From Lophium mytilinum (lineage: Eukaryota; Ascomycota; Dothideomycetes; Mytilinidiales; Mytilinidiaceae): DNA of 64,000 nucleotides. A program made the position numbers and the translations under genes. Below the pieces are notes generated by a model that did no database searches, was not told the DNA's origin, and saw only the letters and a program-made list of their open reading frames with translations. The first letter of the stretch is position 1, and each line of letters opens with the position of its first letter. The DNA lies in NCBI GenBank assembly GCA_010093605.1, contig MU004182.1, forward strand, positions 1,211,032 to 1,275,031. Reading direction: 5' to 3'. Positions 1-64,000 of this stretch are shown piece after piece.

Positions 1-2412
1 TGGTGGGGTGCGCTTGAGATCGGCGCAAAGGAAATATTGTACGCCCTCCGAGTACTTCAGGCCCTGTGTGTCGACGGATAGTTTTGAAAGGACCTGGAGG
101 ACGCCATACAGGAGAACCCATCGACCGAGACGAGATTCACGAGGGGATACGCCTTTAAGATCTGCTGCGAGCTCGAACTGCTCAAAATAATCAATAAGAG
201 CGTTGCCTATATTCGATATTAGTTATAGTCTAGAAAGGAAGGCGAAGGAAGGCGAAGGAAGACTAACCTGCAAAGGAGACCCCAAGCCTCTGGATGTTGG
301 TTGCATCGCTGAAGACAATAGAGAGTTGAAGATGGGTCTTCGCGTCTTTCGTGGGGTCGGTTTTTGATTTCTTCAGCGAACTGAAGAAGCTTTTCTTAGC
401 TTGAGCTTTCGGCGCGTTAACGAATCGTGGGAGAAGCGGATAAGGATGTGGTATATGCAAGTATCCGTGTTTGTTGTCGAAGCCAACCAGCATATCAGTC
501 AGAGGCAAGTCGGCAGAGTCAGCCTGGAATTCCTCCTCTGGGTCTCGATTGCTCATTTGCCATTTTTTCCCAGGCCGTTCTTCTTGTGAGTCCCAGACGA
601 CTTCGCGGTTTACAAGGTAGTCGTATAAAGCACCAAAGTCTTCTTGGAGGCTTTGAATGGCTTTTCGGTTTAGCCATCCTTTGTTGGGACTTGGTGGCCA
701 CACTCCATACGCCTCGACGTAGAAATTGAGAAGGAATTGCCGGAACGCTGTGAAGCTTTTGAAAATCGGGTTATTCGCAGAATTTTTTGGATCCTCCCAC
801 ATGTCAGAGAAGTCAAACGTAGATAACCTCTCCTCAGCTTCCAGGGTCCTTAGTTTCAATGTTTTGGCAGACATGCCTAGATTCCGCCTGGTGACGGGCG
901 ATAGTCGCCTAAACTCCGCCATAGCTTCAACCTCGGGGCTCATCATGCCAACAAGGTGAACAAATGATTCAATGTACCCGGCGTCCCATCTGATTGTGTC
1001 TTGCTCCGCCCATGCCAATAGACTGAGTGCACGCCGTCGACTATTTCTCAAGTCGTCGAGTTTCCGGCTAGACAGGTATTGGGTAATCATCTGAACACTC
1101 CGCATTCGAGCGCTCATCTGGGAATGCTCATTGTGATCTAGGTCATACATGACCTCAATCTCCGGCTGTAGGGTCGAAAGCATCTCGAATAGATCTCTGC
1201 CCACGATCGGCTGGTTCTGCAAAATGGCCAAAAAGTTGCGCACTGCTATGTGATGCAACCTGTATTCATGAACAGACCGCATATGGGCTGGTGCTGCAAA
1301 CCATATCTCATGCGTCGGCCGAATTGATTCGCGTTCATAGAACGATCCAGTTTCGTGGGAGCTCCCGGCTGTAGATGCTGGAGGAGTTGGGCCATTAAAA
1401 CCATTCTGTAGGTTACGGCGGCCTCCAGAATCCGCGGAATAGTATCCTCCATTCCTCGACGAAGATCGAGTAGGCGGCGCCTGCATGTAGTGATCTTGAA
1501 AGCCCTGGGAAGACAGGTGTCCTGGATCCATCCCATCCGGAAGATACCTTGAGTTTGTGTTCATACTCGAGTAGCGAGCGCCATAAGTCGATGATTCAGG
1601 ACTCATTGGAGGTGTCATTTCATCCTCAAACGAGTCGATCGCACCGAAAACTAGTTGATTCATAAGCCAAGAAGATCCTGAGGCCTCGAGCGCCTCGTAA
1701 CGAACGCGAAGCTGGGGCAGCGGATTATCGCTATTGGCCTGCTCCTCTTTGAAATATATCAACACGCTTCCATTTTGCATTTCTTCGTCCTAGGAATCAT
1801 AAGCTTGCTGACGTATACAGTACACGCTTCAATGTAACTTACATATTGGAAGCCACGATAGGGGCGGGCGCCATGATCGTTCCCATGCCAGATGGTGAAG
1901 TTTGCCCAGCTTCTGTCCGTCGCACCAGCAAGGGACGTGGATGAATCCGCCCTAGAGGATGAGTTGGCCCGCCTTGAGAGGGGCGGCGCAGAGCCACCTT
2001 TCTTGATTGGAACGCCGCCTCCTCGTCCTCTTGGAGCCTTGGTCTCTTTCCCTTTAGCCGCATACTTGGCCTTTTCTTTTGCTGAGGAGGTAGTAGAGAT
2101 GGAATTTGCAGACGAGGTCGTGGGGCGGTGGAAAGGCCTGAAGTCGCCGGACGTGGACGAAGTGATGGTGCCGGATCGGGTAGGCCTTATAGGTAGGTTC
2201 GTCGAAGGCAAAGAAGATGAAGACGTGATCTGGGACACTGCGCGCGAGGCATGACTGGTCTGTGGCTGCGGAGAGTCGTGGCCGCCCCAGTTGCTGAAGG
2301 CAGTTCCGGGACGGGGAAATGAGTCGGCATACTGTTTTGCGGCGGTTTTCTTCTCTTTCTTTTCAATGTCCTTGGTAACAGCCTTTCGACTCCGAGCGCC
2401 CCGTGCGGACAT
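1..2412 (-). CDS. Conserved fungal protein, DUF8004-like, 3' end cut by window edge
   Basis: Three exons are seen: 2412-1843, 1789-268 and 206 to beyond base 1, joined by GT-AG introns of 53 and 61 bases that keep one frame. At least 766 residues are present and the C-terminus lies outside the window. Residues 1-190 are low-complexity, rich in Ser, Thr, Arg and Lys, and look disordered. A second disordered stretch follows, and then a long helical region with several Trp and Arg-Arg positions. The last visible exon contains a conserved-looking RWVLLYGVLQVL segment. The architecture (disordered N-terminus, Ser/Pro spacer, large conserved helical domain ending in RWxLLYxxLQ) matches my memory of fungal proteins annotated DUF8004; no biochemical role is known to me. 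The start at 2412 was chosen over an upstream in-frame Met because the upstream segment looks like leader sequence. Splicing is confident; the family name is less so. Confidence 0.75.
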
Positions 2413-4238
2413 AGTCACTAGGCGAATCAAAGGTGACTCCGCACTGAAGTCTGGAGAGTTGGTGATGGATAGAAAAGCTGGACGAAAGGATGGACAGCGG
2501 GATCTCAGCTGACGCACGGAAGTTGGCGCGGCTGTGACACGTTCCTTGAGTCTATATGCACTTCATCGGTGGTGAGGCCCCGGGCTGATCTGATTGGAAG
2601 TTGGGGGGGGCACACAGCGGACGGCTGAATGCACACAAATAAAGTTGGTTGGCACTGTCCGCTCCAGCCAGGCTGATAGACAGTGAAGATGCTCAGCCTT
2701 CAGCAACACATTTTTTATTTTGGGAATAGCGGAGAGGGGGGCAGAGAGGGCAGGGCATTAGTGAGGTGGTAAGCTGTTAAATGAGATATTCTGGAGTATC
2801 CTTGCAAGCATTAGAGCTTCTTAGAACAGCGCGTGGGCCCGAAGACGCGGTAACGGTTGACCATGGAGCACCCACTGTTCTTCTGATAAGGCCCCTCTGC
2901 CGGTGCCGTAACACCGCTTCGGGTGTCCAGCGCCGCCTGCTTACCCGCGAAAAGGGCATTAGAATCATGACCATCCCGGCTGGTACCTAGCCCGCAGGTT
3001 CCGCTGGGCACCACAGGGGCGTAGTGAGTTGTGCTCAAAGTTGAAGTGTTTCGGGGACAGAGAAGACACGCAAGACTTGCGCAACGTTTGGCCTAGAGTC
3101 AACGCCCCCAAGCACTCGCCGCGGCCGGGGGGGTTCGCGAACGCCTAGACGGCTGCGATAGCATGGGCCCTGGCCGCCGGTGGGACTCGGCTTGGGCCGC
3201 CGAGGTAAGGCGTAAGCAGCCTTATTAACCCTCCGCTTTGCTCCCTTGACCTGCCTGGAATGCAATGCGCTCTCTGTGCAGGCCCGGACGGGTACGGGGT
3301 ATCTCTCCGCCAAACCTCGATGCTGGGGAGCTGCAGCACTGCAGGACGATGCACTAGCAGACTGTCTTACCTGGCATGGCACGTCGAAACAAGCAGGCGG
3401 CCGCCAGAAGGAGCAAAGCAGCCAGCGCTATTAACCGATCCACACAGGGATATTGAGCAGTGCACGCTACTGGCGCGGGATGTCGGCGGGACGAATGGCG
3501 TGAATGCAAGCGGCAGGTCGCTCGGGCCAGTGAGAAAGGAGTGCCTGTCCAACGGTCGGCGCCTTCAAAGGAGCCCCGGCTCTCAGATAGGCGACGGGGG
3601 AAAATACATAATGAAAGTAGTAACACTCGGCCAAAGAAAACGATGATCCGTCAAACCTTTGGATGCAGTAGTATGATCGATGATGAGGATCATGAGCACG
3701 ACTCAGGGGGAAAGACAGTTGAGAGACCTCCACCCCCTAATGCGGCGGGACGCGTCCCAGTACCCAGCTCTGCATGGGCAAGGCAGCACGGCATGGACAA
3801 GTTGGCGATGGCGACTCTCTGTGGGGTGTTGGATTGCTTTTTGTCTCAGGTCCAGTGTGGCGTCGTGGTTGTCGTTGGGGGAGGCTGGAGATGTGTCACG
3901 TGCCCGCGAAAGTGGCTGGGCTCCCAGCCTTTCCTGCCCCGCAAACTTATTCGGTGGAAGCAACTTAACCCGGTTTCCATCCCACCAACCTTACAAACGT
4001 CACCATAGACTCCATCTCTCCTCGAGCTCCCAGCCTCCTTCAAAGCCTCCTGCCTGCGCAATTTCCTGCACTATAAGGCGCCGCCTGCCACTACTCGCCC
4101 GCTCATCGCGCAGCTCTCTCTCATTCTCGCCGATCGATCCCGCTATCACCATCATCCCGTGGTTGACGTCGATCAGACCCACCATCGCATCTCCATCCAG
4201 GCCCTGAGACCCTCAGCGCACCACTCGCTACCGCCAAC
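2413..4238. other. Intergenic region between divergent genes
   Basis: This 1.8 kb gap separates the DUF8004-like gene from the MARVEL gene, which diverge, so it should hold both promoters. Several short open frames occur on both strands between about 2780 and 4200 but none has recognisable protein content or a consistent splice model. A CTATAAGG TATA-like motif near 4070 lies about 170 bases before the MARVEL start. The stretch 3100-3650 is relatively GC-rich; I see no RNA gene in it. Confidence 0.5.
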
Positions 4239-4915
4239 ATGTCCATCGCAGGCTTCTCTTTCTGGTTCTGGCGCATCATGGAGATCATCACCCTGATCCC
4301 GACGCTGGGCATGCTATCTTACTTCGTGCACGCCTACACCGAGTCGAATTCACTCACACCCACCTCCATCCTGGTGCTGTTCATAGTGTCAGTGCTGGGG
4401 GCAGTATGGGCCGTCGGGACACTGTTCCTGTACGCCCGCGCGAGGCACTCGGCCAGCTTCGTCGCATTCGTCGACCTGCTCTTCATCGGCGCCTTCATTG
4501 CCGGCGTGTATGAGCTGCGCGGCATCGCCAAAGCTGACTGCACCAATTTCACGGCTGGCGGCTTCTACTTCGATCTGGGCCCGTTGGGATACATTGGACG
4601 CAACTCGGGGAACAAGTGGGCAATCAATACGGACAAGAATTGCGCCATGTTGAAGGCATCGTGGGCCTTTGGAATCATGAATTGCATCTTCTTTGCATTG
4701 ACTTTCGTAAGTTTTACCTTTAATGCATTGTCTGTAGACCATTTACTAACAAGTCATAGTTCTTCGCCCTCCTCGTCCACCGCCATCACCGCGATGATCG
4801 CGTCGTTGTCAAGCGCGAAACCAGCCGCACTTCTCGTCACGGCACCCGAGGCCCCTCTTCCCGCAGCCCACGCCGTTCGCACCACAGCAGCAGGAGGAGC
4901 CACTACGTCGTCTAA
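4239..4915 (+). CDS. MARVEL-domain four-helix membrane protein
   Basis: Exons 4239-4706 and 4760-4915 flank a 53-base intron that starts GTAAGT, contains CTAAC and ends CATAG. The product is 207 residues. Four hydrophobic helices are visible, roughly at residues 8-30, 42-66, 74-94 and 146-162. A loop with paired Cys residues lies between helices 3 and 4, as is typical of fungal MARVEL proteins. The tail after the last helix is short, basic and rich in Arg, His and Ser. MARVEL proteins are associated with membrane apposition and plasma-membrane microdomains (Nce102 belongs to the superfamily); the specific job of this one is not evident. Translation past the donor without splicing would give a false 295-residue product. 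The ATG sits in a good context (CCAACATGTC). Confidence 0.85.
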
Positions 4916-5931
4916 GCTTCAGATGACGTTGTCACTTTCACGAGGATCTAGGGATCTGGCGCAGGAACTGGAGGGCAGGGATCTGGGATTAGGGACGGGA
5001 AATACTGGACTGCAAATACTTGCACATAAACCTGTTCATACTGCGGCATCAACACCATTGTTGGACGACCGACGGCTATGTATACATTTCACGAGATCAC
5101 GAATGGCTCTTTCTTTACTCTTTTAAAGCGATCTATCCTATACCCACTACTACAAATTCGAGAACTATTCAAATCATACATAATTGGCACGTTCAACAGA
5201 GTGACTAACCCATCTCAAATCTGATTAATACCTGACAAGTATCTGGAGCGTGGTCGCTCGGTGAGGACTTAGCTTAACACTGTGTAAACTGAATTCAATG
5301 TCGACTCGATGGTAGCCTTCTAAGTTCGCAATACTTTAGGTTGAAATATGGAGACAAGGTAAATTAAAAGAAACTGCAGTCCATGCCAGTTCAACTTCAT
5401 TTCAGCATGACATGCCAAATTGGACTATTAGAAAAGATCAATTTGATTCCGACTCCCTTTTGGCATATCTAGTCTCTTACACTCAGCATCAGGCTGTAGA
5501 ATCGAGGTACATTACAGTGCGGTGAGATGTAAAAACGGGAGCCAGTCCGTGCGATTTCAAGTCAGTTATAGCATATTATTGACAAAAGCGCAGAATTAGA
5601 CCATTGACTCTGTCCTAATCTGGCAATATACAGATGCTTGCTCGATTTGCGGCTTCTTTTGCCGTGTCGTATCCGGTGCGCTCTAAATCAGACTCTGGAG
5701 TTAGGGTAGATTTTGGTGCGGTGAGATGTATAAAGTGGAGCCAGTCCGTGCGATTCGTAGTTGTTTATGGCATGTTATTGGAACGGCGTGAGAATCGGAT
5801 CCGTAGAAGCAGATTAACCTTAAGTTTGAGAAGTATGCCCGAGGGCTAGTCCGTGCAGCTCGCACATGTTTCAAGCACGTATTTGACATAGCCTGTATAT
5901 CAGACCTACACAACCGTTCGCAATCATCCTT
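4916..5931. other. Intergenic, AT-richer, with an imperfect direct repeat
   Basis: No gene is recognised. The left part should hold the 3' end of the MARVEL transcript. The middle contains a diverged direct repeat described separately. The right end holds the 3' flank of the maleylacetate reductase gene, so the two genes are convergent. Confidence 0.5.
5516..5782 (+). repeat. Diverged direct repeat, two units about 200 bases apart
   Basis: Units near 5516-5585 and 5715-5782 share GTGCGGTGAGATGTA, then GGAGCCAGTCCGTGCGATT, then a TTATRGCATRTTATTG segment, with scattered substitutions. A third weaker match to CTAGTCCGTGCAG follows near 5847. No coding sense is visible. It may be a decayed repeat; its relation to the 36 and 62 kb repeat family is uncertain. 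Confidence 0.6.
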
Positions 5932-7052
5932 CTACAACGGCCTCGCATCCTCCCCCGCCCACGCCCTCCTTATCAACTCCCTGACCGGCTCCCTCTCCAC
6001 CGGCCTCGGGTTATAATATGGATTTGACACCGCAATCTCCGCCGCCTTTTCCACATCCTCCTCCGTCATCCCATAATCCTTCAACGCCCGCTTCACCCCC
6101 AGACTCTTCAACAACACGTTCAGCCCCTGCACCGCGTCCCCCTCGCTCCCCGGCAGCACCGCCGCTAGCTTCGCCATCACCTCTGGTATCGCAGGCGCGT
6201 TATACGCCAGCGCGTGCGGCAGCACGATCGTGTGCGTCTCTGCGTGGGGGAGGTTGAAGGAGCCGCCGAGCGTGTGGCAGAGCTTGTGGTGGAGCGCCAT
6301 GCCGACGGTGCCTAGGCAGGTCGCGCACAGCCAGGCGCCGTAGAGGGCGGAAGAGCGGGCGGAAGTTGACGAGGGGTCTTTTACGAGGATCGGGAGGGAG
6401 GAGGCAAGGGCGCGGATGCCCTCCAGGGCGAGGAGGCTCACGACCGGGTTGGTGTTGCGGGCGTAGAGAGCTTCGACTGGGCGGGGTTAGCTATGCCGTC
6501 CTGAGGTGGGATGAGGAGGTACAGACCTGCGTGTGCAATGGCATTGATACCGCTCGTAGAGCTCAGCCCTACGGGCAGTGTCATAGTGAGGTCGACGTCG
6601 TAGATGACAGTCCCCGGGAGGATCTTGGGATCTGAGCGGGTTGTCTTGCAGCCTTCGGCGGTCTCCCCCAGAATGGGGGTCATCTCGCTGCCCGCATACG
6701 TCGTCGGGATGCAGATGTGTGGCAGGCCGGTTCTTATACTGATAGCTTTCCCTAGCCCGATTGTACTGCCGCCGCCAATTGACACGATACTGTCCGCCTT
6801 CTGCGTTTTGGTGTACTCGAGCGCTTTCTCCGTGATGTTTGTCGGCGTGTGCATTGTGGCCTCGCTGAAGAGGCCTGCAATCTTGCCATTGAGGATCTTT
6901 GTTAGGGCATCTGCTTGATCGGTTTGGTGGGGCCCGCTGAGTAGTAATGGCGCGGACACGCTCAGGCGGGCCAGTTCTGCTGGGAGCTTCTGGATGCTGC
7001 CGCTGCCGAAGACGACGCGGGCTGGGTTGGCGTTGTATTCGAAGGCGTCCAT
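5932..7052 (-). CDS. Maleylacetate reductase (iron-alcohol dehydrogenase family)
   Basis: Exons 7052-6527 and 6476-5932, with a 50-base intron (GTCTGT...CCCAG), encode 356 residues, the normal length for this family. The N-terminal nucleotide-binding half carries SIGGGSTIGLGKAI at residues 91-104 and the PTTYAGSEMTPI block at 116-127 characteristic of maleylacetate reductases. The C-terminal half carries GMALHHKLCHTLGG and LPHAETHTIVLPHALAYN, which supply the His-rich active-site/metal region. The enzyme reduces maleylacetate to 3-oxoadipate with NAD(P)H, the last step of hydroxyquinol/resorcinol-type aromatic breakdown. In fungi it often sits beside an intradiol dioxygenase and a flavin monooxygenase; neither is present here, so this copy appears solitary. 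The GTCTGT donor is a slightly unusual variant. Function is confident at family level. Confidence 0.9.
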
Positions 7053-8778
7053 GGTGGGGTTATAGAGGAGAGGAGGGGTGGGGTTAAGGGTCTATGAGCT
7101 TGCAAGGTCTTTAGAGAAGCCATGGTGGCTGGCCTTGGGTTTGCAGACGGTTGGACTTGGAAGGGTGGGCTCGGAGGACGTGACGTCTCGGCAAAGCGTT
7201 TTGCCAGACCTCTGGCAGAAGCTTTCTCCACAATCGAGTTCAACTTTCCGAACGTTCGTTTTCAAACAGATTCGCTTTGCAAGTAGATGCATGGCACAAG
7301 TTTATATTTAATCCCGTCAATTTTCAAGCGACTAGCCAGTCGAAGCGGCCAGCCGAATATTGAGAAGGCTAACTTTACCTTTGTACGTACTTTACGTATT
7401 CTAACCAGGCTAGGATTGATTGTGTTAAGCTTTACCCCTTGTACATACCAGCTAATAGGATCTTGCAGGTCTCGCATTGAATGTCAGCTCTAGAATAACG
7501 TGCAGAGCAAGCATCGTCAACCCACTAGCACTGTCTCTGTCCACCAACATCTAACCTACATATCTCTCTATACTGATGCCCCCTATTAATCTTCACCTTA
7601 TTTCCTTTCTATCATCTTATTAATAAAAAACAGAAGCCGTTGACGATCAAATCAAGAAGCAACCTTCATTCTGAGCGGTAGATATGATATTGTGAAAGGA
7701 AGATATCGTGTGGCTGATCTCTACACACTCCAATAATCTCAGTTACTTTGCAAAGGTTTAATTCCTCTAATTGCGCCTGAACAACTATTTAGTAGGCCCC
7801 GGCGTGGAATGATGATCATGGAATTCTTGGCCAGGCCCACTTTAGCCCGCCTCGGCCCCGTCCATCAACCTTTTCCAAACCTCATCCCATTCCACGACAG
7901 TTCAGTCAATACGTATTGGGCAGCTGCTTGCCTTTAACAGTATACCACTCACTCTGTTCAGCTATCGCTTTCACTGCGATTCGGGCTGCCTGGCGCTGTA
8001 TCCAGCATTGTCTTCCCCGTCGCCTACCTCCTCGAGAGAGCAGGCTGAGGCGTTCAATAGTATCAGCAGACCTTGTATACCTAGCCTAATGATAGGGTAG
8101 CGAGAGAGCTCGATGTGTCCGCCCAAAGCCTTACATCCCGCGTCTCTGGTTTCACGGCCGGATGCAGCCCGGACGCTTCCTGCAGGATAGTTCACTCTGG
8201 CAAGATAGGACAGCTGAGTGCCTCTCTGTTTTCTCAATAGGTGTGCCGCCTCCACCTACACGTCTTCTATACGGTTTGTTCGCGCACACCGGAAAGAGAT
8301 CTTATCATCCTCGATCTAACTACCCAACCCCGTTTCTTCTCAACATCGAGGGACACTTCACTTTGCCTGATTCAGCCAAACTTTTCGGATTTTCTTCAAG
8401 AACTGCCCTGTATCTAGTTCAGCCGCACGATAAAACTTGCCCCACCTCACTCACATCGCTTGGCAAATCTTCCTGCAGAGTGACAACCAATAAAAGATTG
8501 ATGTCCCGCTTCACACGTCGCCATGCGCTGCACACGGTCTGGAAGAGAGCGATTAGGCATTCGTTTGCCTGGTTAACGCCCGTCCTTGTGCAAGCCAGTC
8601 GCCCTCTCCGCGCCTTACATTATCCCTACGTCCCAACTCCCTGTGTATTTACAGCTAGTATCAGTGAGTAATCGGTCACAAGTATCCTTCCCATTTCTCC
8701 GAGTCAAGCATCTGACAACAAAACCTTCGCACTTCTATCAAGAACATCCCTATTTAAAGCGAAGTGCCTCTTTCAAGA
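7053..8778. other. Intergenic region between divergent genes
   Basis: This 1.7 kb gap lies between the maleylacetate reductase gene and the HET gene, which diverge. Short open frames (for example 8162-8671 on the plus strand) have no recognisable content. A CTATTTAAAG TATA-like motif at about 8751 lies just before the HET start. Confidence 0.5.
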
Positions 8779-10848
8779 ATGGCTCTCGCATTGCGGCAGT
8801 TTCAACAAGCCGGGCAGCAATTTTCTTACCACCATCTGTGTCATGGTCGTCGCGAAATTCGGCTGTTAGATCTCCTTCCGGGTCTTCCACTGCAACCTAT
8901 AGAGTGCGAGCTAAGAGTGGTTGCCCTGGATGACAAGCCGGAGTATGAAGCTCTCTCCTACGTGTGGGGAGACCCGACAAGGCTCACTACAGTCTCCCTT
9001 CTCGGCGTGCCGTTTCGAATAACAAAGTCTCTCGAATCAGCACTTCGTCGTTTGCGCAACCCTACGAAAACTCGCACACTTTGGGTAGACGCAATTTGCA
9101 TCAATCAATCCAATGATACGGAACGTACGGAGCAAATGGGGCGCATGAGAGAGATCTTCTCTCAGACAACGGAGTGCGCAATCTGGTTCGGCGAAATTAG
9201 TGACATACAAGAGCGCTACGAGGCTGGGGACAAAGCTGGTGGGAAGACGGAAAGGAACGACTCTTTCACTGAAGAAGAACGACATGGCCAGATGACTGCC
9301 GCTGCCGATCTACCTGACACTCGGTTCTTTAATGACGACAGAGACGATGTCATCTTGTCGAAGTACTTTGGACGTCATATTTCATTCACGCCAATCGACA
9401 AACGGAAACAAACAGTATATACACAAATGTATCTACCTTTTCTTGGCGTTTTCTGTCTGATGCGGTTCTTTGCGGCCAACGAGCATCTCCTCGACTTCCC
9501 CCTTTTTCAAGATACTGGATGCGGAACTCCCGAATGTTCGCAGCTATGGGATGAGATATGCTTCGGACTTTCACGCCTCATGTCCCTTCCATGGTGGCGT
9601 CGAATCTGGGTCATCCAAGAGGCAATCCTTCCATCAAGAGCTAGATTACACCTGGGTCCCATCTCCGCTCCATTTGAGATGCTCCATGTCGCGTGCTTGA
9701 ACTTTTCCAAGCACCAAGATGCATGTTGTGCGACTTCATTTTGTCACTTAGGGTATACCGAGTTACAAAACCTTCGCCACATAGCAATCCGAATGCGAAA
9801 GCTCTCCATTGCTAAAGAGGGATGGATCCATGAGGAGAAATGCTTCGATAGCGGCCTCTGGCGATATTTACTACTGCTAGCGACTACCGAAGCTACTGAT
9901 CCTAGGGACAAAATTTACGCCCTCCTTCCACTCATGCAGGACAGCTGGAAAGACTTGAAGCTCACCGTCTCTGACTACTCTCTTGACACTTGGCAAGTAT
10001 ACGCCCGTGCGACTCTACGAATGGTGCAGGTCGATAGATCCTTGACCGTTATTGGCGTGTCGAGAAAGAGAGACGAGACACTAAATTTACCATCATGGGT
10101 TCCAAACTGGGCGTCCTACCACCACAAAATGGCGCGTGACGATCATCCGAAAAAGCTCTACAACGCATCGGGTATCTTCCATGAAGACCCCGTATTGCAC
10201 AACGACCGACTCCTGCTTGTGCGATCTCGCGAATTCGATATCATTGCATTTGCAGGGAAAGGGTTTGGTCATGCATCTGATCGCACAGAAGTGGAGACCC
10301 TACTAGAGTGGCAGAGTCAAGCTCGGCTCTCTCGACTGGAAGACCATACCGAGTCTTATGTTGGGGGTGGCAGCCGGTCAGAAGCATTTGTCCGTACCCT
10401 GATGGAAAATTACGAGTATGTTCCGGGGAATGATTCACGGGACAGACACCAGAAAGCCACGTCCGCAACCGTGGAGCAATACAGGCAACTGCTTTTATGG
10501 GCTCATGCCAATCCTTCCAGACTCCATCAACGCGACATTCCTCCCCACTTACAGCACATATTTCATCACAATTTCTACCTGAGTGGGTTCCAATTTTTCG
10601 TTACACAGAAAGGCTACTTCGGTTCCGTGCGAGATGGAGCGCGTATTGGCGATCGGGTGGAGCTATTGATCGGGTCCTGTAAACTCTTCGTACTTCGTTC
10701 CGTAAGCTCCAGCGCTTTCGAAGAAAGTGTTGGTCCGTTTGATTGCTTCGAGGTAGTTAGCAGCTGCTATATTCATGGGCTCATGGATGGAGAACTAATG
10801 CGAGGGTATGACAGCAATACGGACCAGCGCACAATAGGCTTGCTTTGA
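8779..10848 (+). CDS. HET-domain (heterokaryon incompatibility) protein
   Basis: A single uninterrupted exon encodes 689 residues from the ATG at 8779; an in-frame GTG upstream is not a credible start. The three hallmark HET blocks are present: YEALSYVWGDP at 56-66, LWVDAICINQ at 101-110 followed by ERTEQMGRMREIF, and WRRIWVIQEA near residue 273. The insert between blocks two and three is long, about 150 residues. The C-terminal half contains the usual conserved tail with a DPRDKIYALL motif. HET domains act in non-self recognition and can trigger regulated cell death when heterokaryons form; they are TIR-like in fold. No NACHT or WD-repeat partner is fused. The gene lies 309 bases upstream of a same-strand gene of unknown function. 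Which incompatibility system, if any, it serves cannot be told. Confidence 0.93.
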   Translation: MALALRQFQQAGQQFSYHHLCHGRREIRLLDLLPGLPLQPIECELRVVALDDKPEYEALSYVWGDPTRLTTVSLLGVPFRITKSLESALRRLRNPTKTRTLWVDAICINQSNDTERTEQMGRMREIFSQTTECAIWFGEISDIQERYEAGDKAGGKTERNDSFTEEERHGQMTAAADLPDTRFFNDDRDDVILSKYFGRHISFTPIDKRKQTVYTQMYLPFLGVFCLMRFFAANEHLLDFPLFQDTGCGTPECSQLWDEICFGLSRLMSLPWWRRIWVIQEAILPSRARLHLGPISAPFEMLHVACLNFSKHQDACCATSFCHLGYTELQNLRHIAIRMRKLSIAKEGWIHEEKCFDSGLWRYLLLLATTEATDPRDKIYALLPLMQDSWKDLKLTVSDYSLDTWQVYARATLRMVQVDRSLTVIGVSRKRDETLNLPSWVPNWASYHHKMARDDHPKKLYNASGIFHEDPVLHNDRLLLVRSREFDIIAFAGKGFGHASDRTEVETLLEWQSQARLSRLEDHTESYVGGGSRSEAFVRTLMENYEYVPGNDSRDRHQKATSATVEQYRQLLLWAHANPSRLHQRDIPPHLQHIFHHNFYLSGFQFFVTQKGYFGSVRDGARIGDRVELLIGSCKLFVLRSVSSSAFEESVGPFDCFEVVSSCYIHGLMDGELMRGYDSNTDQRTIGLL

Positions 10849-11157
10849 AGAGAAGAAACTAGAAGGGCGGGTTCACCTTCTCGAATAAATGCCACGGCCT
10901 TGCTCTCATGTTTTCGGGAGATTAGCGTGCATATGCAGCCTAAACCTAACAAGGCCATGGAATATTTGTTGCATAACAGGGCGTTACCCCGCTCTTCAGG
11001 AGCAAGGCCTTCACCCTTCGAACTTTCTAACCTTTTATCAATCCCACGTCTACCTTAGCCGAGACCCCGGAGTGCCTGGCCAACCTACGTGTTACAGAAC
11101 GGACAAGCGCTCACCAACGGCTTTCATGAGGTGTTAGTTCTCTACTAGTATTCCGCT

Positions 11158-12606
11158 ATGGACTCAACCTCCACAGCTGGCACATGGCTGCCCTTCACTA
11201 TAGTCACAGTATTCGGTATAGGCTCATTGATTTATTCTATGCGCCCTGCCACGAATGTGGCAGACCCTTTCCAGTGCAATAGCAATGCGAAACGCCTTGG
11301 AAGTTGGGCGCAATGGCAGAAGCCTCAAACCTCATGGCGGCGGGTTGCAAATTCACCTCTCCAAGGACCCACTATTGATGCCACACTTTCTGGCTTCTGT
11401 GGCGTTAATACTCTTCACCTCTCACGCCTTCCTCTGACGGATCACGGAGCAGCTGGGTGGACTGTCTTGCTATCAGTTTGTCATTCTCAGCCACCAGACT
11501 TAAGAGATCCCAACACCTCCGATCCGACTAGCAAAACATGTAGCAATGAGTGCGAAAAAAGTTGGCAGAAGATGCTCATTCCCAGTGCGCTCACTCCCCA
11601 TCGCGGCTTCGCATGCATCACAATTTCACGCGCGACGCTCATCACTCTCTTTTGCCTCACCAACGCACGTCCAGCCTTCCAATACAGCGGGCCTGCTGGA
11701 TTTCGGGCTGCGTACGCCTCATACTGTGGGCAATGGTATGTGACATGGCCTATTGGCGAGGCAGCATTTGTACACCTTGTACCGCATGACTCGCACAGCA
11801 CTGCGACAGATGTATACCCTTCTACTTTTGTTCAGCGCGTTGATCGCTGCGTAGAAATGGTAGTAGGGGTCATTACCGGACGAGAAATCCAGCTCGCGTT
11901 TTGTGGACGAAAGCCGCCTGGCGTATGGTTTCTTGAGTATGTCCCCAAGGGGTTTCCGGCTGCTCACGGTAGCCGCCACCTGTACAACATGATGGGCGGG
12001 AAGGTTTACGAGGTCGATTTTATGGCAGCACGGAAAAGAGATATTAGTGACCCAGACGGTATGCTTGAGCTACAGTTGCCGAGTACTGAAGAAGGCCGCC
12101 ATGTAACCATGTATGTGCCTGAAACGGAGGAAGCATTTATCAAGCACGCGCTAGATTGCCTTCCTTGGGCTTCGCTATCATGGAGCATACACCGCGGGAT
12201 GAGAGATATCCTTGTTGCGTACGCGAAGCCGGTGATGGACACCCACAGGAAAGAATTCGCCGCTATGCTGAAGGCCACCGTTTCAGACAAACCACAACTG
12301 CTCAATGCCAAGGGATGGAGCTTGTCCTTTGTATGCGACTCTATGGGAGACATGGCTGCAGATGCCGTTTTAGCTGGGAGGGGCAACTCGGGCGATTTGG
12401 TACGAGTGGTGACGGATATAGTCAAGGTAATCGCTACTGATTTAGCTGTGGACCCTCTGGATGAAAACTATTTTTGGAGAAGCGTAGATCGCCAGTTTGA
12501 TATTCAGGGCTTACTTGCGTTAACGAAACTTTTTGTACTTGAGTGGAGTGTGGACTTTGATTACCAGATGTATCACCATCTCCCAACATCATTATACTTC
12601 GGGTAG
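11158..12606 (+). CDS. Conserved fungal protein of unknown function, downstream of HET gene
   Basis: An uninterrupted frame encodes 482 residues. The N-terminus has one hydrophobic segment (about residues 10-28) that could be a membrane anchor or uncleaved signal. The middle contains an aromatic-rich stretch (YCGQWYVTWPIGEAAFVH). The C-terminal 170 residues contain LPWASLSWSIHRGMRDIL and DMAADAVLAGRGNSGDLVRVVTDI, which I associate with conserved but uncharacterised ascomycete proteins. No catalytic motif is recognised. It follows the HET gene on the same strand, so a functional link is possible but not shown. The first 80 residues are low in similarity-type features and might include an unrecognised intron or a wrong start. 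Existence of the gene is fairly sure; its function is unknown. Confidence 0.7.
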   Translation: MDSTSTAGTWLPFTIVTVFGIGSLIYSMRPATNVADPFQCNSNAKRLGSWAQWQKPQTSWRRVANSPLQGPTIDATLSGFCGVNTLHLSRLPLTDHGAAGWTVLLSVCHSQPPDLRDPNTSDPTSKTCSNECEKSWQKMLIPSALTPHRGFACITISRATLITLFCLTNARPAFQYSGPAGFRAAYASYCGQWYVTWPIGEAAFVHLVPHDSHSTATDVYPSTFVQRVDRCVEMVVGVITGREIQLAFCGRKPPGVWFLEYVPKGFPAAHGSRHLYNMMGGKVYEVDFMAARKRDISDPDGMLELQLPSTEEGRHVTMYVPETEEAFIKHALDCLPWASLSWSIHRGMRDILVAYAKPVMDTHRKEFAAMLKATVSDKPQLLNAKGWSLSFVCDSMGDMAADAVLAGRGNSGDLVRVVTDIVKVIATDLAVDPLDENYFWRSVDRQFDIQGLLALTKLFVLEWSVDFDYQMYHHLPTSLYFG

Positions 12607-12689
12607 ATATGACCACTTCCAACAACTCGTAGAGTTACTTTGGTGTCGAAGCGCCTTTACACATCCCAAGTAAGCACTTGGATGATAAT

Positions 12690-13127
12690 ATCATAACATC
12701 GCAGCAGTCGCTGTTATGACAATCATATTTCTGGCCTTAGCTTCGTCGCCATGCGCCGCGAGACACCGCTAGATCAAGGCGCGATTACTGCAGAGCATCT
12801 CTGGAATGCATCTTTTCGTTAGTTCGATGCCACACAGGAGGCAGGCATCGTTCCACATTGCTATGGTTGTGATCGCCCTCGCTACGCACCTCATTTCTGG
12901 ATTCGGGACATGGTGGGTGCGTGGCTCAGTTCGGCGAGAGAAAATGAAGTGTGGCGGGCGGCATTAGATTGATAACGTGGGGAAAAAAATGAAGGATAAA
13001 CTAGTTGAGGACCTGAAAAGCCTACGTATCGAGGGGCAAAAGCACGCCGGAGACGAGGAGGAAGTAGTTCGACCAACTGGCGCTGCTACTGAAGGCGATT
13101 ACACATCAGTGGGAAGCAACGACTAGG
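12690..13127 (+). pseudogene. Possible gene relic with one nonsense codon and one frameshift
   Basis: Reading from about 12690, a frame with protein-like composition runs through MRRETPLDQGAITAEHLW (ATG at 12751), crosses a single TAG and continues as GCDRPRYAPHFWIRDMVGAWL to a TGA near 12972. The +1-shifted frame then continues as a Lys/Glu-rich tail to a TAG at about 13125. A 4-base duplication (GAT TGAT) at the junction would explain the shift. No family is recognised. It may be a decayed neighbour of the conserved unknown gene upstream. Confidence is low because the frame is short. The rest of 12607-13296 shows nothing. Confidence 0.3.
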
Positions 13128-13296
13128 TCCTGTAGGATCAAATGGTTTACTCGTTCGACTAATGTAAGAGGTAGGAGAAGTAGGATGAGGTATACTGGGG
13201 AACTTTCGCGCTACACACGCCCCTTCTATTCAGTCAAAACCCCAGCCCTCCTTTCCAGTCGTTTGAATAATATCCGGTGATGTCCACCCACCCCTT

Positions 13297-16200
13297 TCAA
13301 TACCTGACGGGTACCTTGTAGAGCGGCACGTTCGAAAAATCGTTCTCGTCCCACCAGACTTTATTGCCCTCCAACCAAGCGCCTTGGTCCGTTGCGCTAA
13401 TCCCCGCAGCCTCGTTCTCCTCGATCTCGTTTTTACTCACCCCCATTTCATCTTTCGCCAACCACACCTTGGGCGTTTTGGAAGTAAACGCCGGATTTGT
13501 ATACGCGTTTTTGACATCGTCTTCTGAATACTCCGGCACCTCATCACCGGTGCCACCATCATCCGAAAGCCAGGTCTTCATTGCCTTGTGCGAGGCGAAA
13601 ACGTGAGGCTCAAAGAACTGCGCGACAGGGTCCACAACTTGCTTCGGGACTCTCATCTCCTGCCCGACACGCTGTACACGAGACGATGAGACATTTCCTT
13701 CTTCAGCGGCTGATAGCAGCGGAGTTTCTTCAGCTTCCTCGTCCGCCGCTTCGAGATCGGCCGGGAGGTACTTCTCGAGCGGGCTCAGTTGGTAATTCAT
13801 GGTGATGTTGTAGATGATGGTGACGCCAAGGAGAATAGCCGTCATCACGAGTGGCCCTGTGGCCTTGTGGATGCCGAACAGACCGATAAGGCACAGTTCT
13901 GCTACGTAGACTCCGGTGAGGAGCTGTTGGAGAGCACGAGTATAGCATTCGCCTTTCGTATCGATTTTGGTCTGGATCACGAAGAGCAAGTTGTGTCGGT
14001 AGCTGAGATAGTAAAAGAAGACACCGATGGCCGCAAATCCGAGGACAAGAGGAGCAATACAGGCATATGCAATGGCTAACATATATTAGATAAAGTAGCG
14101 AGAAGAAGTCGATGTATGATTTGACTCACCAATTATCGCAATATTTGTGAACTTAGGATACACATTACCCCATCCAATGCCTTTCAAGCTAGTATAACGA
14201 CTGTATTTCTGACGGGGTGTCTTGTCCATGAAGTAGTCGAAGAAGAGGTACGAGAAAAGGTCCGAGTAATTCAAGACATTCTTCGCGGCGGAGGCCGTTC
14301 CTTGAAGTATGATATACGTCAAGTAGAAATTTGACGCCTTTGGTATCTGCCTGGCGAGCATTTCCGGTACCCCGGCTGGATTTTGAGCAATTTGCGTTGC
14401 AACAGCAGCAGCCGCGGATGACAAAGATGTGACTAGAAAGACCTGTATGAATTGAAAGGCGTAGTACCAGTTTTGAACCTTTAATTCGGCTTGAGTATTC
14501 GTGGGTTGGCCACTTGACTTAGCAATCCCTAGAATAATAGCTTAGCGTGCAATTATTGTCTCTTGATAGCTTACTTACACCGGAAAATATTTGGAACATA
14601 GGAAACGAAGAGACTGGTCAAAAAGGGAGGCAGTAACCCGGTAAGGAGGCCAAGGATTGGAGCTGGTAGGTTGTTGATGAATCCCAGGAATTTGACTTTG
14701 TCTGTGAGATAATCAATATTAGAGATCGCTCCTATGACCGTGATAGGAATGGTCCAGAAGATGATAGTGGCCGCCACGAGAGCATTTGCAATGTAGCCCT
14801 GCGAGATACGACCAGCGGGATGAATAGTCAAGTTGTCCCAGATCACCTCTTTTGGCAGTACGCCAATGTATCTTGGGTTCATTGCGAGTACTTTGGAGGA
14901 AGGAAGCTGTTGGAACGCTTTCTGAGCGGCAGACTGTGTCGTAAACTCGACAAATACCGCGGAGTTACTGTGGTTGTCTGGTGCGGTATAAGACTTGCGA
15001 GCGTTCTCAACTTCGGAGGCTTTCTCCTCCACTTGCTTTCTCAACCACCCGATCTTATCAACCTTCTTCCCCGCGGGCTTGGTCAGGTATTTGGTTGGTC
15101 TTAATGACGTTTTGACTATGTCCGGAAGGCTAGCATAGTCTGGCGCTTCTCCGTTTCCTTGGCTTCTATTGGCTCGCACTTTTTTCTTATTCACGTTCGT
15201 CGACAATTCGAGTTCAGCACTCTCCAACTCTTCGACTTTTGAATTGCGACTTGACACTAAAGCTTCCAGAGCTTCAGACTTAGATACGGGCCAGAGTCTA
15301 GTAGCATCGTTGCCAAAGTTTTTGTGTAAGTTGTTCTCGTCGAGAGCAGACTTCGGAGCAGATAGAAACAGGACTGTCCGGGACGACAACCGAGTAGCAT
15401 TTGGTTTAGCTAGATGCCACGCCTGACGTAGGCCGACAAGCCATATGCGCTCGCGAGCTACCAAAAACATGATGAAGCCTGTACAGAAAGTAAGTGGGGT
15501 TCTCTTCGTATTGTTGCATCAACACCCTTACCAAAGAAGACCCATGCTATCACAGCGTGCGCATAAAGATGGCCGTTTTTGGCCTTGGCAACATTCCCGA
15601 TGGCAATTCTGTCCAATTGCTTGGCCTTCCCGCCTCCAGTATAATTCACAGGCATTAGTATCGGCCAGGTAAGACAAGCTCCCACAAAGCAAATGAAGAT
15701 GATGGTACGAAGGAATCGTAGGTAGAGATATGCATCGATCGACTGATGATGAAGCAGGAATTTATCGTCAAGAACTCTGAAAGTGTGTATCCAGTTGTAC
15801 CGTGACCGACTTGACAACGGTGTGCGGTCCCTTGAAGAGTCAGTGATGAGCATAGTTTTATAGTTTCTCGTACACTCACTTCTCTGGTACAATGCCGATG
15901 TAGGTTCTCGGCTTGTATATTCTGCGGTATCTATCCCGGATGAGGACGAATATAGCTAGGAATAATACAGCAGTCGCGACTGTTGGGATGAGTGTTGAAA
16001 CGATCGCAGTCAACGACGTCGAGCCCGGAAGCTAGATCTCAGTCAGTCTTTGACCATGCGTTTCGTTGTGTATAGGCATGGACGTAGGCGCATGAAGAAA
16101 CGACACTGACAGCACCCGAGGGGGAGTTCAAATGCAGTGATATAAGAAGTTCCGAACACGCATTCAACAGGCTGTTTCATTGAAACAGATTCACAAAAAA

Positions 16201-16348
16201 TATGTATCAAGATTGACTGAAAGCAAAGTGGAGAAAGATGCACAAGAAAAGCTATTGAATATACCTTTTTGTCCTTAGTATATGGTTCAAATTCGGCCAT
16301 GATGGCTGGACTGATGCCATCTGGGCTGAATAACGTTTGTGAAGCCAT
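13297..16348 (-). CDS. CSC1/OSCA-like osmosensitive cation channel (PHM7/RSN1 type)
   Basis: Six exons (16348-16265, 16031-15880, 15830-15532, 15478-14579, 14528-14130, 14075-13297) join in frame to 870 residues. The N-terminal part carries a first membrane helix (exon 2), then IYKPRTYIGIVPEK, then two more helices in exon 3 and the start of exon 4. A roughly 200-residue cytosolic RRM-like region follows, with HPAGRISQGYIAN at its end. The C-terminal channel domain (RSN1/DUF221) contains VPNIFRW, FYLTYIILQGTASAAKN and DKTPRQKYSRYTSLKGIGWG, all typical of the family. It is predicted to sit in the plasma membrane or endomembranes as a stretch- or osmolarity-gated cation channel. The tail of about 150 residues is acidic and cytosolic. 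All introns are 46-233 bases with clean borders. It diverges from the homocysteine methyltransferase gene across 330 bases. Confidence 0.93.
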
Positions 16349-16678
16349 GATGTAGACGTGTTGAGCGCGAGGGCAGGGGTGCTCGATGATATAGGGAGGA
16401 GGCGATGGCAGCCTTGGAGGATGCTTAGAGCTGGGTAATCTGAAACAACCCAGACGTCATGGCAGAAACTCGTGCGCTCTCTAATGGAGTAGGAATGGGG
16501 CCCGAAGAGGATTCGCAGCAGTGTGTTTTCTTGAAGTGTTGATGGAATAGCAAGGCGCAGCTTGAGAGCAAGCTCAAGCTCACCAAAATAGCAATGACGT
16601 CTGAAGCTATCCAATTGGTCTGTGCCACCTGCCGCCTTTCATGAAACGCCTGACGCAGAATCCTACAACAGACCCACG
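16349..16678. promoter_or_regulatory. Shared divergent promoter region
   Basis: This 330-base gap separates the start of the CSC1-like gene from the start of the homocysteine S-methyltransferase gene, so it must hold both promoters and both 5' leaders. It contains ATCCAATTGG near 16610, which reads as a CCAAT box on both strands. No open frame of interest is seen. Confidence 0.55.
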
Positions 16679-17638
16679 ATGCCCTTCCGCGACCCAGTAG
16701 CCGCTCTCCTGGCGGAAAAGACGACTATCATACTCGACGGCGCTCTTGCGACGGAACTCGAGGCTCGCGGACTAGACATATCCTCCCCAGTGTGGAGCGC
16801 CGGAGCTCTCGTGACGCATCCGTCCCTAATACGCGACATACATTTCTACTACTACCGTGCCGGAGCTGACGTCGCAATCACTTGTAGCTACCAGGCTACT
16901 CCCCAAGGCTTCCGCGAACACCTTGGGCTCGACGAAGACACGTCCATTGCCCTAATCAAGAAGAGCGTCGACCTCGCGAAACAGGCGCGAGAAGACGCAC
17001 TCTTCAACGTCCCCCCTCAATACGCTCGAAAGCTGCTAGTAGCCGGAAGCGTAGGCCCATATGGTGCCTATCTTGCGAACGGGTCGGAATACACCGGGGA
17101 CTATAGTGTTAGTACGAAGGACATGAAGGATTTCCACCGAGGTCGGATACAGGCTTTAGTGGACGCAGGTGTCGACTTGTTGGCATGCGAGACTCTCCCG
17201 AAGCTCTCAGAAGCGTCTGCTCTGGTCGAGCTACTCTCTGAAGAGTTTCCTGAGGTCGCAGCTTGGATGTCGTTCTCTCTTCGGCCAAATGACCCAAGCC
17301 ACATATCAGATGGTACACCAGTGGAGGACGTTCTCAAAGCCCTGAACTCTTCTCCCCAGGTGGTAGCAGTGGGCATGAATTGCATACCAACGAATCTGGT
17401 GGTGCCAGCTTTAAAATTTTGGAAGAATTATACGTCGAAGCCCTTGCTCTGCTATCCGAATTCGGGAGAGCGGTTTGATGCGGTCACCAAAACATGGGAG
17501 GGCAAGCTCTCAGAGAGTGCAGTGGTAGCAGATCTGGTCATCCCAGGACGCAGACACGGAGCAAAACTTATTGGTGGCTGCTGTAGAACGAACGCGACCG
17601 ACATCGAGAATATAGTAGCGGCTTTGAACACTAATTGA
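16679..17638 (+). CDS. Homocysteine S-methyltransferase
   Basis: A single exon encodes 319 residues from the ATG at 16679; the frame is open upstream only through a GTG and lacks an earlier ATG. The N-terminus has the family signature ILDGALATELEARG at residues 18-31. The zinc-binding cysteines are visible in GMNC (about residue 234) and in the C-terminal GGCC pair (about 300-301), and the ITCSYQA block is also present. Such enzymes methylate homocysteine to methionine using S-methylmethionine or AdoMet (yeast Mht1/Sam4, bacterial MmuM). Length matches the family (about 310-330). All zinc ligands are present, so activity is expected. Cytosolic; no targeting signal is seen. Confidence 0.92.
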   Translation: MPFRDPVAALLAEKTTIILDGALATELEARGLDISSPVWSAGALVTHPSLIRDIHFYYYRAGADVAITCSYQATPQGFREHLGLDEDTSIALIKKSVDLAKQAREDALFNVPPQYARKLLVAGSVGPYGAYLANGSEYTGDYSVSTKDMKDFHRGRIQALVDAGVDLLACETLPKLSEASALVELLSEEFPEVAAWMSFSLRPNDPSHISDGTPVEDVLKALNSSPQVVAVGMNCIPTNLVVPALKFWKNYTSKPLLCYPNSGERFDAVTKTWEGKLSESAVVADLVIPGRRHGAKLIGGCCRTNATDIENIVAALNTN

Positions 17639-17953
17639 CCGGAAAGCCACGTAAGGACTCATAAGTACTAGCAATTCTCAAACATAACTTCGCAATTGGC
17701 ATGCTCTTGGCAAAGCTGATGTCTCTTCCCTCCAGTTGAGATCCTTCCCTACAAGTTAATACCCTTTTAATCCAGTGGAAAAACTCAATCCGTCTGCATA
17801 TGTCTAGCGAGTGAAGTTAAACGCGGTGCGTTATACACACATCGTCACTTTAATGATACTATTTGTAGTCTTTGTGGGGGATTACTCAACGCGTTCTACC
17901 CTTCCTCCATAAGAAGTAATCCCAGTAGTTGCGAGTATATCAGTTCGTCATTT
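17639..17953. other. Intergenic
   Basis: 3' flank between the methyltransferase gene and the BTB pseudogene, which are convergent. Nothing recognised. Confidence 0.4.
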
Positions 17954-18703
17954 TCAAAAGCTTCTCCTACCAATCACGTGGACTTGCTTGAGTAGAGACC
18001 ACCGCTTCTGTCCTTCAAGTCTCTCATCCTCCCTATGCTTCTTCAACTCTGGTGAACTCGCTTTAACTTTGAGCTTCATACCATACATACCTACAAACCT
18101 AACCATCACATCCCACCCGATTTCCTCCGGCAAATCCCCCTACTTCGATTTCCGAACCGACTCACTCGAGGCGATACTCATCATTACAACGACAAGTAGC
18201 CGCCTAATAGCGTTGGGGCCAGCCGTCCCTTCGTGGATCGTTCTGGCAGCATCGCACGGTAGTGTCAGCGCTATTTGGGTATTGTAGATATCGACGAGGG
18301 CGCTCAACATTGTGATTCGGAAGCTAACGTCTATCAACTTGTCGCCGAGGGTGTAGAGATCGCAGAGGGGCTCGACTATTGCCCGCCCACAATCTTTGAA
18401 CTCGGTCTCCTCGTCTCTCTCGTATGCAAAATCCCTGTCATTCTTTCAGGCGTCGGGGTCCCCAGACCGTAACTCCAGGTGCGCCATGTCCAGCGAGATC
18501 TTCCCTCTGTTGAGGTATCCGATATAGGAGGCGAAGACCTCGGGGTCGTTGGTCGGGAGGATGATGAGAGGTTCGTCTGATTCCCTCCAGAAGACATTGA
18601 GGGCGGCTTGAAGGACTTTCGGGGGACTTGTGCGGAGGATGCGCTCATGGAATGAGAAAGATTGTTGGGCTAGCTTTTCGGCGATGCGGACTTCGATGAT
18701 TTA
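17954..18703 (-). pseudogene. BTB/POZ-domain gene broken by three in-frame stop codons
   Basis: One minus-strand frame reads as a fungal BTB protein from about 18700 to a stop at 17954. It starts with IIEVRIAEKLAQQSFSFHER, continues through LIILPTNDPEVFASYIGYL (domain core), then LYTLGDKLIDVSFRITML and TIHEGTAGPNAIRRLL, which match the order of motifs in the intact BTB genes of this window. Three stops interrupt the frame: TAA at 18701-18703, TGA at 18446-18448 and TAG at 18140-18142. No frameshift is needed, which suggests point mutation and is compatible with RIP or recent loss. The initiating region and any first exon are not identifiable. It lies 0.7 kb from an intact BTB gene in the same orientation. 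Confidence 0.8.
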
Positions 18704-19385
18704 GCCTCTGTGAAAGATGATAGGTTGGTGATGGGAGAGTGTGACCGAGGAAGCTGACGGACCGGAAGTATTTCATGTGGCGCACCCTGGAGTGTTTGAT
18801 GTCGGCAGGACGCGTGTCTGAGATTAGCGTAGGTTCTGCAGAGAAGGAGCGTGGGTAGTGTAAGAGGAAAATGTACCGTTACTGATCTTAGAGAGTTAGT
18901 TCAAAAGCTGATAATGTGAAAGTAGTAGTAAATTCTAGAGTTGAGGTGTTCTGTCATCTCTACCGTGGCAGGCCGCTTCATTGACCGCAGATCTTGAAAC
19001 TCTCCATATTTCAGGGGGCCGTTGTGAGCCGTGCCAGTGATGCGGCTGCCTTTCAGGTAGAAGACATTGTCCATAGATTACATCCTACTGCAAGGCTTCT
19101 GTGGGTCAGTCTTTCATCTTGTTGCTTTCAGGATGTGAGCAGTATTTCAGCTTGTAACATGAAGGAGGGTAACACGGAGATCTTTAAGGAGGCATATATT
19201 TGCTAAAGCCACCCAGGGTCACAAGTCTTCGTTTTCGTCGCACATGATACCCGCCCGCAAGTGATTCGCTTGATGCCTCGCTTTCGAATTACCCTTTCAA
19301 CATGGTTTGCCAATATCGGAATGTCCAACATGCCACCCATCCAGCCGTATCATCGAGTCTGGGGGCCTCGATATTCCAAAAGCGT
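18704..19385. other. Intergenic between BTB pseudogene and BTB gene
   Basis: No gene is recognised. This may contain the lost 5' exon and promoter of the BTB pseudogene and the 3' flank of the intact BTB gene. Confidence 0.4.
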
Positions 19386-20193
19386 TCACGTCGAAGGTCC
19401 GTTGATGGGACTCAGTTCATGGGTGTGAGTTTCGTTGTTCTCCTTTCGACTCTCCTGATTGACCGGCTCATGATATCTTTTCGTACCGACCCTCTTGAGC
19501 GGATCGTAGCTTGGCAGCGGTCGAAACTGCCCCATGCAGACGGCAAGGTCCCAAATGAACTCGACGGGGAATTCGTCTAGATTCCTGTCCTTGAGCCAGC
19601 TTCCAACAGTGTGATTTGTGAACATGTCGACAAGAAGGCGCCTTGCAGGAGACGATGCGAGAGTACCACTGTAGAAGGTCCTAATGCTGGAAGGTGCAGG
19701 ATAATAGAGCATGTCACCTTCTTTGGGATTCACGGTTGCTAGCATCCAATCGGTGATGTCATTCTTGCACTGAGGATCTTGCATCTTTTCCGCGAAGACG
19801 TAGAGCTTGCTCACAGCATTATAGTCTGCAGGTGCGTTCGAAGGCCGGTAATGGTCGAGAGATGGTTTGCCAAAGTAGAGATGTGCCACGTAGTCACGGA
19901 ACACGTTGGGGTCGTCATCGGGCAGCTTGATGATTCGATCATCGGATTCCTTCCATTTTCCGTTCAAGGCAACCGCAAAAAACTTCGACCGGGAGCAGAG
20001 CAGCGTATCATGAACCGAGAAAGCTTCCGCTTCTGCGCCGACCTGTACCATGACGGTTGTGTTGCCGAGTCTACTCAAGGGTTAGAATGTCGCCAGATCA
20101 TTCCCGAGTTGAACTGTTCAAATGCAATACGTACTCGGAGAATCCGTACTGGGAGAGCTTTCTCTTCAGACCCTGAGTCTGTTGGGGCGGCAT
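19386..20193 (-). CDS. BTB/POZ-domain protein
   Basis: Exons 20193-20135 and 20073-19386 are joined by a 61-base intron (GTACGT...TTGAG) and give 248 residues; the first exon supplies MPPQQTQGLKRKLSQYGFS. The BTB domain (about residues 22-125) shows the fungal pattern FSVHDTLLCSRSKFF, then LPDDDPNVFRDYVAHLYFG, then LYVFAEKMQD. The C-terminal part has the SPARRLLVDMF and FPVEFIWDLA motifs common to this fungal family. These small proteins have no attached Kelch, MATH or zinc-finger domain. Some BTB proteins recruit cullin-3 ligases, but no function is known for this subgroup. It is one of three intact family members in the window. The ATG-proximal intron is inferred from frame and splice consensus. 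Confidence 0.87.
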
Positions 20194-21396
20194 GTTCGTC
20201 GCAACACGCCTCGGGCGAGGAGGTTGTGGTGGTGAAGTGGAAAGGAGAGATGAGATCGCTGATGCGAGTTGTTGATGGAAACGGTAGCCGCGCGGATCTA
20301 GCCGCGGATCCCTTTCACTTCACCTTGCCACGACTTCACCCACTCGCAATCTGGACTTGGTGACATGTCAAATGCTACTGCAATATTGCAGGACACGAGA
20401 CCCCGAAAGGAGGAAGTTGGTGGGGTGGAGGTGACTGCTCTGCCACGGATTTACGAGTCTCTAAGCGGATTGGATGAAAGTGAGCGAACAAATTTTGAGA
20501 AGATATCAGTACTTATTCTTGCTCTTCATAGCTTTATAGGGGTTCTCAGCCGTACAATCATTACTAATGCTCTCAATAGACAAATGTGCGTCACTGTTCC
20601 CTCCCCGTCCTATCTCGAACCTTCGCCAGGCCACTTCTTAATACGCTGGTTCACCCTCACGGGGAAGTTATGATGTCGGTGTCTAGATGCCTGGCTCAGC
20701 CTTTCAAGGGACAACATGACCGACGCGTTATGTCGTTGACCGCGTGAAAGTAGACCCTCTAGCACAACACGTAGTGGTTTGACGCGCAAATGTCAGTCCC
20801 AAAGAACCACAAAACAAGCGACTACCTGTGACTCAGGACTATGGATGAACGTGGAATACGAAGTACGAAGGTATTTACGTAGGAGATTGCTCAACACCCC
20901 TCTAAAGACCGACGACGCGAAGGGAAAGACCGGTGTTTGCGGTGATACTCGCCTTCGCGGCGGAAAATGGGCGGAACGGATTAATAAAGCCATGTTTACT
21001 CGCAATTAGCTTCTGAAAGCTTGGAGGTCCAGCTTTTGTACGAGCAGCTGAAGTAAAAGTGGGACCTGCTCGGCGTTCTTGTCCACGCACCAGGAGTTGA
21101 CCGCGGACATCGCTTCGGGGATGGCTGCCACGTTTTGTACAACCCCAAAAGTCCGGTCGGTCTTCGGGCACAAGCCGTCGCCCTTCGCTACCGCATCATC
21201 GAATGCAGCGAGACTAGGCGCGTACTAAGATCCTAGCAGCAGATATATGAACGCCTTTCCATCTGATACAATGCCATTATCAATTAACTACTAATCTCTC
21301 GCCTTCCATTGTCTTTTTTTCTAGATTTCCATTGCATCTTTGTCTTTCATACTTATACCCATCAGCAAGCATACAGCAATCCTTCTCTTCTCTAAC
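20194..21396. other. Intergenic between divergent genes, possible coding fragment at 20365-20600
   Basis: The gap holds the promoters of the BTB gene and the MFS gene. A plus-strand frame starting at 20365 reads as protein-like (LPRIYESLSGLDESERTNFE) for about 75 codons to a possible GTGCGT donor near 20586, but no continuing exon was found. It could be a gene fragment. The rest shows nothing. Confidence 0.35.
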
Positions 21397-23060
21397 ATGG
21401 AACGCAAATCGGACGACATTGGGTCCAAATCCCAGCTGTCCATTGACTCGACCGCGCAGTCGGGTAACCGGACCCCTCTTCAAGACCCCGAGAAATTAGC
21501 CGTCGAGCAGAGCACCCAAGCGAACTCACAAATTGTGGAAGAGGGCACACCCGACCACTCCAAAAACCCCTGGCATCCATCACAGTTCCCAGATGGAGGT
21601 CTTGAGGCATGGGGCGTGGTTGCGGGCGCAGCATGTGGCATGTTCTGCAGTTTTGGATGGCTGAATGCCATCGGTGTCTTCCAAAGCTACTACGCAACCC
21701 ATCAACTCAAGGACTACACCTCGTCTGAAGGTAATATACCTCGGATGTGTTGTCTGATCACTGCTGACCTTGACAGTCGCGTGGATACCATCGTTGGAGA
21801 TATTCATGATGTTCATCATGGGTCCCCTGGTTGGATACGTCTACGACAATAGGGGTCCTAGGGAGCTGCTCTTAGTGGGAAGCTTTCTCCACGTCTTCGG
21901 CTTGATGATGACTTCAATATCGCACACCTACTATCAGATCCTTCTTGCCCAGGGAATCTGTAGTCCTCTCGGGCTCAATTGCATATTCAATGCATCCATC
22001 GGCTCGGTAACAACTTGGTTCTTCAAAAAGCGTGGTGCGGCTTTCGGTATCATGGTAGGCTACGATTCGCAGATTCCTCAGGTTTCATGCTAATGACTGT
22101 ATCTAGGCCGCGGGCTCGTCACTCGGCGGTGTTATTTTCCCCATCATGGTCAATCATCTTATCGAAGAGGTCGGATTTGGGTGGTCCATGCGGTATGTTC
22201 TCGACTGGTTTAATCGCAGCACACGCCTCTTACTAACTCTCTCACTAGTATTGTAGCTTTCATGATCCTCGGGATGCTGATCATTGCGAATCTCACCATC
22301 AAATCGCGACTGCCTCCGAAGAAGAGGGCCTTCAAGTGGATGCAATTTGTCACGCCTTTCAAGGATCTTAAATTCTCTGTTTTGACTGTTGCCTGCTTCC
22401 TCTTCTTCATGGGTCTCTTCATCCCGATCAACTTCATCGAGACACAAGCACTAGCGAGCGGGATGAGTCTGGGACTGGCTCAATACTTGATCCCGATCTT
22501 GAATGCTGCCAGGTAGGATCCCCCCGGTCACACGCACTCACCGCTGTAAAGCCTTTCTAACATCTGTGGCAGTGTTTTCGGTCGTGTCATCCCCGGTATC
22601 CTCGCCGACAAGTGGGGACGCTACAACCTGAACATCATCACCTCTTTCTTATCCGGCATTTTTACCCTCGCACTCTGGCTCCCTGCATCTGGAAATGCCG
22701 CCGTAATCGCTTTCGCTGCACTCTATGGGTTTACTTCTGGCGCGTTCGTATCACTTGCACCCGGCCAGATCGCGCAGATCTCGAAGGTCGAAGATATTGG
22801 AGTTCGTAGTGGTCTACTGTTCGCAGTGCTGGTGAGAAGAGCTACACCCTCGATCAAAAGTTGATTTGCTAACACCACTTCCCTTTCAGAGTTTTGCCGG
22901 TCTAGTAGCGAGCCCCATTGCCGGCGCTATTGTAAACAGTCAGAACGGCAGCTTCACAGGAGCGCAGATTTACGCTGGCGTTTTCATTCTCGCGGGCGCA
23001 ACTATGTTCATATTTGCGAGGGCCACACTAGTAGGTTTCAAGCTTGCTGTGAAGGTTTAA
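21397..23060 (+). CDS. MFS transporter, monocarboxylate-transporter-like
   Basis: Six exons (21397-21730, 21777-22054, 22107-22192, 22249-22512, 22573-22831, 22890-23060) give 463 residues. A hydrophilic N-terminus of about 65 residues leads to [15 protein letters not shown], the start of helix 1 in the fungal MCT-like (MFS_1) group. Later landmarks are [18 protein letters not shown] (the MFS-type loop after helix 2), [31 protein letters not shown] and [14 protein letters not shown], the second-half loop motif. About twelve helices are expected. MCT-like fungal transporters move carboxylates, and some export secondary metabolites; the substrate here is unknown. A Zn2Cys6 regulator gene starts 591 bases downstream on the same strand and may control it. 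All introns are 46-60 bases and have consensus borders. Confidence 0.92.
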
Positions 23061-23651
23061 TGGTCTAAGGGCACGGTCATTTGCCTCCCGCATAGAGTTG
23101 TATAGACAGGACTAAAATGGAGTGATTCACCTGGAGCGAGGCGAACCATTTCATAGTCGGATTGGGAAGGGCTGGACTGGAGTTTCTGGGCATTCAAGAT
23201 GTACTATATAGCCATTGGTGAAACCCACTCTTCGCAAATTTCTAGTCTAAGAACTGTCTGATTTGTTTTTGGCCTACCATTACTGCTGAACGGGTCCCTC
23301 ACACGCAATTTAAAGCTGATCCGGCCAAAATATTCATCAACCATTTCGAGAGACCTGATAAAAGAATCAAACCATCGTGAATACAATACTTGATCTAGGA
23401 CTACCACACGAGAAGGAAATTGACATGCTGGTCAGATTTTCTGACAGCTTCATTGCACGTCATCACGTGATGCTAGTCTCGGCCGTGACGCTCCTCGATA
23501 AGGCCGACACCGAACGTTGACTAATCTTGAAACCCCTAGTCATACTCATCGGCCGATTCGTCGTACAAAGTCCCTTCGCACCCTTGATACCTCTGCATGC
23601 TCCACACGCTCGGTCTATCCTCTATTGTTGTGTGTTCTATCCGTACTTGCC
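23061..23651. other. Intergenic between MFS and transcription factor genes
   Basis: 591 bases with the MFS 3' flank and the regulator promoter. The sequence CATCACGTGATG near 23460 is a palindromic E-box-like site (CACGTG), of the kind bound by bHLH factors. Nothing else is recognised. Confidence 0.45.
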
Positions 23652-26265
23652 ATGCCTAAGAAACGGAACACTTGTACGAGATGCTCTATGCGGAGGCAGA
23701 AATGCGACCGGAACATGTAAGCCTTCCTATAACTCTTGGTACGATGCTTGCATTGAGCTCTGTGTGCATGTTACCAATGCTTGGAGTGCTTCAATATGGT
23801 TTCAAGAGACTGGCTGGGATATAAAGTTTATTGAGCCAAGTTTAGCACAAGTTATTGAAGCTCGGAATGCATTAGCTTGTCAAATAGCCAGTGGTCGGTC
23901 GCCAATTAGAAGAACATTCAAGCACTGGTGAGATTGTGTACACAGAGTCACAATCTAGTATTGTACTAAACTACTCTTTGTCTCGTACTTACTCTCTCTA
24001 GTCCTTGTGGAAGATGCATCCAGAACGGTGAGGCTAGCATATGTACGACCGAATGGCCGGATGGATACGATCCGCGAATTCATCGCAAGTATCCGACGAC
24101 GAAGGCAGATCATGAAAAGGAAAGTCCTTCGACGCAAGCTGGGTACCCAACGCCTATCGTAACGGACACGACGTCACAAACATCACAAACATCCCCCCCT
24201 CTCGTTTCAAATTCTACTAGTCAGCCGTTGGCAACCGCCAATCCATCTCCCGCCCCTGGACGGACTCAAGATCTTGAATTCATTACTTGGGGGCGCGCAA
24301 AACTTTCCGAGTTCAATCTTAATGGCAATTTTGCTGAGAGAGGCTTGGATACCAGAGTCCTCAATCTCGGAAATAGCTTTTGGCAAACAGAAGAAGACTC
24401 GTCTAACGACCTTGGCCCCCTTTCATCACCTGCACGATCTACCGAGATGAGCTATCTTCAGTCTCTTATACCCTCAAGAGAGCAAGTCTTTGCTATGGTG
24501 CAGTACCATGAGGATTGCTTATTGTGGCATCACGGCTCCTTCCATGGACCAGCCTTCCGTGAAGAGCTGACAAAGGTCTACAAGGACAATAGAATACTTC
24601 AGATTCGAGACTTGGACTGGAGGTGGACGGCGCTTCTATTTGCCATCCTTGCAGGCAGCTCTTTGTGTGCCCCAGACGGCATTGCTTACTCGTGGGGACT
24701 TACGAAACCGGAGAAGGACAGGCTGAGTAGGCAATGGTACCACGCGATCAATTCGAGCCTGATATTAGGGCAATACACGTCAAAGTATCACCTCTACACG
24801 ATCCAAGCTATAGCCACATCGTCGTTATCTGCGCACGTCTTGGGGTACTCTAAGCAACAACTTTCGCTTCTCAGTGTGTCAATCACTGTTGCTAGAGGCC
24901 TTAGTTACCACAGGATAGGTAAGGACGCTGAGCTAGAGCTTGATCGGGCTGGGCCAGATCTCACCCCAACCCAGCGGGAGGCAGTCATTCAGAGAGAAAC
25001 TGGTCGACGGCTATGGTGGCATCTCTGTACGCAAGGTAAGATAAAATCCCATCACTCCCATCACTCCCATTACTCCCATTACTCCCATTACTCCTATTAC
25101 TCCCATTACTCCCATTACTCCCATTGTTCCTATTACTTCCTACAGCTTTGCCTTTATTTCACATGAACTGATTCTAATACCAGACTGGCTCTGTACTACT
25201 ACGACGAGAATGTACTCAATACAAAGGCGACATTATACCACGACTGCGCCTCTCGACTACGATGACGAGACAATGAAACCTCTGGCGAAAGGGATACCTG
25301 GAATCACTCACTACACCAACCATTTACATAAGCTCGCCCGACTAAATGTGGAATTTTTCGAGGCCTTACAAGATGCCCAGAACGCTGAGGCCGAGTACGA
25401 CGTAGTGCTCAGATACGATTCTAAGATGCGCGCTTTGTACGCAGACGCCCCACCGTTCAAGACCACAAACCCTGAAGATGATCCTCGTCACCAATGGGTT
25501 CGGTGGGCCAACCGTGGTATAGAACTCTCCCATAACCATAAAGTCATCAAGGTCAACCAGTTTTTCCTGGGACGGAGCTTCTCGGAACCACGATACGCTT
25601 TCTCGAGATGGTCAACTATTACGGCGTCTAAGAATATCATCCAGATAATGTTAAAGGACTATGGAGAAGCGAGTCCGTGTTTCTGGATTGAGCAGGCTTT
25701 CTTGGTCACTGCCTGTATCAATCTCGTATTGGATATTTTGAACCGACCAGAAGAAGACAGCCCCGAAATCAAGGAACATTTGGCCTTGGTCCAGGCTGCC
25801 GTCAACACTCTGCAAAAATTCCCGAACAGCTCCATAGCTAGTCATGGAATCCATTTGCTCTCTACCTTGTCCAAGGACCGTGGCCGAAAACCAGACAAGA
25901 ACGACCAACAGCCCGAAGGTCAAAGTGCGACAAATTTCAGTAGCAATGTGCCTAGCGGCCAGGTATACCTACCGAATAAACGCCAGAAACGGTACAACAG
26001 CTCGATATTTCAATCTCCGTTCAGCACAGACATAGCACTTGCGAACCCCATGCCAGCCACTGACGGATCAACATCTATACCGAATATACTGAACCCAATG
26101 CAGTTTGATGGCAATGGAGACAATCTTAACATGCTCAATCAGTATCCATGGTATGCTAATGCTCACGATGTGGATTTCGGAGACATGCTCAATACATTTC
26201 CTCCCCAGTCAGGCTTAGAAGCAAACAATTTCTTCGAAGATGTCTTCAACCTCAATTTCTTCTAG
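23652..26265 (+). CDS. Zn2Cys6 transcription factor with fungal-specific middle domain
   Basis: Exons 23652-23716, 24002-25035 and 25184-26265 give 726 residues. The N-terminal cluster has cysteines at 8, 11, 18, 24, 27 and 36, the exact CX2CX6CX5CX2CX8C pattern; the first intron (285 bases) splits the cluster between the third and fourth Cys. The region of about residues 150-560 resembles the fungal_trans domain, with REQVFAMVQYHEDCLLWHHG, an LxxxxQAIA segment and the ETGRRLWWHL motif directly before the second intron. The C-terminal 130 residues are Asn/Pro-rich and acidic at the end, as in activation domains. It should be a nuclear DNA-binding regulator. Its neighbour, the MFS transporter, is a candidate target. 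The second intron contains a 9-base microsatellite. Confidence 0.9.
25046..25140 (+). repeat. Nonamer microsatellite inside an intron
   Basis: About ten tandem copies of the 9-base unit CCCATTACT with a few variants (CCCATCACT, CCTATTACT) fill most of the second intron of the Zn2Cys6 gene. Because the unit is a multiple of three and lacks stops in this frame, it also translates as a His/Ser/Tyr repeat, which would mislead a gene caller. Confidence 0.9.
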
Positions 26266-26590
26266 CTAAGCTCGCTACCTGGATATTTCCGTCTGAAGTG
26301 ACCGGAAGAGTCCAAAGGACGACTTCCAATATTTGTCAGGTCCTCGAGACTAGTCCAAGCGACACATGCAGTGACAAGAGACTACACAGAAGTACAAAGA
26401 GAGAATGTGTTGTTATTGGACGCCATTTCTAGCCGCGTTTCGCGCTCGTCTTGAGTGCACGATTCGTGATACTGCACCGCGTTGACTTTCCAAAGTTCCA
26501 AAAGATTCTGGTTGTCAATCTTCCTTCACGTTCCGACCGCCGAGATGTAATCCAGAGCCTCCCTCTGTACTATCCCCTTCCTCCGGCCAG

Positions 26591-28138
26591 TCACGATTCC
26601 ATATCGTCCACGAAGACGAGTCTCGTACCATCTACATGCCATCTCCCAAGGTCCTCCAGCTCCGCGATTGCATCGTCAATCTCATCCTCGCGGTAATGAT
26701 ATCTCGATGCCATACCCTCCTTCAACAGGCCAAGCACCCGCTGATTATGGACCATCGAGAAGTCTTCGCTTCTGAACATGCCTAGAACTCTATTATAGAA
26801 CTCGCCACAGACCGTGGTTCTATTGTACAGCTCCCGAGCACACTGGAGTCTGACCTGTTTGCCAAACGCGACGCGTTCTAGCTCGGTGGGAGGGAATTCG
26901 GAACCTGCCATCGCCGATTCAACGGGATCGATCTTCGATAGCAAGCGAAGCGCAACCCAGACGCATATCGGCCCGCAATCTGTATTCTCCAAGCGCTGTA
27001 GAGGACACGGGCTCGCTATAACCTCGCGCCAGGTTGCTCGTCGAAAGAGCTCGTTTTGGGAGTCCTGGCTTACCGCTTCCATGAAAGTAGGAAGGAACTC
27101 TTTGGCGAAGGCAAGGCCGGAACCTCGGCCCACTTTATGGAACACAGCTGGGTTGTAGACTTCGATCATGCCGTGGACTTCGTCGGATCGTTCGAAGGCT
27201 GAGGCTCGAGCTACGATCCAATGATTCTTGGTGTTGAAGAAGAAGATCATCTGCGTCGCGTTTTCGGGAAGGTCTCGAGCTGGGAGATAATCTTCGAAAC
27301 TGTCAATCGTTGCGCCCTGATCTAGCGCTTGCACGATCCTCGCGACCTCGCCGATGGGGCAGAAGAATACTCCATTCTGAGTTTGGTTGTCAGGGAGGCT
27401 TAGTAGCACGAGCTCGTCCATTATGTTGTCTGCATACCACGAGTCTTCGACCCATTCATAGCCTTCGCATGTATCTGGTGACCGCAGCACCAGGGATAGT
27501 AACTCCAATGGAGTACTGTTCAGCTTAGTCGAGTTCAGCTCGTTGAGGACGCTGGTGGTAAGGGCAATAACTTCTGTCGCGCAGTGATCTCCTTGCTTTG
27601 CCAGTAACAGGACGTCAAGAAGCTTGCTTTTGTACTCCTTCGCGGCCTCGAGTTTTCTATCAGCCGATTCTGCTGCTCGGACGGCATCTTTGTTGGAGGG
27701 TTCAGACTTAGCTTTGGCGTGCTTTTGCTGAGCTTCGGACGCTGCTTTCTCGGCTTCTCGGAGTGCGTAGGCGGCAGGCGAAATGTGGTTTGCCTTTGGC
27801 GGTTTCCGTCGAATTGGTGCAGAGGTGATAGGGTTGGAACTGCCTGAATCGAGAGGTTGAGGCTGTGAGAAAGGGCCAACAGTGCCTGAGCCAGGAGGTC
27901 GAGTTTGTGAAGAAGCGCTAGGGCCGGAAGTCGCTGGAACAATGGAGTCTAGGTAGTTTCCTTCCACAGTCAAACGCTGCGCTGTGTCATGGTAATTAGC
28001 AACTTGCTTGCCGTCTTCTGTGAAGTGACCGCGATCGGTGGTTGGGAACACCATCTCATCAGGGCGCAGGCGATGGCGGCGAGGAGAAGAGGGGAGAGGA
28101 GGTGAGTCACAGCTCAGCTGCCGTTCTTTGGGCGCCAT
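26591..28138 (-). CDS. Ulp1-like (C48 family) cysteine protease with altered catalytic Asp
   Basis: A single exon encodes 515 residues. The first 120 residues are disordered and Pro/Ser-rich; residues about 125-175 are Ala/Lys/Glu-rich and likely coiled coil. The C48-like core follows: EWVEDSWYADNIMDEL (about 232-247, substrate-groove region), NTKNHWIVARA with the catalytic His at about 306, IEVYNPA at about 325-331, and LENTDCGPICVW with the catalytic Cys at about 388. Ulp1-type proteases cleave SUMO or other ubiquitin-like modifiers. In the canonical enzymes the residue after the His strand is Asp; here the aligned residue (about 329) appears to be Asn. The protein may be a diverged deSUMOylase or have a modified triad. 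An 80-residue helical tail follows the Cys motif. The gene is convergent with the Zn2Cys6 gene. Confidence 0.78.
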   Translation of the reverse strand: MAPKERQLSCDSPPLPSSPRRHRLRPDEMVFPTTDRGHFTEDGKQVANYHDTAQRLTVEGNYLDSIVPATSGPSASSQTRPPGSGTVGPFSQPQPLDSGSSNPITSAPIRRKPPKANHISPAAYALREAEKAASEAQQKHAKAKSEPSNKDAVRAAESADRKLEAAKEYKSKLLDVLLLAKQGDHCATEVIALTTSVLNELNSTKLNSTPLELLSLVLRSPDTCEGYEWVEDSWYADNIMDELVLLSLPDNQTQNGVFFCPIGEVARIVQALDQGATIDSFEDYLPARDLPENATQMIFFFNTKNHWIVARASAFERSDEVHGMIEVYNPAVFHKVGRGSGLAFAKEFLPTFMEAVSQDSQNELFRRATWREVIASPCPLQRLENTDCGPICVWVALRLLSKIDPVESAMAGSEFPPTELERVAFGKQVRLQCARELYNRTTVCGEFYNRVLGMFRSEDFSMVHNQRVLGLLKEGMASRYHYREDEIDDAIAELEDLGRWHVDGTRLVFVDDMES

Positions 28139-28514
28139 CGTTAATTGGACGGTGAAGGTGATATCGGGGGTTTGGTTGGTGGAGGGTTGGTGTGGGCTTT
28201 CGCGAGGAGGGAGGAGACGAAGTATGTGCGGTGGAGTGCGAGGATGAATTCAGAGAGGTTGGTTGGGGTCGGGGGAGGTGGTGAGTTGGTGGCCGGATTA
28301 ATGTTACGAGTTTCCGAGAGGGGTGAATTGCTGGGTTGGTCTTTGTACACCTTTATGTCACTGTCAAGGGTACTTCATCAGGTTTCCAAAGATTTGAGTG
28401 AGACGTTTTTCTCGATGATTTATGGACTGTTCAGAGCGCCCCAAACGGCGTCAGTCCGCTGTAACTTCCGCATGCTCAACACGCCAGAACAGGACTGCTC
28501 CTCCGCCTCAATTG
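28139..28514. other. Intergenic between Ulp1-like and BTB genes
   Basis: 376 bases holding the Ulp1-like promoter and the 3' flank of the BTB gene. No recognised feature. Confidence 0.4.
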
Positions 28515-29230
28515 TTACTTAGAGTAGTATCGGTCCTTGACAGAAGACTCATCTACCCAGGGGCATCTGTCCAGCACTTTCGCATCCCGTAAACGGGAGA
28601 GAGCAATCGTGAGATCGACAAGAAACTCTCTCGGCCAAGACTCCTGCATTTCATCGCTCGCATACTCACGCTCGTCCCCGCAGTAGGCGTAGAAATCTAC
28701 TATCAGTTGGCGAAGAGGCGATCCACGAGGGGTGCGTTCGTATGAGACACATATTGAGTCGACGGATGGAAAGAAGCACGACTCATTGACGGTCGTCTCG
28801 GTGGTCGTGCGGATGATGGTGTCGACGACCGCGTTCTTGAAGTCATTGTCCATGAGTTTTTCTCCGAGACAATATGCTTTGCATGCTGGGAGATATTTCA
28901 TGATGGGTTCCTCGCGTTCGAGGTGGATTTGGCGCGAGTAAAGCCATTCTTGGTATAATGTGAATGACTCTGGATCGTCGTCGGCAAGCCGTAGTCCTCC
29001 TTTTTCGAACTCAGTCGAGCCTGGTTTCATGGCATTGTCGATGAATTTGGACGAAGAGCGAATGATGCCTTCGTGAATATGAAAGGTGGCCTCTTCGGGG
29101 CCGACTAGAACTTTGATAGGCGCACCGAATGGCCTGGATTTGGTGAGCAGGTGAGTAGTGATCAATCGCTATCGGGGACATACCTGGGTTGCTTTGCCAA
29201 GCTCGCACGCGTGCTGTTGTCCGACATCAT
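28515..29230 (-). CDS. BTB/POZ-domain protein
   Basis: Exons 29230-29184 and 29133-28515 are joined by a 50-base intron (GTATGT...ATCCAG) to give 221 residues. Without splicing, a caller would start at an internal Met inside the intron-derived sequence. The BTB core runs from PIKVLVGPEEATFHIHEGII through LADDDPESFTLYQEWLYSR to AYCLGEKLMDNDFKNAVVD; then come SICVSYERTPRGSPLRQLI and WPREFLVDLTIAL, shared in order with the other family members here. There is no extra domain. Two adjacent ATGs (29230 and 29227) could both serve. Function is unknown beyond a probable protein-protein adaptor role. Confidence 0.87.
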
Positions 29231-30169
29231 GCGGGACTTTACGATAAGTTGGGACGAGACTCGTGGGTAAGTGAGGTGCGTTGAGCCCAGTGGTAAGCTT
29301 TGTTGGTGGAGGGCAAGCTCTGTAGGTGGAGGACAGAAAGAAGATGCAGATATAGGTAAAAACATAAGCGCACTGGCCACACAAGGTTTGGCATCAATTC
29401 ACCTCCAACACTTTCGTGATTGCTCCACCAGGATTCCAAACCGCATATATGAGTTGCTCGTGCGTTCTCACCGTTTCAGACTAGTTCGGACTAAAGACCA
29501 CTCTCCACCTCCATCCAGCCCTTCCTCCGGCAGTTCCACTTTCGAGGTTAGTGATGCGATAGGTAGTCATGACGACTCTTGAACTAGTATTGCAGTCGAT
29601 CACAAGAGGCTACAATATAACGATCAGATGAAGCATTTTGAACATGGACTGTAGTGTGTGGGCGACGTTGAAGAAGTTGGGATGATCTCCGCCGGCTAGC
29701 TCAGGGGATCTCCGTGCAATCTAACTAAGTCCGGATGCTAGAAAGGTGGGTCGTCGCGGGGTTAGCCTGACCAGACGATACGTCTATCTAAACAACTCTC
29801 GAACATCACCATCTATGAAGATTAATATGATGACTAACATGGTAGTCTATGCATTATGAGAGGCCTACGTAGTGTGTGTTTTCTTGCCCAATTGCTCCGA
29901 ACCTCGATGCTCTGAAGAACATTCACGTTGACATCACGCGCTAAAACGCCGCGCTGAAGTCGAATGCGGGGAAAGCTTGGGCTGGTGCAGGGGTGCCCAG
30001 GTGGAATGGTTTGATGGCACACGAATGGCACGACGACAGGTGATCTGCTTTAGTTTGGTCACGGTGTCTGTAGGACCCCTCACCTTGAGCTTACTCCTCG
30101 TCTCCCACCGTCTCTCCTTGCTTCCATCCTTCAGCTATCCACTCCATCAAACAAACATCAACCGTCACA
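29231..30169. other. Intergenic between divergent genes
   Basis: 939 bases with promoters of the BTB gene and the DJ-1-like gene. A pyrimidine-rich leader (CTCCACCGTCTCTCC type) precedes the DJ-1-like ATG. I see no gene in it. Confidence 0.45.
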
Positions 30170-31243
30170 ATGAGTGCAATTGCGGATGAGAGCGCGTCCA
30201 CTGAGACCATCAAAGTGTTATTTACTCTGTATGAGGGCTTTGACACAATGAGCGTCGCTGGTCCGCTTGAGGCCTTGTCTCGAGCTCAGCACAATACCAA
30301 GGACACTGGTAAGCAGTCTCTTCTTTATGATCTCAACCCTATTATATATGCATCAATTGAGCTACACGCACATGAATCTTCTTTACTAAACCATACCTAG
30401 CCACAAAAGCCTTCGAATGCAGCTTCGTTGGCAACACCGCTGCCATGAAGTCTGCACAAGGTGCCACCTTCAAAGCCGACATGGACTACGAGGACGCCAC
30501 CGAAGACATCGAAGAGTTCGACGTGCTCGTAGTCCCCAGCGGTCCCACTAACGAGGTGATCGAATCCAAGGCCGAGCCTGTAAGCTCACTCCCTCCTCCT
30601 TTCACCTTTCTAAACCCTCCGTTGTATACATCGAAACCCTCTTAGTTTCCAAACTCTAACACCCCCCCAGCTCGCCCTCATCAAGAAGTGGGTCGACGTC
30701 CAAGAGAAGAACCCCGCCAAAGAGCGCACCATCATCGCCGTCTCCACCGGCACCCTCCTCCTCGCCGAGCAGGGCCTCCTCGAAGGCCTCGCCGCCACCA
30801 CCCACCCCGACTACTACACCCGCCTGGAGACGATCTGCCAGAACGCCTCCACGCGCGACCTCTCCGAGCGCACCGACGTCATGGAGGAGCGCTACGTCGT
30901 CAACAACGCCCGCTTCGACCTGGGCGAGAACCCGGACGAGAACCCATACATTGTGCGCAAGCGGCCGGACGGCGTTGCGGCGGGCCACGCGAGGCGGAAG
31001 AGCATCGCGCGCAAGGGCAGCAATGCGTGGAAGGAGAGCCGGCGCCGCGAGTCGATTGCGAGGCGTGCGTCCATGCCGCTGGGAGGCATGCGTGTTATCA
31101 CCACTGGTGGTGTGACGGCGGGTCTCGATGCTAGTCTGTACCTTGTTGCTTCGCTGGTCTCGCATGAGTCCGCCGAGGAGGTGGCTAGGGTCATGCAGTA
31201 TACTTGGATCAAGGGCGTTACGGTTGATGCAATTGACGTCTAA
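30170..31243 (+). CDS. DJ-1/PfpI family protein with Ser at the nucleophile position
   Basis: Exons 30170-30308, 30401-30579 and 30671-31243 give 296 residues. The fold is recognisable from LFTLYEGFDTMSVAGPLEAL near the N-terminus, the EEFDVLVVPSGPTNEV strand, the nucleophile-elbow segment AVSTGTLLLAEQGLLEGLAATTH at about 129-151, and the C-terminal RVITTGGVTAGLDASLYLV. In most DJ-1/PfpI proteins the elbow reads xCTG with a reactive Cys; here the aligned residue is Ser131. The protein also has a basic insert (about residues 205-250, rich in Arg, Lys and Ser) before the last conserved block. Known relatives include isonitrile hydratases, chaperone/glyoxalase-like proteins and regulators. With Ser for Cys, its chemistry may differ or be lost. 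Probably cytosolic. Confidence 0.88.
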
Positions 31244-31549
31244 GCGGGCGTTCGGATTCCCCAAAAGCATGGGTACTGTATGGTATGGTACAGTACGGTA
31301 TCTTGTGGGTGAAATTAGTTTTTGTCCACTTGCTAAGGGATGGGTGGGATAGGCGGTGTTACATCCCTTCATGGCTTCTAGGCGTGACAGCGTCCGTCTT
31401 GAAATAGCTAAATGAATGAAATAAAGTCATGATTCATGATACTCAAACGGGCTATGCTATGCTGTGAGTCTTCTATGCTAATCCGCTTTCGAAATGCCTC
31501 CTATTCCCTCCCTTACTCCAAAAAATATTAAGAGAATCCCAGAGCTCCC
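31244..31549. other. Intergenic between convergent genes
   Basis: 306 bases of 3' flank from the DJ-1-like and PARP-like genes, with short TATGGTATGGTAC-type repeats near 31280. Nothing else is seen. Confidence 0.4.
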
Positions 31550-32587
31550 TCAAACAGCCACCCCAACCATCCCCTTAATGATCCCATACCTCCCCATCAA
31601 CTCCTGCCCCAGCAAGTAACTCCCCGGCACTCCCGCCGTCGTCGGCATCAAGAACACATATCGCACCACCAACATCGCCTCATCCGGCACCACATACGTC
31701 CCCAGCCCGTTCCTACTCCCAAACCCCGCAATCTCGCACCCCAACAGCACCCTCATGTTCTTGAACGCGCTGTTCGGCCACCCGGGGTCCTGTATACAGT
31801 ACCCCAGCGACGCACTTGGCTCCTGGGCCGTGTAGATGCCACGACCAAGTGCGGCACCATTTGCTTCTAGCGGCGTACCGCTGCATACCTTGAGGCCGGT
31901 CGCGACGATGCTGTAGAGGCGGCACATGGCGGTCCCGTGGAAGACGACGCGGGTGAGGGGGTCGCGCTTAACGTGGGCGGCGAAGAGGGCGCGTTTGGCG
32001 GCGGGGGTGGCCATAGTGAACTGATGGGCACTAGCCATGCTGGGGATGTGGAGAGGCGAATCTACCGAGAGGGAGGAGAGGCCGTGTTGCATTGTGCAGA
32101 GCCAGGAGAGGAGGGTTTTGCAAGGGAGCGTGAGGTTGTGGAGGGCGAGGGAGAGGTCGGGGGCTGTTTGGAAGGTTGAGAGGGCAGGCATGTCGATTAG
32201 AGCTTTGGTGAGCGTCGTGGTGTTGTTGATTGGGCATTCGGGGAGGAGGTCCATACGGCGTGTTGTTATGGCGGCGTGGATGGAGACGAGGAGGAGGTCG
32301 ATGACGGTGGGGTCGTGGCGGAGGACGTTGAATCTCCATTCTAGGTTTGAGCGCCGCAGGATGAAGATGCAAGCGGTGGAGCAGGTTGCGCTGACCCAGT
32401 TGTACCATGTGTTTTGCTTCTTGAGCTTTTTCGCTTGTCGGACGTGCTTCCAGTTTGTGACTTCGATGACTTTTATGGACACTTGGGCTCTTTTTGAGCG
32501 AGGGCGGGAAAAGCTGCCCATTTCGATAGGACCTGTGTCGGAATTTTTTTGGCAGCAGTTGGATTGCGACTTCTGAGGTCTCCGCAC
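31550..32587 (-). CDS. PARP-catalytic-domain-like ADP-ribosyltransferase
   Basis: A single exon encodes 345 residues. The C-terminal 140 residues carry the PARP/ART signature: RVVFHGTAMCRLYSIVATGL with the His at about 217, then SGTPLEANGAALGRGIYTA with the Tyr at about 252, and later LVVRYVFLM as the last strand. This order resembles the PARP6/8/16-like mono-ADP-ribosyltransferases. The N-terminal 200 residues are basic then helical, and have no zinc fingers, BRCT, WGR or macrodomain; some fungal relatives carry a ubiquitin-conjugating domain, which I do not see here. The protein is therefore a small, stand-alone form. The Glu of canonical poly-ADP-ribosylating enzymes is not evident, so mono-ADP-ribosylation or inactivity is more likely. 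The start at 32587 is the first ATG; a later start is possible. Confidence 0.8.
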   Translation of the reverse strand: MRRPQKSQSNCCQKNSDTGPIEMGSFSRPRSKRAQVSIKVIEVTNWKHVRQAKKLKKQNTWYNWVSATCSTACIFILRRSNLEWRFNVLRHDPTVIDLLLVSIHAAITTRRMDLLPECPINNTTTLTKALIDMPALSTFQTAPDLSLALHNLTLPCKTLLSWLCTMQHGLSSLSVDSPLHIPSMASAHQFTMATPAAKRALFAAHVKRDPLTRVVFHGTAMCRLYSIVATGLKVCSGTPLEANGAALGRGIYTAQEPSASLGYCIQDPGWPNSAFKNMRVLLGCEIAGFGSRNGLGTYVVPDEAMLVVRYVFLMPTTAGVPGSYLLGQELMGRYGIIKGMVGVAV

Positions 32588-34009
32588 TGAGAATTAAGGC
32601 TACGGATTTGATGGGTTCTGATCCTAGAGCGGCTAAGGTTGGGCCTTAAGTTTGCTTGAAGGGAGCGATGCTGAACGTGCCACTAATTCATTGCTTTGCA
32701 TTAATGACAAACGATAGATAAAAATTAATGAGAGAAGAGCCTAATAGAAGGTAGAGTAGAAAAAGAAGTGAAGGAGGCTTGAGGACGAGAGTTGAAATAA
32801 AGTCATAGCCTAGCCTCAGCTGCAAAGCACTGACTAAAGGAGTGCTGCGGAGATAGGCTCCTCACGATCCACTGGTCGCAAGGCACGACGGGCAGGTACT
32901 CATCAAGCCATCGGTAACCCGAGTCGGCCTGGTAGGCCATTGGATAGGTCGCAAGTTGGGCCACCGGGGAGAAGGCTGAACCGCAGCATTCATGTAGGCA
33001 GCCATTATTGGACCAAGGTTAGGCAGACTCCAGACTCGCCTTGTACCCCACATCAACATACGAGAAACGGACCAATTCAAGTGAAAGGCTTGATGACTTT
33101 AAAAGGGCGACGCTGCCACGTTTGGTGGGATAAAAGCTGTGATGCGCCTTCGGGGTGCTTTGGCTGAAGCTCTGTCAAGGTTGTTTAAGAGGTGGCTTCC
33201 CGAGAAGCTCGATAGGATGTTGTAACCAATGACGAGATACATCAGCGAAGGCAACAGTGAGTAAGTACCAGGGAGGCTTCCATGCTCTGGTTCTGGTTGG
33301 TCTGCGGCTTGCATGCACAGCCTCTTTGGCGATACCAGTCGGATGGTGGTGGCTCGTCTACGGCATGCGCTGCACCTTCATGCTTATTATAATTCATAGA
33401 CTCATACTTGGGCTTGAAGACCATGTCTCTGCGCTTCTGGGGCCTGCTTGTTAATGTGACAAGGACTGATGTAAAACAGCATTGGTATTTGTATGTCCTA
33501 GTCAGAACACTGTTTCTGCAAGGCTGACAACAGAAACTTGGAGGAACAGCGGAGGTGGGCAATTTACATGCTGCAATCAATTGTCCTGAGAACTTGAATT
33601 ATCAGGTGCAAAGCCAGAGAGGGTAATCATAATTGAAGAGGAAAGAAGTTCTCCGGATTTTAGTGCCTCCGAGGTCCGAAAAATATTGCCGCCCTTGACG
33701 CTTCGTCTTCTTGAATCAACAAAACCTCGAGCATGACAACAAAGCACGCAGGTTCTTCCCGACACTGACACGAACTCATCATATCAAATGAGGATCTTTT
33801 GAACGCTCATTATGCCGAGCCTGGCGAAAGAGTGGTGCGCGGAGTGAATACTCGGAGCTCTCGGAGTGGTATCCGGAATGACTTCAAGTGGACCACGGAG
33901 TACGCAATTGGATTAATATATAAGTTAACCACTTCAATTCAGCGTCAACCCCATTTCATCTCAAGCAACAGAATACCTGCTCTCTTCTTTGTCATACAAA
34001 AGCTTCAAC
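32588..34009. other. Intergenic between divergent genes
   Basis: 1.4 kb with promoters of the PARP-like gene and the M20 peptidase gene. A TAATATATAAG TATA-like motif near 33916 lies about 95 bases before the M20 start. Short frames at 33099-33580 on the minus strand have no recognisable content. Confidence 0.5.
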
Positions 34010-35284
34010 ATGGCCACCAAGCACGAAATCCTCTCTGAAATAGATGCCAACTTCCCCCAATACTTGAACTTCCTTCAAACTCTCATACGCGCCGCGAGCC
34101 CTAGTCCACCAGGCGATACTACCGAAGCCGCGTCAGTGGTACTCGACTTCCTGTCCAGCCATGGAATCTCCGCCGACACAGTCGCGCCGCAGTCGCATAT
34201 GCCAAATATTGTGACCGACTTCGATGGCGGAGACAAATCAGGACCTCGCGTGGTCCTCAATGGCCACATTGATACATACCCGGTGGAGAATCCCGACAAG
34301 TGGAAGTATGGTGGACCGTACTCAGGCCATAACGATGAAGTGCAAATACATGGCCGAGGCGGGGTGGACATGAAGGCCGGGACCGCTGCGTCTATCATTG
34401 CATACATATTGCTCAAAAAGCGGGCCCAAAAGCTGAAAGGAAGTGTAGCTTTGACGGTTGTGTCGGATGAAGAGACGGGTGGAAAATGGGGGACACGCTA
34501 TCTCCTCGAACAAGGCGGCAAAGCGTCCCCATGGAGAGGGGACTGCGTGATAAACGGAGAACCTGGCGGCCTCCAGTCAATACGCTTTGGGGAGAAGGGG
34601 ACGTTGAGACTAACTTTCACAGTGCGGACAAAAGGAGGAAACGGGGCCTTCAGACAGCTTAGTCGTGGTGCTAACATCGTAGCTGCTCAACTAATACAGA
34701 GGCTACTGGAAATTGAGAGTATGACGCCACATCTACCCGAAGAATTACGCAAACACTTCGACAATCCGGAGGTCCGCCTTGCTGCCGACGAGATCATGGG
34801 GCCTGGCACGGCTGAAATACTACTTGCTACTACTGTCAACGTAGGCACCATTCGTGGTGGCCTCAAGGTCAATGTAATTCCAGAAGAGTGTGTATTCGAA
34901 GCCGACATTCGCCTTCCGATTGGCCTGCTCGCAGAGGAGGTCTTGGATCATATATTTTCCATCTTGAAAGATTTCCCGGAAGCGTCCGTGTCCAAGCAGG
35001 AAGCAGCCAGCAATCCCGCCAATTACTGCAGTGTGGACCACCCTTTCGCCAAGCACATTGCAGACACTACTGAAGGAATCACAGGCCGTCGACCCGTACA
35101 GCTTGCTGGGCTTGGTGGAACTGACTGCAAGTTCTACCGCTATCTTGGTATTCCTGCGTACGTGATCGGGCCATCACCGCATTCTATGGGCGCAAGTGGA
35201 GAAGCAGTCGATATCCCAGAGTTCAAGGCGCTGATCAAGATTCATACGCTCGCGATATGGAATTACCTTGGTGGTGAGACCTAA
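34010..35284 (+). CDS. M20-family metallopeptidase (ArgE/DapE/ACY1/CPG2 type)
   Basis: A single exon encodes 424 residues from the ATG at 34010. The dinuclear zinc site is fully visible: VLNGHIDTYP (His86, catalytic Asp88), GGVDMKAG (bridging Asp120), SDEETGG (Glu154/155), INGEP (Glu184) and a C-terminal SPHSMGASGE His. The central dimerisation (lid) domain runs from about 200 to 315. The family hydrolyses N-acyl amino acids, dipeptides or related amides; the substrate cannot be told from the sequence. No signal peptide is present, so it should be cytosolic. In-frame codons upstream of 34010 start with TTG and are not used. Length is normal for the family. Confidence 0.92.
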   Translation: MATKHEILSEIDANFPQYLNFLQTLIRAASPSPPGDTTEAASVVLDFLSSHGISADTVAPQSHMPNIVTDFDGGDKSGPRVVLNGHIDTYPVENPDKWKYGGPYSGHNDEVQIHGRGGVDMKAGTAASIIAYILLKKRAQKLKGSVALTVVSDEETGGKWGTRYLLEQGGKASPWRGDCVINGEPGGLQSIRFGEKGTLRLTFTVRTKGGNGAFRQLSRGANIVAAQLIQRLLEIESMTPHLPEELRKHFDNPEVRLAADEIMGPGTAEILLATTVNVGTIRGGLKVNVIPEECVFEADIRLPIGLLAEEVLDHIFSILKDFPEASVSKQEAASNPANYCSVDHPFAKHIADTTEGITGRRPVQLAGLGGTDCKFYRYLGIPAYVIGPSPHSMGASGEAVDIPEFKALIKIHTLAIWNYLGGET

Positions 35285-35745
35285 GAGTACACGTACGGAT
35301 GCGAAAATGTGACAACGAGCGTCGCTGATATCCAACAAACTTCACAATTTGCGCCTTTATTATGCAACCTGATTGCTGGCAGAATTGCCAAGACAGTGAA
35401 CGGAGTGAGCTGAACATGAGGATATATTGATAAGACTACGTGTGCTTATATAGGTTGTGCCAAGAAAGCTACATAGAAAGGACGGAACGGCTACGTAAGC
35501 GCACCGTATATATAGGCTTCCAGCCTATATACAAATCCACGGATCAAAGCTATATATAGAGGGCCTAGCCCGCAATCACAACCTCCATGTGCATTGAAGC
35601 ACCACAAACAGCGGCTATGAATTCACTAACAGCCTCGCCATCGCATGCTTACTCCTAGTGATTTAAACAGTTGCGCAGTGCAAGACATAAAAAGCCTGAC
35701 CTCCCCTTTGACCTCCTCAGCCTACAACACAGCTCACCCACAACA
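35285..35745. other. Intergenic with an AT-rich palindromic patch
   Basis: The 3' flank of the M20 gene is followed by AT-rich sequence at 35440-35580, including an inverted repeat near 35508-35534 (GTATATATAGGC, short loop, GCCTATATAC) and further TATATA tracts. This could be decayed repeat DNA. No gene is seen. Confidence 0.45.
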
Positions 35746-35853
35746 AAAGTACCACTCGAAGCATTGAATGCTCATTCCACATTCATCGAAGGAGCGATGA
35801 TGGCGGAAATACCAACGGATCCTCGGGTTCTCCCCGATAACGCTATTAAGTAA
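35746..35853 (+). pseudogene. Relic of a BTB-domain gene
   Basis: A 35-codon stretch ending in TAA reads VPLEALNAHSTFIEGAMM then a DPRVLPDNA motif. It aligns position by position with residues about 40-80 of the intact BTB gene 340 bases downstream (VHEELICAHSPFFKNAMK ... DPRAVHMPDDDA). Nothing before or after continues the domain. It is immediately followed by the repeat that also borders the intact gene, so it is probably what remains of a neighbouring copy after duplication and loss. Confidence 0.6.
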
Positions 35854-35914
35854 GTCACTTAACGTTTGTTTACATCTAGGGCACAAGTTGGGGCACACGG
35901 ACTCATTACAGCTC

Positions 35915-36105
35915 GGCTCCAACTTGCCCACTCAACACCACTGTTGGGGGTAGCCTGGCTGCTGAGCAGGCAAGTGGTCGAGAGGCAGTCTAATCTGCAC
36001 TGCTTGAAACTTGACAATCGCCTTTGAGTACTCAAAACCTTATTGGAGTACCCCAAACAGCGGCGTACCAGTGTGCCCAGACTTGTGGCATGTCACTGGA
36101 GAATG
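35915..36105 (+). repeat. BTB-flanking direct repeat, upstream copy
   Basis: About 190 bases match the downstream copy at 36829-37013, with shared blocks CAACTTGC, GTAGCC, GCAGTCTRATYTGCACTG, GGAGTACCCCAARCAG and CAGACTTSTGGCWTGTSACTG. The right end overlaps the start codon of the BTB gene at 36090. The reverse complement of the 62 kb tandem units shows the same order of blocks (CTTGCTC, AGCAGCCCAGCT, GGTAGTCTGATTTCCAC). Confidence 0.75.
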
Positions 36106-36830
36106 ACGATAAGAAAGGCAATACTTACTATGATGGCAGGGTGAAAGGTCCTATGGTTGCAGTCGCCGTTGGCGCAGGCGAGACGAAAACCATGTTCTAC
36201 GTCCATGAGGAGCTCATTTGCGCACATTCTCCCTTCTTCAAGAATGCTATGAAGCCGGAATGGGCTGAGATGCGAAGCGATCCACGAGCTGTTCACATGC
36301 CCGATGACGATGCCGAGGCGTTCGAGTTGTACATGCAATGGCTTTATGTCAAGCACCTGCCAATCAGAGACGATGAGAGTCCCGACAAGGAGTATCTTCT
36401 GCTAGCGAAGGCCTTCGTTCTAGGCGAAGAAGTGTTGGACGATGGATTCAAACAGTTTCTAATAGATGCAATCATTGCGAGATCTAAGGTCCGCGTCGGG
36501 AAGGGAAAGAAGACGTATTTCCCTGAAGCGAAGGTAATCAGCGTTGTATATCAGGGTACGCCTGATGGCTCTCCTATTAGACGTCTCTTCGTTGACTTTT
36601 GGACATGGATCGCTCATGCAGATTGGATGGAGCCCTTGGCCGTCGAAGACTATCCACCAGATTTGTTGTTCGAAGCTATGAAGTCGATGGTAACGGTCCG
36701 CGATGCACCAACTACGGCAAGACCATGGCTCGAGGGGGCTGAAAAGTCTCGTGTAGGTGGTGAAAAGGTGGATATTGGCGAGGGCGGCAATGCGAAGGGC
36801 GACGACAGTGAGGCTGGCAAGGAGCAGTAG
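36090..36830 (+). CDS. BTB/POZ-domain protein between direct repeats
   Basis: A single exon encodes 246 residues from the first ATG at 36090; the frame extends upstream only through a TTG. The BTB core runs from VAVAVGAGETKTMFYVHEEL (about residues 22-41) through MPDDDAEAFELYMQWLY (about 71-87) to AKAFVLGEEVLDDGFKQFL. Then come ISVVYQGTPDGSPIRRLFVD and a YPPDLLFEAM block, as in its paralogues. The last 30 residues are Lys/Gly/Glu-rich and disordered. The gene is unspliced, unlike the other two intact BTB genes in the window, which have a short first exon; the repeat at its 5' border may have replaced that exon and supplied the present start codon. Function is unknown. Confidence 0.88.
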   Translation: MSLENDDKKGNTYYDGRVKGPMVAVAVGAGETKTMFYVHEELICAHSPFFKNAMKPEWAEMRSDPRAVHMPDDDAEAFELYMQWLYVKHLPIRDDESPDKEYLLLAKAFVLGEEVLDDGFKQFLIDAIIARSKVRVGKGKKTYFPEAKVISVVYQGTPDGSPIRRLFVDFWTWIAHADWMEPLAVEDYPPDLLFEAMKSMVTVRDAPTTARPWLEGAEKSRVGGEKVDIGEGGNAKGDDSEAGKEQ

Positions 36831-37013
36831 TCAACTTGCTCACTTGACACCACCGAGAGGAGTAGCCCAGCCAGCTAACATGCGGTCAGTTACGTAGCAG
36901 TCTGATTTGCACTGTCTGGAACTTGACATGGCGGCTAGAGCTTTATAACTTATCGGAGTACCCCAAGCAGTGGCGAAACAGAGTGCGCAGACTTCTGGCT
37001 TGTGACTGTATCA
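36829..37013 (+). repeat. BTB-flanking direct repeat, downstream copy
   Basis: Starts at the BTB stop codon and matches 35915-36105 over about 185 bases at roughly 70 percent by eye. At the position equivalent to the upstream copy's start codon it has CTTGTGAC instead of CATGTCAC, so no ATG. The remaining bases to 37209 show nothing. Confidence 0.75.
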
Positions 37014-37209
37014 TCAAGGACTCAGTGATTTTCCAGGGGGATTAGACAGGCGGAATAGCCCGTTCTAATCACACTACAGACCAATGCAATATCAAAACGC
37101 CTCAGTGATGCACTATGGACAGCTTTCAGACCCAGCAAAGCACCTCCAACGCCACATAGAAACATGCCAAACTCCACGCTCCGTTCCTTAACAACCTTGT
37201 TGCCCTCAA

Positions 37210-40200
37210 TCAAACCCCATCCACACACTCCTCAACCACACTCGCTAACATCCCCAACCCAAAAAAGCTTGCCACACTCCCGTAAACCCCCAACCGACCT
37301 CTAACATCCTCCCTCTTCCTCGTCCCCACCCACTCCCCAGCACACGCACAATGCTCCATAAACTCATTCGCCCGTAATCTCGAACACTTCCCGCACTTCA
37401 GATCCTGCGTGCACCACTCCACAACCATCTTCTGCACCTCCGCCACGAGCCGCTCCTCAATACGCAAGCGATCATACGGCGTATTGCACATCTCACACTT
37501 CCACTTCGGCAGCGCAGGCACCACAGCATCCGCCTCTCCACTCGCCGCAGGGGGTGGCAGCAGTTCAGCAGCTCGGCAGAGGTCCAGGTCGCGGACAGCG
37601 GTGCATTCTTCGCAAACTAGGCCGCGGACCCAGAGGCTGCGGCTAGGATTCACAAAAGCGGCCTCGCGGCTGAATTCGCGGATCTCGAAGAGCTGGAGGA
37701 GCTCCTTGCGGAGGAGGCGGGCTTCGAGCGTGATGGTTTTGTCGAGGCTGAGGACTTGGGTTATGCTTTTCACGAGTTGGAGGACTGGGTTTGAGAGGTT
37801 GAGATGGGAGCCGGGGAGGGAGGGGAAGATCCAGTCTGAGACGAGTTCGGCGTGGAGGGATTCGGTGTGCTGACGGCGTAGTAGAGCTCCGATCTGCTTG
37901 AAGAGCGGTTTTGTGAAAGATTTGGGGAGGACTTGGGTGTTGTCGGTTGGGTCGATGGTCAGTGACCGCAAGGGTAATTGCGTCGCCCTTGGAGCGACGC
38001 CATCGATGGCTGCAGGACGTTTGCGCCCGTGCATGACATCGATGAAGTCGACGACGGTATCGTGGAATGCCGGTTGTAGCGGCGCGGGCAAAAAGGATGC
38101 GAGCTGCCAGCACATGATGGTATCAAGCTGCTGCTGGTCCGCCTCGACGACCTTGGCGCAGCCTTTACCTCCATAGTTGAACTCGTCATACCACGCCAAG
38201 TAGTCCCAATACTCCCGGATCTCAAGGTCGAGGAACTGGAAAAGCGGCTTGGCCTGTACCGTCTTGAGGATGTACTGACTATACGCGAAGGCATTTCCGA
38301 CCTCTGCCTTCGTCGTTTGTAGAAGTAGCCGATTCGCACTTGCGAACACAATATGCGATCCCACACGCCTGAAGTCCGTCATCAGTTGTTGTAATGCTTT
38401 CCGGCTCATCATCTGTACGTAGTAATGCAGGCTTCTGTCGTAGAGGAAAGACCCAGGGCTTTCCACCCATCGCACCAGGTGTTGGACCATGACGTCGGCC
38501 ATGTACCCTCCTCGCTCGGCTTCGTGCCACCAGGCCTTCACCATTTCACGGAGGACCATGATGCCGGCAGTGGCAAAAGCGTTGTCGGCGTATATGACAT
38601 TTGTGCCGTCGTTCGGGGCATCGTAAGCAGGTGCGGCAGGGTTGAATGAAATAGAGTCGGAACCTTCGGCTTCGTTGATAACAGAGGAAGAGAGAATAGT
38701 GTTGATTGCAAGGTTGCGGAGGGTGAGATCAATACAGACGGAGGAGTAGGTCCCGGGGTTATTGATAGAAGGCATCTCAACAGTCTCCATGGGAGCTAGA
38801 ATGTCGTCTTTTTCATAGCCTGCATGATCAGGCTTAGGACCACCAGACCACCACAGAACGACTTTCTCTTTCCGCAACCTCCGCGCATAAGCAATATCGA
38901 TGAGGAAACGGGGGTCGTTGCTTTCAAGATTGCAGAGCGGGATGTCTCCATAACGAGCAAGTTCTACTAGATGTGATATCCAGGAGCCCAAGTCCAAGTA
39001 ATGAGTAACAAGACGTTTTGCAACGAACGACTGCCAGCCGAGAGGAGGCAACTGCTTGTCGGATTCGTCCGGTTTAAGTGGCAGGATTGGTAGGTCTTTG
39101 AGGATTGGAACCTCATGAGATAGTAGATTGTGATTCTGCGATTGAATGACCAGGACCAACGGTTTTCCTTCATCTGTCTTCATCTTCTTGATAGCATCTC
39201 CAATTTCGAGATGCGCCTTTCGTTTGGTGGTGACTTGAACGGTCCGGAAATGTATGTCGGTTTGATAGTCGAAACACTCCTGCCAAGGTTCCCCGCCAGA
39301 CTCTTCCAAGCGCCGAGCAAACATGTCTTTATAGATTCGATCAACATTCGGCATGCCCTGGACATCTTTGGACTTTGTTTGAATGATTACATGGGCGGTA
39401 TTCTTCGACGTCGAGAACAAGGCAAAAATCTGTCGATCCCCAGAACTGACGTGATAGAGGTAGATAAAACCGAGTGAAGTCTGGCTGAGATACGGATCTG
39501 GCGCCGGCACTCTTCGAAGAGCAGACAGGTCGAATCCTTGTTCCAAACCCTTCCCAAGAACACCTTTCTGAGTCTCGTCGAAGGTGCAAATACTACCAAG
39601 TTCGAGAACCGCTCGAACGTTCAGTGGTACCTGCTTCTCGTAGACACCCTCAACACTGGGGTGATTGAATAGGACAGAGAGCTTTTTTGACTCGCTGACA
39701 TATACTTGCTCGGGCATCAGCAGCTTGAACAAATGTACCGACGGATGTCCATTGGGGAGAGTATGATTTAGGACTTTCTCCACTGAACAACCATCAATAG
39801 AAACGTCAGGTAGATCGTCTCCTCGCAGATTTAGATAGATCTGCCGAGGCACAATGACCCTTAAGGAGTGAATTTTCTTGTCGATCAAGACGAAAGCTCT
39901 CACCTCTCCAGGCGTGTCGGTGTCTCGAAGTTGAACCAACTGCCACGTGCTGATATACAACATCTCTGCCTGGTTTCTGAAGAAACTTCCGATCGCATCC
40001 GATGAATCTGTCTGCTTCTCGCCAAAGAGCTGTCGTCTCCGCTTTAGGGCTTGCTTCTGGATCTTCCACTTCTTTTTTTGATACTGTAGCCACCCGTTGT
40101 AGTCTTCGGTGATGGATGGCATATACTTAGGTAAGCTTGCAAAAGGATCGGCAGGTACAGCAGGTTCGGGTTGCTTTCGTTTCTGGACCATCTTCGTGAC

Positions 40201-43200
40201 TACTCCTCTCTTCGCTGCCACCGCTTGAGAAACTTGAGTCATCTTTGAACCACCAAAATCTTCCAGATCGAGTACCCGGTTTTGAAGAATATTGGTGTCC
40301 ACGTCGACTAGAGTCTTCTTGTCAAACATATCGGTCATCTTCTTCTGCTTCATGACATCTTCCTTGATTCGAATCCTTCGGGCTAGCCAATCCGGGTGAG
40401 GAACTCGCGGAACGGGATTTTCCACTTTCTGAAGAGCGGCCGGTATCGTGATAAGCTTTTGAATGACGGAGCCGAGACGTTCCATGTAGTAGCTCCAGTC
40501 AATAATCGATCTAGGGTCCATATCTCCAGGATCTTCTTTCATCCATTTCCGTAAGAAATAGGTTTTGACTGATTCTTCAGCAGAGAATATGGCCACCGGT
40601 ATGGCTCTCTCTGTAACAGGTGCATTTTTCGGCCGAGAAGAAATAATGTACTTGCAGTTCAAGCCCTTATCCTTAATCATCTGCTCGCCAAGGAACTCTG
40701 CAAGTCTCTTTGCTGTCGTGATAGCAGTTGACTTCTGAGCTCCGTATTCCTCAAGGGTCTTGGCCATATTTTTATTCTCGCAGATCAAGTCGATGAGTTC
40801 TTCGTCAGCAAGTGTGGAACCATGCTGATCAAGTACATCTAGCCATCGATTCGCAACCTTGGCGACGGCTCCATAAGTCTCCGTCAGAGTTGTGCCCTCC
40901 AAGAAGAATTTGAAAATTTGAGTTTGGAAGATCTTGATAAGCTTCAACTCTCCTCTCCGCTTAACTTCGAACCCCTTCAACTCAGCTAGACTGCCGTCGT
41001 GATTGAAGACCGCATAACGCTTCTTCAAGTTCTTGTCTTCTTCCTTGGAGGTGGGTAGGATCATAGCCTTGTACGGACCGTCGACCTCGAAGAAGATGGT
41101 GTTGTCGCTGTGCGTCTCGTATCGGAATGTTGAGGAATCTACAAGGGTCTGGTATTGATGGTTCGTGAATTGGGCATGGACGTGGTGGTTCAACATGACA
41201 CAAGGATATGAGATAAACACGTTCTTGCCGTTCTTGAGTTTGAATGAGAAGTTCTCTGGAAATGTTGCGGGTAGAATGCACCAGATGCCGTCGGTGTCCA
41301 GTTCCAGAGGGCGTCCAATTCTGTCTACGAGCTGTCTGGCCATTTGAATGATCTTGGCTCCAGTCAAGCAAGTAACACCGGCCATTTCCATGGAGTACCA
41401 ACGAGACCCTTTTCTCATAACGTAGCCGTAAAAGCTGTTTAGAATGACTTTATGGGCCAACTGAAGTGAGTCGAACAGGATAATCATTTTCTTGGCTTCA
41501 TCAATCTCCGCACTAGGCGCACCGGCAGACTTGAGCGCATCCGTCTTGCCTTTCCAGACTTTCTGCTTGCCCTTGAAGTCATATCTTCGATCTCGGAAGT
41601 CTTTGACAGTATCCACGTAGAAAGGATTCTCCCTCTGACAGATGATAGCTTCTCGCTCGATTGTCTTCGTGTCATGAATCTTGTGGTAGATCTTCTTACT
41701 GTACTCCGTCAATCGCTTCTTGACCATGGTAGCCTGTTCGTCCACTGGCAAATCCTGGAAGGTCCGGATGGGGCCAGTTTTGTACTTCGGGGGAAAACGC
41801 TCATTTTCCAGGGCATGCCGTATCATGTTGTACTCGTCTCGTTTAGCTGGCAAGAACTCACCTCTCCAGGACCACGGCATCCTTCGATCGCATGTTTTGC
41901 CTGGGCGGTTGAAGTCGCAGGCAGCACAATCAGCTTCTTCGATCATGGAATCCGGCTGTAACCGATTCGTCGTCATGATGTTTGGATACATGGAGGCGAC
42001 GTCCAGATGGTATATCGAAGGGTTCTCGCTCCTGTTAGGAGTATTCTTCAGCTTCAACAGTTTCTCGACGATTTGGGCCTTGACTTCGTCATAGTTTACG
42101 ATGTCCTCGACTTGCTTCTTCTCTTCCACTACAATACTGAACTTGAGGGCCGCGTCCAAATCATCGATGAGTTCATCAATGGCGGTTGGATCAAGAGCAA
42201 AGTTGCAAGGGATATCGCTTCGGAAGACACCTGCTTCAATACTCTCGACGTGACCTCCCACATACGTCTCTGAGTCCAGGAGATGGCCATCCCAGAATGC
42301 TTCTTTGGGTGCTTGATGTTTATTTGGCAGTACGATGCCCTTCTGGTACGCTTGCACCATCAGTAACATCTCGCAAAGAGTACCAGTTCCCTTTCGTAGC
42401 ACGTCGTCCGGTCCAAGGGGAATAATCGTACATAGCGAGAAGATGAAGGGATGGACGTATTTCATGTACAAGTAGTACGTAGCAACTGCATCTGAAACGG
42501 AGTATTCTGCTAACGTTTGGGGCCGTTCGCTTGCGTATGGAGTCATGAGCTCTGGATCCAACTCATCTGGATCGTAGCCCAATTTTGCTACCGTGACGGC
42601 TTTCAAGCCTCGACTTCCTTGCGGGAGGTAACTGTCTCGATTGACCCACGCAAAGGCATCCATGTGAGCACAGTAGTTGGACTGGTAGACGTCTTCGCTG
42701 TTTTTCCGGAAACCGATCTCCTGGTACATATCGATTCCTAGAACGCTTGCACGTGCCTCCACGAATGGCCAATCGAAGAAATCTCCGTTGTATGTTACAA
42801 TGACCGTTGGTTTTGCCTCTTTGATATGCTCGAAGAAACGTTCTAAGAGGCCCTTCTCATCCGGCTCGTTGAATATTATGAAAGGCCCATCGTACTCCGG
42901 CTTGGGTGTATAGTCGAAGTCTGAGATGTCTTCCGAGACAATTTCGCGGTTCGTGATCAGAAACCCCTGGCCATCGATCATGTACGAAATCATCATGATC
43001 TGGTCGACTATCGCATCCGGAAACTTCAAGGGGAGCTTCGTACACTCAATATCGAATGCCATGACGACAGGATCGGCGCGCTGTAATCGCTCTTCTATGC
43101 ATGTCAATGAAACAACGCCGTGTTTCGCTTCTACAGTGTACCATTTTCCAATGCGAATATCTACAACAGTCAGCGAGCCCGTCTAACTAAGTCAACATAT

Positions 43201-44066
43201 CCTACCTTTATCAATCGCAACCCGAACGTGGTAGGGTACGTCGTACTCTCGTATATCAACAATGAAATCACTCGCGTCCTGTATGCCATTAGGTCGTTTC
43301 TCGTAATCTTGGTCGTCATCAAAAATATCAAAGCCAGCATTTGCGCTGTAGTCCGTTAGCAAGCAAAACAATATAGGCTAAGATGTACCTACCTAGCAAC
43401 TTCCGCATATGTATCCATTGCGTTCATCTTCTTCTTGTTCTTCTCCGCCAGGGGTGTAATGACTTTCCGCACCCCTAAAAGATCTCCCACATTCGCAAAT
43501 GAAAGCTTCAAGAATGTTCTCCGGTAGCCCAGAAGATGATTTGGCTGCCTCGTATCAGCATGCTTCTCCTATGGTACCAAATGTCCATATCAGGGACTCA
43601 CCATCTGCAAATCCTCCTTCTCGATCCGCTTCACACCCTTCACTAAGCCCTCAAAAGCTCTCCGACACCACTCTTCCACCTCCGGCTCTTTCCCCCTCTT
43701 GACCGCAATTAGGAAGTACGGATCATATTCCACCGTCGCCTTAAAAGTGCCTCCATCCTCCTCGATGAAGAAGAAGTCCACGCCGGCGCGCCCTCCAGGT
43801 ACATTCTCGTCCTCCACATTTGTAGAGTGCATGTTGCACAGCCACCCGACCTTCTTACGTCCGGCATCGTAACGCGCAAAGCCCATAGACTCATCGATAG
43901 TGTTCGCGAGCCGCGTCGACTCGAGCTTCTCGGCCAGCGAGCTGGCTTCCGTGTTGCGGAGAGTGGAGGCGTCGATGGTCTTCGGTTTGCGGGAGGAAGA
44001 GGAGTAGGAGGATTGGCCTTGCTTGCCTACGCGCCGGAAGGGCTGTCCGCCTCGGCGTGGTGCCAT
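37210..44066 (-). CDS. POL2: DNA polymerase epsilon catalytic subunit A
   Basis: Four exons (44066-43602, 43544-43393, 43345-43206, 43160-37210) join to 2235 residues, close to yeast Pol2 (2222). The N-terminal exonuclease has AFDIECTKLP with the catalytic Asp/Glu at about 290/292 and VTYNGDFFDWPF. The family-B polymerase has HLDVASMYPNIM, KVILNSFYGYVMRKGSRW and LELDTDGIW, so both activities look intact. The inactive C-terminal polymerase half and the cysteine-rich tail follow: CEECTAVRDLDLC with CEMC (zinc module A) and CGKC...CACAGEW (module B). The protein is the leading-strand replicase, nuclear, working with Dpb2-4. The three introns cluster within the first 250 codons and are 46-58 bases. 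The 5' region abuts a transposon 300 bases upstream. Confidence 0.98.
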
Positions 44067-44360
44067 GGTATGAGAGGTGAGGGGGGAGGTTGCGCGTTGG
44101 AGTTGCGGGAGTGTATGAGATTTCGGGTACAGAGGTTAGGGGAGTTTTTGGGGTATCATTTGTGTTTGGTGTCGTGATTAGGGCTGTAAAAGTGCTAAAA
44201 GAGAGAATCTGAAGGGTGGGTATAGTGAATTGGGGAAGTGTTGAAGCAGTGTGGATTTAGTGGAGGAGTGGGCGGTGTCGCGTCAAAGTCGCGTCGGCCA
44301 ATAAAGTGCAAAAGTGCCAGGGCTGTCACGGGCGTCCAGCTCTCAAATCGTGAATGCATG
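44067..44360. promoter_or_regulatory. POL2 upstream region, truncated by transposon
   Basis: Only about 295 bases separate the POL2 start from the left terminal inverted repeat of the transposon, so the promoter is likely contained here. GCGTCGGCC and CGCGTC motifs occur near 44280-44300; ACGCGT-like MCB boxes are the kind seen at replication genes, but no perfect one is visible. Confidence 0.4.
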
Positions 44361-44362
44361 TA

Positions 44363-44390
44363 CCGTATACTTTCGCAAAAGAGAGACGCC
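44363..44390 (+). repeat. Left terminal inverted repeat
   Basis: 28 bases beginning CCGTATACTTTCGC and ending GAGAGACGCC; preceded by TA. It pairs with 48444-48471. Similarity continues more weakly inward (CAGGCTTGGCAGCG against CACTCTTAGCACGC). Confidence 0.9.
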
Positions 44391-45110
44391 AGGCTTGGCA
44401 GCGCTAGTAGGGGGCTCTAATTTTAATTCCTTATCCGCCGCACCCGCTTAGTGCCTTAGTACATCAATCCTCTATATAAATGTACTTAAATCTATATATC
44501 TTTCTATTTAATAATGGCCTATACAACCGTAAATAAAGCCTTAATTACCTTAGGGGAATTTAAGGTAGTTTATACGTGTTTTTTCCACTTTTCTTATATA
44601 TTACTTTACTAATTCTTATCTTATAGACGCTACACATAACTATATTAATTCTCTACGCTTTAAAATAGATAAGAAGTATATCCTTATCTATTATTAGCCT
44701 ATAGATTAGATATATAATGCATCTAGAGGTTCTAGGATCTCTCTCTAAGATGCTAAGGGACAACACTAAGGTTGGGTAAAGGAAGAGAATCGCGTGCCTA
44801 TTAATATACGCCTGCAAGCTGGCAGGCGTGTTGTTGGACGTGTAACACGCCTAGGCCGAGGCTATAAGCGTCTAGATAGCCGCCTTAGTATTAAGTAGAA
44901 GATAAAGTTTAGTATAATAGTAGTACATATTTTGCTAAGTTTCTAAGTATAGATTTCTACCTCTATAATAGTTGTATAGAGTTCTACTTTAAGTAGTAAA
45001 TAGATTAGATAAACGCAATTAATTTAGTCCTAATTTAAATAAAATTAATGGAAATTTAAATAAGTTATAATTTTTTTTATAATAGACTGCATAAAACGGG
45101 AAGTCTATAG

Positions 45111-45824
45111 AAGGGCTGCGCAGCCTTACTATAAATCTGCTTAAGAGCAATAACTCGGTTAATTATTATAGAATAGTTACGCGCTTTTAACAGGTTAACG
45201 GCGTATATACGGGCTAACAGCGCGCTTAATTATAGCTAGATTGCCTTAGTAGATTTAAGAGATTCACGGTTTAAATAAGGTGTATAGGCCTGGAGCATAA
45301 AAACGGTCCGCGCCTCCAGCTATTATACTTTCTTTAGTACGCGAATCTCTTAAATCTACTAATACAATCTAGCTATAATTAAGCGCGCTGTTAGCCCGCA
45401 TGCACGCCGTTAACCTGTTAAAAGCGCGTAAGGATTAATAAATATTTAAGTAAAAAGAAAGCGGTCTAGCTAGGAATTAAACTGCAAAAAGAGTGCTACT
45501 AACCCCCTACTCCCTGTGCTTCTGCAGTTTAAATTTCCGTAATAAAAGCTCCTTAAGCTTATTGCATTAAGAATTTAAACTATAGAAGCACTATACTAAC
45601 TACTAAGCTATACTAGAACTAGATGAATTTGCTTATAAAATATTCTATATATATATACCTTTAAACTGCAAATCTCTTAAATCTACTAATATAATCTAGC
45701 TATAATTAAGCGCGCTATTTGCCTATGTATATGCTGTTAACCTATAAAAAGCACGTAAGGATTAATAAATATTTAATTAAGTTGTTGCTCTCAAGTAGAT
45801 TTATAGCAAGGCTGCGCGGCCCTT
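45111..45824. repeat. Nested inverted-repeat insertion (MITE-like)
   Basis: The left arm at 45111-45266 starts AAGGGCTGCGCAGCC. Its reverse complement appears in full at 45669-45824, ending GGCTGCGCGGCCC, and in part at 45343-45450. Arms are about 155 bases long and 85-90 percent alike by eye. No coding content is seen between them. The element probably inserted into the pogo-type transposon before or during RIP decay. The doubled right arm implies a second insertion or rearrangement. Confidence 0.75.
45460..45660 (-). repeat. tRNA-like (SINE-like) segments
   Basis: On the minus strand, TAGTATAGCTTAGTAGTTAG resembles a tRNA A-box region, followed by AGTGCTTCTATAGTTTAAATTC resembling an anticodon arm and mutated B-box. 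A second similar unit (GGGGGTTAGTAGCACT ... GCAGTTTAATTCC) lies beside it. The B-box CG positions appear changed to TA, in line with RIP. This may be a tRNA-derived SINE or decayed tRNA copies. Confidence 0.35.
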
Positions 45825-46439
45825 CCGCATACTTCCTATTTCCTTACAATACACTCTCGGCAGCTACCGCCGGAGGACGTGGAACAGCTAATATTAGACG
45901 GATTAGAACGCGCTTTTAGATAGAATAAGGTAGAATATATTATAATTAATTAGCTGTAACTCTAGGTAGGAAATATATAGTATATAAATTAAAATTAGTG
46001 TTCGCGATAAAAAGAATAAAAAATTAGCCCCCCTCCCTCTTATAACTCTAGCCCCTCTCGGGCGCCCTCTATTTACTCCGCGCATTTACCCTGTAATCCT
46101 AAACTGCTATAACTCCTCTAAAAAGCGTTGTATCTAGATTCTAAGACAACAGAGTTATTGCTCGAGCTGCCAGCTATAATACTAGAAGTTCTTAGACTCT
46201 TATTCTTTATTTTTGTAAGATTAATGGGGTTATCGGGAGTATTTAAATGGCCCTTAAGAATTAAGCCGCGGCGCTCTAGATTATACGCCATTAGCCTCTC
46301 TATAAGCTACTGCTTTCTAAGCCTAGAGTACTTCTTTATCTGCCGCCTCTTATATAATATTCTAAGCTACTTTACTATTCTATCCTTATACTTATAGCTA
46401 TTAATATCCTTATCTTAGTTAATAAACTTAAGCCTATTA

Positions 46440-48050
46440 TTATTAAAGTTTACCTTCTACTTAATATATATTAGGATTTTAGGTGCATTAGCCTATATAG
46501 AGAGGTCCTATTTCTTAGGCCTATAGCCCTTAATATAGAGCTTACTATCCTTACTTCTATCGGCTGCTAGCGAGATTTCTATGTCTTGGAATGCTTTAAT
46601 AACGAGCTTCGGCCGTAAATTAAGTATCTTTTAAGCCGTTAAGACTACCTAAGTGGTAAGAATTCTCTTGTTAATAGGCTTATCTTTCTTAGGATTCTTA
46701 CTAGCCGCATACTGAGCCTTAATTCTCTTTTCTACGTCCTCCGTAATCCACTCCTTATACGGCTTATTAATAGCTGTATTAAGAGGCTATAGATAGCTAG
46801 TACAACCTCTAGAAATTATAGAAATAAACACCCAATTTAATATTAGGAGGTCCTTAATGGCCTCCGTCTTATAGAACGCCGCAGCGTTAAGTAAAAGGAG
46901 ACTCTCTAGCGGCTTGCCCTTAGCGTCCTTATTAGCTGGAAGGTATACTTCCTCTATCTAGAAATAGAATAGCGTCTTATTATTGTAGGCGTGTTCGTTA
47001 ATGTGCATAATTACGTCCTTAGCGTACCTCTCTTGTTTATTTTTAATAATAGTTCTAGCCTTAGAGGATAATCCTTTAAATATAATAATAGAATTATATC
47101 GCCTAATACTATCTGCGCAGATATAGAGTATTAGAGTAGCCTGGCGCTTATTATAGCTACTCTTAAAGACCTGGGCAGTTACCTTAATAGAGCCCTTAAA
47201 GTTATAGGTATACTAAGTAAGCTACTTAAACGGAATAGGCGTCTTATTAAGGTTAATAATTCGTAAAGGAGGAAATTAGTATTAGAGAGGAAAGGAATTA
47301 AGTAAGCTGCTAAGAGCTATCTTAAAGAAAGCGCCTATAATAACGGGTTGCGTAATCCTCCAGTTATATAGTAGAAACGCTAGTATATACTTATAGAGGA
47401 AAATAGGGGGTTTAGAGGCCTTCTTTATAACTGCCCGGTATAAGATTCTTAATTAGCTAAGGAACCCGTTGAACTACCCTTTTAAAAAGAAGAACTTCTC
47501 TTTCTTATTAGGATAGACCTCTTTAAAGAGCTCTATTAAGCGCCTGCGGAACTAATAAAGGCGAATTTATTAGCGCCTTAATTATATAGTTATAAACTCT
47601 ATATATAACCTTTCTTTAAGTTCTTTCTATTTATAAGAGTAGTCTATATAAGCTAGTTTACAGCTAGAACGGCGGCTTTATATAAGTAAATCCTTCTGCA
47701 ATAACTACCTAGCTATATCTACCCTAGCGATCTTCTAGAAGGCTTCTACCTTATTAAATATTAGTTTCCGTAGGTTACAATTCCGTATATAGAGAAGTGA
47801 ACCCGGAAATATATAGTTTCTCTCGTAAGGTTTAATTTCTATCCGGGTTTAGTGCCACTAGGTAAGAACCTAGAGCTTCTTAGTGATAGAATACGACGTA
47901 AGCTTTTATTTAATAGGCGTAGATCTCTTAGCGAGTTTCCTGGCGTCTAATTCTATCTTTTTTCGTCCCATTCATTAAGTAATTGATTTCTCCGGTCGCT
48001 TTAGAGATCGGCCGGAAATAATATTTAGATCTAGTTCTTAGAGAGGCATT
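46440..48050 (-). pseudogene. Transposase relic, DDE_1 / pogo-type
   Basis: On the minus strand a discontinuous frame with many TAG/TAA codons starts near an ATG at about 48050. It contains an HTH-like Lys/Arg-rich N-terminus, then LYICADSIRRYNSIIIFKG, LLLNAAAFYKTEAI and GCTSYL-stop-PLNTAINKPYKEW. The latter two correspond to the second and third catalytic blocks of DDE_1 transposases, where LxxDNA and GCTSxLQPLDxxxNKPxK are usual; Asp-to-Asn and Gln-to-stop are both C-to-T type changes. The protein cannot be made as read. Confidence 0.8.
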
Positions 48051-48443
48051 GTATTACAGAATAAAAGGGCTTAGTATAGTAATAAGTATTAAGGAAGTTA
48101 TAGTAAAGTAATGGAGGTAAGTTAAAAAAAGGGGGTTTATTATTGTTTATAATTATTAGCTACCCGCACGTTCCCCCCAGGGAGATTACACCGAAAATTA
48201 TCTACGTCTTAATTTTAACCCGATTTTTGTAATTCTAAGCGCAATTAATAGGAAATCGCGAGCTCTACAACTCTTATTATATATATATAATTAAAAAGCG
48301 ACATTTTAGTAGTAAGGTTGTGGGCGTGGAAACGGGTAATGAGGGGACTCGCGAAAATCTAATATAATTTTCTTATCTGTTATCTATACACTAAACTACA
48401 CTACGTTACCTGCCGATTACCCCCCTTGAAGCGTGCTAAGAGT

Positions 48444-48471
48444 GGCGTCTCTCTTTTGCCAGAGTATACGG
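48444..48471 (-). repeat. Right terminal inverted repeat
   Basis: 28 bases, GGCGTCTCTCTTTTGCC to GAGTATACGG, followed by TA. It matches the reverse complement of the left repeat with two mismatches. Confidence 0.9.
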
Positions 48472-48731
48472 TATACAGCACTTTGACAAATAGCATGATT
48501 TTGTTTAGCGAAAGACTGCAAAGCAGTCTATACTCAGAAAATAAAGTCGGCACCTATTTATCCTTCATTTCATCGAGAAGCTCATCAGAGAATAAATCTA
48601 CCCCATCTAGCTAGCCTCTCCGCAATATACTCGGTGGGTCCAAATTCTTCCAGAACAGCCCAGACGACATCACCACTCCCGAAGCACCACCAAACACACC
48701 CTCCGCCATTGCCTTCATCACAACACCCGCA

Positions 48732-49396
48732 ATGGCAGACGATACTCGGCAGAGCTCCCCCGCCTATCCCACGCCTAAGGCGGAGGATGTCGCGAAAGAA
48801 GCTGCCCGCTACCGCACGCCCGCGAACACCTTGCCCGGCGGGACCGCCAACACCGCCGGGGGCGAGAAACTCGACGACCAGTCGCTGCTCACGAAAGCCG
48901 TAAAGATGATTACCTGGGACGACTGGAAAAACATTGGGAGGATGCCATGCGCGAAAGATTCGCTGATGACGGGGATACTGTCGGGGTTCGTTATGGGAGG
49001 CATGATGGGGTTGGTTGGTCGTAAGTGTTTCCTGATCTATTGTGGGTAGGAATTCTGCTATCTTCATTGGGAGTCTCTAGTGTAGTAGCTAATGAGTATG
49101 CTTCTACAGGAAGCGTATGGACTGCCTGCAACATCTCCGTCGGCGCCTTTATGCTTTCCTCCACAGGCGGCTACACCTACTGCCAATATAGGCGGGGTAT
49201 AGAACGGGATGGCTTGCGACAGGTACAAGCAGTAGCCTCAGCTAAGAAGGCTGAACACGAGGAGAAGAGACGCAAGGCGATAGCGAAGAGGAGAGAAGAA
49301 GAGCGGATCATGAAGGAAAAGCTAGAGGAAGAGAGGAGAAAGTCTTGGTCTTACTGGGCCTCCCGGAATCTGAAGTTCTGGGGTAGTGACAGATGA
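48732..49396 (+). CDS. COX20: Cytochrome c oxidase assembly protein Cox20
   Basis: Exons 48732-49020 and 49110-49396, joined across an 89-base intron (GTAAGT...CTACAG), encode 191 residues. The first helix region is preceded by WDDWKNIGRMPCAKDSLMTG, then GFVMGGMMGLVG. The second helix follows WTACNISVGAFML and ends with YTYCQYRRGIERDG, all in the order of the Cox20/FAM36A family. The two short helices give a hairpin in the mitochondrial inner membrane with both ends in the intermembrane space. The C-terminal 70 residues form a long, highly charged Lys/Glu/Arg helix. Cox20 binds newly made Cox2 and presents it for maturation and copper insertion. The start is 260 bases from the end of the transposon, so the promoter is compact or altered by it. 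Confidence 0.88.
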
Positions 49397-49714
49397 GAAT
49401 ATGGTATGAATGGCAGAGGGGATAATGGATATTGATTGTACATGTGTGAGTGTATTATAGAAGCGCTGCATACGCCAAAATGGATGCTTGGAATGGAGTT
49501 GTCATATATGGGATGATTCTACTCCAAAACCATTCGGTTCGCCATGCATCCAACATAACCAATTGGGAAAGGAGGGTATCCAACAAACCCCCTCAAACTC
49601 CGCGTGATCATAAAAGTCGTACATGTCCATGCCCATACCGGATATCCAGACACCCGTGATGCCGTACATACCCAATTTGAACCTGGTGCGCCCCATTTCT
49701 ACCCAAATAACTCC
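49397..49714. other. Intergenic between convergent genes
   Basis: 318 bases of 3' flank of COX20 and the next gene; nothing recognised. Confidence 0.4.
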
Positions 49715-50602
49715 TCAAGCAAATCTGACGATTCTCCTCGAACCCTCACTTCCTGCATCCTCCGGACCTGACACATTACCACTCCCTACACTTCCTACAC
49801 TTCCACCTCTCACGCCCATACCAACACCTCTCGTTCTTCTCTCGCTCCGCTTTGCTCGTGCCTCCTTTGCCTCGCGAGCCCTCCACGCCTGCACCTGCTG
49901 CCTTCTTTTCTGCGCTCTGGCATATGCCATTGCGGGCGTGGGCCTGAAACCCACTCCATTGATTCCCGTTCCGTCATCATCAGGGTCCTGGGCCGGTCCA
50001 ATCAAGTGACCCGTGATTTCGTTGTCTTGCCAAAAAGAGTCGAGCGGCACGGGCGGGGACGGAGACTTCTTGCGTAAACGGGCTGCGGGCAGAGGCTGCG
50101 TAGGCGGATTGACATGTAGTGCGCCCGTAGCGCCTTCGCCATACTCTTCTCCAGCTGTATTAACGAGCGTGTTCAATGCGCCTGATGTTTTCGTCGTCTT
50201 AGTCGTTGGCTGCGGGGTTTCCGGGACCTCTGAGCATATCCGCATATTCCGAAACCCATCCAGCTCCTCTCGTCCGCTGTTCACGCTGTCGCTCCTCTTC
50301 GCCCTCTTCCTCTCCTCCTTGTCCTCTGACCCGTTCCCTCCAGCCCCGCCCCCAGCGCCAAAGTCAACCGGTATCGGCGCCTTCAGGTTCAAATCGCGAA
50401 ATTGGTCTGCGACTGCTGTCCTGGGACTGCTCTCGCCCGCTCCAGGCGGCGGCGTGCTTGTAGGCGTGAAGACATAATTCGAAGTGGCGGTGGTCGTCAG
50501 GCGGGGGGCGAAGGGAGCCACAGAGGCGGGGTCTGCGTATGGATCGCGTTTACGCTTGGGGGAGGCGGTGGAGGCGGCGGCGGAGGAGAGAGTCGCCCGC
50601 AT
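49715..50602 (-). CDS. Conserved fungal protein of unknown function
   Basis: A single exon encodes 295 residues. The first 140 residues are low-complexity, with a basic KRKR motif near residue 16 that could be a nuclear signal. The conserved part is toward the C-terminus: DSFWQDNEITGHLIGPAQDP, then DDDGTGINGVGFRPTPAMAYARAQKRRQQV followed by an Arg/Ala/Lys/Glu-rich helix. I recall similar stretches in uncharacterised proteins of many ascomycetes. No enzyme motif is visible. The helix with repeated Arg/Lys is compatible with nucleic-acid or protein binding, but that is a guess. A long plus-strand frame opposite it is a shadow caused by GC-rich codons. Confidence 0.78.
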   Translation of the reverse strand: MRATLSSAAASTASPKRKRDPYADPASVAPFAPRLTTTATSNYVFTPTSTPPPGAGESSPRTAVADQFRDLNLKAPIPVDFGAGGGAGGNGSEDKEERKRAKRSDSVNSGREELDGFRNMRICSEVPETPQPTTKTTKTSGALNTLVNTAGEEYGEGATGALHVNPPTQPLPAARLRKKSPSPPVPLDSFWQDNEITGHLIGPAQDPDDDGTGINGVGFRPTPAMAYARAQKRRQQVQAWRAREAKEARAKRSERRTRGVGMGVRGGSVGSVGSGNVSGPEDAGSEGSRRIVRFA

Positions 50603-51043
50603 CTTTCAGGATGAAGCCGTGAGAGACATTTGGGAGGATTACATTTGCTTGGCTGGCGGCGGTGTGGGTGAGTGGGAGTAAGATTTCGGTTTGTGGTGTT
50701 GCTTTTGGTGTTTAAATGTGGGCCCTGCACCTTTTGGTGTTCGTCGATCGCCTACCTAGCGGTTCTGGAGCAGTGGGGGGTGCCGATCTGCACATTCACT
50801 GTTTGTTTATGCGCGCATGTGATAGCAGTGGTGGCAATATGAGAATGGCATGGTTTGTTATTTCTCCTCCTTCAAATAGGACGCTGGAGAAAAAATGCAA
50901 GAAATCAGACAGAGACCTCGCCTCACGCATATAAGAAGACTTTCCCAGCATCCAAAAAGTCGTCGAGATTCAACGCTTCATTTAACCCATACGCGCATAA
51001 CGGAGAAAGTAAATGGAAGTATCTTCAATACCATTACAGTAGC
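50603..51043. other. Intergenic
   Basis: 441 bases with the promoter of the conserved unknown gene and the 3' flank of the PARG-like gene. Nothing recognised. Confidence 0.4.
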
Positions 51044-51934
51044 CTAGACGACGACATCGTTCAAGGCTCTGTAGAAGACGCCATAGTTACCAATGCCCTC
51101 CTTTCCTCCTCCCTTGACATTGTCGAGCACCGCAAACACGATGTCCTCCCACCAACCCCCTTGGAACTCCCCCTCGCGGAAGACTTCCAAATAGCATTCA
51201 GCCACGTCTTTGGGTGGGTTGCCGAATGCGCCACATCCAAGAGCACCCAAGACGAGCTTCGTGTGCCCGTTTCGGGCAGCCATCCGCAGAGTGACCCGGA
51301 TTTTGCTCTTCATAAGCTCACGATCGCCATTGAAGAAGTAAGTCTGGTCTCTCGAGACCATAGGTCCGCGAGCGGCTGCCACCGTGAGAACAGAAGTAAC
51401 GGCGAGTTGTTTGGCATCCGTCCCTGGGACGAGCGGTCCATGGCCGCGAGCCAGGGCGTCGCGAATGATGATGACGGTAGGAGAGTAGACGCTGCTGAGA
51501 GGTGGAATCGGATAGTACTCTGGCTTGAGGGTCAGGTAGAGTGAAGAGCGGTAGCACAAAGCTTCCTCCTGGGCAAGTGCACCATTCTCCCATCCACCGC
51601 CAGGGCGGCGCTCGCTAGCTAGATTTTGAACAGCAACAGGCTTCCTAGAATCACCTATGGTAGTACCGGGCTGAAGAGCGATCGCGGCATCGAAGCTGTC
51701 TTGATCGAAGACCCTAATGCGCGTACCGAGCCTGCCTGTCTCGATATCATTCTCGCCGAGTCTGTGCTGGGGGCACGTTGAAGGGTCGAGAGGCTGGAGA
51801 TCTTGAAAATGATAGCGAGTGGACGTAGTCGTGTCGACAGGCTGCAGCTGCTCTAGAACGAATGGCAACAGTTTCTTCGTTTCTTGAGCGACTAGCTTGA
51901 GGTCGTTATCTTTCCTTCGCGTTGGGAAAGACAT
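51044..51934 (-). CDS. Microbial-type poly(ADP-ribose) glycohydrolase (DUF2263/TIGR02452)
   Basis: A single exon encodes 296 residues from the ATG at 51934; an upstream in-frame ATG at 51976 is less likely. The macrodomain-like catalytic loop is clear: NLASERRPGGGWENGALAQEEALCYRSSLY at about residues 105-134, with GGG and the paired Glu (QEE) that is the catalytic signature of PARGs. Later NGHTKLVLGALGCGAFGNPP corresponds to the second ligand-binding loop. The enzyme should release ADP-ribose from modified proteins or polymers. Fungi often carry this bacterial-type form. No targeting signal is seen. A PARP-like gene lies about 19 kb away, but nothing links them except function. Confidence 0.9.
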   Translation of the reverse strand: MSFPTRRKDNDLKLVAQETKKLLPFVLEQLQPVDTTTSTRYHFQDLQPLDPSTCPQHRLGENDIETGRLGTRIRVFDQDSFDAAIALQPGTTIGDSRKPVAVQNLASERRPGGGWENGALAQEEALCYRSSLYLTLKPEYYPIPPLSSVYSPTVIIIRDALARGHGPLVPGTDAKQLAVTSVLTVAAARGPMVSRDQTYFFNGDRELMKSKIRVTLRMAARNGHTKLVLGALGCGAFGNPPKDVAECYLEVFREGEFQGGWWEDIVFAVLDNVKGGGKEGIGNYGVFYRALNDVVV

Positions 51935-52660
51935 TGTGAGTGAGAGGGTGTTTGGTGTCAGGTGGTAAGGTGTCAAGGTGTACAGAGCTCCATGTCGGAC
52001 TACCTACATTTATGGTAAAAGGGGTTCCTCGTAGAGGTGGAAGGCCAGAGTCACATCCACCAGGCAGTCGCGGAGTTGCTAATCCTATTGGCGGAGAGGA
52101 GGCTCGTGTGCGTGCAAGTTGGAGGCAAACATCGGGAGGGAATTCACGCGAAAGCTCTCTAGAAAACGAAAGCTGTTTACCTCCACGTCTAGCCTTGTTT
52201 CATCCCAGCTTCGCTCAAGCTCCAGCTTTTTTTGAGTCGTCTGTCAAACTGCACCAACAGTTCCTCGTTAGGGCTAGAGCAATCGCAAGCGCTAATTGAC
52301 AGCGCTGATTGACAGCGCGAATGACAACTGATGTTCTAACCTCTCCACATCTCTACTGAAAGGTTCATGTAACTCTTCATCGACCTCAGGTGCCGCCATC
52401 AATAGTTCATGAAGCCGGATTCGACAGGTAAATTCTAGAGCTAGCGAATCTACGTCTGCAGTGCAGCGTCTTTCTGCAGGCGGCTTGCATAGTGGCTGAG
52501 GCTGTGCCCTCAGCGTCAAGCAGCCGCCTGCGAGCTGTGAATCTCGAGGGTTGTCTGTGCCGGATTTCTCATTTACTCCATCCAAGCTTGCATAACCTCT
52601 TTCCTCTTGACTGGTTGCAAATCTGATATCAAACATACCTCATAATTCTAGCGGAACGAA
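51935..52660. other. Intergenic between divergent genes
   Basis: 726 bases, holding the PARG-like promoter and the 5' flank of the pseudogene that follows. A minus-strand frame at 52292-52636 has no recognisable content. Confidence 0.45.
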
Positions 52661-53909
52661 ATGTCTTCGAATGCCATGACAGATGCCGGTAGACAGAATT
52701 TGAAGAGGCTCCTTGATATGTTAGAAGAGATGGATGATCTGGTTCTCGATGCATGTCGAGACGGCATGAACTACCGCTCAGATAGTGGTGTAGAGTTATC
52801 TATTCCAGTGACCGAGCTGGATTTGCGTCTCCTCGAAACCTCTCGCCAAGCCTATCGTAACTCTGATTATAAGCAAAGCGATATGCTTACACACATTTCA
52901 GCCATGCCATCGTTTACGAAGAATTATAACTCTGTCACTCTAGCGGTCCTTCGTTATCTCGCGAACACTCTACCGGTGCAGGCTCGCGAATGGAAACTAC
53001 GAATGGGTAATCTCCAAACCACGGGTGACCGAGCTTGGAGGCTTGCTGTGCCAGCAAGTCAACCAATCACTGCGGGAGGTGATGCGAAGGGTTTGAATGC
53101 TCTCATTGACTGAGTTGGTCTTTATGATCGTCTCCTCGATCAGCTGTATGCGGATTTAGAATCGCAGCAGAGAGACAAGTTCTCATATGAATTGAGAGAT
53201 ACTTTGTCAGTCATCTCCTCTTAACGCCTACTTCTACTAACCGGGTAGCTAGGAATGCCATATATGCTGTAATACAGACGCAAGGGCCTGAGGCGAGCTA
53301 AATGAAAACATAGTCAGCCTGTTCAAAGCCGAGATTCGGCTTCGAAGAGGAGCGCAAGGCTTGAACACGATTTCTCAAGAGACAGAGTCCGAAACCTCAC
53401 TGGCAGTGGCTGTAGAAACACATGCGGAGCCTAGTGTTGAAACGGGGAAGGTAGGAATTCCTGGACCTTATACCCACTAGCCATTATCTCTAACGTGGAA
53501 TAATTACCGCAGTACAACTCCACCATAAGCGCTTTTTTTTGCCATGACATTGCTATCAGCGCTCCTAGTAGCTCCAGCATTCGAGTATTCTTCACACCAA
53601 CCGGGTACTGTCAAAGACTCAGACTTTTGGTCCTTGGTCCAAAGCTCCACCATGCAAATTCTCGGACTAGTCGCAATCGCATTTCGCCTGCTGTCAGCTC
53701 CAAAGCTACCCAAACAGGCCTTGTTTTGGATTTGGGTGTTTATAGTCACTGCCTTCACTTGCCCCACCCTAGCGATTCCGTTTTATCTGTACTATCCAAC
53801 GGAGTGGAGTTCGGTGATGGCTTTCATCGGTTCTGCGGCGCAGGTATTTGTTCTCTTGCAGGCCATGTTTGAAACATCTCCAGCGGGCCCCAAACCGAAG
53901 AAAGAGTAG
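52661..53909 (+). pseudogene. Broken gene for a helical protein with C-terminal membrane segments
   Basis: From the ATG at 52661 a 150-codon frame (helical, Leu/Asp/Glu-rich) meets TGA at 53111-53113, but the same frame continues as VGLYDRLLDQLYADLES with good protein character. A GTCAGT...GCTAG intron near 53208-53252 leads to NAIYAVIQTQGPEA, then a one-base shift is needed to enter LNENIVSLFKAEIRLRRG, which runs to a possible GTAGGA donor near 53450. A run of eight T at 53533-53540 separates this from a last frame, 53544-53909, with about three hydrophobic helices and a PKPKKE end; one T fewer would fuse them. Three separate lesions argue for a pseudogene. A 36-base intron could remove the TGA, but that is unusually short. 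Family not recognised. Confidence 0.55.
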
Positions 53910-55492
53910 TATCGGGAGACGACTTTCCGCCAATCAAACTACCCGATAGGTTTGCGGTATAACTACCACGGCTTCTACTTGACTTGGATAGTGTGCTTCG
54001 ACGGCTCACAGTGCTTGCAGATCGACCACATCAAGCACCGAGTATGAAGGTGCAACGGTATCAATATTGAGGGAATGTGGGCTATATAGATGCTGACCTC
54101 AGCACATAGCCGACACGGCTGGGATTCTGTTACTCAAAACAATACTACTTCGCGATATCAAGCACTCTTCCTTTACTCGATTTATTCATCCACAAACCCG
54201 CTTTGTCGAAGCCACATTTAGGCTCAAACGCTATAATTACAAGCTCTCATCTCACGCCGATCGTTGCTTATCGCTCGCGACTGACAGGCCAAAAAACCAA
54301 CACAAGCTATTTGTGTTGTCAGCTCGGGATTGCCTACAGGCATCAGACGCCTGCTTGATTCGACGCGATGAGCAAGGATACACAAAAGACAAATCCATCC
54401 CTGCCGAATACGCAGTACGCCGATACAAAGGTACGCAGTAGGCACGACTGTCCTACCTAGGGGTTCACCAAAGCTATTATGCAGGCGAACTCTTCTACCG
54501 CATTATCACTATAATTCCACATGTAGCCCTCCGATATGGAGCAAGATCCTTCCAATCCAAGGGTTGGTGGTATGCAGCTCGTCAGACTTCGGAACTCAAC
54601 ACAGCTGAGGCATAATCAAATTAGCATTGCCTTATGATTTTCCAAGCCTGGCATCTCAGTAGCACCAGGACCGCTTACTCGCCTAGAAAGGCCCCCCCAT
54701 CAGTTTCGTATAATAATCCAGAACCGCGCCACACTGTTGGGCTGTGTATCTTCCTCGAACAGCCGGCGGAGTCTGAAATAAGATGCCGAGCTAGCCCGAG
54801 CGCATCTTAACCTATTTCAAGGACGACACCCCGTTTGAGACTACTGACCGAGGCATCGATCCAATTGACCGCCGGACAGTTAGTGCTTGCAGCTAGCACC
54901 ATGGATTCACACGATCGACGCTATTATCCTGGCACTGCACCGTGTAGGGATTCGCGGCTGGTGTCAGCCTCGACTGCTTGAGGACTGGACTGCGAAGCCA
55001 ACCCCGACTGCTTGATGATTCGACTGCATTGTCATCGCTTTGGCCACAGCTTTTTCCAGTTCCGCTAGTGGTAAGACGTGATACCCGGCGCTTTCTAACC
55101 CCCGACGCGCTTTTTACAGCCTCTGGCCGCATTTCGTGATTGGCGTGCAGGTGGCTGCGAGGGTAAGTTACGGTACTGGAAGCTGATGAGAGATATTCTA
55201 CTGGCCGGGGTAGCTTTTGCAGGGTTAAAGAGACTTCTATTACACGGCATCTGCGAGATACGCTAGCCACGACATGCGGCCATGCACTGTACCCCATATG
55301 AGGGGGGTCGAAAGCGCCTGGTATGTGGGCCTGCTATTTTAGTACCTAGACTTTGTCCGCCTCTATAAAGGGTGGAGGGAAGGGACGTTGAGGGCCTTTA
55401 ACTTGTAATCTAACTGCACCCCACCACTTCAACTACCTAGGAATTGCGACCACGTCTCTTGGCCCTTGATACTTTGTTCTATTGCCGTGGAA
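53910..55492. other. Intergenic, with one unexplained open stretch
   Basis: 1.6 kb before the O-methyltransferase gene. A plus-strand frame from about 54149 to 54438 (TFRLKRYNYKLSSHADRC and onward) lacks an ATG and continues past a TAG for another 60 codons (LSYLGVHQSYYAGELFYR). It is not recognised and may be a decayed gene or chance. The rest shows nothing. Confidence 0.35.
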
Positions 55493-56899
55493 ATGTATAG
55501 TCTCACTGAGAATTTCACAGAGCTGGCGGCTCAAATTGCTTCAAACACCGCTATCATAACCGAGTATCTCAAGAAAAACGGTCTTCCCGAGCCTGATTTC
55601 ACGGTCGATGCTGCAGGGGAACTACCTCAGGTACCAGAAGTACAAGAAGCGCGCCTGAACTTGATCGATGCTACCTCCAAACTCCGCCATCTCGCTACCG
55701 GCGCGGATGAGTACCTTCGGACAGAATCCTTCATTGTAAGACAGCGAGTTCAGAAGCTGGGTCAATAAACTGACTTAAACATTAGATGCACCACGACGAA
55801 GCAGTCTTAAACGTTTTTACGCAATTCAATGTCTGGTCTGCGGTCCCACAGCATGGCAGTGCACCAGTCGCTTCCATCGCATCGACCACGGGGTTACCCG
55901 AGGAAAAGCTCCGCCGCCTACTAAAGCACGCATTCACGATGGGACTCTTTGCTGAGACCTCACCGGGATCATGGGAGATCGTGCATACAGGAAGCTCGGC
56001 GTACACGTATAGAAACCCTTTGATTAAAGCCTGGGTTGGCCATAACCTCGAGGAATGCCTGCCAGCGTCCATCCGCCTACCAGACGCACTCCGCAAGTAT
56101 ACTGACAGCCAAGAGCCGGCGCACTGTGGCGTTGCTGTCAATTTCTACCCCGACGCTCCGTCAGATACGACGCTCTTCAACTGGTTTGAAGCCGCTCGTG
56201 AGGGAGAAGAGACCGGCTGGCGGGCTCGACGCTTCGGGGAAGCTATGGCGAGCTTTTCTGAAACAGGCAGTGCGGACATCGCACACGTTAACGCTGGATT
56301 CGACTGGGACAGTCTCGGCGAGGCAACCGTTGTTGATGTACGTCTCCTCACCCCCGAATGCGCTCACATTCATACTAAAACACTCTCAGATCGGCGGCTC
56401 TATCGGCCATGCTTCCATCGAGCTGGCTTCCAAACACCCGAAGCTCAAGTGCATTATTCAAGATTTCCCAGAGCTCGAATCGCGAGCCGACGCTCTCGTC
56501 CCCGCCGCACTCAAATCGCGCGTCACGTTCCAGGCCCATAACTTCTTTGAGCCGCAACCCGTCGTTGCGGAAGTGTATTTCTTGAAGCACGTTCTCCACG
56601 ACTGGTCTGACAAGTATGCTATCAAAGTCCTGAGGCAGCTCGTCCCGGTCTTGAAGGCGGGCTCGCGCGTCATCCTTATGGAGTGTATTGTGCCACCGCG
56701 TGGTGCAGTGCCGGATTCGATTGGGCGAAATATATCCGGGCTGGATCTGCAGATGATGGTGATGGCTAATTCCAAGGAGAGGAACCCGGAGGAGTGGACT
56801 AAGGTAGTCAAGGAAGCGGATGAGAGGTTCGACGTAAAGGCGTTCGTGCAGCCACCTGGGAGCGCGGCGGGAGTGATCGAGATTGTTTGGAAGGGCTAG
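55493..56899 (+). CDS. O-methyltransferase (class I SAM-dependent, fungal COMT type)
   Basis: Exons 55493-55735, 55786-56337 and 56390-56899 join in phase 0 to give 434 residues, the usual length. The N-terminal region (about 85-170) is the winged-helix dimerisation domain. The SAM-binding motif is VVDIGGSIGHASIELA at 263-278, with IIQDFPE near 287-293. The catalytic-His region is FLKHVLHDWSDKYA, with His335. GSRVILMECIVPPRG and LDLQMMVMANSKERN follow in normal order. The start at 55493 is the first ATG. Such enzymes methylate phenolic hydroxyls, often in secondary metabolism; no polyketide or peptide synthase lies in the window, so its substrate is unknown. Splice sites are clean and introns are 50 and 52 bases. 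Confidence 0.93.
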
Positions 56900-58037
56900 G
56901 AAGCTCAGTTGTGGTTGTCTGCTGATGGGGGGCATACATACGAGAGCGAATGATTGCCAGGAATCTCTGGCAATCATGTTTTTTGCGAATCTTTAGAAGC
57001 CAAATCTATGAGCTCAGGATCATGGCTCGTCTTTAAGAAGGGAATTGATCATACAATGAGATTACTGGTTCTCTGACTGAGGTCTCAACGATCGGCAAAC
57101 TGGTAGAGACCTTCGAGTTGACGAACAATGGCGCGGTGCCTGATCGGTTGCTGCAAGCCTTGCCTTCTTCAAATGAGCTGGATTCCGGGCTCAGCAATGG
57201 CTTTGTTTCCAACCGTTTCAGCTCTTTGTATTTGCTACTTCTGTATGGGTATCCAGCGTTGGCTCTCCTTTATTGAACCTAGCAACGTGATCATTGCGAG
57301 AAACATCACCGAACATTTCTGAAGGCCGAGCATATGTCATTGGTAGTATAGAAGGTGTGCTTCTTCTGGGATCTAGATGAAAACAGTCGTGGTTTGCTTC
57401 GCGGTGATTGTGACAAGCTCCTCTAGTAGTATACCAGCCCGAGCCCTGTAGTCCCTTCCCGCGCATGTGTACCCTTCCTCGTCATTATATAGCATCGTCC
57501 CCATCAATTAAACAGCAGAGACGAGTAAGCTAGGTCCAGACGCGCCCAGGTACTATCAATCGGGTCCAGGGGTGTTGGTTCCGGCATGGGAGCTGTATTG
57601 CGAGACCGTTCAGCTTCGTTACCAAAAAAAGGTCTTCGCAGTCATTCCATGGCGGAGTGTAGTCTTTGGTGATCCTTTATTATCCACGGAGCGGAGGCAT
57701 CGTGGAGACGTAGGAGGCGCTGAGACGCAAGTTGAGGTAGGCTACTAAAATCGTCGAGTCTCCCTAAGACACCGTCAGTGAACTGTTTTCTGCGCCTTCG
57801 AAGACAGACGCCAATTTCGCGTATTGCAACTTCAATCTCCTGGGCGAAAGATGTTCCTGTTGAAAGAGAGAGCCGTTGGGGGTGAAAGTGGTTGTGTTCT
57901 GAGCTTTGATGTTCGTCCCCCACACACGTCCCTGCCGCTAACACTCAAATTGGAGCCTGGCCCCATTCTTTCGCCTGTCCATTTTTACAAAGCTTATATA
58001 CTGATATTTTTTGGCCACAATCAAAATCACCCAGTAA
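56900..58037. other. Intergenic between O-methyltransferase and tRNA-Pro(AGG)
   Basis: 1.1 kb with the methyltransferase 3' flank. A near-perfect hairpin (GATTGCCAGG, AATC, TCTGGCAATC) just after the gene at 56950-56974 may be transcript structure. Short frames at 57128-57322 and 57642-57944 are not recognised. Confidence 0.45.
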
Positions 58038-58180
58038 GGTCTGTTGGTCTAGTGGTATGATTCTCGCTTAGGGTTCACCTTAAGTCGTTTGCGAGAGGTA
58101 AGCATCATCATCAAATCACTATTCAGCATTCCATAACTAACAACCTCATCAGGCCCCGCGTTCGAGTCGCGGACAGACCC
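58038..58180 (+). tRNA. tRNA-Pro (anticodon AGG) with two introns
   Basis: The mature cloverleaf is perfect after removing two insertions. Acceptor stem GGTCTGT pairs with ACAGACC (58173-58179); anticodon stem CTCGC (58063-58067) pairs with GCGAG (58091-58095); T stem CCGCG pairs with CGCGG around TTCGAGT; AGG is at 58070-58072. The first insertion, 58074-58089 (16 bases), is the usual tRNA intron after position 37. The second, 58098-58152 (55 bases), lies in the variable loop after position 45, begins GTAAGC, contains CCATAACTAAC and ends CATCAG. Its exact removal leaves the 5-base variable loop AGGCC. The A box is intact and the B box (GTTCGAGTC) is uninterrupted. The D arm and anticodon arm match proline tRNAs of other eukaryotes. 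Confidence 0.93.
58098..58152 (+). other. Spliceosomal-type intron within tRNA-Pro(AGG)
   Basis: 55 bases with 5' GTAAGC, branch-like ACTAAC about 16 bases before the 3' end, and 3' CAG, the same layout as the pre-mRNA introns in this window. The borders coincide exactly with the bases needed to restore the tRNA. No bulge-helix-bulge is evident by eye. Confidence 0.75.
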
Positions 58181-58192
58181 ACAATCTGATTA

Positions 58193-58208
58193 TTTTTTGC
58201 TTTTTTTT
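58193..58208 (+). terminator. Pol III terminator of tRNA-Pro(AGG)
   Basis: Runs of six and eight T separated by GC begin 13 bases after the tRNA end, the standard RNA polymerase III stop signal. Confidence 0.8.
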
Positions 58209-58891
58209 GGTGCTCTATATCATATATAGATATTAAGCAGTGTGTGTGTGTGAGAGCGGCATGTCTTTTTAGAGGTTAGATGGGATAGAAGAACAACCAG
58301 GGAATTCATTTTGTGGAAGTGTTACGGAGGTTCGCGTTTCGTGGTAATCTTTTGTAAGATGGGGTGCACTTTACGTAGACAGAGGAGTTGTGTCGCCCTG
58401 GAAAACGTAGCACAAGCCTTAGCAGCTTCTTGAGAGGCGTCTTTATATTTTCTCGAGGGGTGAGTCTAAACCTGTGCTGTATGTAACTCTAAGGCGAAAG
58501 CATTTCTTCGAGTTATCTAGCTTCGGACTTAATCTATAACCCTTAATTAAAAACGATATCTAGTTCAGCGGTAATGGCTATATCACAATGAAAGTGCATG
58601 TGGATCAAGTAGAGGATGCCCCGGCGTGGCATTACTCTTAAAGTCACTAATCGAGTCATAGATCTGTCAAGCACATATGGAGTTTGTTCACGACGCAGAA
58701 GTAAAGTGATGAAAGGTATGAACAAGAATTCGAGTACTCTATATATACCTTGATTGTTACAATACACTATGCCCGTCTTGGTCTAAAAATCCCAGGAAAG
58801 GTGGTATTTTGGGAGTTCGAATTAACTACCCTTAGTGTCTACCTTCTTAATCATGCGATATGGTTTCACGCACAAAAGAAGGCTGGCGGCC
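58209..58891. other. Intergenic between tRNA and dioxygenase gene
   Basis: A short GT run (58241-58252) follows the terminator. The remainder is the 3' flank of the TauD-type gene, with no recognised feature. Confidence 0.4.
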
Positions 58892-60140
58892 TTACTCTGC
58901 ATCCGTCGGCGCTACTGGAGGCGTGTCATTGACTTGAATACCGCCCCTCTTCTTTTCCTGGCTATCATGGAATGGTAGCTTCCATCCGCCCTCTGCCTCT
59001 GGCGTGCTCAACCATAGCCGCATCAAGTGACGGCGCGGAGCTGGGGGCGGGTAGTCCTTGTATGCAGTCCTAGCGTGTAGAACATGCTCGTTGGAGAGGA
59101 ATTGAATGTCGCCGATATCTAGAATCATATGCAAGCTGAGACGCACACAGGTGTCCTCAAGAATTTGGGCAGCACGTAGCTGAGCAGGCGAGAGTGGAGG
59201 AATGCGGCCGGCATCAGAGAAGCGGGTAAGAGATTTGACGTAGTAGGGATCCCATCTATGAGGTGAATTAGCTTTTGCGTGTGGTACAGCTTGGGCTTTC
59301 ATACTTGGAGTACACCCTCGGGTTCTCCCCTTTCTCCAAATAGAAGACCGACGTCTTTATCCACTCCTCCTCTCCCTTGCTGGTCTCCCCTTTGCGATCG
59401 AAATACCATTGCGGCTTCACTAGCTCCTCCGCAACATCCGGATGCTCCTGCTGCAGCACATTCCACACATGATGCGAACTCACCAGATCGCTTTCTCCGC
59501 CCTCGAGTGCTTTTGCTACGCAGAGAAGTCCTACGAGGTCACTGTCGTCGGCATGGAAGAATTGGCGCGCATTTGTGCGGTAGATCCGCACTTTATCGAT
59601 CTGGCTGCTGTCTTCTCCGAGATCCTTGACATGACCTAGGACGTGTCCGCGGCCGTTTTGAGATACGAAGTAGCCCAGATAAGTTCCTAGACCCATGTAT
59701 GCGACCGCGGATTTGCGAAGACCCCATTCGTCCACCGGAAAGCCTTTGAAGAGGAGGAATCCTTTGCCGTTGAGCAATTCGTGCCTCAAACTTTTAAGAA
59801 ATGTGCTGAACTCTGGGAGTGTGAAGTTCGACTGCGAAATCCCGGTCAACGGGGTTCCGGAGGCAATGAAGGCATCGGCGGCAGCGCTGATTTCAGCAAT
59901 CTCGGAGGCAGAAAAGGGGTGAGTCCAGCGTTCGGGGTTGCTGGCATAGTCTGCGGCGTCCCAGACTGTGGGGCCGGTGATGGTCTTGGGGAAGGCGGAG
60001 TAGGGTTGGAGAAGGTCGTAGAGGGGAGGGTGCTGGCCCGAAGTCTTGATGCCGTCTGGGAAGATGGATTTGGGGGCGGTAGACGGAGAGGAGAGAGTGT
60101 GAGGGGGTGCAGGTGCGGAAGCTGTAAGTGCTGGTGCCAT
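58892..60140 (-). CDS. TauD/TfdA-type Fe(II)/2-oxoglutarate dioxygenase
   Basis: Exons 60140-59305 and 59255-58892, with a 49-base intron (GTATGA...CATAG), give 399 residues from MAPALTASAP. An upstream in-frame ATG at 60242 would add 34 residues and cannot be excluded. The jelly-roll core shows LLNGKGFLLFKGFPVDEWG, then ARQFFHADDSDLVGLLC with iron ligands His196 and Asp198, and a distal EHVLHARTAY with His339 and the 2-oxoglutarate-binding Arg341. All three metal ligands are present, so it should be active. Fungal proteins of this group are annotated as taurine-catabolism-like or clavaminate-synthase-like dioxygenases; the true substrate is unknown. The two tRNA-Pro genes lie on either side of it. 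Confidence 0.9.
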
Positions 60141-60849
60141 TATGGGGTTTGGCTGTGGAGAGTTGACGTTTGTAACTGAATTAGATGAGTGACAGCAACA
60201 ACCAGTGATATCGAAGGTTGTACGAGTTTTACTTGTATTCAAGATGCAATTGAGAGTAAAGAGAACACAAGGGTTTTATATATCGGAGTACGGAAATGAC
60301 GCGACTCTTGCACATCCAACAAAGGGCGTCATAAGGCTTTTATGGAAAAAAGCATCTTACCCCTCCATCCACCCTTGGTACTACCGATGGCGAAATCTCC
60401 GAAGCACGAGCGAAGCACGAGCGAAGCACGATAACGGCAGATTTGTCCATGTAACTGCGTAGGTGGGATTGCGTGATTGAGACCTTGTCAGCACGAGATG
60501 GACCACTACTGGCGTAGTGGAGAAAGGGCGCGATGAAGTCAACCAAGGGTCCAAACCATGCCCCGCACCGAGCCGGACTATTCTGTGTGCCAAGAGGGGT
60601 GCCCTTGCCGGACTGCTTTGGAGGGGGGCGGGGAATGCTGGTACTCGTTAAAGTCTCGCGTCGTGACACAGTCCACCGCGCCACCATCACTTCGCAATTA
60701 TGAGTCAACGCCATATTCGTCTCCGTCCGCGCTTTGCAAAGAGATTTCAGCGGACTCAAAACCTTCTGAAGTGATGCAGCTTTCGGCTACCTCGAGTTCT
60801 AACTGTATAATGATTAGATAATTTTGACCAACTTCAAAAACATCAGTTC
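60141..60849. other. Intergenic upstream of dioxygenase gene
   Basis: About 700 bases with the dioxygenase promoter, a small tandem repeat at 60400-60432 and the 5' flank of the second tRNA gene. No other gene is recognised. Confidence 0.45.
60400..60432 (+). repeat. Triplicated 11-base tandem repeat
   Basis: Three consecutive copies of GAAGCACGAGC, the last with a variant end. Probably a small slippage expansion. Confidence 0.85.
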
Positions 60850-60991
60850 GGCCCAATGGTCTAGTGGTATGATTCCTGCTTTGGGTAGCACACGCTCATG
60901 ATTGCAGGAGGCCCGTGAGTACACACCACACCATCATGCTCCGGACTCATTGCTAACCATAACACAGCGCGTTCGAATCGCGGTTGGGCCC
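60850..60991 (+). tRNA. tRNA-Pro (anticodon TGG) with two introns
   Basis: Acceptor stem GGCCCAA pairs with TTGGGCC (60984-60990); anticodon stem CCTGC (60875-60879) pairs with GCAGG (60904-60908); TGG is at 60882-60884. The first insertion, 60886-60902 (17 bases), is the standard position-37/38 intron. The second, 60915-60967 (53 bases), lies inside the T stem between its first and second base, begins GTGAGT, contains TTGCTAACC and ends ACACAG. Exact removal rebuilds the variable loop AGGCC, T stem CCGCG/CGCGG and loop TTCGAAT. As sequenced, the T stem cannot form without removal, so the gene is either spliced here or dead; the perfect remaining cloverleaf favours splicing. The B box is intact just downstream of the insertion. 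Confidence 0.92.
60915..60967 (+). other. Spliceosomal-type intron within tRNA-Pro(TGG)
   Basis: 53 bases with the strong donor GTGAGT, branch-like GCTAACC about 14 bases from the end and 3' ACAG. Apart from these signals it is unlike the intron in tRNA-Pro(AGG), and it sits four positions further along the tRNA. Confidence 0.75.
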
Positions 60992-61000
60992 CGAAAATGA

Positions 61001-61019
61001 TTTCTTTTTGCATTTTTTT
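61001..61019 (+). terminator. Pol III terminator of tRNA-Pro(TGG)
   Basis: T-runs of five and seven begin about 10-15 bases after the tRNA end. Confidence 0.75.
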
Positions 61020-63090
61020 AGACCTTTATGCTTCTCCATCGTGAGCGGACAAGATGCGCATTGAAACTGGGGCTGCATTTTTTATGGGCCATGCCAAGAG
61101 GACTAGCTTAACTGATAGTTCTATGAAAACAAACCTATGCACCAAGCTTTCCCACATTCTTCATATATCCGCTACACCCAAATCGCCCCCGTTTTTACAT
61201 CCGAGATGCTCAATAGCAGTCTAAATATGGGCTGTAACTTCATCGGGCAAAAGAGAACGGACCCAACCGCGATTCTAACGCGCTAGTATGTTTCAATTTC
61301 AATCAGACATTACAGACCACCTCCGACAATACTATGTGACTGGCAAAGCAATAAATACTCACCTTACTCAGGGTTTTCCAACCCCCCTGCTACGCAGAGG
61401 GGTTTCAAGACCAACGGCTTATAACAACCGTTCTCGACTTTTTTAGACACTTGAAAGACGCCAGACAGTGTTGAAAAGACGGCAAGGAGTACGAAAACAC
61501 ATGTCAAATTCAAGAGCCGAGCAGAACCTGTCGCGACGGGTGGTTGAACTCTGCCCCTTTCAATTCACTCCCTCAAACTCTTTACGTCGTGCTCGAATCG
61601 TGCATAATGTCCCAGGACACCTCAAACGCCGCTTTTACACAGATATTTCACTAAAGATACCTCTCAGATTCCAGAGTAGCGCAATACCATCCCTGAAATA
61701 CGCTCCAATCAGACCCCTTCTAATTCATGAACTACAATTCTTTACGTCCCATTTATCTCCCCTTCAACTCCACGAAGCCACTCGAACGCCGCTCTCAAGC
61801 ACGCAAGTCTCTTAAGAAAACGTCTCGAATTCAACCGCAGAGAATTCGTTTCTTAGACAGGAGCTCAATCTCGCAGCTGGGCACACACCGTTTGGCACTC
61901 GTTTAGCACTGCTTGGGGTACTTCTACCGGCTCTTAGAAAAGCCCCATGATGTAAAGATTTACAGCTTGAAAATTGAGCTGTCTATTGACTGCCTAGCTA
62001 CTTCGTAACTGGGCTGCTCCCTGCAGTGGTATCAAGCGAGTAAGAGAGGAGCTTTTGTAGAGAGATTTTCAATGTGCTGGAAGTTATGGCGAGAAATATG
62101 ATGTAAGTTCGGCGCAGTGGATATTAGACTGCCTCTTGACTAGCCGGCGACACACTAGCTGAGCTACTCCTTACAGGGGTGAGGAGCGAACAAGAGTGGC
62201 GCGTTTGTAGAGAGATTTCAATGTGCTGGAAGTTATAGCATGTTCGTGTAATGTAATTTTGAGGCAGTGGAAATCGAACTACCTCTTAGCTTGCCAGCGA
62301 CACACTAGCTGGGCTACTCCTTACAGTGGTGTCAAGCGAGCGATAGGGAAGCTTTTATAGAGGTATATCTAAGGCGCTGAAATTCATGGCATATTCATGT
62401 GATGTAAAATTTGAAGCTGTGGAAATCAGACTACCTTTTGGCCGACCGGCTATACTCTAGCTGGGCTGCTTCTTACAGTAGCGAGGGGCGAGCAAGAGTG
62501 AAGGTTGAGTAGGGCAATATGCAATGTGCTAGAACTCATAGAATGTTTATATGATGTAAATTTAATGCAGTGGAAATCTGATTACCTCTTGACTGGCCGG
62601 GTAACCGCTCGCTGGAACACTCCTCACATTGGTAAGAAGTGAGCAAGAGTAGAGCTCGAGCAGTGGCATACCCGTGTACACTGACTTATGACATATGATG
62701 CTATATCAAAATCTGCGTACACTTTGTGGCGGTTGCGTGGGGAGATCTTATGCACTCAGGGATGCGAAGAAATAATGCTTCTACTTTTTTTTGAATATTC
62801 ATAGATGACACCGTCTGAGGTGGCCTGGCAGAGTCTTAGGATGCTCCAAACGATTCACTTACGCCTACTTCAGTTTTTTCGAAAATGCATCAGGGGACCT
62901 CAGACCGTGGCACCCAGGTGTACGCAGAACTGTTGCAGATGGAATTTATCGTTTTTGGTATTATTCCCGAGCCTCTTTGATAATTCGAGGGTCTCGTTAG
63001 CTAACGCCGTGTGTCTTTATAACAGACACCATGTGAATTAACTCTCCGCAGTGTGAGCCATTTCAGAAACCATTCCCAGAAGCCATCTCC
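61020..63090. other. Gene-poor region with repeat array
   Basis: No protein gene is recognised. A GC hairpin (AACCCCCCTGC ... GCAGAGGGGTT) lies near 61380-61405, frames at 61468-61815 have no known content, and a diverged tandem array occupies about 61975-62665. The right end is the 3' flank of the SmD1 gene. Confidence 0.5.
61975..62665 (-). repeat. Diverged tandem array, about 4.5 units of roughly 145-160 bases
   Basis: Recurrent blocks in order are GACACACTAGCTGGGCTACTCCTTACAG, GCGAGCAAGAGT, CAATGTGCTGGAAGTTATAGCAT, GTGATGTAA and GCAGTGGAAATCAGACTACCTCTTG, with many substitutions between units. The reverse complement of a unit aligns with the direct repeats that flank the BTB gene at 36 kb, so it is the same repeat family in opposite orientation. 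Units have no coding sense. Confidence 0.75.
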
Positions 63091-63757
63091 TCAGAAGCCA
63101 CGTCCTCCACCGCGTCCACGCCCCCGGCCACCTCCGCCACCGCGACCACCACCCCGTCCTCCCCTGGGACCACCACGGCCGCCTCGTCCTCCCCTGTCAG
63201 CTGCCTCCTTCCGCGCCTTGTTCTTCGGTTTCGGCTGATCGTCCACGAGCAGCGTGTCTAGTGGGAGACTGTCGGGTAGGATGAAGTATCGGATGGTTGA
63301 GCCGCGTAGATTAATGGAATCGAGGGCGACTGGCTCACGGCCTTTCTGCGTCATTTTGACGGTTCGGAGGGCGGTGTTCATCTGAGGCGTAACAGAAGCG
63401 ATAGTGCCGTGGATGACAGTTCCTATAAACGCGGTTAGTCGCGCCGACACATCCAAAAGCCTTTACCTGAACAGGATTCGCTAGATTATATTAGTTGCCC
63501 ATGCGCTAGGCCTCGAGGTTGCGACCAAGGGCAGAACTGAAAGGTCCGGGAAACAAGTGGGCAGAAGACATGATAGAGCAGTATTACCATTCTTCAGTTC
63601 AATCGTGACTGTTTCGTTCGCGCACTTCATCAGGAATCTGAACACCAGAGTCGTCAGTCACAATTCGCATGTCGGCGGGGGAAGCCTGGGGTAGAAAGCT
63701 CAGCTTGGGCGCCGCCTATGGAACAGCAGAGTGGGTAACTTGCCGTACGAGCTTCAT
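63091..63757 (-). CDS. SMD1: Small nuclear ribonucleoprotein Sm D1
   Basis: Three exons (63757-63744, 63637-63588, 63422-63091) give 131 residues. The protein starts [22 protein letters not shown], continues with the Sm1 motif ending [19 protein letters not shown] and the Sm2 motif [20 protein letters not shown], and ends with a Gly/Arg tail of about 35 residues, the usual target of arginine methylation. It is a core ring subunit of the spliceosomal snRNPs. The first coding exon is only 14 bases and its intron has a GC donor (CG|GCAAGT) with a CAG acceptor; no GT donor would keep the conserved MKLVRF reading. The second intron is 165 bases. All conserved Sm residues are present. Confidence 0.95.
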
Positions 63758-64000
63758 GGTGACCTCTACTTCTCTTCGAAGCTCTTCTCGTCCTCGCGGA
63801 GTGGTGTTTTGGTTGTGTGATGGAGGTGAGGGCGGTGTGGTGAGGTGGAGGGGAGCTTGCGCGAGAGTCGCGGTGATTTTGATGTTGGCGGGTCGGGTGG
63901 TATTTTATCCGGTTATAGATTAGCGTGGTGAGTCACTAGTATATTACAGTCTTCACCACGCTCCGCGATATTCAATGCAACAACATTTAGGTTGGTAGGG
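63758..64000. other. SmD1 upstream region to window end
   Basis: The 5' leader and probable promoter of the SmD1 gene. No other gene is seen. Confidence 0.4.

Follow-up and report, generated by a model that had tools for sequence, protein, structure and literature searches.

The splicing of tRNAs and that of mRNAs are usually kept apart, and the locus described here raises the question of whether a tRNA gene transcribed by RNA polymerase III (Pol III) can carry an intron of the mRNA type. In the accessible part of the tRNAscan-SE 2.0 paper a single intron is given as the limit for a eukaryotic tRNA gene (PMC8450103), and tRNA splicing is treated as spliceosome-independent in the portion available to us of a recent article (PMC13149111, 2026). 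The locus is a tRNA-Pro(AGG) gene in a window of 64,000 nucleotides from the fungus Lophium mytilinum, the whole stretch of DNA that was analysed, and all positions without a contig label are counted from its first letter. An earlier note on this DNA had described the gene as holding two introns, one in the anticodon loop and the other, with GT-AG ends and a branch-point motif, in the variable loop. Judging from the sequence, we consider the second insert very probably to be a U2-type spliceosomal intron in a Pol III-transcribed nuclear tRNA gene, and the genome to hold at least 12 introns of this sort, at ten tRNA sites.

The tRNA-Pro(AGG) gene occupies 58038..58180 of the plus strand, as do all features of the two Pro genes given below, and was identified with ARAGORN, a cloverleaf finder and a covariance model; the coordinates that had been given for it and for the insert in its variable loop proved exact on reading out the sequence. 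Its 16-nt anticodon-loop intron, a canonical one between positions 37 and 38 of the tRNA, lies at 58074..58089, as placed by ARAGORN once the ectopic insert is taken out of the locus. The ectopic insert is 55 nt long and lies at 58098..58152, between positions 45 and 46, where it separates the AG from the GCC of the variable loop. As described earlier, it starts with GTAAGC, ends with CAG and contains CTAAC, which forms a putative branch-point motif at 58137..58141 whose candidate branch A, at 58140, precedes the intron end by 12 nt. The gene also holds what we take, from the box consensus, to be box A (TGGTCTAGTGG) at 58045..58055 and box B (GTTCGAGTC) at 58160..58168. A TATATA about 40 bp upstream (57995..58000) was noted from sequence alone, and downstream a T6 run at 58193..58198, with a T8 run next at 58201-58208, is the likely Pol III terminator.

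Removal of the insert does leave a tRNA-Pro(AGG) cloverleaf, as had been claimed, with 7/7 pairs in the acceptor stem, 5/5 in the anticodon stem, 5/5 in the T-stem and 3/4 in the D-stem and a variable loop of AGGCC, and ARAGORN, when run on the locus minus 58098-58152, calls tRNA-Pro(agg) and sets the 16-nt intron in the canonical position. If the insert is left in and introns are allowed, the same program calls a spurious tRNA-Gly(tcc) with a 59-nt intron, and the cloverleaf finder, too, recognises Pro(AGG) only once the insert is out. The exact boundaries are shared by several solutions: 11 deletions tie on the cloverleaf score, four registers give the same product, one of them being GT..AG, and AGG is present at both junctions of the insert. 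Because several deletions and registers tie in this way, tRNA-Pro(AGG) taken alone is suggestive and not decisive.

Another gene of this kind lies 2.8 kb away. It is a tRNA-Pro(TGG) gene at 60850..60991, with a canonical 17-nt anticodon-loop intron at 60886..60902 and an ectopic 53-nt GT-AG intron (GTGAGT..GCTAAC..CACAG) at 60915..60967, between positions 49 and 50 and inside the T-stem; the candidate branch-point motif, CTAAC, is at 60953..60957 (candidate branch A at 60956) and box B (GTTCGAATC) at 60971..60979. Here the product comes from a single register, the GT..AG one, yet four deletions tie on score. A pattern for the tRNA-Pro D-arm and anticodon stem, with up to three mismatches allowed, occurs at three places in the genome, namely these two genes and a tRNA-Pro(CGG) gene on contig C16 that has a canonical intron only, and the Pro(AGG) exon pattern has no match in prokaryote and viral sequence collections. 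The earlier note had named an intact intron-less tRNA-Pro(AGG) gene elsewhere in the genome as grounds for abandoning its reading, and none was found within the sensitivity of our searches. About 270 bp from the intact tRNA-Pro(TGG) gene, at approximately 61259-61282 of the minus strand, there is also a decayed tRNA-Pro(TGG)-like 3' half with a broken box B and an intron-like stretch (GTGAGT..ACTAG), about 100 bp upstream included.

Both Pro genes escaped the standard programs in the settings used. ARAGORN with introns disallowed reports no tRNA in the window, an Rfam search at gathering scores reaches no family there, tRNA included, and a permissive Rfam scan of 57800-61500 gives no tRNA. A covariance model trained on tRNAs of this genome, Pro(AGG) and Pro(TGG) among them, finds these two genes and no other tRNA in the window at E values up to 10.

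The genome was searched as 43.2 Mb in 24 contigs, the window lying on contig C2. The Rfam tRNA family has at least 42 matches genome-wide (63 of 1,346 candidates scored), and of 40 loci taken from such matches 34 give a plain cloverleaf, four are interrupted (L033, L046, L048 and L050) and two (L047 and L049) yield no cloverleaf, either plain or restored. Further tRNA loci came from box B searches, among the matches listed, and from BLAST. Altogether 51 cloverleaves were read, 39 of them plain and 12 with an ectopic insert, and a canonical intron is present in 43 of the 51. These counts favour interrupted genes, because one box B search was designed to find them; in a less biased sample, the list of box B plus T-run sites from C1 to part of C3, five of the 15 tRNA genes recognised among the matches listed are interrupted. 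The inventory is partial, Met and Glu being among the tRNAs absent from it, and BLAST with fungal tRNAs as queries gave no match for Met, Glu, Gly(TCC) or Ile(TAT). One of the plain cloverleaves, L045, looks mitochondrial. Sites with box B and a T-run gave 545 matches, as against 217 for the reversed pattern; many of them have no tRNA, and some of these (L066, L081 and others) lie downstream of U6 or of a repeated small-RNA-like unit (CACAGAGGCGGGGTGGTAA).

The 12 interrupted genes comprise two for Pro, three for Asp, two for Ile, two for Ser and one each for Ala, Arg and Val, with ten insert sites among them. Their ectopic inserts measure 50-57 nt and have GT-AG ends in 11 cases and GA-AG ends in one, and nine of the 12 genes have a canonical intron as well. 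Apart from the two Pro genes, they are three copies of Asp(GTC) with a 56-nt insert in the variable loop (L065, L071 and L072), at a site that adjoins that of Pro(AGG); Ser(GCT) with 51 nt in the variable arm (L033); Ser(AGA) with 50 nt at 52/53 and GA-AG ends (L046, C5:1138741-1139171); Ala(TGC) with 53 nt at 9/10 (L048, C3:1659179-1659557); Arg(TCT) with 55 nt at 53/54 (L050); Ile(AAT) with 52 nt at 18/19 (L068) and again with 52 nt at 28/29 (L091); and Val(AAC) with 57 nt at 32/33 (L079), the site numbers being counted from the cloverleaf in this analysis. The Ser(AGA) insert, in spite of its GA 5' end, has a normal branch motif and AG; GA-AG ends may be spliced here, or else the base may have mutated recently or been miscalled.

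The first deletion scans required a GT, GC or GA start and an AG end, and since this demand for splice-like ends made them biased, they were repeated without any constraint on the ends. In the unconstrained scan any deletion of 40-70 nt was admitted at 55 loci without a plain cloverleaf, with complete acceptor, anticodon and T stems required. A cloverleaf was restored at 14 of the 55, the restoring deletions including a GT..AG one at 11 of these 14; the same 12 genes were recovered, L046 through a GA..AG deletion, plus the doubtful L092 and L093. These last two, best at 70-nt deletions, were left uncounted as interrupted genes; together with L086 they belong to a repeated tRNA-like family, possibly a SINE, which carries TCCGGTG and CGCCGGA at its ends, possesses a T-arm and has a long central part without a tRNA fold. 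With the Asp genes taken once, GT..AG is in the near-best boundary set of nine of ten independent genes, and the next dinucleotide pair in five of ten. For Ser(GCT) and Ile_1 the cloverleaf fixes the boundaries poorly (260 and 68 equal or better deletions, respectively), and for Asp_1, Asp_2 and Val a deletion other than the GT-AG one scores slightly higher.

The signals within the inserts are more uniform than their sites. In each of the 12 there is a CTRAY whose A stands 10-13 nt before the 3' end, as against 57 (1.5%) of the 3,862 stretches of 50-57 nt that run from GT to AG on either strand of the window, a control that includes the two Pro introns; CTRAY and GTRNG occur together in 11 of the 12 inserts and in ten of the 3,862 segments, the two Pro introns being among those ten. 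The recurrence of these signals excludes chance. Over the whole window a strict intron motif shows no enrichment (13 matches, versus 30 in reversed and complemented controls), and because the intron motif is common we rejected its mere presence as evidence and relied instead on its position, on exact boundaries and on recurrence; the location of the motif is the unusual feature. Three of the host's own mRNA introns were available in the window: a PHM7/RSN1-family gene has two, of 50 and 54 nt, and a TauD-family gene has one, of 49 or 58 nt. The tRNA inserts match them in length and signals, with the reservation that the sample is small and that the 50-nt mRNA intron has CTAAG, not CTAAY. A HET-domain gene (PF06985) was detected as well, which points to a filamentous ascomycete; a lichen-forming habit would be no more than a guess.

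The same intron type is found in another Pol III gene of this genome, that of U6 snRNA. The Rfam U6 family has at least 21 matches (47 of 2,177 candidates scored), and seven of the 21 listed (L051-L057, on C1, C4 and C23) span 148-151 nt and contain a GT-AG intron of 48-51 nt. These introns lie directly after ACAGAGAAG, are alike in sequence and have CTAAY with its A 10 nt from the end. The other 14 listed matches lack such an intron, since they span only 100-106 nt (three of the 14 were read). Spliceosomal introns in fungal U6 snRNA genes have reportedly been described by Tani and Ohshima in 1989 and by Canzler et al. in 2016. Like the tRNA inserts they combine a Pol III gene, a short GT-AG intron and a branch motif; in contrast, U6 is a component of the spliceosome and has a single intron site in this genome, whereas the hosts here are tRNAs, with ten sites.

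U6, which the earlier note had named as the precedent, is not the sole one, U3 snoRNA (PMC5832005) and lichen rDNA (PMC8527467) being others as far as the accessible portions of these papers go. There, the U3 snoRNA genes of fungi are said to have an intron excised by the pre-mRNA splicing machinery, and frequent interruption by an intron is stated to be known, among small structured RNAs, for U3 and U6 only (PMC5832005). U3 is, as here, a small structured RNA with a spliceosomal intron, and spliceosomal introns in tRNAs are not mentioned in the available part of that paper. Lichen fungi, according to the excerpt at hand, have ectopic spliceosomal introns in rDNA, one of which (57 bp) was removed by yeast from a Pol I transcript (PMC8527467); these are likewise mRNA-type introns in a transcript not made by Pol II, but in a Pol I rRNA and not a Pol III tRNA. 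Ribosomal DNA was sought in the present genome for such introns, and a search with 5.8S gave no match. Among the top-ranked results of searches of the open-access literature, no paper was met that describes spliceosomal introns in tRNA genes.

With 12 genes and ten sites sharing the same signals and seven intron-bearing U6 matches in the same genome, a spliceosomal-type intron in a Pol III tRNA gene, as first suggested for Pro(AGG), is the best-supported reading. GT at the 5' end and AG at the 3' end, taken as the mark of U2-type introns, are present in 11 of the 12 inserts, Pro(AGG) and Pro(TGG) among them. The U12-type 5' splice site, RTATCCTT, fits the first 8 nt of none of the 12. Group I and group II self-splicing introns usually have a catalytic core of more than 200 nt, and were rejected for inserts of 50-57 nt in a window where no Rfam family reaches its gathering score. 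Canonical tRNA introns, which in eukaryotes are not known to have a splice-site consensus, lie at 37/38, unlike the ectopic inserts at 45/46 in Pro(AGG) and 49/50 in Pro(TGG), and both Pro genes have a separate canonical intron (16 and 17 nt).

Introns away from 37/38 are, on the other hand, familiar from Cyanidioschyzon merolae, the Guillardia nucleomorph and archaea, where the accessible parts of three papers describe them as endonuclease substrates (PMC4090602, PMC3978253, PMC8450103); the ectopic introns of algae, nucleomorphs and archaea also appear in the part available of PMC4033280. As these sources have it, they resemble the present genes in the position of the introns and in having more than one intron per gene, and they show a bulge-helix-bulge motif in C. 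merolae and archaea, many Guillardia introns being of 3-24 nt and without a defined motif. Ectopic tRNA introns of that form are thus on record in eukaryotes, in the portions seen of PMC3978253 and PMC4090602, and the tRNA splicing endonuclease might remove the present inserts through bulge-helix-bulge motifs in the same way, which we consider very unlikely. When the central helix is drawn at the GT-AG register (GA-AG in Ser(AGA)), none of the 12 genes offers more than 3 of its 4 pairs (range 0-3, Pro(AGG) having 2/4), and the 4/4 pairs that Asp_3 does offer are at a register other than the GT-AG one. Neither the near-fixed length of 50-57 nt nor a branch motif at a near-fixed distance would be needed by an endonuclease, and the yeast enzyme, in the accessible text of PMC4033280, cuts only at 37/38.

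Whether the interrupted genes are in use was judged from their surroundings and from the presence of spare copies. A run of T5 or longer follows all 12, some of the loci having been found through such runs, and by eye a TATA lies upstream of 11 in the upstream bases inspected, Arg being the exception. Box A or box B, likewise by eye, is readable in the DNA even where the intron touches it, the exon base of the box being supplied by the first G of the intron in Ile_1 and by the last G in Arg; the exception is Ala(TGC), where the intron splits box A and itself contains the box A-like TGGCTCCGTGG. BLAST with nine mature tRNAs returned the interrupted loci, a relative of Val (L013), the second Ile copy, itself interrupted, and weakly the decayed Pro(TGG)-like piece. 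This search turned up no near-identical uninterrupted copy in the genome for Pro(AGG), Pro(TGG), Asp, Arg(TCT), Ala(TGC), Ser(AGA) or Ile(AAT), with the proviso that it may miss divergent copies, as it did not report Pro(CGG) or a divergent Ser(GCT) gene (L037). Genes free of an ectopic intron also exist for Val(AAC) (L013) and Ser(GCT) (L037). Every Asp gene found (three) and every Ile(AAT) gene found (two) is interrupted; provided that the inventory holds, Asp codons could not be decoded without removal of the insert.

These observations bear on the idea that the inserts are simply insertions into disused tRNA pseudogenes. The decayed Pro(TGG)-like piece at about 61259-61282, with its intron-like insert, would fit such decay, as would the uninterrupted relatives of Val(AAC) and Ser(GCT). 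All 12 genes, however, have complete acceptor, anticodon and T stems once the insert is taken out (a condition of the scan), T-runs are present, the Asp genes differ by paired changes in the acceptor stem (TCCTTGA/TCAGGGA versus TCCTCAA/TTGGGGA), and for seven isoacceptors BLAST found no near-identical uninterrupted copy. Dead genes are accordingly an extremely improbable explanation.

The origin of the spliceosomal introns is a separate matter from their splicing, and here a mobile, introner-like element might have spread one intron sequence into the tRNA genes. Ten insertion sites in one genome are what active spread would produce, and the AGG at both junctions of the Pro(AGG) insert would also suit it. 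Against this, the introns are mutually unrelated in sequence outside the Asp trio, and ten introns used as BLAST queries at E up to 1 gave 11 matches, only to the tRNA loci themselves, in a search that missed the 81% identical third Asp intron and that diverged copies could escape; we give this origin hardly any credence. Within the Asp trio, which shares one site, two introns are identical and the third is 81% identical to them over 52 nt, with GTAAGC, CAATCATGCTAACGGATGT and CAG kept. The two Ile(AAT) paralogues are interrupted at different sites (18/19 and 28/29), which requires two gains, so that gain was repeated. That the introns arose through reverse splicing into abundant tRNA is a hypothesis that readily suggests itself.

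The processing of tRNA-Pro(AGG) can be pictured as follows. Pol III would transcribe box A, the two introns and box B as far as the T-run, and the spliceosome would recognise GTAAGC, CTAAC and CAG in the pre-tRNA, from which 55 nt would leave as a lariat. Their removal would let the cloverleaf form, and the tRNA endonuclease and ligase would then take out the 16-nt intron. In the predicted fold of the unspliced RNA the acceptor and T stems are kept and the D and anticodon regions are mispaired, which would be in line with this scheme. That the gene is transcribed, that the spliceosome removes the insert and does so before the endonuclease acts, and that such introns were gained by insertion on several occasions, we infer alike from the features described above.

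That the genome holds a class of putative spliceosomal introns in tRNA genes, larger than the single case of Pro(AGG), is well supported by the sequence. Since tRNA structure gives the ancestral sequence of each site, these inserts may offer a clean system for the study of intron gain, and because the tools as run miss both Pro genes of the window, similar cases in other fungi may be filed as missing tRNAs. It is likely that the spliceosome has become a required tRNA-maturation enzyme in this fungus through about ten separate gains, one per site and including two sites in two copies of one tRNA, and that Asp, Ile (AUU/AUC) and most Pro codons need mRNA-type splicing of Pol III transcripts in order to be decoded, with a second, protein-enzyme splicing step in nine of the 12 genes. 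Single tRNA genes here seem to need both splicing machines, and if this is true, the spliceosome can serve Pol III transcripts broadly, and the supply of tRNAs for translation would be tied to splicing capacity.
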